DNA from: Candidatus Omnitrophota bacterium | GTDB lineage: Bacteria > Omnitrophota > Gorgyraeia > 2-01-FULL-45-10 | Reading direction: 5' to 3' | DNA length: 41,177 bases | Assembly: GCA_026387175.1 (NCBI GenBank) | Contig: JAPLME010000003.1 | Span: 1 to 41,177 of the forward strand | Shown here: one piece after another, positions 1 to 41,177 of the stretch | Numbering within the stretch: the stretch's first letter is position 1 | How the letters are laid out: each line of letters opens with the position of its first letter | Position numbers and translations under genes: made by a program | The notes under the pieces: generated by a model | Databases searched by the model: none | The model's input: the letters and a program-made list of their open reading frames with translations, nothing else | Told to the model about the DNA's origin: nothing

Positions 1-39
1 TTAGGAAACCTGTGCTCTATCCATCTGAGCTACAGGGGC
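1..39 (-). tRNA. tRNA-Arg (CCT anticodon), 3' part outside the window
   Basis: Read on the minus strand, the sequence starts with a 7-base acceptor strand GCCCCTG, then TA, a D-stem GCTC/GAGC, and an anticodon stem CAGGT leading into the loop TTCCTAA. The loop places CCT at positions 34-36, which reads the AGG arginine codon. The window edge cuts the molecule inside the anticodon loop, so the T-arm and 3' acceptor strand are not visible. A good promoter lies just upstream at 71-99. Confidence 0.88.
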
Positions 40-70
40 GAAATAATTAATTCACCGATAAATCGAGGAG

Positions 71-99
71 ATTATAACAATTATTGCAGCGGGTGTAAA
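71..99 (-). promoter_or_regulatory. Sigma-70-like promoter of tRNA-Arg
   Basis: On the minus strand TTTACA (99-94) is followed after 17 bases by a perfect TATAAT (76-71). The expected transcription start is near 64, about 25 bases before the mature tRNA 5' end at 39. This fits a short processed leader. Confidence 0.65.
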
Positions 100-107
100 G
101 GAAAGAG

Positions 108-3100
108 TTACGCGGCCGTGAGGTAATTTTCAACGATGAGCTTATAACGCTCCAGGAGGCTCTCTGTCTTGAACGGTTCTATGTGTTTCAGATTAAGGCG
201 TATCCGATCAAAAAATTCTATGGTATCTTTTCGGAGATATTCTTCCAGCTCTGTTTCGCTGATCGTTCCCCCATCCATTTTTTCCGGAGGTTCGAAGAGC
301 GTCTTGATATACCGCAGGACACGATCGGCTGAAGAGCCGTCGTCTTTCGCCGCCATGGCCAGAGCAAGTCCCGCCACGCCTTCCAGATGAAGATAACCTG
401 TTCCTTCAAACGCTCCTTTTTCGAGCACAATAAGGGTCGCCAGGTTATTGTTCCTCTCGGCCGAACCCGGCTTCCACATCTCTTTGTAGGTATCTCTATC
501 TAAAATACATACGAGCTTTTCTTTGGAGTAATTTTTATCTTTATTTGTGCTCGATCGGGCGATCGTATCTGGGTCGCACACCTGTATCCCGCTTTCGGGA
601 GTAAGTAAACCTTTCAAATGTTCCGCATCGATGTCATTAAAGAGCTTCTCCGAAATAAGAATAAGCGGTTGAGCGCTTTCGGCGGCAGCCATACGCTCAT
701 TGTGAAGGGATTCCAGATACGCTGGCATCTCATCCCGGACCAGCGTCGTAAGAATTTCTTTTAAAGCATCCGTGGTTCCCTCCTGTACCTGCGCCCCCTC
801 CCTATAAGCTTTTACATGCTCTATGGCCTGCTTCATCCTTATGGGATCGACAAGAGGGCCGATACGACGGCGCAGGGCATCATCCAGGTAAGCGGCGGAG
901 AGGTCTCCCGCCGCCAGATCTTCTTTGAGACGGTCCTGTATCGCAGCGGCCTTCTCCAGGTCGGAAATCAATCCATTGAATTCGTCCCAATAAGGAAACA
1001 GCCCTTGCGAAGGGTTCAGTTCCTGCGTTCGATCGACAAGATTGCGCTCCGTAAGAAGCGCGGCCCTTAGATCGGCAGTAATGTGGGATAGCCTCTGGAC
1101 TTTATCGTTGAATAAGTCGATCTCATCCTGTGACACAGGCCAGACCGTCTCAGAATCTCCCATAGGAAGATAAATAGTGAATGTGCTTCCCTGCCCCACC
1201 ACAGATTCCTCAAGGATAATCTGACCGCCGAGCTGAAGGGCCGCCTTGCGGGCGAAATAGAGGCCGAGCCCCGTGCCCGCAACAGTAGCTCTTGTCGCTT
1301 CAAGCCTGCTCTCCTGTTTGAAAAGATGATCTCTTCTATCGGTCTCTGAAATACCCACGCCTGTATCCCTAACGCTTATCCGTACATATTTCCCGTTTTC
1401 AGCCTTATCGACTGTAACCACAATCTCTTCTCCATCGGGCCGGCTATATTTGATGGCATTTTTTACAAGATCAGCGATAAGCAGAAACTTTAATATCTCC
1501 GGATCGGTGACCGCCCTGACCACAGCATCTTTGTGTATATACGAAACGACAGGTATTCTCAGCCCGCTGGCCCGGGCCTGATTCTCTCCCAGTGCGATGC
1601 TCTTGCCTATTACTTCAATAATATCTATCGGTTTTTTATTGATTTCCTGGGCAATAAGATAATCGGTAAATGGTATCGTCTCTTCGAAGATCGGAAGGTA
1701 TCCGTTAATGTAGAAAGCTGCTATCATTCTTTTCTTTTCTTCCTCCGGTAATTTAGCACCGGCATCGTCATGCTCTTCTTCCAACCAGGTAAAAAATGGT
1801 TTGGGGTCATTTAACGCGCCGGGCGCTGATTGGATTCTCTCAAAAATATCTACATTGTCTTCTTTCCATTCCGATAATGCCCGCGTTATATCCCTGAGCA
1901 ACGCGGGTATCTCTTTTACGTCTTTTTCTATAGATTCGAAATTTATTATGGCCTGTTGATATTCATGATCATTGATAATATCTCCCAATGTCATAAGACG
2001 CTGTTTCTCGAAAAAATATCGAGCGATGACAGCAAACGAATCCGCAAAATCCTTAACCACATTCTCTCGCCCGCCAAAGTGAGCGGCATATACCTTTCTC
2101 GCATCATCCATGGTATCTGCCATGAGAAGGAGATGATAAATATTTATGGTCGATTGAGCGGCGCGCCCAAATCCCGTAATCGTAGCTGTCCGTTCCGAAC
2201 CGTCAGGCGACTCAAGGCTGGAAACATCTCTTATCCGCTCATTAAAATGCGATAGGGCTTTGGATACTCTGACAGCTTTAGACTCTATTTCTCTGATCTT
2301 TTGCTCAGCGTCTCTAATCTTTAGCGCCCGGGCAGGATCGGTTTTCGATAGTCGAGCCGGTGCAACCACCGTCGCAGTTCCCAGTGCATGAAATAGGGCG
2401 GGAAGGCTTTCAACGATCCCTTTTAGTGTCAGAGCAGCAACCGCCTCAATCTTTTTAACCTCTCTGGTATGCGCCCTCAAAGCTTCCAATTCATATATCT
2501 TTTTTGCGGCGGCGCGGGACTGCCGAAAACCTGTCGCTACGGCCATTTCCTGCGCATAGGTAAGGCGGCCTACTACAGCAAACAGGAAGAGCGGCCTCTT
2601 ATAATGATCTATCGCATAGCAATATAATACGGAGTTCCCCTCATTAGGACCATATCCTGTCGGCGCTTTCTTAAGATCGCTACTAAGAAGTTTTTTCGCA
2701 TCCGCGATAGTCTCCGGAAAGTCCTTTACTTTATTGAATAGTCCATCCTCTTTCAGATATTCCTTCTCCAGATATTCGATCAGCTTCTGCCTATCGGATA
2801 TCATCCACATGCCGTCTTTAAATTCGCAGACATCCGGAATTATGATCGGCTCTATTTCATTCGTAACCATCATCATCTCCAGAAGCCGTTTCTCGCCGCG
2901 AAGCGGCTCATTCTTCACCCCGGATGTACGAAGACCGCGCTGATAGCACGGCTCCCACTTGATATCCTGAGCGCTCTTATCGTCCGCCGCCATTATCTTC
3001 TTATCCCTGATCGGAAGATACTGGATCAAGCGGGTGCATCCGCTCGCCGCAGATATCGTATCGATCTCATCCACTACTTTCATTAATGCTTCGTCTATAG

Positions 3101-4511
3101 TAAGTGCCGGGTTAATTGAGTCAATCAGGTTTTTGCTTATTCCGATAAGTAAATCCGGAACCATTCGTTCATCGACAGCGCTATCCTCAAAAAACTCACC
3201 GAGCAGATAAAACTCGCCATATTCATCGTAATATGGGCCTATTATAACTCTCTTCCCATCAGTTGCAGCGGCCACGCTAAGAAGAAATTCCTTAGCCCAC
3301 ATGCAATGATAGTCAAACCTGATCTTTTTTATTTTTTTATCTGTATCGGTGGCGAGGATATCTGAAACGAGCCACTTAAAGAGCCATGTCGCAACACCGC
3401 GATTATCATATAACTTGTTGACCAAAAATTGGTTTATACGGATAGCGTCGCCTTCTATGCTATATGCAATCGTTGCCACTTCATTGCGTTCCGCTTCTAT
3501 CCCCGCCGAGCCGCCGACTTCTGGCTCTTTTCCGGCGGCAGACTGAATAGTAGTCTCGATTTTAAAAAAGTTTTCCGGACCGTCGGGGAAAGTTTTGTGA
3601 TCGCATCTCCACTTATCGTTTTCAATCGGCCCGAGAGGCCCATCCGGTAAGCGGAGCACGACTTTATTCTCACTCACCTTTCCTGACAAAAGGTATGCCC
3701 TCCTGCCGGTGTTATAAGACTTCTTTTTGATAAGATCCTCGACTTCATCGATTGAACAGGTCGACGGATCATTGATTATTGACCAGATAAAATCAAGATA
3801 TTCCACAGAAGCTCTAAACCAATAATCGTCATCCGAATTAACAAGGTTAAAATCTGCCACTCTTTTTAATCCGGCGTCATTCTCCTCTCTCCATAGCCTA
3901 AGCGAGTCAAGCGTTTGCTCCCAGCGCTGCGGATCTTCTCCCATACGAATAAGATCCTGGCGCGCGGTGTTCTTAATATTTTCCGATGGGCTCTCAAGCA
4001 AATTAACAAACTTACTGATTTCCGGATTCTGAACCAGGTGACATTGCTTTGAAACGTATTGTATATCTTTTACGAATATTCTCGAAAGATTTTTATTAAG
4101 CCCTTCAATATGCCCTACCTGCTCATGTCCAGGCCGAAGAAGACGCGAAACATCAATTTTCGCAGGATCGTAGTAATAAAGATGATACCCTTCTGAAATA
4201 TCGATCTGAACATAACCGTTTTCATGCACAAATGGAAACCTATCCTCTGGCCGAAATCTTTTGTTTTCAACCTCAATGATCCGCTGTACAGCGTCCAACG
4301 TCATCACTCCTGAAAGTATATGAGAATATTGGACATGTTCGACTAAATTAATGACGTAAAGGAGATTGGCTCTGACTGCAGAATTTTCGATATTAGAGAA
4401 TGGCTCAGGGGCAAGAGTAGCCTTGTCGCTTGGGTTATTGTTCACATATGCCCAACCGATATCATGCAAGACGAATGACATAATTATAACGAGTATAATA
4501 AGTTTTTTCAT
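108..4511 (-). CDS. Giant exported multidomain sensor-like protein (GNAT-like, GAF-like, histidine-kinase ATPase domains)
   Basis: I place the start at the ATG at 4511, which gives 1467 residues and a normal signal peptide: Met-Lys-Lys, a hydrophobic core, and a likely cleavage after Gly-Trp-Ala near residue 21. An in-frame ATG at 4544 would add 11 residues; neither start has a clear ribosome-binding site. An Ala-Thr-Leu-Ala-Pro segment (31-35) follows the signal. Residues about 340-440 look GNAT-like, with an RGVAT motif near 372. Residues about 455-655 resemble a GAF domain. Residues about 680-765 resemble a kinase dimerisation hairpin, but the expected phosphoacceptor His is Glu (near 701). 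A HATPase_c domain follows, with N-box LVKNAIKYS (about 1015-1023), DTGVGI (1049-1054) and GTGLGL (1079-1084). About 340 further residues are unassigned. No second membrane segment is evident. A histidine-kinase relative is likely, but its activity and cellular side are uncertain. Confidence 0.75.
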   Translation of the reverse strand: MKKLIILVIIMSFVLHDIGWAYVNNNPSDKATLAPEPFSNIENSAVRANLLYVINLVEHVQYSHILSGVMTLDAVQRIIEVENKRFRPEDRFPFVHENGYVQIDISEGYHLYYYDPAKIDVSRLLRPGHEQVGHIEGLNKNLSRIFVKDIQYVSKQCHLVQNPEISKFVNLLESPSENIKNTARQDLIRMGEDPQRWEQTLDSLRLWREENDAGLKRVADFNLVNSDDDYWFRASVEYLDFIWSIINDPSTCSIDEVEDLIKKKSYNTGRRAYLLSGKVSENKVVLRLPDGPLGPIENDKWRCDHKTFPDGPENFFKIETTIQSAAGKEPEVGGSAGIEAERNEVATIAYSIEGDAIRINQFLVNKLYDNRGVATWLFKWLVSDILATDTDKKIKKIRFDYHCMWAKEFLLSVAAATDGKRVIIGPYYDEYGEFYLLGEFFEDSAVDERMVPDLLIGISKNLIDSINPALTIDEALMKVVDEIDTISAASGCTRLIQYLPIRDKKIMAADDKSAQDIKWEPCYQRGLRTSGVKNEPLRGEKRLLEMMMVTNEIEPIIIPDVCEFKDGMWMISDRQKLIEYLEKEYLKEDGLFNKVKDFPETIADAKKLLSSDLKKAPTGYGPNEGNSVLYCYAIDHYKRPLFLFAVVGRLTYAQEMAVATGFRQSRAAAKKIYELEALRAHTREVKKIEAVAALTLKGIVESLPALFHALGTATVVAPARLSKTDPARALKIRDAEQKIREIESKAVRVSKALSHFNERIRDVSSLESPDGSERTATITGFGRAAQSTINIYHLLLMADTMDDARKVYAAHFGGRENVVKDFADSFAVIARYFFEKQRLMTLGDIINDHEYQQAIINFESIEKDVKEIPALLRDITRALSEWKEDNVDIFERIQSAPGALNDPKPFFTWLEEEHDDAGAKLPEEEKKRMIAAFYINGYLPIFEETIPFTDYLIAQEINKKPIDIIEVIGKSIALGENQARASGLRIPVVSYIHKDAVVRAVTDPEILKFLLIADLVKNAIKYSRPDGEEIVVTVDKAENGKYVRISVRDTGVGISETDRRDHLFKQESRLEATRATVAGTGLGLYFARKAALQLGGQIILEESVVGQGSTFTIYLPMGDSETVWPVSQDEIDLFNDKVQRLSHITADLRAALLTERNLVDRTQELNPSQGLFPYWDEFNGLISDLEKAAAIQDRLKEDLAAGDLSAAYLDDALRRRIGPLVDPIRMKQAIEHVKAYREGAQVQEGTTDALKEILTTLVRDEMPAYLESLHNERMAAAESAQPLILISEKLFNDIDAEHLKGLLTPESGIQVCDPDTIARSSTNKDKNYSKEKLVCILDRDTYKEMWKPGSAERNNNLATLIVLEKGAFEGTGYLHLEGVAGLALAMAAKDDGSSADRVLRYIKTLFEPPEKMDGGTISETELEEYLRKDTIEFFDRIRLNLKHIEPFKTESLLERYKLIVENYLTAA

Positions 4512-4595
4512 ATAGTTTGTGTTATTTATATATAGTTTATACATATATTCGAAAACTGATAATCATACGTTGTATTCTTCTAATATGATTCATAT

Positions 4596-4623
4596 AGTAT
4601 ATCAGCTAATCTGTTGAAAGCAA
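4596..4623 (-). promoter_or_regulatory. Possible promoter of the giant exported protein
   Basis: On the minus strand TTGCTT (4623-4618) and TATACT (4601-4596) are 16 bases apart. The start would be near 4589, leaving a roughly 80-base AU-rich leader before the ATG at 4511. The -35 match is moderate. The rest of 4512-4686 is AT-rich and shows nothing else I can name. Confidence 0.4.
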
Positions 4624-4686
4624 GACAATTTACTGACTTTTTTATATTCTAATTTTGATGCACTATTCACTTCATCAGAAAGCAAA

Positions 4687-4721
4687 AGGGACGCGTACAA
4701 ATTTACGATTAGACCTGTCCC
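4687..4721 (+). repeat. Left REP-like terminal hairpin
   Basis: The sequence begins AGGGACGCGTACAAA and ends CCTGTCCC. GGGAC and GTCCC at its ends can pair, so each copy is itself an imperfect palindrome, as in REP sequences. It is the inverted counterpart of 5326-5360. Confidence 0.75.
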
Positions 4722-4740
4722 CCTTCTTCCCTTTTTCACT

Positions 4741-4761
4741 ATTGCAAAAAATTTTTGCAAT
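4741..4761. repeat. Perfect 10-bp-arm palindrome inside the RAYT element
   Basis: ATTGCAAAAA and TTTTTGCAAT flank a single central base. It lies between the left REP-like hairpin and the transposase gene. It could be a subterminal recognition hairpin or simply a bidirectional weak terminator. Confidence 0.6.
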
Positions 4762-4836
4762 AATTTTCGAGGAAAAAGCGTCTTATATAGTGTGGAAAGA
4801 TAATATGGGAAGCAAAATAACAAAAAGGAGATTTTT

Positions 4837-5322
4837 GTGCCCAGAACTGCTAGGGTTTTTATTGAAAATGTTTGCTATCATATAATTGCGAGAGGCAATA
4901 AAAGGGAAGCCATTTTTTACGATCCAACTGATTTTCGCACATACCTTCATTTAGTACACAAATATAAGCTTAAATTTGGTTGCCGTATTTATGCTTTTTG
5001 CCTCATGTCCAACCATATTCACTTGATGCTTGAATCGCCTCAAGGGCTTAAAGCAATGAGCTCATTTATGCATGGCCTTCATCATACTTATGCAATGATA
5101 TTTAACGGAAGATACAAAAGAGTTGGGCATTTATGGCAGAATCGTTACAAGAATCCGATTGTCCTTAAGGATGAATACCTCATACACCTTCTATCATATA
5201 TCGAATTTAACCCTGTAAGAGCCGGACTTGTCAATAAACCGGAAGACTATATGTGGAGTAGCTATAGAGCAAGAGTGCTTGGAGAGAAAAACATTATTAT
5301 AGATGATCTTAGTTCTTTTTAA
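4837..5322 (+). CDS. REP-associated tyrosine transposase (Y1 family)
   Basis: This 161-residue protein belongs to the IS200-like HUH/Y1 nucleases used by RAYTs to cut and join single-stranded DNA at REP hairpins. The metal-binding HxH motif is seen as NHIHL (His60, His62). The catalytic tyrosine lies in the family signature YIEFNPVRAG (Tyr121). The start is GTG at 4837, six bases after AAAGGAG (4824-4830). The gene is alone between inverted hairpins, with no accompanying cargo, and lies opposite in strand to all its neighbours. Length and motif order are complete, so it may be active, but nothing in the sequence shows recent movement. Confidence 0.9.
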   Translation: MPRTARVFIENVCYHIIARGNKREAIFYDPTDFRTYLHLVHKYKLKFGCRIYAFCLMSNHIHLMLESPQGLKAMSSFMHGLHHTYAMIFNGRYKRVGHLWQNRYKNPIVLKDEYLIHLLSYIEFNPVRAGLVNKPEDYMWSSYRARVLGEKNIIIDDLSSF

Positions 5323-5325
5323 GCA

Positions 5326-5360
5326 GGGACAGGTTCAAAGCTAATTTTGTACGCGTCCCT
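5326..5360 (-). repeat. Right REP-like terminal hairpin
   Basis: This is the inverted partner of 4687-4721, starting GGGACAGG and ending GTACGCGTCCCT on the plus strand. It begins 3 bases after the transposase stop codon and ends 10 bases before the CCA end of tRNA-Tyr. Confidence 0.75.
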
Positions 5361-5370
5361 AAAACTATAG

Positions 5371-5456
5371 TGGTGGTGAGGGAAGGATTCGAACCTTCGA
5401 AGGCGTGAGCCGTCAGATTTACAGTCTGATCCATTTGACCGCTTTGGTACCTCACC
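5371..5456 (-). tRNA. tRNA-Tyr (GTA anticodon), CCA encoded
   Basis: The minus strand begins GGTGAGG and ends CCTCACC-A-CCA, giving a full 7-bp acceptor stem. The anticodon loop carries GTA, and a long variable arm is present, as in bacterial class II tRNA-Tyr. The length is 86 bases including CCA. It lies 22 bases downstream of tRNA-Thr and is probably cotranscribed with it. Confidence 0.95.
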
Positions 5457-5478
5457 GAAAACAATTTAATACTTAAAG

Positions 5479-5554
5479 TGGAGCTGGCAGAGGGAATCGA
5501 ACCCCCGACAGCCGGTTTACAAAACCGGTACTCTACCAGCTGAGTTATGCCAGC
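5479..5554 (-). tRNA. tRNA-Thr (TGT anticodon), CCA encoded
   Basis: The acceptor strands GCTGGCA and TGCCAGC pair fully, the discriminator is T, and CCA is encoded. The anticodon stem CCGGT/ACCGG encloses a loop with TGT. The length is 76 bases. I see no dedicated promoter in the 36 bases after nnrD, so the Thr-Tyr pair may be read from the nnrD transcript. A Thr-Tyr pair is the usual start of the tuf-associated tRNA cluster of bacteria. Confidence 0.95.
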
Positions 5555-5590
5555 CCAAATCCTGGTATCACCTGTGGTGCCACGTATGAG

Positions 5591-6451
5591 CTATGCTAGC
5601 GCCTTTAATGCTTCCGGCAATTTATTCAAAATATCCGTCGCTAAAAGGCTCAACGCGCCCTTATCTTTAAGAGCGATGTCGCCCGCCAGGCCGTGAAAAT
5701 ATACGCCAAGCGCCGCCGCGATAAAAGGTCCGGCTCCCTGGCCTATAAAGCTAGCTATCATTCCGGTAAGAACGTCTCCGGATCCGCCCGTCGCCATACC
5801 GGCATTACCCGTCTCATTCACGTATATGTCGCCGGTAGGAGCGGCAACCACTGTATTATGCCCCTTTAAAACTAAGACGGTATTATACTCAGCGGCGAAC
5901 TTTAACGCAACATCTTTTCTATTTTGCTCGATATATTTAATATCCTGCCCGATAAGGCGCGCCATCTCCCCCGGATGGGGCGTCAGGATAAGCCTGGACT
6001 TGGCGGTTTTTAACATACTGACATGCCCGGCACAGGCATTGATGCCATCGGCGTCCAGGACCACCGGTTTTTCGACTTTAGCTATAAGATTCCTGACCAG
6101 GTCTTGAGTCTCTTTATTCTGGGATATTCCCGGCCCGATAGCAAGGACATCCGCCTTATCGCTGAAATTGATTATGTCCTTCTCCGCAAAAAGGCTGAGC
6201 GACCAATCTCTCGTCTCAAAGAACGGCCGCACCATGACTTCCGTGAGCTTCACCGCCATTATCGGAAATATACTCCTACCCACCGCGAGCGTCACAAGTC
6301 CGCTTCCGGAAAGCGCCGCCGCCTGAGCCGTGAGATAGGCGGCACCCGTGCCGCCACCCGAACCGGCAATCACGAGCACGTGGCCGAAATTTCCTTTATG
6401 TGCGTCGACGGCCCTCTTCGGAAAACTCTTTATCGCTTCATTTATATTCAT
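5591..6451 (-). CDS. nnrD: ADP-dependent (S)-NAD(P)H-hydrate dehydratase
   Basis: This 286-residue protein matches the ribokinase-like C-terminal domain of the YjeF/Nnr repair system. That domain dehydrates damaged NAD(P)H hydrate using ADP. Visible family motifs are an N-terminal GSGGGTGAAYL stretch, DADGINA, LTPHPGEMARL and the GGSGDVLTGM nucleotide/anion-hole loop. The epimerase domain found fused in E. coli is absent; this is a stand-alone dehydratase and no epimerase gene is in the window. The start ATG overlaps the acpS stop as ATGA, so it is translationally coupled as the last protein gene of the ftsH-to-nnrD block. Confidence 0.93.
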   Translation of the reverse strand: MNINEAIKSFPKRAVDAHKGNFGHVLVIAGSGGGTGAAYLTAQAAALSGSGLVTLAVGRSIFPIMAVKLTEVMVRPFFETRDWSLSLFAEKDIINFSDKADVLAIGPGISQNKETQDLVRNLIAKVEKPVVLDADGINACAGHVSMLKTAKSRLILTPHPGEMARLIGQDIKYIEQNRKDVALKFAAEYNTVLVLKGHNTVVAAPTGDIYVNETGNAGMATGGSGDVLTGMIASFIGQGAGPFIAAALGVYFHGLAGDIALKDKGALSLLATDILNKLPEALKALA

Positions 6452-6834
6452 TTAGCACCTTCTATAAGTATCACGTTGGCTATCGCGTAATTTTTGGAAT
6501 GCGACATGCTGACGACTACATTCCCGACACTCTTCTTCTTTTTCAGCTTCAGCGCATCGTTATGAAATTCTATAATAGGCTTACCCTCTTTATCGTTCAG
6601 CACTTCTATCTCCGTCCATCTTATCGGATGTTTGCTCGGCTCGCCAAACGCCTTCACCACCGCTTCCTTAGCCGCGAACCTTGCCGCGAAATGCTGGTGC
6701 GCGAAACGCCTCGCTGTGGAATATTTTATCTCCCGGGGAGTAAATATTTTAGTCAGGAACGAATCGCCCCACTTCTTTATGGCATCCTTCATCCTGTATA
6801 TTTCCACTATGTCAACACCCATGCCCAATATCAT
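6448..6834 (-). CDS. acpS: Holo-[acyl-carrier-protein] synthase
   Basis: This 128-residue AcpS transfers 4'-phosphopantetheine from CoA to acyl carrier protein, activating fatty-acid synthesis in the cytoplasm. The N-terminal GVDIVEI motif carries the Mg-binding Asp. The FAAKEAVVKAFGE motif has the second metal-binding Glu and the CoA-contacting Lys. The length is normal for the trimeric AcpS family. The start overlaps the pdxJ stop and the stop overlaps the nnrD start, each as ATGA. A pdxJ-acpS pair is common in bacteria. Confidence 0.95.
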   Translation of the reverse strand: MILGMGVDIVEIYRMKDAIKKWGDSFLTKIFTPREIKYSTARRFAHQHFAARFAAKEAVVKAFGEPSKHPIRWTEIEVLNDKEGKPIIEFHNDALKLKKKKSVGNVVVSMSHSKNYAIANVILIEGAK

Positions 6835-7544
6835 CTTATGATACCTATCATATCCTTTACGGCGCGGGCGATGCCGGTAAATACCGCACGCGCAACGATG
6901 GAATGGCCTATGTTCAATTCGTTAATCCCTTTTATCTTCGCGACAGTCTTTACGTTTTTGTAATTCAATCCGTGTCCCGCGTTCACCTTGAGGCCTTTTT
7001 CCGACGCGTAAGCGACAGCGCGCTTTAAGATATCGAGCTGGCGCCTTACGGCACCGGCGCCCTGCGCGTTCGCGTATTCGCCTGTGTGAAATTCTATGAT
7101 CCTGGCTCCGACTCTTACAGACGCATCGATCTGTCCGGGTGAAGGGTTTATGAATAAGCTCACAGCTATGCCGTTTCTGCGTAGCCGCGCGACCACCCGC
7201 TTAATACGCGCTTCATTCCCCTTCACATCCAAGCCGCCTTCCGTCGTTACCTCCTGCCTCTTCTCCGGAACAAGGGTCGCCTGATTGGGCTTTATCTTGC
7301 ACGCAAAATCCACAATATCTTTAGCGATCGACATTTCGAGATTAAGATTGGTAATAATCTTGCGAAGCTGAATAACGTCGGCGTCCTTTATGTGACGACG
7401 ATCCTCGCGCAGATGGCAGACTATCGAGTCGCATCCGGCCCTAATGCACTCTTTAGCGGCCTCTACAGGACTCGGCTCATAAGTCTTCCTCGCCTCTCTG
7501 ATAGTCGCGACATGATCTATGTTCACACCCAGCTTGACCATCAT
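6831..7544 (-). CDS. pdxJ: Pyridoxine 5'-phosphate synthase
   Basis: PdxJ condenses 3-amino-2-oxopropyl phosphate with deoxyxylulose 5-phosphate to form pyridoxine 5'-phosphate, the last step of the DXP-dependent vitamin B6 route. The TIM-barrel family is clear from GVNIDHVATIREAR at the N-terminus, HLREDRRHI, a Glu-rich LVPEKRQEVTTEGG segment and IEFHTGEYA. The protein is about 237 residues, normal for the family. Start candidates are two tandem ATGs (7544, 7541) and a GTG at 7547. I chose the ATG at 7544, which overlaps the previous stop as TGATG and has GGAG eight bases upstream. Confidence 0.95.
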   Translation of the reverse strand: MMVKLGVNIDHVATIREARKTYEPSPVEAAKECIRAGCDSIVCHLREDRRHIKDADVIQLRKIITNLNLEMSIAKDIVDFACKIKPNQATLVPEKRQEVTTEGGLDVKGNEARIKRVVARLRRNGIAVSLFINPSPGQIDASVRVGARIIEFHTGEYANAQGAGAVRRQLDILKRAVAYASEKGLKVNAGHGLNYKNVKTVAKIKGINELNIGHSIVARAVFTGIARAVKDMIGIIR

Positions 7545-7981
7545 CACTGTTTCTCCACGCTCACTGTAACCTGCACAAGCGTCTCTTCCATATAAATCCC
7601 CGGCGCTATCGGATTTAACGGCACCGACCTGGTAAATGATTTTGTCACGCCCCGGACATCTATGGGCATAGTGTAAGCGAAGCGTATCTTCGACAGCAGG
7701 TCCTTTGTGCCGACTACTATGCAGTAATCCGGCGCAACGACCGCTTTGCGCGAATCCGCCATATAACCCCGCGGCGGAGTTCCGGTGAGTATCGGCTTTA
7801 TTGAAAGTTTCTTCGCCGAGAGCCCTTCCGAAGGCAATATTTTATTCAGGAACTGCCTGTCCTCTTCACTGCCTTTATGGAGCTCATTGACTACGTAGAA
7901 CCATAGGACTAGAGCCAGAAGGAGCGAGCCTATCTTAAGCCAGACATTCTTTGTGAAAAACTCTCTAATGGATTTTAGCAC
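7544..7981 (-). CDS. cdaR: CdaR-like YbbR-domain protein, regulator of diadenylate cyclase
   Basis: This 145-residue protein has one N-terminal membrane segment (about residues 14-31, KIGSLLLALVLWFYVVNE) followed by a single extracytoplasmic YbbR-like beta domain. Identification rests on that architecture and on its position directly after cdaA, as in Firmicutes cdaA-cdaR pairs where the protein modulates cyclase activity. Usual CdaR proteins have several YbbR repeats; only one is present here. The start is GTG at 7981, 13 bases after the cdaA stop, with no strong ribosome-binding site. Confidence 0.75.
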   Translation of the reverse strand: MLKSIREFFTKNVWLKIGSLLLALVLWFYVVNELHKGSEEDRQFLNKILPSEGLSAKKLSIKPILTGTPPRGYMADSRKAVVAPDYCIVVGTKDLLSKIRFAYTMPIDVRGVTKSFTRSVPLNPIAPGIYMEETLVQVTVSVEKQ

Positions 7982-7994
7982 AAGCTTATATTGC

Positions 7995-8795
7995 CTATTC
8001 TTCCTTATTCTTACCGCGCTTTAAAAGCGATGTTTTTATATTAAATGGGTTTTTTCTCTTTTCGGCCCTATAGAAAAGATTTTTCAGCGTCCTGACCAGT
8101 GCCTCCTCGTCTAGCCCGTGAGTGAGTTTGCCGGCATGCGCTACCGATACCGCCCCTGTCTCTTCGCTCACAACTACACATACGGCATCTGTCTCTTCGC
8201 TTATACCTACGGCGGCTCTGTGGCGCATTCCGAGGGCTTTAGGGAACGTCTTCTCTTCTTCCGGCAGGGGCAGGACGCATCCGGCCGCAACCAATCTGCC
8301 CTGCTGAATCACTACCGCGCCGTCATGTAAGGGTGATTGAGGTATGAATATAGAAGTGAGCAGATAATTCGTAACCTTGGCATCTATCGGAGTGCCGCTT
8401 TCTACGTAACTCTTCAACCCCACTTCCCTCTCGATCACGATCAGGGCGCCTATCTTGCGCCTGGAAAGGTTTGCCGCGGCGCCGGCGATCTCCTCTATAA
8501 GCTCAACGTTGGTCTGGTGCATGCCAAGCTGTCCCAGCTGCGCCAGACCGCGCCTTAGTTCGGGTTGGAATATTACCACAAGGGCTATGATCGATATGGG
8601 AATCAATCTGGTGAGAACCCAGCTGATCGCATACAGGCCGAGCTGCTGAGTCACAAAGAATATCGCGCCCAATACAAGAAGCCCTTTAAGAAGCTGTTCG
8701 GAACGCGTGCCCTTTACAAATAAGAAGCTCATATATATGACATACCAGAGGATCGATATCTCAACTATTATCTTCCAGTACGGCAACACCTGCAT
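7995..8795 (-). CDS. cdaA: Membrane diadenylate cyclase CdaA
   Basis: CdaA makes the second messenger c-di-AMP from two ATP. Three N-terminal membrane helices (about 9-27, 36-52, 58-76) are followed by the DAC catalytic domain. The domain has both signature motifs, DGA in SPLHDGAVVIQ (158-160) and RHR in RHRAAVG (191-193). The length of 266 residues is typical. The ATG overlaps the folP stop as TAATG. With cdaR downstream, this implies c-di-AMP signalling, usually tied to potassium, turgor and cell-wall control. A folP neighbour is also known from other bacteria. Confidence 0.95.
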   Translation of the reverse strand: MQVLPYWKIIVEISILWYVIYMSFLFVKGTRSEQLLKGLLVLGAIFFVTQQLGLYAISWVLTRLIPISIIALVVIFQPELRRGLAQLGQLGMHQTNVELIEEIAGAAANLSRRKIGALIVIEREVGLKSYVESGTPIDAKVTNYLLTSIFIPQSPLHDGAVVIQQGRLVAAGCVLPLPEEEKTFPKALGMRHRAAVGISEETDAVCVVVSEETGAVSVAHAGKLTHGLDEEALVRTLKNLFYRAEKRKNPFNIKTSLLKRGKNKEE

Positions 8796-9631
8796 TAATT
8801 TGCTCCTGACCGTAATATGCTGTCTGTCATAAGGGCAGCCTGTGCGGCCTCTTTAACATCATGAACTCTTATCAGGCTCGCGCCTTTCATTATAGCTATT
8901 ACAGATGCCGCGATCGTGCCGATAAGCCTTCCTCCCGGATCTTTTATACCAAGGGCCTTTCCTATGAACGACTTGCGTGAAGTGCCGACGCATATAGGCC
9001 GCTTCAACTCTGTAAATTCCTCCAGCCTGTTCAGTATCTCAAGGTTATGTTCGAATGTCTTGCCGAACCCTATTCCGGGGTCTATTATGATCTTATCGCC
9101 GGCCACGCCTACTTCCTTAGCCATCTTTATCGAAATTTTTAAATCTTTGACTATATCTTTTACGGTGTCTTTATAACGCGGCCTTAACTGCATATTCCTG
9201 GGCGTGCCCTTCATGTGCATAATTATAACTGAAGCGCCATACTTCGCGACAACGGACGCCATATCCTTATCATATTTCAGTCCGGAGACATCGTTTACGA
9301 TAGTCGCGCCGGCCCTGATGGCCTCTTCCGCAACCTCCGCCTTCATAGTATCGATAGAGATCGGGATGCGGGTCTTTTTCGAAACGGCCAATATCACAGG
9401 GATCACACGGGCCAATTCTTCTCTGGCGCTGATACCCCTAGCGCCTGGACGCGTAGATTCGCCTCCGATATCTATAATATCCGCGCCTTCGCGGGCAATT
9501 GCCAGGGCGCGTTTTACGGCCTTCGTCTTATCAAAGAAACTACCTCCGTCGGAAAAAGAATCCGGAGTCACGTTCAATACACCCATCACATGGGTGCGTC
9601 CGGAGAGATCAAGCCTTGGCAGTATTTTCAT
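8795..9631 (-). CDS. folP: Dihydropteroate synthase
   Basis: FolP joins p-aminobenzoate to dihydropterin pyrophosphate, the committed step of folate synthesis. The family motifs are MGVLNVTPDSFSDGG near the N-terminus, DIGGESTRPGA, and IDPGIGFGKT with the pterin-binding residues. I chose the ATG at 9631 (278 residues); a TTG at 9640 is an alternative. Either way the gene starts inside the end of ftsH. Folate made here would feed the fhs-fchA-folD-metF branch elsewhere in this window. Confidence 0.95.
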   Translation of the reverse strand: MKILPRLDLSGRTHVMGVLNVTPDSFSDGGSFFDKTKAVKRALAIAREGADIIDIGGESTRPGARGISAREELARVIPVILAVSKKTRIPISIDTMKAEVAEEAIRAGATIVNDVSGLKYDKDMASVVAKYGASVIIMHMKGTPRNMQLRPRYKDTVKDIVKDLKISIKMAKEVGVAGDKIIIDPGIGFGKTFEHNLEILNRLEEFTELKRPICVGTSRKSFIGKALGIKDPGGRLIGTIAASVIAIMKGASLIRVHDVKEAAQAALMTDSILRSGAN

Positions 9632-11492
9632 CCTTGGCAATTCCCAGAAGGGTCTTTATCTCGTCCACATCCATCACTTCTTTTTCCAGAAGCTTCTCGG
9701 CAAGCATCTTCAGCTTGTCTTTATGTTTGATAAGTTCATCTTTAGCCCTGGTGTAACATTCGTCTATTATCCTGCGGATCTCCTGGTCTATTACGAGCGC
9801 CGTCTGATCGCTGTAGTTTCGCTCCTCAATGATATCCCGGCCCAGGAAGATCTGCTCTTCTCTGTGGCCGAATGTGAGGTGCCCCAGCTTTTGGCTCATT
9901 CCGAACCTTGTGACCATCTTGCGGGCAAGGGCCGTAGCAATCTCAAGGTCGTTCTGAGCGCCGGTGGAAAGTTCATTGAACATCAACTCCTCACTCACTC
10001 TGCCGCCGAGTAAGCCCGTGATGCGCCCGAGAAGCTCTTCCTTGGTAACTATATATCTGTCTTCCAAAGGCATACGTATGGTATAACCCAGGGCCATACC
10101 CCTGGGCAATATCGAGACCTTATGCAGCGGATCGGCGCCCGGCATCACCAGAGCAAGAAGCGCATGTCCCGTCTCATGGTAGGAGACTATCAGCTTTTCC
10201 TGTTTTGATATGATCTTAGATTTACGTTCGGGGCCGGCCATCACCCTTTCAATAGATTCCTGCAATTCAGGCATCGTGACCGTCTCTTTATTCCGGCGCG
10301 CTGCCAGGAGCGCCGCCTCATTTACAAGATTGGCAAGATCCGCGCCGGAGAATCCGGGCGTCTGGCGCGCGATCACATTTAACTCAACCGACTTGTCGAG
10401 CTTCACGTTCTTGATGTGAACCTTGAGTATCGCCTCTCTACCCACTATATCCGGCCTATCGATCACTATCTGACGGTCAAATCTCCCAGGCCTGAGAAGA
10501 GCCGGGTCAAGCACATCGGGCCTGTTGGTAGCGGCTATCAGGATGACCCCTTCCTGCGTATTGAATCCATCCATCTCGACGAGAAGCGCGTTCAGGGTCT
10601 GCTCTCTTTCATCATGGCCGCCGCCGATACCGGCAAAGCGCTGGCGTCCTACGGCGTCTATCTCATCGATAAATATGATCGCTCCGCGGCCGCTCACCTT
10701 CGCGGACTTCTTCGCCTGCTCGAAGAGGTCACGGACTCTCGATGCGCCCACTCCCACAAACATCTCGACGAAATCGGAACCTGACATTGAAAGAAATGGC
10801 ACGTTCGCCTCTCCGGCGACTGCTTTGGCAAGGAGCGTCTTGCCGGTGCCCGGAGGGCCCATCAATAAGACACCTTTCGGGATCTTTCCGCCCAACCGCT
10901 GAAACTTGCGGGGATCTTTCAGGAATTCAATGACTTCCTGCAGTTCCTGTTTGGCCTCATCCACTCCGGCCACATTTTCAAACGTGATCTTCACCTTCGC
11001 CTCTGACCCCAGCGTCACGCGCGACTTCCCGAACGCCATAAATCTTCCGCCGCCTTGAGCCGCGCTGCCCCTGTATACGAATAGCCATAGGAATAGGATG
11101 AATAGCACCATGGGCCCGAGCGAATAAAAGAGGTTCATCCAGAGCGTCTTGGGCGGTTTTATATCAAAATCTTTCACGTTCTCACGTAAACTTCTGATCA
11201 TATCCTGGTCCGAATCGGGTATATTGACTATGAATTTTGTCCCGTCGGAAAGCGACCCCTTAAGGATATTTTCGATCTTTACGCAGGCAGTTATATTATG
11301 AGTGGTGTTGTTATCTTTCAGCATCTGAAAAAATTGCGCGTAGGGTATTTCCCTGGTAGGCTTTTCGGCCGGGTTCTGGCTGAAGGTATTGACCAGGTAG
11401 AGCACGCCCAGAATTATGAAAAACCAGATTATAAAGTTACCTTTACTTCTTGCCGGTGGTACATTTTTATTTCGATTCTTGTTCGGTTCCAT
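9609..11492 (-). CDS. ftsH: ATP-dependent zinc metalloprotease FtsH
   Basis: FtsH is a membrane-anchored AAA+ protease that extracts and degrades membrane and regulatory proteins. Two membrane segments (about 20-36 and 124-140) border an external domain. The AAA module shows Walker A GPPGTGKT (212-219), Walker B IIFIDE (272-277) and the second-region-of-homology motif [20 protein letters not shown]. The zinc site is HETGH (439-443). The length of 627 residues is typical. The ATG follows GGAG by 10 bases, and a good promoter lies at 11524-11552, so ftsH opens the ftsH-to-nnrD block. Its 3' end overlaps the folP start. Confidence 0.97.
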
Positions 11493-11523
11493 TTATTTTT
11501 AGCTCCATTCTTATTTGGAAGTT

Positions 11524-11552
11524 ATTTTAACAGAGTATTATTAATATATCAA
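11524..11552 (-). promoter_or_regulatory. Promoter of the ftsH-folP-cdaA-cdaR-pdxJ-acpS-nnrD block
   Basis: On the minus strand TTGATA (11552-11547) and TAAAAT (11529-11524) are separated by 17 bases. The expected start near 11517 gives a leader of about 25 bases containing the ftsH ribosome-binding site. The 81-base gap between tilS and ftsH is AT-rich, and this is the only gap in the block large enough for a promoter. Confidence 0.6.
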
Positions 11553-11573
11553 GATATAGTCTTGCAAGCAAGA

Positions 11574-12572
11574 TTAGATTTTAGCAAAACGGAGGGTCTT
11601 TTCGCCTCTCACGGCCTTTATGCCGCCGGGCAGATGGACAGAGCTGCCTTTCGCCTTACGATTGATAAGGGCCTCTACCTCTTTCCAATGCCTGAACGAC
11701 AACTTCTTCACTTCGCCGCCGGCTTTCTCGAGCAAGTCGCGCAGGATCTCTTTCTGAATGGCTCTCGCCTGAACGATCAAATCCTTAAGGCCGATCTCGA
11801 CACCGCCATCTTTTGAATAAGAGACCATCCCCTTGATTCCGGCGTTGGCCTCCTCTATGAATTCGAAATCTTCGCGCAGATGCTCCGCCATACTGAAGAG
11901 GGCACGCTTCAGGCGCGGATTGAATTTCTCAAGGAACGGAATGATCTCCCCCCTGATAATATTCCTGAAATATATCGGCTCGAGATTTGTATGGTCGATC
12001 CTGTAATCTATTCTTTCGTTATCCAGATATTTCACGATCTCCGACTTCTCGAGCTCACAGAGCGGCCGCACTACCTTGAGGTCTCCCTCATTTCTCGAAG
12101 GAGCAATTCCGACAAGCCCTTTTAACGAAGCGCCCTTTATCACCCGCATCAGAACCGTTTCGGCCTGATCGTCCAGCGTGTGGCCGGTCGCGATAACGCC
12201 GGCTCGCAGTTTTGCTCCGGCTTCCTTAAAGAACTTGTAACGCTCCGCGCGCGCCAGCTCCTCGGTCGAAATCCCTTTTAATCCGGCGCTTTTTAAATTC
12301 ACTTTCTTATGGATGAATTCAAGGCCTAGCTCTTTCGCCATCTTTTTAACGAAGAGCGAATCAGCCCGGGACTCCTTACCGCGCAAACCATGGTCCAAGT
12401 TACAGACCGCCACTTTCTTAAGCTTGAGCTTATTCTTGAGCCGGACGAGCGCATGTAGTAAAAACACAGAATCCGGCCCCCCGGAACACGCCACCAGCAC
12501 CGCGTCTCCCGGCTTCAAGAGCTCGTAGTTTCGGATAGTTTTCAGAACCTGTTCAATTAAATTAGTCGCCAT
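11574..12572 (-). CDS. tilS: tRNA(Ile)-lysidine synthase
   Basis: TilS converts the CAU anticodon cytidine of tRNA-Ile2 to lysidine, so that it reads AUA. The PP-loop ATP site SGGPDS is at residues 30-35, followed by NLDHGLRG and GHTLDDQAETVLMR, both N-type ATPase family motifs. The C-terminal TilS domains follow, giving 332 residues. I chose the ATG at 12572 because GAGG lies nine bases upstream and it starts 10 bases past the preceding stop. A longer frame to 12611 would overlap that gene. Confidence 0.94.
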   Translation of the reverse strand: MATNLIEQVLKTIRNYELLKPGDAVLVACSGGPDSVFLLHALVRLKNKLKLKKVAVCNLDHGLRGKESRADSLFVKKMAKELGLEFIHKKVNLKSAGLKGISTEELARAERYKFFKEAGAKLRAGVIATGHTLDDQAETVLMRVIKGASLKGLVGIAPSRNEGDLKVVRPLCELEKSEIVKYLDNERIDYRIDHTNLEPIYFRNIIRGEIIPFLEKFNPRLKRALFSMAEHLREDFEFIEEANAGIKGMVSYSKDGGVEIGLKDLIVQARAIQKEILRDLLEKAGGEVKKLSFRHWKEVEALINRKAKGSSVHLPGGIKAVRGEKTLRFAKI

Positions 12573-12582
12573 TAAATCATCC

Positions 12583-13851
12583 TCAGTTAACTTGGGCAGC
12601 GGCGCCTTCACCTGCGAGATGGCCGGTCGAGAATGCCTGTTGCAAATTATAACCGCCGCTCGAGGCGCATCCGTCTATGATCTCGCCCGCAAAGTATAGT
12701 CCCGGGACTATCTTCGATTCCATAGTCCTCGGATTGATCTCCCGCGTCGAAACCCCTCCGCCGGTAACCATCGCCTCTTCTATGGGTAGCGCCCCTTTAA
12801 TAGTCAGAGGCAATGCTTTAAATAAATTAAGAATTGCGCGCCTCTCTTCATACGTGATCTGGTTAGCCTCTCTTTCAGCGTCGATCCCCGCTAAATTCAT
12901 GAAGACCGCTATGAGCCTCTGCGGAAGATAGCCTTTCATTACATTCTTAAATTGCATTCTACCCGGCCCTTTGAGATCATTCAGCATCCTCTTCTCCATC
13001 TGTTCTACGGTCAAGGCCGGCTTAAGATCGATCAGGAGGCGAACTTCCTTATTCTCCGATAGAAGCGTCACCACCTCGCCGCTTAAATCCAGGACAAGCG
13101 GCCCTGAAACACCGAAATGAGTAAACATCAGCTCGCCTATTTCAGAGACCAGCCTCTTCTTACCGCATTCGAACGTGAGACGTATATGCTCAAGCGCCAG
13201 CCCCTGCAGGTCCTTAACCCATTTCTCTTTTGTGACGAGCGGCACGAGGCCGGCCTTAAGAGGAACTATCGTATGCCCCAGCTTAGCGGCTATATTAAAA
13301 GAGTCGCCCGTCGAGCCGGTTGCCTTATATGACGCGCCTCCTGCGGCGAGGATAACCTTCTTTGCGATTATCGTATGGCGGCCCTCTAGCTCAAGCTGAA
13401 ATAATCCATTCTTTGTTTTAATAGCCTCAAGCTTTGCCTTATACATTACTTTAACACCGTTTCCGGCGAGGCAATTCTCAAGGACCTCTACGACCGAACG
13501 CGCCTTATCGGTTACCGGAAATACCCGCCCCTGCCGCTCAGTCTTCATATCGAGGCCGTGGGACCTGAAAAATTCTATCAAATCGGCATTGAAGAACCTG
13601 AATAGGGCCGTGCGCAGAAACTTACCGCTTCCACCGAATTTTTCAATAAACGTTTCGATGGGCGCGGTATTCGTTATATTGCACCTGCCCTTGCCTGTGA
13701 TGAGTATCTTCTTACCGATCGAATCATTGCGCTCTATCAGGATAACACTCTTCTTGAGCTCGCCGGCCCGTATAGCGGCCATGCTTCCAGCGGCACCACC
13801 TCCGACCACGGCGATGTCAAAAACTTCCGATTCAGGTGGTTCTTGCGTCAT
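12583..13851 (-). CDS. NAD(P)/FAD-dependent oxidoreductase, HI0933/BaiN family
   Basis: This 422-residue flavoprotein has an FAD-binding Rossmann motif (GGGAAG at 17-22) and the HI0933-family signature GKGRCNIT (53-60). The C-terminal flavin motif is GLYFAGEIIDG followed by SSGGYNLQQA. Family members are often annotated as aminoacetone oxidase or BaiN-like enone reductase, but the physiological substrate is unknown and I do not assign one. It overlaps the end of the Nudix gene by 20 bases and is followed by tilS, forming a small cotranscribed group. Confidence 0.88.
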   Translation of the reverse strand: MTQEPPESEVFDIAVVGGGAAGSMAAIRAGELKKSVILIERNDSIGKKILITGKGRCNITNTAPIETFIEKFGGSGKFLRTALFRFFNADLIEFFRSHGLDMKTERQGRVFPVTDKARSVVEVLENCLAGNGVKVMYKAKLEAIKTKNGLFQLELEGRHTIIAKKVILAAGGASYKATGSTGDSFNIAAKLGHTIVPLKAGLVPLVTKEKWVKDLQGLALEHIRLTFECGKKRLVSEIGELMFTHFGVSGPLVLDLSGEVVTLLSENKEVRLLIDLKPALTVEQMEKRMLNDLKGPGRMQFKNVMKGYLPQRLIAVFMNLAGIDAEREANQITYEERRAILNLFKALPLTIKGALPIEEAMVTGGGVSTREINPRTMESKIVPGLYFAGEIIDGCASSGGYNLQQAFSTGHLAGEGAAAQVN

Positions 13852-14236
13852 GACAAATATCTTTCATCAGTTTCTTCACAACCTTAACATCGGCCTTCGC
13901 GAAGTCGTATTCGCTTAATTGAGAAGGCTCGACCCATCTTAATTCATCGTGATCGAGCGCCCGGAATTCTCCGGAGAGATAACGGGCTTTGTAGACCAAT
14001 AGCTCCAGCGGCACCAGCATATATCTGAATCTGCTCGCGCAGATGAATTCTCCGATCTCGGCTTCGATGCCGAGCTCTTCTTTAAGTTCCCGCTTCAGGC
14101 ACTCCTCGGGAGTCTCACCGGGGCCTATCTTGCCTCCCGGGAATTCCCACCTGCCGCCGTGACGATCGCCTATGCGCCTCTTCGCTATCAATATCTTGCC
14201 GTCTTTTTCAATGACAGCGGCTGTAACCTTGAACAC
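13832..14236 (-). CDS. mutT: Nudix hydrolase, MutT-like (8-oxo-dGTP diphosphatase candidate)
   Basis: This 134-residue protein carries a complete Nudix box: G-x5-E-x7-REL-x-EELGI, in the segment starting GKIGPGE. The N-terminus (VTAAVIEKDGKILIAKR) and the HGGRWEFPGGK approach match MutT/CTP-pyrophosphohydrolase proteins that sanitise oxidised nucleotides. The exact substrate cannot be read from the motif, so the gene symbol is a family-level call. Its start lies 18 bases after the small exported protein gene, and its end overlaps the flavoprotein gene by 20 bases. Confidence 0.85.
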   Translation of the reverse strand: MFKVTAAVIEKDGKILIAKRRIGDRHGGRWEFPGGKIGPGETPEECLKRELKEELGIEAEIGEFICASRFRYMLVPLELLVYKARYLSGEFRALDHDELRWVEPSQLSEYDFAKADVKVVKKLMKDICHDARTT

Positions 14237-14254
14237 GTTAACGTCCCTCTCTTC

Positions 14255-14578
14255 TCATCTGCTGCGGTATCGATCGTCCCACGTCTCGTCCTTAAGCCCG
14301 TCAAGCTCTCCTTGCATCTCCTGGAACGCTCTCTTTTCCGAATACGCTTTGTTAAGATCGGCCGGATAAAGTGACGCATCGGCCCACTTATTCGCTCCCT
14401 CATCCCAGAAATAAACCACCTTCCTGGCGTCGAAGTCGATCTTTATCTTAACCAGCTTATTATCCACCTTAACGGTATCTTCTAGGTAGCGCTCTTTCTG
14501 ATGCTGTTCAGCGTATGTGTGCGGCAAGGAGAAGGTTGCTGCTATTATGAGGGTTAAAACTATGACCGGGTAGCGCAT
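14255..14578 (-). CDS. Small exported protein of unknown function
   Basis: This 107-residue protein has a signal peptide: Met-Arg, the hydrophobic core VIVLTLIIAATFSL, and a probable cleavage after TYA near residue 23. The mature part is short, charged and rich in Asp, Glu, Lys and Trp, with no motif I recognise. It reads as a soluble periplasmic protein. It starts 42 bases after tRNA-Met and is followed closely by the Nudix gene, so it is likely the first protein gene of that group. Coding is supported by the signal peptide and spacing rather than by homology. Confidence 0.7.
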   Translation of the reverse strand: MRYPVIVLTLIIAATFSLPHTYAEQHQKERYLEDTVKVDNKLVKIKIDFDARKVVYFWDEGANKWADASLYPADLNKAYSEKRAFQEMQGELDGLKDETWDDRYRSR

Positions 14579-14619
14579 TATTTTCCTGCTACTTCAACAT
14601 AAGGGAAAGGAACATTAAC

Positions 14620-14696
14620 TGGTAGCGGGGGTAGGATTTGAACCTACGACACGCCGGGTATGAGCCGACTGCTCTGCCAGACTGAGCTACCCCGCC
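14620..14696 (-). tRNA. tRNA-Met (CAT anticodon), CCA encoded
   Basis: The minus strand begins GGCGGGG and ends CCCCGCT-A-CCA, giving an acceptor stem whose first pair is G-T. The anticodon stem GTCGG/CCGGC holds a loop with CAT. The start and D-arm match elongator tRNA-Met better than initiator, which has an unpaired first base. A tRNA-Ile2 that TilS would modify also carries CAT, but usually has a different acceptor stem. The length is 77 bases. Confidence 0.9.
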
Positions 14697-14705
14697 ACTA
14701 TTTTC

Positions 14706-14745
14706 AAAAAGGGGCACTTATGAAATCGCTTTCACAGCCGCCCCT
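14706..14745 (-). terminator. Rho-independent terminator of the coiled-coil gene
   Basis: On the minus strand AGGGGC (14745-14740) pairs with GCCCCT (14715-14710). An inner TGAAA/TTTCA stem sits in the loop, and a run of five T follows (14710-14706). It lies between the coiled-coil gene stop (14761) and tRNA-Met (14696). Confidence 0.7.
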
Positions 14746-14760
14746 GAATCACAAGTAATT

Positions 14761-15081
14761 TTACGCCAACGCCAGCTTCTTCTCTATCTGCCCGAATCTT
14801 ACCCCATTCTGCTCAATGGATGTATCCAGCTTGTGCTCTACTTTCGTTAGTCGCAACTCTACGTTTATCAGCCGTGAATCTATATTATAAACAACAATCT
14901 TTACAGTGTTTAATTCGGACTCAACGGTACCTAACCTGGCCTCTATGCGATCAAGCCTGGATACAATGCCAGAATGGCCCTCGGCAATAGTCTTAATGCC
15001 CGACTGCATGTCCTCGAGCAAAACTCTCGTTTCTTGATCAAAATCTGTGCTTCTTCCGGTCTTCATATTCTCTTTCTTCAT
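14761..15081 (-). CDS. Small coiled-coil protein of unknown function
   Basis: This 106-residue protein is almost entirely heptad-patterned after residue 15. Repeating units such as RLDRIEARLGTVESEL, NIDSRLINVELRL and KVEHKLD indicate a long parallel coiled coil with no membrane segment. Similar short proteins occur in many bacteria without an assigned role. It has its own consensus promoter (15097-15124), AAAGGAG nine bases before the ATG, and a terminator after it. It is therefore a monocistronic, probably well-expressed unit. Confidence 0.8.
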   Translation of the reverse strand: MKKENMKTGRSTDFDQETRVLLEDMQSGIKTIAEGHSGIVSRLDRIEARLGTVESELNTVKIVVYNIDSRLINVELRLTKVEHKLDTSIEQNGVRFGQIEKKLALA

Positions 15082-15096
15082 TTTTTTAGCTCCTTT

Positions 15097-15124
15097 ATTA
15101 TAGTCTTACCACTTAAATTGTCAA
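15097..15124 (-). promoter_or_regulatory. Consensus promoter of the coiled-coil gene
   Basis: On the minus strand a perfect TTGACA (15124-15119) and a perfect TATAAT (15102-15097) are 16 bases apart. The -10 box abuts the ribosome-binding site AAAGGAG (15096-15090), so the transcript would start in or just after it, with a very short leader. Confidence 0.75.
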
Positions 15125-15335
15125 ATTATTTAACAGCCTCTCCCCCCATATATAAAGACGCTAAAAGTGCCAAAATTGTTGCAGATTATTTTAAAATAGT
15201 CTGCATCCCGTGGGCTTTCCGCAAAGGGATTGCAAATTTCTCAAAATCTTTTATTCCAAATTTGTCCCGAGCCCGCATCTAAGTGGCCGAGGGGCACGAT
15301 ATTTTAAAAAAATATTCCCGCTCGCTTTATTGATA
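15125..15335. other. Non-coding AT-rich intergenic region with inverted repeats
   Basis: No gene is visible here. It holds a 24-base near-perfect palindrome (15181-15204, GCAGATTATTTT and its mirror, one T-G mismatch). It also holds CAAATTT and AAATTTG arms about 18 bases apart near 15234-15266, and an A/T mirror near 15299-15315. It separates the divergent coiled-coil gene and the plus-strand small genes, so operator sites or remnants of a small mobile sequence are possible. Confidence 0.5.
15181..15204. repeat. 24-base AT-centred palindrome
   Basis: The arms GCAGA/TCTGC and TATTTT/AAAATA are symmetric around TTTTAAAA, with a single mismatched pair that can form a wobble in RNA. It is located upstream of the coiled-coil gene promoter. 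It could be a dimeric regulator site or a hairpin; the regulator is unknown. Confidence 0.55.
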
Positions 15336-15365
15336 TTGACTTACTTCCCTCTGTGGCGGTAAAAT
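15336..15365 (+). promoter_or_regulatory. Promoter of the two small plus-strand genes
   Basis: TTGACT (15336-15341) and TAAAAT (15360-15365) are 18 bases apart on the plus strand. The start would be near 15372, directly in front of a short ATG frame and about 87 bases before the first annotated gene. Confidence 0.5.
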
Positions 15366-15372
15366 ACAAGGC

Positions 15373-15405
15373 ATGAAGGATTACAATAAAGAACTTATTA
15401 GATAA
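15373..15405 (+). CDS. Possible 10-codon leader peptide
   Basis: ATG at 15373 opens a frame reading MKDYNKELIR and then TAA. It begins at about the predicted transcription start and is followed seven bases later by the hairpin at 15412-15436. There is no ribosome-binding site in front, so translation would have to be leaderless. This may be chance. Confidence 0.2.
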   Translation: MKDYNKELIR

Positions 15406-15411
15406 TATCAT

Positions 15412-15443
15412 GGGCATTGGTGATAAACTGGTGCCCTTTTTAT
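15412..15443 (+). terminator. Leader hairpin with T-run (attenuator-like)
   Basis: GGGCATTGGT and ACTGGTGCCC form a 10-bp stem (three G-T pairs) with loop GATAA, followed by TTTTTATT. It lies after the promoter at 15336-15365 and before the gene starting at 15459. It would therefore act as an attenuator rather than an end-of-operon terminator if the promoter call is right. Confidence 0.45.
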
Positions 15444-15458
15444 TATGAGGAAATAAAA

Positions 15459-16004
15459 ATGAATGATTTTATAAAAGTCTCGCTAATCGGGATAATCGGC
15501 ACTGTTATAGGTGGATTAATTTTATGGAAAGTTGTGTTAATGATAGAAAGCGTAAAAATAGATAAGGTAATTGCTTATCTCCCATATGCCAACGACTATA
15601 ATTATCCTAACGGCAAAACCTATCTTAATGCTTCCCCTGCTGGTGATATGGAACGAGACATAAACCCGAAGAATCCCATACCGTTAAACATCAAAAAAGA
15701 TGAACAGAAATTAACCCTCGGGGTGCGAAATATTAATTCAAAGACTATTAATGATATAAAACTATTTTTAACATTCCCAGATGAGTTTGAAGTAACAAGA
15801 TTTCAGCCATGGCAGAATTACACAAATAAGAATTATAATATTGGATTGGGAAACATAAACAGCGGCATAGGTCACAATGCTGCTCAACCAATATTTTTTG
15901 CAGTAAAAAAGCCCGGTCGATACTACATTATATACACAATAACAGGAAGTGATTTAAAGCAACCTATAACTAAAGTAATGACCTTTAATGCCTATGAACA
16001 ATAG
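15459..16004 (+). CDS. Membrane-anchored protein of unknown function
   Basis: This 181-residue protein has one N-terminal membrane helix (about residues 5-27, VSLIGIIGTVIGGLILWKVVLMI) and a soluble domain rich in beta-type sequence, Asn, Tyr and Gly, probably outside the membrane. I do not recognise the family. The start is ATG at 15459 with TGAGG eight bases upstream; an upstream in-frame Met codon lies inside the leader hairpin and is not used. The next gene starts 9 bases after the stop, so the two are a pair. The DNA is more AT-rich than the conserved blocks on either side, which is compatible with acquired DNA. Confidence 0.75.
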   Translation: MNDFIKVSLIGIIGTVIGGLILWKVVLMIESVKIDKVIAYLPYANDYNYPNGKTYLNASPAGDMERDINPKNPIPLNIKKDEQKLTLGVRNINSKTINDIKLFLTFPDEFEVTRFQPWQNYTNKNYNIGLGNINSGIGHNAAQPIFFAVKKPGRYYIIYTITGSDLKQPITKVMTFNAYEQ

Positions 16005-16013
16005 GAAGTGTAT

Positions 16014-16376
16014 ATGAGCAACAAGACCAAGAAAATCATAACGGTTACCTTGCTGATCTTTCTCTCTCCCATCTTTATAAATACCTGTTATGCAAATTTA
16101 ACCTATTATGATGATGTACGGGGTGGATTTTGGCAAGGGTTATGGCATGGCATAATTTCATTTATAAAATTGCCAGCAAGCGTATTAGCTCCGCAGTCTT
16201 TACACTTATATAATTCAAATAATAACGGTTTGGCGTATAATACAGGATTTTTTATTCCCGCCATTGCCGAGCTTGAGATGACAATTCCGTTGCTAATAGT
16301 TGCGTGGATTCTTCGGGGTATTTTTTGGGTAATTATGGCTGCAATAGCCTTATCGTTTGGAGCAGTAAAAACATAG
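16014..16376 (+). CDS. Small exported/membrane protein with GFWxGxWHG motif, unknown function
   Basis: This protein of about 120 residues has an N-terminal hydrophobic signal (IITVTLLIFLSPIFI, likely cleavage after CYA). A conserved-looking GGFWQGLWHGIISFIKLP segment follows, then a C-terminal pair of hydrophobic helices. I recall small uncharacterised proteins in bacteria and archaea with a GFWxGxWHG segment and a downstream asparagine-rich patch, but no function is assigned. I chose ATG at 16014 with AGGAAG five bases upstream; a GTG at 16008 is inside that site. It follows the membrane-anchored gene by 9 bases. Confidence 0.72.
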   Translation: MSNKTKKIITVTLLIFLSPIFINTCYANLTYYDDVRGGFWQGLWHGIISFIKLPASVLAPQSLHLYNSNNNGLAYNTGFFIPAIAELEMTIPLLIVAWILRGIFWVIMAAIALSFGAVKT

Positions 16377-16405
16377 AGTGAAAGATAAAAAAATATTAAT
16401 TATAA

Positions 16406-16436
16406 CCTGGGGCCATCCCATAAAGGGACACCCTGG
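16406..16436 (+). other. Imperfect hairpin in the gap before the split-barrel gene
   Basis: CC(T)GGG pairs with CCC(T)GG around an inner TCCC-ATAAA-GGGA hairpin. No T-run follows, so it is not a standard terminator. The rest of 16377-16475 is AT-rich and holds only the ribosome-binding site AGGAG (16461-16465). Confidence 0.3.
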
Positions 16437-16475
16437 AAATGAGAATCGCAAACAGCATAAAGGAGTGAGCAATAC

Positions 16476-16967
16476 GTGAAAGACGCGCCAAAGATGTTAA
16501 TAACGGAAAATATCAAAAAATTCTTGTTAAATAAAGAATTTGTAAGCGTCGGGACATGCGATTTAAGCGGCAGGCCTAATGCGGCGCCTAAATACGTAAT
16601 AAAGATAGATGATGGCTTTATATACCTGGCCGATTATGTCAGAGGACATACATTTCAAAATTTAAAGATTAACCCTAAAATATCGCTCTCCGCCACCGAT
16701 ATGAAGACTCTGGAGGGATGGCAAATAAACGGTACAGTCAAAATTATAACCGAGGGGCCTCAATATAAGAAACTCTCAAAGACAATGATAGATATGGAAG
16801 TGCGACATACCGCAAGGCGTATTATTGAAGATGTTCAGGGAATACAGAAGCATAATTTTTTTGAAGTGTCATTTCCTAAAAAAGTTGTGATATTTAAAGT
16901 CAAATGCACGAAGATCACTAAGATCGGCATCACCGGAAATTTGCAAGTCAAAAGGATAAAGAATTAA
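16476..16967 (+). CDS. Pyridoxamine-phosphate-oxidase-like FMN-binding split-barrel protein
   Basis: This 163-residue protein matches the general split-barrel flavin fold: an N-terminal helix, then FVSVGTCDLSGRPNAAPKYV, in which residues contact the flavin. FIYLADYVRGHTFQNLKINPKISLS follows, and then a GTVKIITEGP strand. Members include general stress proteins and flavin or F420 reductases; the substrate is not predictable here. The start is GTG at 16476, with AGGAG ten bases upstream. The gene converges with larE, and the two 3' ends overlap by 4 bases. Confidence 0.82.
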   Translation: MKDAPKMLITENIKKFLLNKEFVSVGTCDLSGRPNAAPKYVIKIDDGFIYLADYVRGHTFQNLKINPKISLSATDMKTLEGWQINGTVKIITEGPQYKKLSKTMIDMEVRHTARRIIEDVQGIQKHNFFEVSFPKKVVIFKVKCTKITKIGITGNLQVKRIKN

Positions 16968-17764
16968 GAATATCGGACCGCTTCATGCATGCTACCGGTC
17001 CGGTATCCCATCAGATCGATCGTTATATAGATAAAACCGAGCTTCCTTAATTTATTCGTAATTTTATCCCTCAACTTAATAGCTTTATTCTGATCCGACG
17101 GTAATAGCTCAAGCCTAGCGATATCTTTGTGCAATCTGACTCTTACCTGCTTAAACCCCAGACTCTTTAAATAACTTTCGGCTTCATCTATCCTCTTCAG
17201 GTTTTTCGCGGTTATCTTATTATGGAATGGAAGGCGAGATGCGAGACAGGCAAACGGTGGCTTATCCCAGGTCGGAAGCCTGAGACGCTTCGAATATCTT
17301 CTGATATCGGCTTTAGTAAATTTAGCCTCGAGAAGCGGGCTTCTTACGCCTAATTCCTTTGCCGCGAATCTTCCGTAGCGCACATCTTTCAGATCGTCGT
17401 AATTGGTGCCGTCGAGAAGGTAGCGCATTCTGCGCGATTTCCGCAAGTTATCGAGCTTCCTGAAGAGCTCTTTCTTGCAATAGTAGCATCGATTGACCGG
17501 GTTCGATTTGAAGTTCTTTATCTCAAGCTCTTTTGTATGTATCGTGATGTGCCTCGCGCCAATCTTCTTTACTATTCGCATCGCCTCTTTATATTCAGCC
17601 TCCGGATAAGTTTCGGAACGCGCCGTCACGGCAAGCACATTCTGCCTGCCGAGCGAGTCGAGGGCCACTTTTAGCAGAAACGTGCTGTCGAGCCCACCGG
17701 AATACGCGATCACAACGCTCTTCATGCCCTTCAGTATTTTTTTCAGCTTCTCTATCTTACCCAT
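16964..17764 (-). CDS. larE: ATP-dependent sacrificial sulfur transferase LarE-like
   Basis: LarE adenylates a carboxylate of the nickel-pincer nucleotide precursor and transfers sulfur to it. This 266-residue protein has the PP-loop SGGLDS (22-27). It also has a CYYC pair (Cys93, Cys96) in the NRCYYCKKELF motif and a Cys in PFACLASR (Cys173) that aligns with the sulfur-donating Cys176 of the Lactobacillus enzyme. Three Cys may point to a cluster-dependent, catalytic LarE, but that is inference. larA, larB and larC are not in the window, so its partner pathway is unseen. It lies 4 bases after mnmA. Confidence 0.88.
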   Translation of the reverse strand: MGKIEKLKKILKGMKSVVIAYSGGLDSTFLLKVALDSLGRQNVLAVTARSETYPEAEYKEAMRIVKKIGARHITIHTKELEIKNFKSNPVNRCYYCKKELFRKLDNLRKSRRMRYLLDGTNYDDLKDVRYGRFAAKELGVRSPLLEAKFTKADIRRYSKRLRLPTWDKPPFACLASRLPFHNKITAKNLKRIDEAESYLKSLGFKQVRVRLHKDIARLELLPSDQNKAIKLRDKITNKLRKLGFIYITIDLMGYRTGSMHEAVRYS

Positions 17765-17768
17765 AAAA

Positions 17769-18872
17769 TTATTGCGCTTCCTTAATCCAGCCGCCTCCTA
17801 CAACAATATCCTTATCGTAGAAGACGACCGCCTGACCCGGCGTTGGCGCTGATTGAGGTTTGTCGAAATCAACCCGAACGACATCGGCGCCCATATTCGT
17901 GACAACAGCCTTCGCCTTCTTATGATTATACCGTATCTTAGCCATCACTTTCAGAGGTTTCTCTATCCCCTTTACCGATATCCAGTTGAGCCTGTCGGCA
18001 ATAACGGTCTTCTTCATCAAATCTTCTTTCACCCCGACCACAACACGATTACTCTCAATGTCAAATGCCGTAACGTAGAGAGGCTCTTTATATGCTACAC
18101 CGAGCCCGCGGCGCTGGCCTATCGTATAGAATGGTATACCCTTATGCTGGCCAAGTACTTTACCGTATTTATCTACGATCTTACCGATTTTTATCTCGAC
18201 GCCCGTCTTCTCCCTGATATATTCTGCGTAATTCCGGTCCCGGATAAAACAGATATCCTGGCTCGAAACCGTATTATAGGTCTTTATCTTCATTCTTTTA
18301 GCGAGAGCCCGCACCTTCTTCTTTGTCATGTTGCCCAGCGGAAAGATCGCATGCTTTAACTGCTCCTGTGAAAGATTGAATAAAAAGTAAGACTGCTCTT
18401 TTACCTTATCCTTGCCCTCTTTAAGTAGAAACCGCCCGCTCTTCTTATCTAAGCCTGTCTTCGCGTAATGGCCCGTCGCAACGTATGACGCGCCGAGCGA
18501 TCGCGCTTTCTCGAGAAGTTTTCCGAATTTAATTTTTTGGTTACAGATAACGCACGGGTTCGGTGTAAGACCCTTCAGATATTCCGAGCAGAAATAGTCT
18601 ATAACATGCTTTTTGAAGTCCGCGCTAAAATCGACCACATAATAAGGTATCCCTAAATCCTCCGAGACTGCCCTGGCGCGGGTCACCGCTTCGAGAGAGC
18701 AGCAGGCGCGCAAGCTACTTTGCCCGCATTCTTCCTTCGGCCACATTCTGAATGTGATGCCGATGACGTCGTAGCCTTCTTTCTTAAGAAGCGCGGCCGC
18801 CAGCGACGAATCGACTCCGCCGGACAGCCCCACTACGACCTTTGTCTTAGAGCTTGCTCTTTTCTTTAACAT
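17769..18872 (-). CDS. mnmA: tRNA-specific 2-thiouridylase MnmA
   Basis: MnmA puts sulfur on U34 of Lys, Glu and Gln tRNAs. The 367-residue protein has the PP-loop SGGVDS (17-22), the ATGHYAKTG segment, the TPNPCVIC motif with catalytic-type Cys110, and SQDICFI with the second Cys208. The CVIC segment makes it a CXXC-type MnmA, a class that has been linked to an iron-sulfur cluster, unlike the DXXC type of E. coli. The C-terminal barrel with the GIPFYTIGQRRGLG signature is complete. It overlaps apbE by 26 bases and precedes larE. Confidence 0.95.
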   Translation of the reverse strand: MLKKRASSKTKVVVGLSGGVDSSLAAALLKKEGYDVIGITFRMWPKEECGQSSLRACCSLEAVTRARAVSEDLGIPYYVVDFSADFKKHVIDYFCSEYLKGLTPNPCVICNQKIKFGKLLEKARSLGASYVATGHYAKTGLDKKSGRFLLKEGKDKVKEQSYFLFNLSQEQLKHAIFPLGNMTKKKVRALAKRMKIKTYNTVSSQDICFIRDRNYAEYIREKTGVEIKIGKIVDKYGKVLGQHKGIPFYTIGQRRGLGVAYKEPLYVTAFDIESNRVVVGVKEDLMKKTVIADRLNWISVKGIEKPLKVMAKIRYNHKKAKAVVTNMGADVVRVDFDKPQSAPTPGQAVVFYDKDIVVGGGWIKEAQ

Positions 18873-19896
18873 TGTACCGCTTCCAAAATCCTTCCGTCAT
18901 CTTGACATTAAAATGGCTGCCGGTCTTTTTAACCATCAAGGCATCGATGCCCTCTTCTTTCGCGAATCCTAAACCGTCTTCCCCCAAGATGCATAGCGCA
19001 GTCGAATATATATCCCCTATAGTCGGATCATCCGCTATCACAGTAACGCTAACCACACCATCGCCTATAGGCATCCCCGTCCTGGGATCTATTATATGAG
19101 AGTAGCGCTTCCCTCTCAACATGAAATATCGCTCATAATCGCCGGATGTATCAACACTCTTGTCTCTCACCTCAAGCTCATAGATGATCGAGAGCCTCTC
19201 CCGCGGATGCTGGATACCCACCTTCCAGGGTTTACTGCCGGATTTAAATCCGAGGCAATACATATCGCCGCCGGCATGAACGATAGCGCTCTTCACGCCG
19301 TTTTCCTTTAGTACTTTTATCGCCTGACCGGCCGCATAGCCTTTCGCGACTCCGCCCAGATCGATCGCCATGCCGGGCTTCTTAAATGAGATTGTAGATC
19401 CGGAACTGTCCAATACTACATCCCTTGAGCCGACTTTATCGATCGCGTCTCGAATATCGCTTTCCGATGGAATTTTTCCTTCGGCCTTCGCCCTGACCCA
19501 GATATCTATGAGCGGCTTTACCGTTATATCGAACACTCCGCCGGTCTTGAGGCCGTATTTGATAGCTTTACTTATGAGCTCAAAAGCCTCTCTGGAGATC
19601 TTTAGCGTTTCTCCATTTTTTAAACGATTGATCTTTGATATCTCGCTGTCGGCTTTGTATACGCTGAATACGCTTTCAACCCTGGCTATTTCATCGAAGG
19701 CCTTATCGATCGCCTTACCGATCCTTCCGGCATTGCCATCCGGGCCTACGGGAGCCTTGATCTGCACGATAGTGCCCATCAGAAATTCTTCTTTTTCTAT
19801 TACCGGAGCGTTCTGATGGATAGCGCGCGTTATGATGAGCGCCAGGATGATCATTATAAATAATAATGAAATTGTTACTGCGCGCGGAGTAGTCAT
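18847..19896 (-). CDS. apbE: FAD:protein FMN transferase ApbE
   Basis: ApbE attaches FMN covalently to Thr or Ser of exported electron-transfer proteins such as RnfG/RnfD or NqrB/NqrC. The 349-residue protein has an N-terminal membrane anchor or signal (about 8-24). MGTIVQI, GGVAKGYAAGQAI, DTSGDYERYF and the HIIDPRTGMP motif involved in metal and FAD binding follow. No Rnf or Nqr genes are in this window, so its substrate is elsewhere. An Rnf complex would fit an acetogen, but this is inference. It overlaps the DRTGG gene by 4 bases. Confidence 0.94.
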   Translation of the reverse strand: MTTPRAVTISLLFIMIILALIITRAIHQNAPVIEKEEFLMGTIVQIKAPVGPDGNAGRIGKAIDKAFDEIARVESVFSVYKADSEISKINRLKNGETLKISREAFELISKAIKYGLKTGGVFDITVKPLIDIWVRAKAEGKIPSESDIRDAIDKVGSRDVVLDSSGSTISFKKPGMAIDLGGVAKGYAAGQAIKVLKENGVKSAIVHAGGDMYCLGFKSGSKPWKVGIQHPRERLSIIYELEVRDKSVDTSGDYERYFMLRGKRYSHIIDPRTGMPIGDGVVSVTVIADDPTIGDIYSTALCILGEDGLGFAKEEGIDALMVKKTGSHFNVKMTEGFWKRYNVKEKSKL

Positions 19897-20987
19897 TTCA
19901 GGCTGGCGACGACCTTATCGATATCGAGGGACTTCTCGACCATGTCGACGATTATCTTAATCTTTTCGGTATCCTGGGGCTTCAACTTCACTACCATCGA
20001 ATGTATCCGTGAGGCTATCTTGTATGTATCCTCTTTGGTGATCAGGACAGCTATATTTGATTTACTGAGATTCTTCACGCTCCCGCGCCCGGGCATGATC
20101 CCGCCGGATATGATCAGGCCGGAAAAGCGGCAGTTCTTCTTCATCTTGTCCGACTGAACTTTACAGACCGCCGCGATCAGGTCATCGCGATCGCCGGGTA
20201 TTATCATTAAAGTATTATTACTTACAAGCTGCATCGCATCCTTGACGTTCATGGCCCCGATCAGCACATTCTCGACGGGCTTATCGAAACTGTCCCCTTC
20301 GTATAAAATCTGTATCTTCAGCTCTTCCTTTATCTCGCGCATCGTGGGTATATCGAGGATCTTCTGGTACGGCAGTACCCCGAAAACGTTCAGGCCCTTT
20401 TGTTCAAGGCCCTTCCTTGCCAGGCCGGCTATCCTCTCGTACTTACCCGGCAATACCTTATTGACCACAACTCCGGCAATATTTACCCCCTCTTTGTCAA
20501 AGAGCGCCTTATTGAGCATCATCTCGTCTATGGGCTTGCCTACGCCGCCCGATGAGATGAGCAGGACGTCCGCTCCAAGAAGCTTTGCCACCGAGGCATT
20601 GGACAAATTTAAGACGCTCCCCACGCCCGCGTGCCCGGTGCCTTCGATTATCACAAGATCGTTATCCGCGGCTACACGCTCATACGCGTCGGCGATCTGT
20701 TTCGCATGGTCCTCTTCGGCGCCCTTTTCGATGAACCGCTCGGTGAATCCGCGCTCTATCGCGATCGGGGACATATCCTTAATATTGCATTTGATCCCGA
20801 AGACCTCTTCGATAAGTATCGAATCTTCGTCGACCTTATAGCCCTGTTCCACGAGATAGCGCTGGCCGATCGGCTTGATGAAGCCGATCCTGTCAAAGCG
20901 CTTCTTCAGCGCCGCTATGAGGCCGAGCGATACGGTCGTCTTCCCGTCGTTCTGCATCGTAGCCGCGACAAACATCTTCTTCGCCAT
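19893..20987 (-). CDS. Phosphotransacetylase N-terminal-like ATPase with DRTGG domain
   Basis: This 364-residue protein combines a BioD/cobyrinate-synthase-like P-loop domain (MQNDGKTTVSLG, about 11-22) with a DRTGG-type domain (about 215-320). It resembles the regulatory N-terminal half of long phosphate acetyltransferases but lacks their catalytic PTA_PTB domain. Stand-alone versions are annotated as phosphotransacetylase family or AAA proteins; function is not established. Its place just after the acetyl-CoA gene block suggests sensing or regulation of acetyl-CoA or acetyl phosphate metabolism. It starts 6 bases after the second acsE-like gene. Confidence 0.82.
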   Translation of the reverse strand: MAKKMFVAATMQNDGKTTVSLGLIAALKKRFDRIGFIKPIGQRYLVEQGYKVDEDSILIEEVFGIKCNIKDMSPIAIERGFTERFIEKGAEEDHAKQIADAYERVAADNDLVIIEGTGHAGVGSVLNLSNASVAKLLGADVLLISSGGVGKPIDEMMLNKALFDKEGVNIAGVVVNKVLPGKYERIAGLARKGLEQKGLNVFGVLPYQKILDIPTMREIKEELKIQILYEGDSFDKPVENVLIGAMNVKDAMQLVSNNTLMIIPGDRDDLIAAVCKVQSDKMKKNCRFSGLIISGGIMPGRGSVKNLSKSNIAVLITKEDTYKIASRIHSMVVKLKPQDTEKIKIIVDMVEKSLDIDKVVASLK

Positions 20988-20992
20988 AAAAA

Positions 20993-21793
20993 TTAGGTTA
21001 ATTTTCCTTCGCGAAAAGCTTTGATATAATTACCGCAGTATTCGTCGATGCCCAGGAGGGCGCCGGAGGCGGTAAAGCTCGACGCTATATGCTTCTCGGT
21101 CGGATCGACTATCGCCGCGTCCAATCCCTCGCTCATTGCCATTGCCAGAAATATGGAATTTATGAGGCCCCTACTAGGAAGGCCGAACGAGACATTGGAA
21201 AGCCCGCATATCGTCTTAACGTCGCCCAAGCTCTTTATCATCTTTATCGACTTTAAAAATTCGCTCGCCTGGGCGGGCTCTGTAGATATCGGCCTGATAA
21301 GCGCGTCTATGTAGAGGTCATTTGTATTAAAACCTGCTCTCCTCACCTTTTCGACGATACTCTTAGCGATCTCGAAGCGCTCATTAGCTGTATCCGGCAT
21401 CCCTTTATCACTCATCGTGAGGGCGACAAGCTTCGCTTTATATTTGATCGCTAGCGGAAGAATATTATTTATTCTCGAATCCTCGTCGGTTATCGAATTA
21501 ATGAAAAGGCTCCCCGTAGACTTATAGACCTTAAGGCCTCTCTCCAGGGCAAGATAGTTAGGACTATCGATACAGATATTCACGCCCGGCACCTTGCTCT
21601 GAATAACGCTGATCACCCAGTCGATATCCTGAAGCTCATCGCCTGAGGTAACGGCGCAATTTACGTCGATATATACGGCGCCTGCGGCAATCTGGCTTTT
21701 AGCCTCCTTCAGAATATCGGCGGCGTTTCTCGCTTTTATGGCTTCACAGATTTTCGGCCTTGTAGAATTTATTCTCTCACCTATGATCAGCAT
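20993..21793 (-). CDS. Second AcsE-like pterin-binding methyltransferase
   Basis: This 266-residue TIM-barrel protein of the pterin-binding (MeTr/DHPS-like) family is clearly related to AcsE. It keeps the residues that AcsE uses to bind and activate methyl-THF: the Asn of FINSITDED, the Asp of YIDALIRP and the Asn of GLSNVSFGLP. It differs at many other places from the better match at 23612-24403. It may methylate a different corrinoid protein, or accept another methyl donor. No separate corrinoid partner is in the window other than AcsC/AcsD. It directly follows panE with no gap. Confidence 0.85.
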   Translation of the reverse strand: MLIIGERINSTRPKICEAIKARNAADILKEAKSQIAAGAVYIDVNCAVTSGDELQDIDWVISVIQSKVPGVNICIDSPNYLALERGLKVYKSTGSLFINSITDEDSRINNILPLAIKYKAKLVALTMSDKGMPDTANERFEIAKSIVEKVRRAGFNTNDLYIDALIRPISTEPAQASEFLKSIKMIKSLGDVKTICGLSNVSFGLPSRGLINSIFLAMAMSEGLDAAIVDPTEKHIASSFTASGALLGIDEYCGNYIKAFREGKLT

Positions 21794-22735
21794 CTACTTC
21801 TCCTTCGCTCTCTTTTCCCTGTTCTTTTCTATTGTCTTTACTAGATTGGTCAATACCTCATTGACCGGAGTCGGGATGTTGAGCGCTTTCGCCTGTCTCA
21901 CTATGGCGCCATTTATAAAATCTATCTCCGTCCTCTTCTTATTCAATATGTCCTGAAGCATGCTCGATACGTTCGAGGAAGTCGCCCTGCAGACGGACTC
22001 CACCTTCTGTATCGGGTCATCATATAAAAGCTTTATGCGCTTACGCTTCACGACCTTTACCGCTTCCTGCACCGCGCTTCGCAAAATTTGCCGGCATTCT
22101 TCGTGTTCGATAAGCGCGCCGTTATTCAGGCGAGTGATAGCAGTAAGAGCGTTTATCCCGACATTGACGACCAGTTTACTCCATATTACGGAATCGATAT
22201 CCTTGGAGACCTTTGCCTCAAAACCCGCCTTCGTCAATATGCCGGCGACTTCGCGTATCGCGCCGAGCACTCTGCCGTCCGCCTTGCCTATGATCGTGTC
22301 GCCTTTTCCCGCATGTCTTACATGGGCGGTTTCGATCAGGGTCGAGCCGTGGTTCGTGACGCCTGCGATCACCCTCTCCGGGCCGAAGTAATCGTTTAAT
22401 ATCTGAATGTTGCCAATGCCGTTCTGGAGAGTCAGGACTCCGGTCTTTTCCGATACTAGGTCCTTTATCCCTTTACAGGCATCCTCGGTAGAATAGCTTT
22501 TCACGCACAGGATAACGAGGTCGCACGAACCGATATCATTGACGTTCGCCGTCGCGTTAACCTTGACCGTGAACGGGCCGCTCATGCCTTCGACCTTTAT
22601 GCCTTCGAGCGAGATCTTCCTGGCCCTATCGGCGAATTCGTCCAGCAGCCAGATCTCGTCCTTTGTCTTATTTTTCAATAACGCGGCTATCAGACATCCT
22701 AACGCGCCCGGACCGACGACTGTTATCTTCATCAA
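21794..22735 (-). CDS. panE: 2-dehydropantoate 2-reductase
   Basis: PanE reduces ketopantoate to pantoate with NADPH, for coenzyme A synthesis. The 313-residue protein has the dinucleotide motif VGPGALGCLIAALL at the N-terminus, the catalytic Lys in SKLVVNVGINALTAI, and the Ser/Asp pair in the C-terminal helical domain. It follows panB by 5 bases, so two successive steps of pantothenate synthesis are coupled. The ATG start is unambiguous. Confidence 0.94.
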   Translation of the reverse strand: MMKITVVGPGALGCLIAALLKNKTKDEIWLLDEFADRARKISLEGIKVEGMSGPFTVKVNATANVNDIGSCDLVILCVKSYSTEDACKGIKDLVSEKTGVLTLQNGIGNIQILNDYFGPERVIAGVTNHGSTLIETAHVRHAGKGDTIIGKADGRVLGAIREVAGILTKAGFEAKVSKDIDSVIWSKLVVNVGINALTAITRLNNGALIEHEECRQILRSAVQEAVKVVKRKRIKLLYDDPIQKVESVCRATSSNVSSMLQDILNKKRTEIDFINGAIVRQAKALNIPTPVNEVLTNLVKTIEKNREKRAKEK

Positions 22736-22740
22736 AGCAC

Positions 22741-23583
22741 CTACCCCTTTTTAATTTCCTTCAACTCTTCCGCTTTTATCGTGAATGTATGTTCGGGTCC
22801 CGGAAATTCGCCGTTCTCCACTTCCTCTTTATACTTCTTAAACGCATCCGATATCAGAGGCAAAAGCTTAATATACTGTTTGACGAATTTCGGGACGAAC
22901 CTGTCGAAAAGGCCTATCATATCGTTAGTGACCATTACCTGGCCGTCGCAATCAGGTCCCGCGCCGCAGCTTATGGTCGGTATTCTCAGCCTTTCAGTGA
23001 CGAGCTTCGCCACCTTGTCGGGAACGCATTCGAGGACCACGGCAAAACAGCCGGCCTTCTCGAGCCTCAATGCCTGATCGATGATCTTCTCCGCCGACTC
23101 CCGGTCCTTGCCCTGCACCTTATATCCGCCGAGCTTGGAGACGGTCTGCGGAGTGAGCCCCAGATGTCCGAGGACGGGGATCCCTGCGTCCACTATCGCC
23201 TTCGTGACATCGAGCACTTCGTCGCCGCCCTCTAGCTTCACGGCATCGCAGAGAGCTTCCTTCATGAATCTTCCGGCGTTGCGTACAGCTTCTTCCTTGG
23301 AGACCTGATATGACATGAACGGCATATCGCCGACCAGAAAAGCGAATTTCGTGCCGCGGCGGGCTGCCTTCGCGTGATGGATCATCTCGTCCATCGTCAC
23401 CGGCACCGTCGAATCGTAACCGAGCACCACCATCCCGAGCGAATCACCGACCAGGATCACGTCGATCCCGGCATCATCGATAATACGCGCCATCGGATAG
23501 TCATATGCGGTAAGCATCGTGATCTTCCTGCCTTCGCGTTTCTTCGCGGCCAAATCGCCGATCATTATTTTTTTGCGTTCCAT
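22741..23583 (-). CDS. panB: 3-methyl-2-oxobutanoate hydroxymethyltransferase
   Basis: PanB transfers a hydroxymethyl group from 5,10-methylene-THF to ketoisovalerate, giving ketopantoate. The 280-residue TIM barrel has the Mg-binding motif VGDSLGMVVLGYDST, HHAKAARRG, KLEGGDEV with the catalytic region, and GAGPDCDGQV. It uses the very C1 intermediate made by the FolD reaction of the upstream genes. It also feeds CoA, the acceptor of the acetyl-CoA synthase reaction, so its place inside this block is metabolically sensible. Confidence 0.96.
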   Translation of the reverse strand: MERKKIMIGDLAAKKREGRKITMLTAYDYPMARIIDDAGIDVILVGDSLGMVVLGYDSTVPVTMDEMIHHAKAARRGTKFAFLVGDMPFMSYQVSKEEAVRNAGRFMKEALCDAVKLEGGDEVLDVTKAIVDAGIPVLGHLGLTPQTVSKLGGYKVQGKDRESAEKIIDQALRLEKAGCFAVVLECVPDKVAKLVTERLRIPTISCGAGPDCDGQVMVTNDMIGLFDRFVPKFVKQYIKLLPLISDAFKKYKEEVENGEFPGPEHTFTIKAEELKEIKKG

Positions 23584-23611
23584 CTGAATTCTCCTTCTTC
23601 TTGCGAAAAAC

Positions 23612-24403
23612 TTATTTCCTTCTGTACGCTTCCAGGAATGAGTCGCAATAGATATGTTTGTTCAATATGAGCTCGGCGGCAATCATGGCGTCCATCAGCT
23701 CCTTATCGAGCGGATCGAGGATCGCGGCCGTCAACCCGTTGGCAAGGGCCATCACCAGAAATGTCCTGTCTAAGAGGCTGCGGTGTCTTTTCGTCCCCTG
23801 CGATACATTGGACAACCCTATAACGGTATTCGGAGCGGGATTAGAGAGCACGCTAAAATCTCTTATCGCGTCCATAACCTCGCGGCCCTGGCTTTGAGTC
23901 ACGTTTACAGGCATAGCTATCGGATCGAGATAAAGGTCCGCGGGACTGATACCGTACTCTGTAGCTTTCGCGACTATCTTCGCGGCAAGCCCTAACCTGT
24001 CGTTCTTCGTATTAGGGATCCCCGTCTTATCCATAGCGAGCCCTATGACCTGCGCATTATATTTCTTCGCGAGCTCAAATACCGCGGACATCTTATCATC
24101 GTCGGCGCTTGTCGAATTGATGACCACGCGATTGGCCGCGACCTTAATGCCCTCTTCAATGACATCGATCTTTGTCGAATCCAGGGATAGCTGCACGCTG
24201 ACAACCTTCTGGATATTCTCGACAAGCCATTTCATATCATCCTTCGGATTGTTCGAATATGGGCCGGTGTTGATATCCAGGATATTCGCTCCCGCCCTCA
24301 CCTGCTCTTCCGCTACATGCTGGATGACATCGGCTTCTCTATTCGATATCGCCTTGCTGACATCTTTGTACATTCCATTGATAAGCTCGCCTATGACTAT
24401 CAT
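23612..24403 (-). CDS. acsE: 5-methyltetrahydrofolate:corrinoid/iron-sulfur protein methyltransferase
   Basis: AcsE moves the methyl group of methyl-THF to Co(I) of the AcsC/AcsD corrinoid protein. The 263-residue TIM barrel matches acetogen AcsE over its whole length: IGELINGMYKDV at the start, QLSLDSTKIDVIEEG, INSTSADD with the pterin-contacting Asn, YLDPIAMP with Asp, and GLSNVSQGTKRHR with the Asn that hydrogen-bonds N5. The C-terminal YCDSFLEAYR also matches. It lies 17 bases after acsD. Confidence 0.95.
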   Translation of the reverse strand: MIVIGELINGMYKDVSKAISNREADVIQHVAEEQVRAGANILDINTGPYSNNPKDDMKWLVENIQKVVSVQLSLDSTKIDVIEEGIKVAANRVVINSTSADDDKMSAVFELAKKYNAQVIGLAMDKTGIPNTKNDRLGLAAKIVAKATEYGISPADLYLDPIAMPVNVTQSQGREVMDAIRDFSVLSNPAPNTVIGLSNVSQGTKRHRSLLDRTFLVMALANGLTAAILDPLDKELMDAMIAAELILNKHIYCDSFLEAYRRK

Positions 24404-24420
24404 CTACACCACCGCCTTCG

Positions 24421-25338
24421 CTATTTTGTCATGATCCGGTCTATATAGTTCTTCACCGACTTAGCCGCATCCGGATGGCGCATCACTATCAGATCGGCGC
24501 CTGCCTGGATAAGTGACACAGCCGTCGTTATCTCCCAGTTTATGCCCTGAACCTTGCCGAACTCCTTAGCCTCCTTGGTCCTCCATGTCTCCGCTCCGAC
24601 GAATACTATAAAAGGCATGGCGAGCATCCTGTCGCCCATAAATGCCGCGAGCCGCGCGCGCTCCATTATCGAATAGACATATTCCATTCCGTATCCGAGA
24701 GACGTCGTCGTGGGATGCATCACTATCCTCTTCGTGTCGAAACCCATGTCGCTTATAAGTATATTGACCTGTTTGGCGATATTTACATCGATCGGAGAGT
24801 CCGCGATTATCGAATGGCCGTCGGCGAGGCATGTGGCCGCGAGCGTCTTATAATTATTCTGCGCCGCCATGCCCAGGAGGCAATTCTCATCCTTAAGGGC
24901 CTGGCTCACCTTCGGCATTATATCGTTATCACGTTCATCGTCGCCGGAGCCCATCACTATCAAAGGCACGCCGGTCTGGTTCGAGATCGCTTTTAATATC
25001 GCGAGCGGCTCCTCCACCTTCCTCGCACCGTAGTCCGGATGCATACTCGCAAGGCGTACGCACAGGACTTGAGCGCCGAAATCGTTAACGCACACCTTCG
25101 CCCATTTGACCGGGTCTTTGATGGCGCTACCGTAAGGCTCCATAAGGTGCTCCGGCCAGTCATCGGGCGCGCAGTCGAGTATCTCATACGCTATGAGCGG
25201 CGGATTGGGCATCTCGCCTTCCTCGAACAGGAACGGCAGGGCAGTCTGTCCACCTATCTTCACTGCCTTATCGGGTCTGCCTATCTCGACCGTATTTATC
25301 GCTCCCGCGCACTTTTCCTTCACAAGCTCTATCGGCAT
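24421..25338 (-). CDS. acsD: CODH/ACS corrinoid iron-sulfur protein small subunit (delta)
   Basis: AcsD is the TIM-barrel small subunit of the corrinoid/iron-sulfur protein that carries the methyl group between AcsE and the acetyl-CoA synthase A-cluster. The 305-residue protein starts MPIELVKEKCAGAINTVEIG. It contains VMGSGDDERDNDIMPKV and HPTTTSLGYGMEYVYSIMER, both typical of the CdhD/AcsD family. The length is normal for the bacterial form. The ATG is one base after the cooC stop, which suggests tight coupling. Confidence 0.95.
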   Translation of the reverse strand: MPIELVKEKCAGAINTVEIGRPDKAVKIGGQTALPFLFEEGEMPNPPLIAYEILDCAPDDWPEHLMEPYGSAIKDPVKWAKVCVNDFGAQVLCVRLASMHPDYGARKVEEPLAILKAISNQTGVPLIVMGSGDDERDNDIMPKVSQALKDENCLLGMAAQNNYKTLAATCLADGHSIIADSPIDVNIAKQVNILISDMGFDTKRIVMHPTTTSLGYGMEYVYSIMERARLAAFMGDRMLAMPFIVFVGAETWRTKEAKEFGKVQGINWEITTAVSLIQAGADLIVMRHPDAAKSVKNYIDRIMTK

Positions 25339-25339
25339 T

Positions 25340-26092
25340 TCAATTCTCCATCAATTTTTCAAATATCTCCCCGATCCGGGAGCTAATCTCTTTACTCTCG
25401 AACCCGAAGATCGGCTTATCGGAAATATTCCACTCTACGAGCGCCTCATCGTATGGCACCGAACCTGCCATATCCATTCCTGCGGACGATATCTCGTCCT
25501 TTAATGCCGAAAGGGAACCCGAAACCCTGTTTATTATAAGATATGCCTTCCCTATCTTTATTTTAAGTTCTTTTGCGAGGTCATAGATCCTTTTCGCCGC
25601 GCGCACCCCTGCCACCGAATAGTCGCTCACAAGCACAAGCTTGGCGATTGCCCCGGTGGTGCGGCGCGATATATGCTCCATGCCTGCCGCATTATCGATA
25701 ACCACAAAATCGTAATTATTGGTTATGCGGTCTATTATCTCCCTTAAAAGATTATTGACGTAACAATAACATCCGGGGCCTTCCGGAGCGCCCATCACGA
25801 GAAGATCGAAGTCCTTCGTTTCCGTAAGCGACTCCTGGACCTTCATCTCTATGAAACGGTCCTTCGTCATGCCCGACGGTATCTTATCCATATTTTTAGA
25901 GATATCTTCACACACCCCCACAATCGTCTCCGGGCTCTTGACGCCGAGCGAAAGCGCAAAACAGGAATTAGGGTCAGCGTCGATCGCAAGTATCGAGCCC
26001 TTTTCTTTGCGGATAAGCTCCGAGACGATCAGGCTCGCGATCGTGGTCTTACCGGTACCGCCCTTGCCGTTTACCGCTATAACCGTACCGAT
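25340..26092 (-). CDS. cooC: CooC/AcsF-type nickel-insertion ATPase, rare start codon
   Basis: CooC-type ATPases mature the nickel sites of CO dehydrogenase and acetyl-CoA synthase. Read from an ATC codon at 26092, the protein has 250 residues with the deviant Walker A GKGGTGKTT (9-17). The CxC metal/dimer motif in GPGCYCYVNN (Cys108, Cys110) and the Walker-B-like VVIDNAAGMEH follow. No ATG, GTG or TTG lies between the upstream in-frame stop and the P-loop. The first GTG (25921) would cut off the P-loop. GGGAG at 26103-26099 sits six bases before the ATC, so I place the start there. It overlaps the end of acsV by 16 bases. A base error is possible. Confidence 0.85.
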   Translation of the reverse strand: MGTVIAVNGKGGTGKTTIASLIVSELIRKEKGSILAIDADPNSCFALSLGVKSPETIVGVCEDISKNMDKIPSGMTKDRFIEMKVQESLTETKDFDLLVMGAPEGPGCYCYVNNLLREIIDRITNNYDFVVIDNAAGMEHISRRTTGAIAKLVLVSDYSVAGVRAAKRIYDLAKELKIKIGKAYLIINRVSGSLSALKDEISSAGMDMAGSVPYDEALVEWNISDKPIFGFESKEISSRIGEIFEKLMEN

Positions 26093-27969
26093 GGGAATCT
26101 CCCGATATCTGTATGCGGAAAGAAGAGTGACGCAATGTACTCGTCCATATAGCCCGGTTCCGCACCCAGGTCCAAAAACGTGATATTCTTATATAACTCG
26201 TTCGCTTTCTCAAAAGCCTCATGCGAAAGAAGCGACATCCGCGCCCCGGCAAGAGAAGAATTTCCTACAAACTCGTAAACGGATCTTTTGATATCCGGTA
26301 ATAGCCCGATGAATATTGAATTTTCGATATTCAGATAATTGCCGAATCCCCCCGCTATGTAGATCTTCTTTACATCTGAAATATTCTTGCCGACTTTATT
26401 AAGGAGCGCGATGATAGCGCTGTATATTGCGCCTTTCGAACGTTTCAGGTTCTCAATGTCATCGTCCTGGATCACTATATCGCGCCCTATCGCCGTCTCA
26501 GGAGCAGAGGCTACTACAAACTCGTAGCTTGTATCGGCTTTCCGGATTCTTCCTGATCCGGTATCGCGGTTTATCCTGCCGTCCTTACCTATTATACCGC
26601 GTTTAAGCATCTGGCATAGAAGATCTATGTATCCGGAACCGCATATGCCTTTTGGCGCCGAATGAGAAATGGTGTCAAACTCCGCATTGAAATTAGCGTC
26701 GATCGCCACCCTCTGTATCGCCCCGCTCACGGCCTTCATGCCGCAGGCCAGGCCGCTGCCCTCAAACGCGGGTCCCGCGCTGGCCGCCGAGCCTATCATC
26801 CATTCGCGGTTTCCCAGGACTATCTCGCCATTGGTACCGATATCGACCAGAAGCGCCAGCTCTTCATTCTCGGCAAGCCCGCAGGCCAATATTCCGGAGA
26901 CTATGTCGCCGCCTATGTAGGTGCTGACTCCGGGCAGGAACGCCGCTATCCCCTTCGGGTTTATTTCGATAGCGAGCTCCGCCGCGTTAACTGTGGGAAA
27001 TACGCTCACAGTCGGGACATACGGCGCCTTACGTATGCCGGACGGATCTATCTTAAGAAGTATATGCATCATCGTCATGTTACCGGCGGACACAATAGCG
27101 TAAATATCGTTCAAATTGACCTTATGAGCGGCTATTAAATCCTCGATTATCTCATTTATATTATCAATAACGCAGGAGTTCAATTTCTCCATGCCATCTG
27201 GTTCGGATGCGTAAATTATCCTCACGATGACATCGGAACCATATGCGGCCTGTTTGTTAAAAGCTATCCTCGTGCCCAGGATAGCTCCGTCCTTCAGGTC
27301 GATGAGCTGCCCCACAACCGTCGTAGTGCCTATATCGAAAGCGAAGGCGAAGTTGGAGCCGGTCGTATCGCCGGGCTCAAAAGACAATATCTCCAAGACT
27401 CCGTCCCTATACGCAAGCGTAACCGTTATTTTAAAATCGTTCTCTCTCAAGACTTCGCTTAAATGCTTCACATTGGTAAGCTTTGTCGATAGACGCGGGT
27501 TACCGATCTTATGCTCGAGAGCGTTTACAATTCTATCGAGGTCGCTGGTATTGTCATCGGTCGTCGGTGGCGGAAGCTCAAGGTACACCTTGTTGATCAG
27601 AGGTGAAAAGCGAAATACCTTCTCCCTCTTTAGGATAACGCCCTTTGTGAAATCTTCGGCATCATGACTTAAATGCTCGTGCGTCTCCAGAGATTCTTTA
27701 GGAAAGGTCACTTCCAGGTCGCTCTCGACTAGGGTCTGGCAGGCCAGCACCATCCCTCTCTTCCTGTCAGCTTCTCCGATAAGGCGCGAGACCTCTGTCC
27801 TTACATTGCCTTTTTCGACTACCGCACGGCATTTTCCGCAGATGCCTTCGCCGCCGCAAGGCGCGCTCACCGCTATTCCGGCCTTAGTAGCTGCCCTCAA
27901 GAGGTCAGTCCCTTGAGGCACTACGATCGACTTACCCTGCGGCTTGAACGTTACAGTGAATTCGCGCAT
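26077..27969 (-). CDS. acsV: Reductive activator of the corrinoid protein (RACo/AcsV-like)
   Basis: This 630-residue protein has an N-terminal plant-type [2Fe-2S] domain (Cys38, Cys44, Cys47, Cys77), a linker, and an ASKHA ATPase domain (FDIGTTTVVGQLID, LLVDIGTNGEIVLG, IYIAGGFGNYL). RACo proteins use ATP to return inactive Co(II) of the corrinoid/iron-sulfur protein to Co(I). Its position between acsC and cooC supports this role over other corrinoid activators of the family. It starts 1 base after the acsC stop. Confidence 0.93.
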   Translation of the reverse strand: MREFTVTFKPQGKSIVVPQGTDLLRAATKAGIAVSAPCGGEGICGKCRAVVEKGNVRTEVSRLIGEADRKRGMVLACQTLVESDLEVTFPKESLETHEHLSHDAEDFTKGVILKREKVFRFSPLINKVYLELPPPTTDDNTSDLDRIVNALEHKIGNPRLSTKLTNVKHLSEVLRENDFKITVTLAYRDGVLEILSFEPGDTTGSNFAFAFDIGTTTVVGQLIDLKDGAILGTRIAFNKQAAYGSDVIVRIIYASEPDGMEKLNSCVIDNINEIIEDLIAAHKVNLNDIYAIVSAGNMTMMHILLKIDPSGIRKAPYVPTVSVFPTVNAAELAIEINPKGIAAFLPGVSTYIGGDIVSGILACGLAENEELALLVDIGTNGEIVLGNREWMIGSAASAGPAFEGSGLACGMKAVSGAIQRVAIDANFNAEFDTISHSAPKGICGSGYIDLLCQMLKRGIIGKDGRINRDTGSGRIRKADTSYEFVVASAPETAIGRDIVIQDDDIENLKRSKGAIYSAIIALLNKVGKNISDVKKIYIAGGFGNYLNIENSIFIGLLPDIKRSVYEFVGNSSLAGARMSLLSHEAFEKANELYKNITFLDLGAEPGYMDEYIASLFFPHTDIGRFPSVRL

Positions 27970-27970
27970 C

Positions 27971-29308
27971 CTAAGGCTTCCAATTTTTTAAATAATTGAT
28001 TATGCCCGACGCCTCACGCGGCCCGACCGATATATTCCATCCGGAGACCTCTTCGAGCTTGCCGCTCAATACCGCGACGTATCCGGGTATCGTGAGCGTC
28101 CGGTGTGATACCATATTCTCGATCCCGCACTTCTTCAGCATTGCGGATATCTGCTCCGCGGTGAACTTCTCCGCCGCCCAGGCCGTCAGGACCGACATCC
28201 CTTCGGCATCGCAGCATATTACATAAGTCGGGACCTTGCTGGATTCGACCTCGGCGGCGACCGTAAAATACGTTATCGAGAAATTTGTTGTGACGAGCAC
28301 AGGCGAGTCTTTCGTCACCTTGCCTATCTCGTATATCCTGGGCTCGACCTGGACAGGCTTCTGGGGGTCCTGATAGATATCCTGACGCGCCACGAGAAGC
28401 GGATATACAAATTCCTTATCCGTGTTCTTCATCACCACAATCCCGGCATATTTAGCCATATACGAGACCGCCTCGGCAAGCTCAAGATCCGGATCAGCGC
28501 TTTCGGTAAACGCTATGATAGGGTAGCCTAAAGGCCTGAAATTTTTTTTCAGCGCGAGGCGTCTTATGTATGTGAATTCCTGGATGCGCTTTGACAACCC
28601 CTCCTCCTTCAGATTGATCACTATCTCTTCTACTCCGCCTGTCTTAGCCTTAGTAGTGGCCTCGGCGACCTTTTCAATGCCGGCGCAGGTTACGGCGATG
28701 GGAAGATTATTTTCCGCGGCAAGCTTTATAAAGGCATCCGGAGATGTCTTCTCGCCGCAAATTATCAAAGGCCTCTTCTCCTTGCATAATTTCACGGCCT
28801 CCCGCATAGCCTGTGCGTCGTCACTATAAAGCGCAATAGGCAGTTTTGATACGGCCTCCACAGCTCTCACCGCCGTCAGGAATTTATTGCGATAGCCGGA
28901 AGAGTTCTTTACGCATATAAGGTTCACGCCTATCTGCTGGCCGACACGCTCGAACTTCAGAGCGTTTATTTTAGCGACCGTCTTACCGATCTCTTCTTCA
29001 TCCATCGAGTCTTCGACAAGAAGGCCTATAGCGGCAGGATGGTAAAACTTCTGCTCATGGCGATACATAACGGTCTCATTGCCTACCTCGAACTTTGCCT
29101 CAGCCGTTCCTATCGTAACGAGTTTTATCGGCGGTTGAGAAGCGCTCTCGAGGGCCTCCCTGGCTGCGGCTGTAACATGCGGACACTTGTCGAGCGAAAC
29201 TTTCTTCTGCGCGAGCGCCATCGCCATCGCCAGGCAGGTCGCGAATCCGCACTCCTTGCAGTTAGTCTTCGGCAGCAGCTTATATATGTCTAATCCCGAC
29301 AATGCCAT
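27971..29308 (-). CDS. acsC: CODH/ACS corrinoid iron-sulfur protein large subunit (gamma)
   Basis: AcsC binds the [4Fe-4S] cluster and the corrinoid that carries the methyl group to acetyl-CoA synthase. The 445-residue protein has the cluster motif Cys17-x2-Cys20-x4-Cys25-x16-Cys42 at the N-terminus. A TIM-barrel domain and a C-terminal corrinoid-binding Rossmann-like domain (VTTNFSITYFTVAAEVESSK region onward) follow. The length matches the bacterial family. It is separated from acsB by a glycosyltransferase gene, which is unusual. Confidence 0.96.
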   Translation of the reverse strand: MALSGLDIYKLLPKTNCKECGFATCLAMAMALAQKKVSLDKCPHVTAAAREALESASQPPIKLVTIGTAEAKFEVGNETVMYRHEQKFYHPAAIGLLVEDSMDEEEIGKTVAKINALKFERVGQQIGVNLICVKNSSGYRNKFLTAVRAVEAVSKLPIALYSDDAQAMREAVKLCKEKRPLIICGEKTSPDAFIKLAAENNLPIAVTCAGIEKVAEATTKAKTGGVEEIVINLKEEGLSKRIQEFTYIRRLALKKNFRPLGYPIIAFTESADPDLELAEAVSYMAKYAGIVVMKNTDKEFVYPLLVARQDIYQDPQKPVQVEPRIYEIGKVTKDSPVLVTTNFSITYFTVAAEVESSKVPTYVICCDAEGMSVLTAWAAEKFTAEQISAMLKKCGIENMVSHRTLTIPGYVAVLSGKLEEVSGWNISVGPREASGIINYLKNWKP

Positions 29309-29332
29309 AGCTATGGACCCTCTAACCTTCTT

Positions 29333-30523
29333 TTAATGTTGCCATGCGTTCAGCAGGTTTACAGTCACCGGATCGTATACGGCGCACGTTAAGAAGATAT
29401 GTTTAAATAGAAGAAAATCTGTGACCGCAACTGCCATAACAGCTGAAACGGATAACGCAAAAGCCTTATTACCGAATCTTGTAAATAACTTCGACATGAA
29501 GACGGCCGCAAGTATCCGTATCGGCAGGTCCAGGAATATCACATACCTCAGGTTTTTACTGAAGAGGCTGTATACCATATATGAAATTATGAAGAAAGTG
29601 ACGAGATAGAAACTGGCGTCGTCCTGCGCGATATTTCCTGTAATGAATAAAACGAAGAAGCCGGCCGCCGCTATGACCGTAAGCGGCGAGATCAATATAA
29701 AATCGATCAGGTATCGTAAGAGCGACCCCGATTGATACATTCTGGCATATTCATTCGTCATCGGAGACGTAGATATGATATTCACCAGCCTGACCAGGTT
29801 ATCCTGCCCGATAAAAACAAGATAGGCGACGGTAATAAAGACGAAAGCAGCCGCGATCGAGATCGCAGGTAATAGCACGTTCAGGCTTTTATTATAAAAT
29901 GTTCGGTCCCAGAGTATAAAGAAAGCGAAGAAGGCCGCTAAGAGCACGGTGGACTCCTTGACCATGACACAGATAAAAAACGATACAATAAAAAAGATAT
30001 AAGCCACGCGGCTCTGACGCTTAAGCGCAATATAGAAAGCATACAGGGTCAATAAAACAAAAAAATATATCGTACCGTCCTGCAACGCTCTTCTCGCCAG
30101 AGCGAGATTAAGGGGCGATACCGCAAATAGCATGAGACTCAACAGCGCTATCTTCTCGTCAAATAATTTTTTGGCGAATAGGTATCCGACAAAAAGCGAC
30201 AAAATGCTGAAGAAGGCCGACATTCGCACGAGAGCATTGAAATCGAAACCATTAAGCATCTTGAGCCATAGGCCCGACATTACAATCTGTCCGATCCTTG
30301 TAGGGTTCGGGAATAGGTGCATCCCTGCATTCGCGATATACTCGATCGCCATGCCGTTTATCGAGGGCAGGCCCTTTTCAGCGAAGATATTAGCATATCG
30401 CAAATAAAAGCTCTCGTCTGGACCCATGTTATATTGACTGACGTTCAGGAAGCTTATCCTCAAGAGTATCCCGATCGCGAATGCCGCTATCAATAAAACC
30501 GTAAATAATTTTCTGTTTTCCAT
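29333..30523 (-). CDS. GT39-like membrane glycosyltransferase (ArnT/PMT superfamily)
   Basis: This 396-residue protein has about ten hydrophobic helices and, after the first, an acidic motif MGPDESFYLRYAN. That pattern is seen in polyprenyl-phosphate-sugar transferases of the GT39/ArnT superfamily, which transfer a sugar to protein or lipid on the outer side of the membrane. A second loop with RRALQDGTIYFF also fits. The acceptor and sugar are unknown. It sits between acsB and acsC with gaps of 18 and 24 bases and in the same direction. It should be cotranscribed with the acetyl-CoA synthase genes, although no metabolic link is evident. Confidence 0.78.
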   Translation of the reverse strand: MENRKLFTVLLIAAFAIGILLRISFLNVSQYNMGPDESFYLRYANIFAEKGLPSINGMAIEYIANAGMHLFPNPTRIGQIVMSGLWLKMLNGFDFNALVRMSAFFSILSLFVGYLFAKKLFDEKIALLSLMLFAVSPLNLALARRALQDGTIYFFVLLTLYAFYIALKRQSRVAYIFFIVSFFICVMVKESTVLLAAFFAFFILWDRTFYNKSLNVLLPAISIAAAFVFITVAYLVFIGQDNLVRLVNIISTSPMTNEYARMYQSGSLLRYLIDFILISPLTVIAAAGFFVLFITGNIAQDDASFYLVTFFIISYMVYSLFSKNLRYVIFLDLPIRILAAVFMSKLFTRFGNKAFALSVSAVMAVAVTDFLLFKHIFLTCAVYDPVTVNLLNAWQH

Positions 30524-30541
30524 AAAAATTTTCTGTTTATC

Positions 30542-32734
30542 CTAAATCATGGAAGGCATGGAAAGCGCCGGGTGGCCGACTTTCGTCAAATACTCGACGA
30601 GCGCGGCGGCGTCGGTCGTCACGGTCTCATCCGCTATTTTATCGAATAGATCCGGTTCGCCGATCTCTTTGGCTCGCGCTTTAAGCCTGTCCGCCAGCGC
30701 CTCTTTAAGCTCCTTCGGCATCCAGACCACACGTTTCAACCCGCCATCGGCGGAGATGAACTTCTTGCTTATAATATAGAGCCGCCCCACACCCAGAAAT
30801 CCCGGAGTTTGCGCGCCGCCGCCCACCGTGCTTGCAAGCGTCGTGAACTTCATCCCTGCAGGCGTTTCGCCCGTATACTCGCGATTGACTATCATCACGC
30901 CGTTGGCCTCCGGCACTATCGCCACAATACATTCAAAACAGCCGCACGAGGTCATGGGCGACTCCATTATCGAATAGACCGCCATCTCGGTTGTATGCTG
31001 ATGGGAATTTTCGGCAACGAACTTATTGACCCCTTCCCATATGCCCTTATCATGGCTCAGGGTCTTACCCTTCTTTATCGGCTGGTTTCCTCCCGTCGGA
31101 GTTATCTCGTGGGCTGCCTTTGCGTCAAGCCATGAATACGCGCCGCACAGCCCGAGCCTCTCGGGGCTCACCACACATACATGGTCCGGCGCAAAACTCT
31201 GACAGAGTGTGCAGCTGTAGAATGTGTCGACAGACTCATCCGTCATCCCGGCTATCCTGTCATCCCTGGCTTCATATACTTTCTTCGCCTCAGGCAGAAG
31301 GCCCTTAACATCGCCTTCATTTGTATAGATAGTCACCTGCACCTTGTCGACGATCGCGCCATACTCATCGTGCAATTTCGTGACCAGGATATCGCCGAAG
31401 TGGCGAATCTTGAATCCGGCCTTTCGTGCGTCTTTTGAGATGCGGACCCAGTTCATATCGCGCTGGCCCATATGGAATATACCCATGGCGTAATTCAGAA
31501 ATTTGTGGATCTGGCGCTCAAGTATCGGCTCGAATTCAGTGCTCATCTTCCTGCCAGCTACTTCGACCAGTATCCCGAGAGGATGGCTAGAGCCCTCTCC
31601 CATCTGATCCACTTCAGGACCTGTCACGATAATCTTGCCGTCCTCAACCTCGTCCATCTTCTTCATCCTCAGATATTCAAAAGCGGCCGAGTATTTGCCT
31701 CCGAACTGCACAAACATATCGGCCATCCTGACGCGCTCGCCTTCGAAGGCCGCCGAAAAAGGAACGGGTACCGGCACCTGAAGAACCTTCACTTTTATTC
31801 CGCGCGCCTCTATCGCTTTCTGGACGATTTTTTTATGGTCCGGTTCCCGGACAAGGCATTCTTCGTGAGCGCAAACTCCCGGCACGCTTATCTCGGGCAA
31901 GTCCAGATCGGTGATGATAGGCACTCCCGCGGCCAACGCTCCGGCGCCTGCGGCAGCCTTTATCTCGTCGACTCCGCCAAGCAGTAAGACAAATGCGGGA
32001 ACCCTGTTCCTTACATAATCTACGACGGCAGCCGTATTGCCTGCTTTTATGCCACCGAACGTGAGCGCAGCGCGGATAGCGAAATTCAAAACATATACCA
32101 CAGAAGCCGTGTCACGGCCGAACGGCACGACATAGCTCTCGAGGCCCATATGCAGGCCGCCCTCCTTAAGCTGTTCGATAATACTCACACCGTCGACACC
32201 CGAACCGACGAGCGTAAGTATATTCCTCTTCTGAAGGTCACGTACGATATCGACCGCGGTTCCGGCGTTCGGAGCCTTCCCGACGAGAACCGCTATGCCG
32301 GATATCCTTCCGTCAACAAGCTGTATGCCGAGCGCCCTGAGAAGCGTATCCGAAAAGAATCCCGGACAATCCGCCTGAGGTTCCGTGCCATACAGATAAC
32401 CGAGCGCGCAAAGTATCTCACAGCATAATATCGTTCCCACTCCTGCATCGAGAGCTTCCTTTAAGGATGCACCGGCCCCGGCTTTGGGCAGGAATGTTTT
32501 TGCCGTCGCAAGGACTTTCTTAACATCGACGAGAGTCTTCACTTCGACTCCCAGTAGAGCGTTTGCGAGCGGCAGATAAAAAGCCGTCTCCGGAAAAGCT
32601 ATACTCTGGGCTTCGCCTTTCTCTTTAACGGCTTTCAATAGATAATCATCGGCAAGGCCCGTAACCTTCCGCGCGCCTTCCACCATCAATGACACGACAT
32701 CGTTTGCTGTAATTTTCGTCGCAACTTTTGACAT
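30542..32734 (-). CDS. acsB: Acetyl-CoA synthase catalytic subunit (bacterial type)
   Basis: AcsB makes acetyl-CoA from the corrinoid-bound methyl group, CO and CoA at the nickel-iron-sulfur A-cluster. The 730 residues equal the full three-domain bacterial form. A-cluster ligands are visible as Cys508, Cys511, Cys520, Cys530 and the CGC pair Cys597/Cys599, the same spacing as the Moorella enzyme shifted by two. The N-terminal domain that contacts CO dehydrogenase is present. The partner acsA/cooS gene is not in the window. The gene is followed by a glycosyltransferase and then acsC. Confidence 0.97.
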   Translation of the reverse strand: MSKVATKITANDVVSLMVEGARKVTGLADDYLLKAVKEKGEAQSIAFPETAFYLPLANALLGVEVKTLVDVKKVLATAKTFLPKAGAGASLKEALDAGVGTILCCEILCALGYLYGTEPQADCPGFFSDTLLRALGIQLVDGRISGIAVLVGKAPNAGTAVDIVRDLQKRNILTLVGSGVDGVSIIEQLKEGGLHMGLESYVVPFGRDTASVVYVLNFAIRAALTFGGIKAGNTAAVVDYVRNRVPAFVLLLGGVDEIKAAAGAGALAAGVPIITDLDLPEISVPGVCAHEECLVREPDHKKIVQKAIEARGIKVKVLQVPVPVPFSAAFEGERVRMADMFVQFGGKYSAAFEYLRMKKMDEVEDGKIIVTGPEVDQMGEGSSHPLGILVEVAGRKMSTEFEPILERQIHKFLNYAMGIFHMGQRDMNWVRISKDARKAGFKIRHFGDILVTKLHDEYGAIVDKVQVTIYTNEGDVKGLLPEAKKVYEARDDRIAGMTDESVDTFYSCTLCQSFAPDHVCVVSPERLGLCGAYSWLDAKAAHEITPTGGNQPIKKGKTLSHDKGIWEGVNKFVAENSHQHTTEMAVYSIMESPMTSCGCFECIVAIVPEANGVMIVNREYTGETPAGMKFTTLASTVGGGAQTPGFLGVGRLYIISKKFISADGGLKRVVWMPKELKEALADRLKARAKEIGEPDLFDKIADETVTTDAAALVEYLTKVGHPALSMPSMI

Positions 32735-32749
32735 TACCTTAACTCCCTT

Positions 32750-33616
32750 TTATAATCCCGCTGCGTCCAGGACGAGCGGCACTTTTTTGGCCCAGCCTAT
32801 CGGCATTATGTGGATACCCTGGCACAACGGCTTCAGCTCTTTAATAAGACGCGCGGCGATATTGACCGATGCGACGGCCTTGTCCTTAGCCTCTTCCATC
32901 TCTTTTATCAGAATATCCGGCACGAATACGCCGGAAACGTTCTTATTCATAAAACGCGCCATGCCCGCCGACTTTAATAATACTATTCCGGCAAGGACGG
33001 GCACCTTCAGATGTTTGATCTCCAGCATAAACCTCTTAAAAAGCTCGATGTCATAGACGGCCTGCGTCTGGAAGAATCTGGCGCCGGCGGTTATCTTCTG
33101 CTCCATCTTGATTATCTCGGGCTCCAGAGGATCAGCCCCGGGATTTACCACAGCACCTAAACAGAAAGAAGGGCTCCCCGCAAGTGGATTGCCTTTCATA
33201 TCTTTGCCGCCCTGCAAAGTCTTCGCGACCTCCAGAAGCTGCACGCTTCCCAGGTCGAAGACCGGTTTCGCCTCAGGGTGGTCGCCGAGCGTGGGATAGT
33301 CTCCGGTAAGTATCAGGATATTTTCTATTCCGAGAATGCCGGCGGAGAGCAGGTCGGACTGCAGCGCGAGCCTGTTCCTGTCGCGGCATGTCATCTGGAA
33401 TATCGGCTCTATGCCTCTATCCTTGAGCAGATGGCAGACCGAGAGCGATCCCGCTCTCATCACGGAGCTCTGCAGATCCGTAACGTTTACGGCATCCACT
33501 CGGGTCTTAATCAGAGAGGCGTCGTCGAGGAGGTCTTTTACGTCTATTCCTTTGGGAGGGCCTATCTCGCTTGTCACCACGAACTTGCCGGAGGCGAGTT
33601 TTTCGCAAAAACTCAT
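32750..33616 (-). CDS. metF: 5,10-methylenetetrahydrofolate reductase
   Basis: MetF reduces methylene-THF to methyl-THF, the methyl donor for AcsE. The 288-residue FAD TIM barrel starts with a VTSEIGPPKG motif carrying the catalytic Glu, and continues with NVTDLQSS, FQMTCRDRNR, LTGDYP and RFFQTQAVYD. The length is that of the short MetF found in Wood-Ljungdahl operons. In many acetogens it works with a zinc/iron-sulfur partner MetV, which is not next to it here. Its ATG directly abuts the folD stop. Confidence 0.95.
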   Translation of the reverse strand: MSFCEKLASGKFVVTSEIGPPKGIDVKDLLDDASLIKTRVDAVNVTDLQSSVMRAGSLSVCHLLKDRGIEPIFQMTCRDRNRLALQSDLLSAGILGIENILILTGDYPTLGDHPEAKPVFDLGSVQLLEVAKTLQGGKDMKGNPLAGSPSFCLGAVVNPGADPLEPEIIKMEQKITAGARFFQTQAVYDIELFKRFMLEIKHLKVPVLAGIVLLKSAGMARFMNKNVSGVFVPDILIKEMEEAKDKAVASVNIAARLIKELKPLCQGIHIMPIGWAKKVPLVLDAAGL

Positions 33617-34483
33617 CTATCCTCTCCTCGCAAGCTGGGACTTGAACTGCTCTACGGTATTCCTCATCAGCATCATCGTAGTGAGGGGCCCTACTCCTCC
33701 CGGAACAGGCGTTATATACGACGCTTTCGCGGACGCGCCTTCAAACTCCACATCGCCGGCTATTTTTTCGCCCACCTTATTGATCCCTACATCGATGACT
33801 ATCGCACCGTCCATCACCCAATCGGCCTTTATGAGCCCTGCCTTGCCGGCCGCCGATATCAGGATTTCGGCCCGGCGGACATGGTCGGCCAGCGATCCTC
33901 TCTGGCTTGTGGCAATATGGCAGACCGTTGTCGTAGCAAAATTATTCAAGAGCATCAGCGAGAGCGGCTTACCGACTATCTCCGAATGCCCCACGATGAC
34001 CGCCTCTTTGCCGTATAAATTCACTCCTGTCGAGACCAATAGCTCCATCACAGCCATTGCCGTGCACGGGCCTATTGAATATTTTCCCGTCAATATCTTC
34101 CCTATGTTCTGCGGATGCATGCCTTCGGCGTCTTTCTCAGGCGCTATCTGCGAGACTAATCTCTTTATGTCTATCTGGCTCGGCGCCGGCAGCTGCAGGA
34201 TCACGGCCGTAACAGAGGAATCCGTATTCAGGTCCTTTATCGCTTTTTCCGCTTCGGCCTGGGAGATGCCGGCCGGGAGAGATTTCAGCTGATATTCGAT
34301 ACCGAGCGCCTCGGCTGTCTTCTTCTGACTCCTGACATAGATGGCCGATGCGGCATTCTCACCCATCTGCAGGGCGACCAGCTTCGGCGAGCTGCCGTGC
34401 TTTGCCTTCAAAGCTGCGACCTCTGCCGTAATAGCGGCCCCTATCTTCTCCGCAAGCGGTCTTCCTTCCAGCAGCGTAGCCAT
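33617..34483 (-). CDS. folD: Methylene-THF dehydrogenase FolD, probably lacking cyclohydrolase activity
   Basis: FolD-family enzyme of 288 residues from the ATG at 34483 (AAGGG seven bases upstream); a longer TTG start at 34504 is less likely. The folate site has Tyr49 in IYVRSQKKTAE, but position 53, where bifunctional enzymes have the catalytic Lys (Lys56 in human, Lys54 in E. coli), is Gln. The codon CAG is at 34327-34325. Gln97 in ILQLPAP is conserved. The Asp of KDVDG is Glu120 (KDAEG). The NADP loop GHSEIVGKP and the ITPVPGGVGPLT motif are normal. In human enzyme work, changing this Lys removed cyclohydrolase activity. A separate cyclodeaminase, fchA, lies 24 bases upstream and would supply the missing step. 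Confidence 0.93.
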   Translation of the reverse strand: MATLLEGRPLAEKIGAAITAEVAALKAKHGSSPKLVALQMGENAASAIYVRSQKKTAEALGIEYQLKSLPAGISQAEAEKAIKDLNTDSSVTAVILQLPAPSQIDIKRLVSQIAPEKDAEGMHPQNIGKILTGKYSIGPCTAMAVMELLVSTGVNLYGKEAVIVGHSEIVGKPLSLMLLNNFATTTVCHIATSQRGSLADHVRRAEILISAAGKAGLIKADWVMDGAIVIDVGINKVGEKIAGDVEFEGASAKASYITPVPGGVGPLTTMMLMRNTVEQFKSQLARRG

Positions 34484-34507
34484 ATAAACACCCTTTCTAA
34501 TCAACAG

Positions 34508-35116
34508 CTAAGAGCTGATCGCGTCCTCGCACATTTCCAATATCTCTTCTTTCAGCCCGGGCATCTCCTCTTCGAGGGCGGCCAGGAGATCATGGATATT
34601 GGATATATAATCCATATCTTTTATATATTTGAGATTTATATAAACATGGAATTTGGCCGAGAAGAAAGCCGCTTCAAAGAGTATCGCGGCTGTGGCGGTA
34701 TCGGTTACGAGATTCCTGTTACCGTATTCCGCCAATCCCCGACACAGCTTGATGCATTTATTCGTTATCTTGCAAACCATAAACGGCACTTCCGCCGCAT
34801 CCTTATAGAGATCTTCCAGTTTCGCGCCGTCCCCGGCCGCGCCCTTAAGAGCTGTCGAAAGCTTCATATAGGCATCGACATCTTTATCTATCAAGGCCCG
34901 AAGCTCCGAATCGAGCTTCGTAGTTTCCAGCAAAATGTCCGCGATCTTGTCTTCGGCGTCTTTATACCCCTCTTTTCCCAGCGTGAAGTTCGCAACCATT
35001 GACATCAGACTCGTTCCGGTTGCCGCGGCAAGCGCGGAGGCGCTCCCTCCTCCCGGAGCGGCCCTTTTTGCGGCAAGGTCATCGAGATATTCTTTTAACG
35101 GTTTATTTATGTACAT
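34508..35116 (-). CDS. fchA: Methenyl-THF cyclohydrolase / formimido-THF cyclodeaminase FchA
   Basis: This 202-residue all-helical protein of the FTCD-C/FchA family interconverts formyl-THF and methenyl-THF, or removes ammonia from formimino-THF. The N-terminal signature is AAPGGGSASALAAATGTSLM, followed by VANFTLGKEGY, and a helical bundle with Asp and Lys positions typical of the family. Position between fhs and folD fits the cyclohydrolase step of the Wood-Ljungdahl methyl branch. The start ATG lies 14 bases inside the end of fhs. Confidence 0.92.
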   Translation of the reverse strand: MYINKPLKEYLDDLAAKRAAPGGGSASALAAATGTSLMSMVANFTLGKEGYKDAEDKIADILLETTKLDSELRALIDKDVDAYMKLSTALKGAAGDGAKLEDLYKDAAEVPFMVCKITNKCIKLCRGLAEYGNRNLVTDTATAAILFEAAFFSAKFHVYINLKYIKDMDYISNIHDLLAALEEEMPGLKEEILEMCEDAISS

Positions 35117-36797
35117 ATCTTATCCTGCCCTTCCGGTCTATATCGATATTTTCGCCTGCGGGATGCGCCGGAAGGCTCGGCATCGTGAGCATCTTGCCGC
35201 AAAGCGCATACAGGAATCCCGCGCCTATCGAAGGCTTCACATCCCTTACGGGTAACACAAAATCTTTCGGCGCGCCCTTCAGCTTAGGATCATGCGAGAG
35301 CGACAGGTGCGTCTTCGCCATACATATTGGAAGTTTACCAAATCCGAACTTTTCATATAAAGCGATGCTCTCCGAGGCGGCGGGTTCTAAGTGCACGGAC
35401 TTCGCCCCGTACACTTTTTTCGCTATCACATCTATCTTATCCTTGATCGAAGAATCAGAAGAATATAAAAATTTGAATTTACTATTTCCCCGGCAAGCCT
35501 CCATTACAGCTGTGGCAAGACGTTCGGCGCCCTTGGAGCCGTACCGGTAGCAATCATTGACAACGCAGTCGAACGCACCGTGCGCAAGCGCTTTCTTTCT
35601 GACAGCTTCTATCTCTTTATCCGTATCGGTCGCGAAACGGTTTATCGATACTACGCAAGGGACACCGTAGAGTCTGGAATTCTCTATCTGTTTTTCGAGA
35701 TTTGTGCATCCGGCCTCAACAGCTTCCAAGTTCTCTTTGATTATGCGTTTTTCCAGAGGCTTGCCCGGGATCATCTTATATATACCGGAATGTATTTTGA
35801 GCGCTCTCACTGAACATACCAGTACGACAGCGTCGGGCTTGAGGCCGCTCACCCTGCATTTTATATTGGCGAATTTCTCGAGGCCGCAGTCGGCGCCGAA
35901 TCCCGATTCGGTCACTACGTACTCCGCGAACTTCATAGCTACCCTATCGGCAATGATCGAACTGTTGCCGTGTGTTATGTTGGCAAACGGGCCCGTGTGA
36001 ATAAGGCAGGGTGTATGTTCAATAGTCTGGACGATGCTCGGCTTTATCGCCTCCCTCAAAAGAAGAGCCATAGACCCGGCCACCTTAAGATCTTCGGCAG
36101 TCACGGGCTTCTTATCCTTTGTCAGGCCTATAACGATCCGGGAGAGCCTTTCACGCATATCTTTGATCGAATCGGAAAGCGCGAGGATAGCCATTATCTC
36201 GCTCGCCGCAGTTATATCAAATCCCGTATCGCGTTCGACTCCGTTCTGTTCCTCGCCCCCCAAACCTATCCTGACATTGCGAAGCGCGCGGTCATTAACG
36301 TCTACTACACGTCTCCAGTATATCTTGTTCTTGTCTATATTTAACGGATTGTCCCGAAAAAGATGATTATCGATAAATGAGGCGCAGAGGTTATGTGCCT
36401 GGCCGACAGCGTGGATATCTCCAGTGAGGTGCAGATTTATGTCGTCCATCGGAAGGACCTGGGACCAGCCGCCGCCCACTCCTCCTCCCTTAATCCCAAA
36501 GAATGGTCCGAGAGACGGCTGCCTTATGCAGGAAACGGCTTTTTTGCCGAGGCGGTTCAGGGCCATTGAAAGGCCTATTGTGGTGACGGTCTTGCCTTCA
36601 CCCAGATGCGTGGGAGTTATGCCCGTAATAACCACATATTTGCTTTTTGATTTGCCGGCTCCTTTTAAGGCTTCTAACGATATTTTAGCCTTAAAATCTC
36701 CGTAAAGCTCAAGGTCGCCTCTCTTTATGCCAAGAGACGCGGCTATCTGAACAATAGGTTTCAATTTTGCTTTTTGGGCAATCTCGGTATCTGTCAT
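35103..36797 (-). CDS. fhs: Formate-tetrahydrofolate ligase
   Basis: Fhs activates formate with ATP and THF to 10-formyl-THF, the entry of the methyl branch. The 564-residue protein is close to the usual 555-560. It has the P-loop ITPTHLGEGKTVTTIGL, then FFGIKGGGVGGGWSQVLPM, NLHLTGDIHA and the C-terminal VREKKP-type region replaced by VNRFATDTDKEIE and GFLYALCGKMLTMP. The ATG at 36797 has no ribosome-binding site in front, but a promoter ends 10 bases upstream. The mRNA may therefore be nearly leaderless. It opens the C1/acetyl-CoA block. Confidence 0.96.
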   Translation of the reverse strand: MTDTEIAQKAKLKPIVQIAASLGIKRGDLELYGDFKAKISLEALKGAGKSKSKYVVITGITPTHLGEGKTVTTIGLSMALNRLGKKAVSCIRQPSLGPFFGIKGGGVGGGWSQVLPMDDINLHLTGDIHAVGQAHNLCASFIDNHLFRDNPLNIDKNKIYWRRVVDVNDRALRNVRIGLGGEEQNGVERDTGFDITAASEIMAILALSDSIKDMRERLSRIVIGLTKDKKPVTAEDLKVAGSMALLLREAIKPSIVQTIEHTPCLIHTGPFANITHGNSSIIADRVAMKFAEYVVTESGFGADCGLEKFANIKCRVSGLKPDAVVLVCSVRALKIHSGIYKMIPGKPLEKRIIKENLEAVEAGCTNLEKQIENSRLYGVPCVVSINRFATDTDKEIEAVRKKALAHGAFDCVVNDCYRYGSKGAERLATAVMEACRGNSKFKFLYSSDSSIKDKIDVIAKKVYGAKSVHLEPAASESIALYEKFGFGKLPICMAKTHLSLSHDPKLKGAPKDFVLPVRDVKPSIGAGFLYALCGKMLTMPSLPAHPAGENIDIDRKGRIRYVHK

Positions 36798-36806
36798 AGC
36801 AGGTTT

Positions 36807-36835
36807 ATTTTAATATAAAGGTCAGGTGGGGTCAA
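36807..36835 (-). promoter_or_regulatory. Promoter in front of fhs and the acetyl-CoA block
   Basis: On the minus strand TTGACC (36835-36830) and TAAAAT (36812-36807) are 17 bases apart. The -35 element lies in the last codons of rnhB. The expected start near 36800 is only a few bases from the fhs ATG (36797). Confidence 0.6.
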
Positions 36836-37469
36836 TACAATTCACCCCGCTGGAAAGCGCTTTTACGGGGCCGAAAGTCCTGCGGTGAATCGGGGAAGCG
36901 CCATTAGAAACTAGCGCCTTTTTATGCATTTTAGTGGGATATCCCTTATGCCTTGCGAATCCATACTGCGGAAATGTCCTGTCATATTCGATCATAAGCC
37001 GGTCACGCGTGACCTTTGCTACAATGGACGCGGCTGCTATAGAAAGGCTCGAGGAATCTCCTCTGATAATGCATTTTACGGGGCACCCGGCCAAAAGCCG
37101 AACCCTACCATCGACGATCACGTAATCGGGAGGTATTGCGAGGTTTGCCATTGCCTCGTTCATCGCCTTTATAGTGGCCTGCAGGATATTTATCTCGTCG
37201 ATAACCTTCTCGTCCACCACGCCTATCCCTACTATGGCTTTACGTAATATCTCGCGATAGGCTTTTTCGCGCATACGCGCGGAAAGTTTCTTCGAATCGT
37301 CTATCCGCTCTTTAAAGCGGAAGTCCTTAAGTATAACGGCCCCGGCAACAACAGGGCCGGCCAAAGGTCCCCGGCCGGCCTCGTCTATACCCGCTATGAG
37401 CTTATAGCCTAAGCTATTTAGCCTCTTCTCGTGTGTCAGGAGCCTGTGGTGCGTCTTGCGACTGGGCAT
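36822..37469 (-). CDS. rnhB: Ribonuclease HII
   Basis: RNase HII removes ribonucleotides from DNA-RNA hybrids and misinserted ribonucleotides. The 215-residue protein has the catalytic GIDEAGRGPLAGPV motif with Asp and Glu, VIVDG with Asp, and GDSSSLSIAAASIVAKVTRD with the last Asp. The only sensible start is the ATG at 37469, which lies 56 bases inside the end of rplS; the frame has no later ATG before the catalytic motif. rplS-rnhB is a common pair. Confidence 0.95.
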   Translation of the reverse strand: MPSRKTHHRLLTHEKRLNSLGYKLIAGIDEAGRGPLAGPVVAGAVILKDFRFKERIDDSKKLSARMREKAYREILRKAIVGIGVVDEKVIDEINILQATIKAMNEAMANLAIPPDYVIVDGRVRLLAGCPVKCIIRGDSSSLSIAAASIVAKVTRDRLMIEYDRTFPQYGFARHKGYPTKMHKKALVSNGASPIHRRTFGPVKALSSGVNCIDPT

Positions 37470-37815
37470 GCTCTACCTTCTCTTCGACCTTAGACGCTTT
37501 TCCGACTTTACGCTTCAGGTAGTAAAGTTTCGCTCTTTTCACGTCGCCCTTCTTCACGACCTTTATCTTGTCTATCGAAGGCGAATGTAACGGAAATACC
37601 ATCTCGACTCCCTCGCCGTACGAGATCTTACGCACGGTAAGCGTCTCGGTAAGTCCCGTGCCCGCGCGCGCTATAGCGACACCTTCAAAGGTCTGGATAC
37701 GCGACTTGCCCTCTTCGACGATCTTAAGCTGCACGTCTACTGTATCGCCGATATCGAATTGCGGAATATCCGCCTTCATAAATTTCGACTCCACGAACTT
37801 GATATGATCTTTCAC
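37414..37815 (-). CDS. rplS: 50S ribosomal protein L19
   Basis: This is L19, a large-subunit protein at the 30S-50S interface. The 133 residues include the core signature FEGVAIARAGTGLTETLTVRKISYGEGVEMVFPLHSP-type region, which ends with KRAKLYYLKRKVGKASK. A charged tail of about 20 residues (VEEKVEHAQSQDAP onward) extends past the usual 115-residue core. That tail is coded by the stretch shared with the rnhB start. trmD ends just before its start codon. Confidence 0.95.
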   Translation of the reverse strand: MKDHIKFVESKFMKADIPQFDIGDTVDVQLKIVEEGKSRIQTFEGVAIARAGTGLTETLTVRKISYGEGVEMVFPLHSPSIDKIKVVKKGDVKRAKLYYLKRKVGKASKVEEKVEHAQSQDAPQAPDTREEAK

Positions 37816-37816
37816 T

Positions 37817-38503
37817 TTATTGTCCTTTCTTTTTTAATAGATCCGGCCTTCTCTGCCTCGTTCTCTTCACAGCTTCCGTCTTGCGCCACGCCTCTATCTT
37901 TTTATGGTCTCCGGATAACAGGACATCCGGAACCTTCATACCGTCAAAATCCGCGGGCCTTGTATATTGCGGATACTCGAGAAGGCCCTTCTCGAACGAT
38001 TCCGAGACGATCGAATCCTCTCTGCCAAGAACTCCGGGTATCAGTCTCGCCACCGAATCGATCAATGCCATCGCGGGTATCTCTCCGCATGTCAATATAT
38101 AATCGCCGATCGATATCTCTTCGTCGGCAAGCTCCCTTATCCTCTCATCGAAACCTTCATAATGGCCGCATATAAGAATGAGCTCTTTTTCTTTAGAGAT
38201 GCTTTTTACCAGTTCCTGATCCAGCTTTTTACCCTGAGGCGTCAATAGTATTACTTTTGCTGTTTTTCTTTTTGCCGCCTTAAGATTGGCCAGGGCAAGG
38301 GCGACCGGTTCGACCTTCATCAGCATACCCGCGCCTCCGCCGAACGGCCTGTCATCGGCAGAGCGGTGATTATCGAAGGTCCAATCCCTTAAATCGTGTA
38401 TCTTGATTTTAAGCGCGCCTTTTCCTTGAGCGCGCTTTAAGATCGATTCGCCAAGAACGCTCTCAAACATCTTAGGGAATAGAGTCAGGATATCTATCTT
38501 CAC
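37817..38503 (-). CDS. trmD: tRNA (guanine37-N1)-methyltransferase
   Basis: TrmD methylates G37 of tRNAs with SAM, preventing +1 frameshifts. The protein is a SPOUT-class methyltransferase with GGGAGMLMKVEP, the trefoil-knot motifs ICGHYEGFDERI and ISIGDYILTCGE, and LEYPQYTRPADFDG. I chose the GTG at 38503 (228 residues) because AGGAG lies six bases upstream and the protein then starts with the usual KIDILTLFP. An upstream TTG at 38524 is less likely. It follows rpsP directly; rimM is absent between them. Confidence 0.96.
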   Translation of the reverse strand: MKIDILTLFPKMFESVLGESILKRAQGKGALKIKIHDLRDWTFDNHRSADDRPFGGGAGMLMKVEPVALALANLKAAKRKTAKVILLTPQGKKLDQELVKSISKEKELILICGHYEGFDERIRELADEEISIGDYILTCGEIPAMALIDSVARLIPGVLGREDSIVSESFEKGLLEYPQYTRPADFDGMKVPDVLLSGDHKKIEAWRKTEAVKRTRQRRPDLLKKKGQ

Positions 38504-38530
38504 GAAACTCTCCTGCGTCAACAATTACAA

Positions 38531-38782
38531 CTAAACGCTGACTTTAACTCCCTGCTTCTTCAATAGAGTCCTGGCTGCCGGAGAAGGTGTGGCGCCAACG
38601 CCGATCCAATACTCGGCGCGCGTTTTATTTACCTTCACCGTAGCCGGATTCGTCTTCGGATCATAGAATCCCAATAGCTCTATCGGCCTTGAGTCTCTTG
38701 CCCGATGCTTGTCGATCACGACTATCTTATGAACCGGCTTCTTCAGCGTTCCCGCTCTCTTTAATCTGATCACTACTGACAT
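38531..38782 (-). CDS. rpsP: 30S ribosomal protein S16
   Basis: S16 is a small-subunit assembly protein. It has 83 residues from the ATG at 38782, which follows AGGAGG, and starts SVVIRLKRAGTLKKPVHKIV, the usual S16 N-terminus. GFYDPKTNPATVKVNKTRAEYWIGVGATPS-type sequence follows, with a normal end. A longer frame to 38812 would overlap the hairpin region and is rejected. rpsP-trmD-rplS-rnhB is the typical ribosomal group. Confidence 0.97.
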   Translation of the reverse strand: MSVVIRLKRAGTLKKPVHKIVVIDKHRARDSRPIELLGFYDPKTNPATVKVNKTRAEYWIGVGATPSPAARTLLKKQGVKVSV

Positions 38783-38804
38783 TATACTTCCTCCTAGTTT
38801 ATTC

Positions 38805-38845
38805 AGCCGCATTGTCGGCTAAGTGCCGATATCCCTGATATCGGC
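38805..38845 (-). other. Tandem hairpins between murA and rpsP
   Basis: Directly after the murA stop, GCCGATATC and GATATCGGC (38825-38845) form a perfect 9-bp stem with a 3-base loop. A second, weaker AGCCG/CGGCT hairpin follows (38805-38820). No T-run follows on the minus strand, so this is unlikely to be a full terminator. It could be an RNA processing or stability element or a target of S16 control. Confidence 0.4.
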
Positions 38846-40111
38846 CTATTTCTCTTTTTCTCTCCAGACCTTAGCGCCCAATGCCGCCAGTTTCTCTTCG
38901 AGTCTTTCGTAACCTCTATCCAGATGATAGATCCTGTGAACTTCCGTCCTGCCTTTGGCGACCAGGCCCGCCAGCACCAGGGCCGCTGAGGCCCTCAGGT
39001 CCGATGCCATTACCGGGGCGCCGCTCAAGTGCCTGACGCCTTTTATTATAGCGGTCGCTCCTTCTAAAATTATTTCGGCTCCCATACGATTAAGCTCGCT
39101 TATATGTATAAAGCGTTCCGGATATATCTTCTCGGTTATCACGCTTATACCGTCCGTGACGGTCATAAGGCTCATCATCTGCGCCTGCATATCCGTCGGA
39201 AAGCCCGGATAAGGCAGCGTGGTTATATCGATCGGCTTTAATTTTTTGACGTACCGCACCCTCAATCCGGACGGGACTTTCTTTACCTCCAAACCCGCTT
39301 CCTCTAACTTATCTATAAAGGCTATCATGTGATCGGGCTTCGCGTTTTTCAGCGTCAGATCGCCTTTGGTTATCGCGGCGGCGATCATATAGGTGCCGGC
39401 TTCGATCCTGTCGGGTATCACGGTATGCTCCGCTCCGTGGAGCGATTTCACACCTTCGATGATTAACCTGTGCGTCGCGTGGCCCTTTATCTTAGCGCCC
39501 ATCTTTATAAGAAAATGTGTAAGGTCTACGACCTCAGGCTCGCATGCGGCATTCTCGATAACCGTGACGCCCTTGGCAAGCACCGCGGCCATCATGACGT
39601 TAGCTGTGGCCAGAACGCTCGAGCCAAAATGCCCGCCCAGATAAACATGGCCCCCGCACATCCGGCGCGCATCCGCCATTATATAGCCTTTTTCAACTTT
39701 GATATCCACTCCTAGAGCCCTTAATCCCTTCAGATGGATATCTATCGGCCTGGGGCCTATAACGCATCCGCCGGGAAACGAAACCTCGGCCCGCTTTCTC
39801 TTACCCAGTAACGGCCCGAGCACGCAGATGGACGCGCGCATCGTGCTCACCAGGTCATACGGCGCGGTGAATTTTTTGTATCCCGCGGGCTCGATCGTGA
39901 CGACATCGCCTTCCTGTTTAGCCTTCACGTCAAGGTTCTTCAATATCTTGACCATCGTCGAGATATCGCGAAGCGTCGACGCGTTCCTTATCACCGATTT
40001 GTCATCGGTCAAAAGCGCCGCCGCGAGTATCGGCAGACACGCGTTTTTCGAACCGCTTATGTCAACGGTCCCGGTCAGTCTCTTCGAACCTTCTATGACT
40101 AATTTATCCAT
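38846..40111 (-). CDS. murA: UDP-N-acetylglucosamine 1-carboxyvinyltransferase
   Basis: MurA performs the first committed step of peptidoglycan synthesis, adding enolpyruvate from PEP to UDP-GlcNAc. The 421-residue protein shows the twofold alpha/beta domains, GSKNACLPILAAALL near the N-terminus, and the flexible loop FPGGCVIGPRPIDIHL with the catalytic Cys (equivalent to Cys115 of E. coli). A fosfomycin-sensitive form is therefore expected. FPTDMQAQMMSLM and the SDLRASAALVLAGL motif complete the family. It overlaps the prmC end by 13 bases. Confidence 0.97.
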   Translation of the reverse strand: MDKLVIEGSKRLTGTVDISGSKNACLPILAAALLTDDKSVIRNASTLRDISTMVKILKNLDVKAKQEGDVVTIEPAGYKKFTAPYDLVSTMRASICVLGPLLGKRKRAEVSFPGGCVIGPRPIDIHLKGLRALGVDIKVEKGYIMADARRMCGGHVYLGGHFGSSVLATANVMMAAVLAKGVTVIENAACEPEVVDLTHFLIKMGAKIKGHATHRLIIEGVKSLHGAEHTVIPDRIEAGTYMIAAAITKGDLTLKNAKPDHMIAFIDKLEEAGLEVKKVPSGLRVRYVKKLKPIDITTLPYPGFPTDMQAQMMSLMTVTDGISVITEKIYPERFIHISELNRMGAEIILEGATAIIKGVRHLSGAPVMASDLRASAALVLAGLVAKGRTEVHRIYHLDRGYERLEEKLAALGAKVWREKEK

Positions 40112-40800
40112 TCAGCTATTATCACCCTGTCGATCCCGTTAAAATCTTTTCTCGCACCCGAAAGCCTGAAGATGCCGCTCTTACCGATAATGTCGGCGAC
40201 CGCGGCCCTCTGGCCGTAACCGATCTCCATCAGAGCATATCCGCCGCGTTTTAAATGTTTCGGGAGGGACGCGGCTATCCGTCTGTAAAAATCGAGCCCG
40301 TCCGCTCCGCCGTCAAGAGCTATCCTGGGTTCCCTTAAGACTTCTTCCTGCAATGTCAGGAATTCATGTTTTGCTATATAAGGCGGGTTGGATACGATTA
40401 TATCGAACCGGCCTTTTATATCAGTAAAGAGATCACTGCACACAAATTCTATACCACCATAAACGCCGTTACGGACGGCGTTTCGCCTGGCGACTTCGAG
40501 CGCATCCGGCGAAATGTCAGAAGCGATTATTCTACAATTACTTAGGTTTTTTGTCAATGGCGCACATTTTCCGGCCATCAACGCTATCGCGATGTTGCCG
40601 GATCCCGTGCAAAGGTCCAGTATGTCAAGCTCATCTGCCTTGGAGGCGCTTAACCCGGCAAATTCGGCCGCAGCCTCAACCAGTAATTCCGTCTCCGGCC
40701 TGGGAATGAGAACGCGCTCATCGACCTTAAACTCCAGTCCGCAGAACTCTGTCTTGCCAATCACATACTGAATCGGCGTATACGGCTCAATTGTCTTCAT
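40099..40800 (-). CDS. prmC: Release-factor glutamine methyltransferase PrmC, N-terminal domain missing
   Basis: PrmC methylates the Gln of the GGQ motif in peptide release factors. The 233-residue protein keeps the SAM-dependent catalytic domain: [22 protein letters not shown] and the NPPY motif in IVSNPPYI. It lacks about 70 residues of the N-terminal helical domain that recognises the release factor. The ATG at 40800 overlaps the prfA stop as ATGA, and an in-frame TAA lies four codons upstream, so the frame cannot extend. This is a natural short form, or a gene that lost its 5' end to prfA. Confidence 0.93.
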
Positions 40801-41177
40801 ATCGTCGCCTTAAGCCTGAGCTTCCTCTCTTCTTCCTTCAACGCTCTTATAAGTTCATCCATCTCGCCTTCCAAAACGCTTTCCAGAGCATGAGTCGTAA
40901 ATCCTATCCTGTGGTCCGTGATGCGCCTGTCGGGAAAATTATAAGTCCGGATCTTCTCCGAACGGTCTCCTGTGCCTACCTGAGCGCGCCTGGACTTCGT
41001 TATCTTATCAGACTGCTCTTTCTGTCTGGCGTCGAAGAGCCTTGCGCGCAAGACCTTCATCGCCTTTATCTTATTCTTTAGCTGCGAACGCTCATCCTGG
41101 CAGGTTACTACAATGCCTGTAGGAAGATGCGTCAATCTGACAGCGGAATCGGTCCGGTTAACTCCCTGCCCACCGGC
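40797..41177 (-). CDS. prfA: Peptide chain release factor 1 (C-terminal part, cut by window edge)
   Basis: The frame is open to the edge of the window and gives 126 residues of RF1. It begins in the GGQ loop ([21 protein letters not shown]) and continues with [21 protein letters not shown] and the [15 protein letters not shown] segment near the C-terminus. [15 protein letters not shown] is typical of RF1 rather than RF2. The GGQ Gln is the substrate of PrmC coded next door. The PxT codon-recognition domain lies outside the window. Confidence 0.95.

What the first reader, a model, noticed from the sequence alone, without database searches (positions are those of the whole stretch)
108..4511. 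Exported giant protein with kinase ATPase domain but no phosphoacceptor His
A clear signal peptide and ATLAP segment precede GNAT-like, GAF-like and HATPase_c domains that normally need cytoplasmic acetyl-CoA or ATP. No second membrane helix is visible that would bring them back inside. The dimerisation-like helix has Glu where His is expected, while the ATP-binding boxes are intact. Either these domains work outside the cytoplasm in a new way, or the signal acts as a reverse anchor. I recall an ATLAP-type segment after the signal in other large Omnitrophota proteins, so this may be a lineage-specific family that carries cytosolic-type domains.
Basis: partly seen in the sequence, partly recalled or inferred. 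Interest (0 to 1): 0.6.

Follow-up and report, generated by a model that had tools for sequence, protein, structure and literature searches.

The report
Exported Omnitrophota giant-protein family member
This gene encodes one member of a previously unnamed, class-wide family of very large exported proteins in small, probably predatory Omnitrophota bacteria; members share a special start tag and a special end tag but carry enzyme parts normally found only inside cells, which raises the question of where, and on whose molecules, those enzymes act.

Summary
The 1,467-aa ORF is real and intact, with a Sec-type signal, no second membrane helix and a clean HATPase_c domain (E=3e-20). GNAT is weak, GAF is not supported, and 'Glu instead of His' is not established: H708 aligns with a homologue's His in an H-box-like motif. 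The protein belongs to a lineage family. A conserved, N-in/C-out signal ending [AGST]-[WY]-A (typically DIAWA|YP) heads mostly giant ORFs: 26/26 genomes of its GTDB family and 62/99 sampled genomes of its class match; 109 of 150 listed matches have frames of at least 1,000 aa, the longest 45,379. The extreme C-terminus is conserved too (strand, Pro, helix, Ala-COOH); held-out class members score far above internal windows, and 27/37 held-out ends are Ala versus 2/32 ordinary genes. Between the tags lie swappable, mostly cytosolic-type domains (radical SAM, GGDEF, methyltransferase, SecA-like, HATPase), mostly with intact motifs, even at a conserved rimO-cinA locus. I read this as a two-ended export/sorting architecture for giant proteins, probably used on prey or host cells. 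Export is well supported; CTD sorting and site of action are inferred. Known: Omnitrophota giants. New here: the paired tags.

The parts
108..4511 (-). whole coding sequence, 1,467 aa, exported giant-family protein
   Evidence: contig begins at window base 1, so nothing downstream is visible
4449..4511 (-). signal peptide, aa 1-21 (MKKLIILVIIMSFVLHDIGWA), family motif F-x3-D-[ILV]-x-[WY]-A
4161..4448 (-). N-terminal 'ATLAP' module, aa 22-117, shared with relatives
2412..3926 (-). variable body, aa 196-700; found in only one other genome (G010) of 26 in the GTDB family
3351..3491 (-). GNAT-like segment, aa 341-387 (weak)
2220..2558 (-). predicted helical hairpin resembling a DHp, aa 652-764 (low confidence)
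   Evidence: mean pLDDT 42.7; about 70-78 only locally
2388..2390 (-). His708 codon, aligned with the His of the G010 homologue's H-box-like motif
2409..2411 (-).
1161..1484 (-). HATPase_c domain, aa 1010-1117, ATP-binding boxes intact
111..719 (-). conserved C-terminal domain (CTD), aa 1265-1467, predicted alpha/beta fold, no close PDB match
111..206 (-). extreme C-terminal motif: short strand, Pro-containing turn, helix, ending ...VENYLTAA-COOH

Best explanation
The protein is one cargo of a two-ended export architecture used across its Omnitrophota class for giant proteins. A specialised Sec signal peptide (shown by sequence) sends it across the inner membrane and is cleaved at the conserved AXA-type site (inferred). 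A C-terminal domain with a conserved Ala-COOH end (shown by sequence) acts as a sorting or processing tag for later steps such as outer-membrane passage, surface attachment or C-terminal trimming (inferred). The middle is a swappable payload: here a weak GNAT-like region, a helical region and an ATP-binding HATPase module of histidine-kinase type. Because this and sibling payloads need ATP, SAM, GTP or Fe-S clusters and mostly keep their catalytic motifs, the payloads most likely work where those cofactors exist outside the producing cell, that is in or next to prey or host cells (inferred; consistent with the published predatory or parasitic lifestyle).
For: Signal conservation and attachment to giants: 26/26 genomes of the family, 62/99 of the class sample, 109 of 150 listed matches with frames of at least 1,000 aa. 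In the own genome the exact D-x-x-W-A DNA pattern occurs near an ORF start with a hydrophobic stretch only in four ORFs, all over 1,000 aa. N-in/C-out charge and a single hydrophobic segment in many members of up to 3,737 aa. Cys depletion. CTD conserved at 24-38% identity across genera. C-terminal profile trained on GTDB family f1: 10 of 14 held-out class members rank within the top 3% of 1,111 internal windows (p=5e-13); 27/37 held-out ends are Ala against 2/32 (Fisher p=8e-9). Ends conserved, middle variable at the rimO-[giant]-cinA locus and in a second subfamily. Payload motifs mostly intact. A sibling giant carries PG_binding_1, Peptidase_M15_4 and outer-membrane efflux matches, as expected for an envelope-facing protein. 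Lifestyle: PMC10066038; signalling and methylase domains in Omnitrophota giants proposed as anti-prey: PMC12419801.
Against: No secretion machine was identified that reads the CTD; no protein-level data. Not all members keep the Ala end (10/37 do not) and several long frames lack the C-terminal motif. Some payload motifs are degenerate (HAD DLHGT, P-loop Lys to Arg in cytidylate-kinase-like domains, one GGDEF, one HATPase G1 box), which would also fit binding-only domains. Homology of the CTD between subfamilies rests on weak profile links (best hhalign probabilities 68% and 33%). Some held-out ends come from orthologues of training proteins, so the samples are not fully independent.
Confidence: 0.5

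Rival explanations
1. A membrane-anchored but cytoplasm-facing sensor kinase: the N-terminal helix is an uncleaved N-out anchor and the GNAT, GAF and HATPase parts work in the producer's cytosol.
For: HATPase boxes intact; histidine kinases with one N-terminal helix are common (general knowledge); H708 is a possible phosphoacceptor.
Against: Charge bias predicts N-in/C-out in almost all members; AXA-type site conserved; Cys depletion; siblings carry cell-wall domains; conserved C-terminal tag.
Confidence: 0.15
2. Exported, but the cytosolic-type domains serve only as binding or structural modules of a surface coat or adhesin, not as enzymes.
For: Some degenerate motifs; no recognisable DHp in the window protein; giant Omnitrophota proteins have been proposed to form coats or adhesins (PMC10066038).
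Against: Radical SAM CxxxCxxC in 3 of 3 checked, SecA-like Walker A, GGEEF, PGGxGT, UDPGP and methyltransferase motifs kept; 63% identity over 1,391 residues between two payload orthologues argues for selection on the body.
Confidence: 0.25
3. The C-terminal Ala-Ala end is a degron (ssrA-like) that removes copies which fail to be exported, or a site for a periplasmic C-terminal processing protease, rather than a secretion tag.
For: Ends such as VENYLTAA and VENYLIAA resemble the E. coli ssrA tail ENYALAA (recalled); Ala-ending tails suit Prc/Tsp-type proteases (recalled); ends listed.
Against: The lineage's own tmRNA tags end in ALAL, ALPL or similar, not LAA; conservation extends far upstream of the last residues.
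Confidence: 0.1

Closest known systems
Omnitrophota giant ORFs (Seymour et al. 2023, PMC10066038; V. archaeovorus 39,678-aa protein)
   Same: Very long ORFs in the same phylum, proposed to act on other cells; the same signal heads frames of up to 45,379 aa here
   Different: That paper describes most giants as poorly conserved, with few annotated domains; the passages read report neither a shared signal peptide nor a C-terminal module
Omnitrophota giant proteins with Lipocone, kinase-receiver, methylase and peptidase domains (PMC12419801, 2025)
   Same: Mixture of signalling and enzyme domains in giant proteins, read as anti-prey weapons
   Different: No two-ended tag in the passages read; the window protein has no Pfam match above cut-off other than HATPase_c
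Type IX secretion cargo (Sec signal plus C-terminal domain, PMC11285876)
   Same: Works like: N-terminal Sec signal plus conserved C-terminal domain on unrelated cargos
   Different: T9SS CTD is a beta-sandwich; the CTD here is predicted alpha/beta with a C-terminal helix and no PDB match. SprA was not found, but no control genome rang, so absence is not shown
Two-component histidine kinases (HATPase_c, e.g. PnpS/PhoR-like)
   Same: HATPase_c with intact boxes
   Different: Predicted exported, no recognisable DHp, about 310 residues between candidate His and N-box, fused to the CTD

Membership tests
Histidine kinase (HisKA + HATPase_c) | ATP-binding HATPase_c with N, G1, F, G2 boxes | tested here: met
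   PF02518 E=3.2e-20, boxes read directly
Histidine kinase (HisKA + HATPase_c) | DHp domain with phosphoacceptor His | tested here: inconclusive
   No HisKA match; genome-derived DHp profile gives no match in the H-box; H708 aligned with homologue's His
Histidine kinase (HisKA + HATPase_c) | Catalytic part in the cytoplasm | tested here: inconclusive
   Sequence-based prediction points to the other side: N-in/C-out charge bias in relatives, single hydrophobic segment; no experiment
GNAT acetyltransferase | Significant GNAT profile match | tested here: inconclusive
   E=0.015 in window, 0.018 in homologue, both below cut-off
GAF domain | Significant GAF profile match | tested here: not met
   No profile match; fold could not be tested, model unusable
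Signal-plus-CTD giant family described here | Signal peptide with F-x3-D-[ILV]-x-[WY]-A | tested here: met
Signal-plus-CTD giant family described here | C-terminal domain ending in Ala-COOH | tested here: met
Type IX secretion cargo | Por-type beta-sandwich CTD | tested here: not met
   No Pfam or PDB match; predicted alpha/beta fold
Type IX secretion cargo | SprA translocon in the genome | tested here: inconclusive
   0 of 26 genomes, but the control did not ring either

The most novel reading that the evidence does not exclude
Omnitrophota possess a dedicated, undescribed export system that recognises a special signal peptide and a special C-terminal domain and delivers giant, swappable enzyme payloads with cytosolic activities onto or into other cells.
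Probability: 0.22. Interest if true: 0.9.

Novelty: new variant of a known kind. Interest (0 to 1): 0.68.

Why it matters
Giant Omnitrophota proteins have been described as poorly conserved and functionally opaque. A shared start tag and end tag would give a simple rule for recognising them in any genome, would define where the payload begins and ends, and would turn the question of what these probable predators deliver to other cells into one that can be tested with reporter fusions.

Tried and rejected
Whole-body structure prediction from a two-sequence alignment failed (pLDDT 42.7) and was not searched for folds. PDB sequence search of aa 196-700 gave only weak matches (best E=0.03) to a transcriptional regulatory protein and a putative peptidase, not believed. 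A DHp profile from kinase segments of the relatives did not align in any H-box region. Profile comparison of C-termini with a global setting was uninformative and was redone locally. The ssrA-mimic idea was tested and weakened by the lineage's own tmRNA tags. T9SS could not be excluded by SprA search because the control was silent. ATP/ADP translocase occurs in only 2 of 26 genomes, so it gives no general support for host dependence.
Full report
Check of the observation. The ORF at 108-4511 on the minus strand is open and intact, 1,467 aa from the ATG at 4511 (1,478 from an upstream ATG). Residues 3-21 form the only strongly hydrophobic stretch; the next best is 1.45 on the Kyte-Doolittle scale, below the 1.6 used here for a membrane helix. 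HATPase_c is the only Pfam family reaching its cut-off; it spans 1010-1117 and the nucleotide-binding boxes are present. A GNAT-like segment is weakly supported in both the window protein and its homologue. GAF is not supported by profile.

The histidine question. It has MHPVGGPL, which reads like an H-box, and the window's FHALGTAT aligns to it in two aligners. Neither is proven, because no DHp is recognisable by profile. The claim of a missing phosphoacceptor should therefore be dropped to 'unclear'.

The family. Using the N-terminus as a profile, every one of 26 genomes in the GTDB family has matches, mostly on very long frames. A 29-member signal profile finds matches in 62 of 99 genomes sampled across the class; of 150 listed matches 109 sit on frames of at least 1,000 aa, 20 of at least 5,000, the longest 45,379 (some frames are cut by contig ends, so lengths are lower bounds). 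The motif is [RK]-x-[IL]-x(6-8)-F-x3-D-[ILV]-[AGST]-[WY]-A, often followed by YP or NP and then LAP or LAVP. Asp was used to select the members, so its invariance in the alignment is by construction, but the profile searches are not limited to it. In the own genome the Asp-x-x-Trp-Ala DNA pattern occurs at a signal-like N-terminus only in four ORFs, of 1,092 to 2,768 aa.

Topology. In 28 of the 29 members scored the sequence before the hydrophobic core is net positive, and in 27 the sequence after it is neutral or negative; small residues occupy -3 and mostly Ala -1; and many members, including one of 3,737 aa with HD, B12-binding, radical SAM and UDPGP matches, have no other predicted helix. 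Own-genome members hold 0.47% Cys against 1.30% in other genes of the window. All this points to export, not to a reverse anchor. These are composition and motif arguments; no dedicated signal-peptide predictor was available.

The payloads. Pfam scans of members show UDPGP, radical SAM, HD, B12-binding, HAD, methyltransferases, ARMT1-like, SecA DEAD and P-loop parts, GGDEF with PAS, PEP-utilising enzyme, LOG-type lysine decarboxylase, GNAT, nucleotidyl transferase, cytidylate kinase and several HATPase domains, next to HEAT and TPR repeats. Most catalytic motifs are intact (CxxxCxxC three times, RYGGEEF, RTGGGKT, PGGFGTMDE, QDKGVG, LAGGRGKRMG), but some are degenerate (DLHGT; GSGR for GSGK; KGDEF; NNSVE). 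The 11,305-aa own-genome giant also carries PG_binding_1, M15 peptidase, glycoamylase and OEP matches.

The C-terminus. The last ~200 residues of the window protein are matched in 20 of 26 family genomes (a few only partially), with only weak partial matches elsewhere in the class. The predicted fold is alpha/beta with mean pLDDT 84 and no PDB match better than E=0.14. Other subfamilies have their own, BLAST-unrelated ends, yet these look alike at the extreme C-terminus: a short strand, a Pro, often an Asp, then a helix and Ala-COOH. Local profile comparison links the window's CTD to one subfamily (E=5e-4) and a second subfamily to the 11,305-aa giant (E=5e-5), both running to the last residue or next to it. 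A profile trained on the last 45 residues of 26 members of the GTDB family was tested on held-out proteins: 10 of 14 unmasked class members rank in the top 3% of 1,111 internal 45-residue windows (p=5e-13), and 10 of 16 complete giants within the top 4% (p=4e-11). Of 37 held-out ends, 27 are Ala, against 2 of 32 ordinary window genes (Fisher p=8e-9). Several held-out sequences are orthologues of training ones, so these p-values are optimistic, but the class-level set is from other families.

Ends fixed, middle free. Members with the window-type CTD sit next to rimO, cinA or both in G000 (C8 copy), G001, G008, G012, G015 and G016 (both genes seen in G000 and G016). The proteins there range from 1,092 to 3,533 aa and share the two ends while payloads differ (LOG in G001, GNAT in G016, methyltransferases in G015, TPR in G012). 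A second subfamily shows the same (L120, L120b, L133, L135, L136: same ends, B12-radical SAM-UDPGP or HEAT/GNAT in the middle). The window's own body occurs in only one other genome of 26 and in none of its three same-genus genomes; the gene has lower GC3 than its neighbours (0.48 against 0.60) and an IS200-type transposase lies next to it, which fits a mobile or recently acquired payload.

How it most likely works. Shown by sequence: special signal, special CTD, swappable payload, intact ATP-binding module. Inferred: signal cleavage, a role of the CTD in a later sorting or processing step, and action on another cell. The last inference rests on the need of the payloads for ATP, SAM, GTP and Fe-S clusters, and on published evidence that Omnitrophota are predators or parasites (PMC10066038) and that their giant proteins may be anti-prey weapons (PMC12419801). 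It remains possible that the payloads are non-catalytic scaffolds, or that the protein faces the cytoplasm after all.

Known versus new. Giant Omnitrophota proteins and their odd domain mixtures are known. Paper searches and the passages read gave no description of a shared signal motif or of the C-terminal module; the key preprint on giant genes (West-Roberts et al. 2023, cited in PMC12057145) was not held and could not be checked, so priority is not certain.

Noticed in passing
L238 (own genome C12:227582-227995) and L222-L237: tmRNA genes of this lineage are predicted to encode unusually long tags of about 31 aa (own: ADNFNVPATVDQLLATMQVVPGPVLPVALAL), against about 10 aa in E. coli; ARAGORN's frame call varies between genomes.
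   Followed up: partly
window 4837-5322 (+): IS200-type Y1 transposase gene directly upstream of the giant gene.
   Followed up: no
L118:14 to L119:14128 (own genome C12, 11,305 aa): Giant exported protein with SecA DEAD, P-loop and cross-linking parts plus PG-binding, M15 peptidase, glycoamylase and OEP matches; ends YRNAVNAIRTAA. Possible relatives of 10,000-12,000 aa occur in G001, G002, G006 and G018.
   Followed up: partly
G012:C70 (L049, L050), own genome C12:147000-164500 (L120): Tandem arrays of signal-bearing giant genes, three in a row.
   Followed up: no
G047:C1:1156739: Signal-bearing frame of 45,379 aa in a single-contig genome; its C-terminus (L202) lacks the Ala motif.
   Followed up: partly
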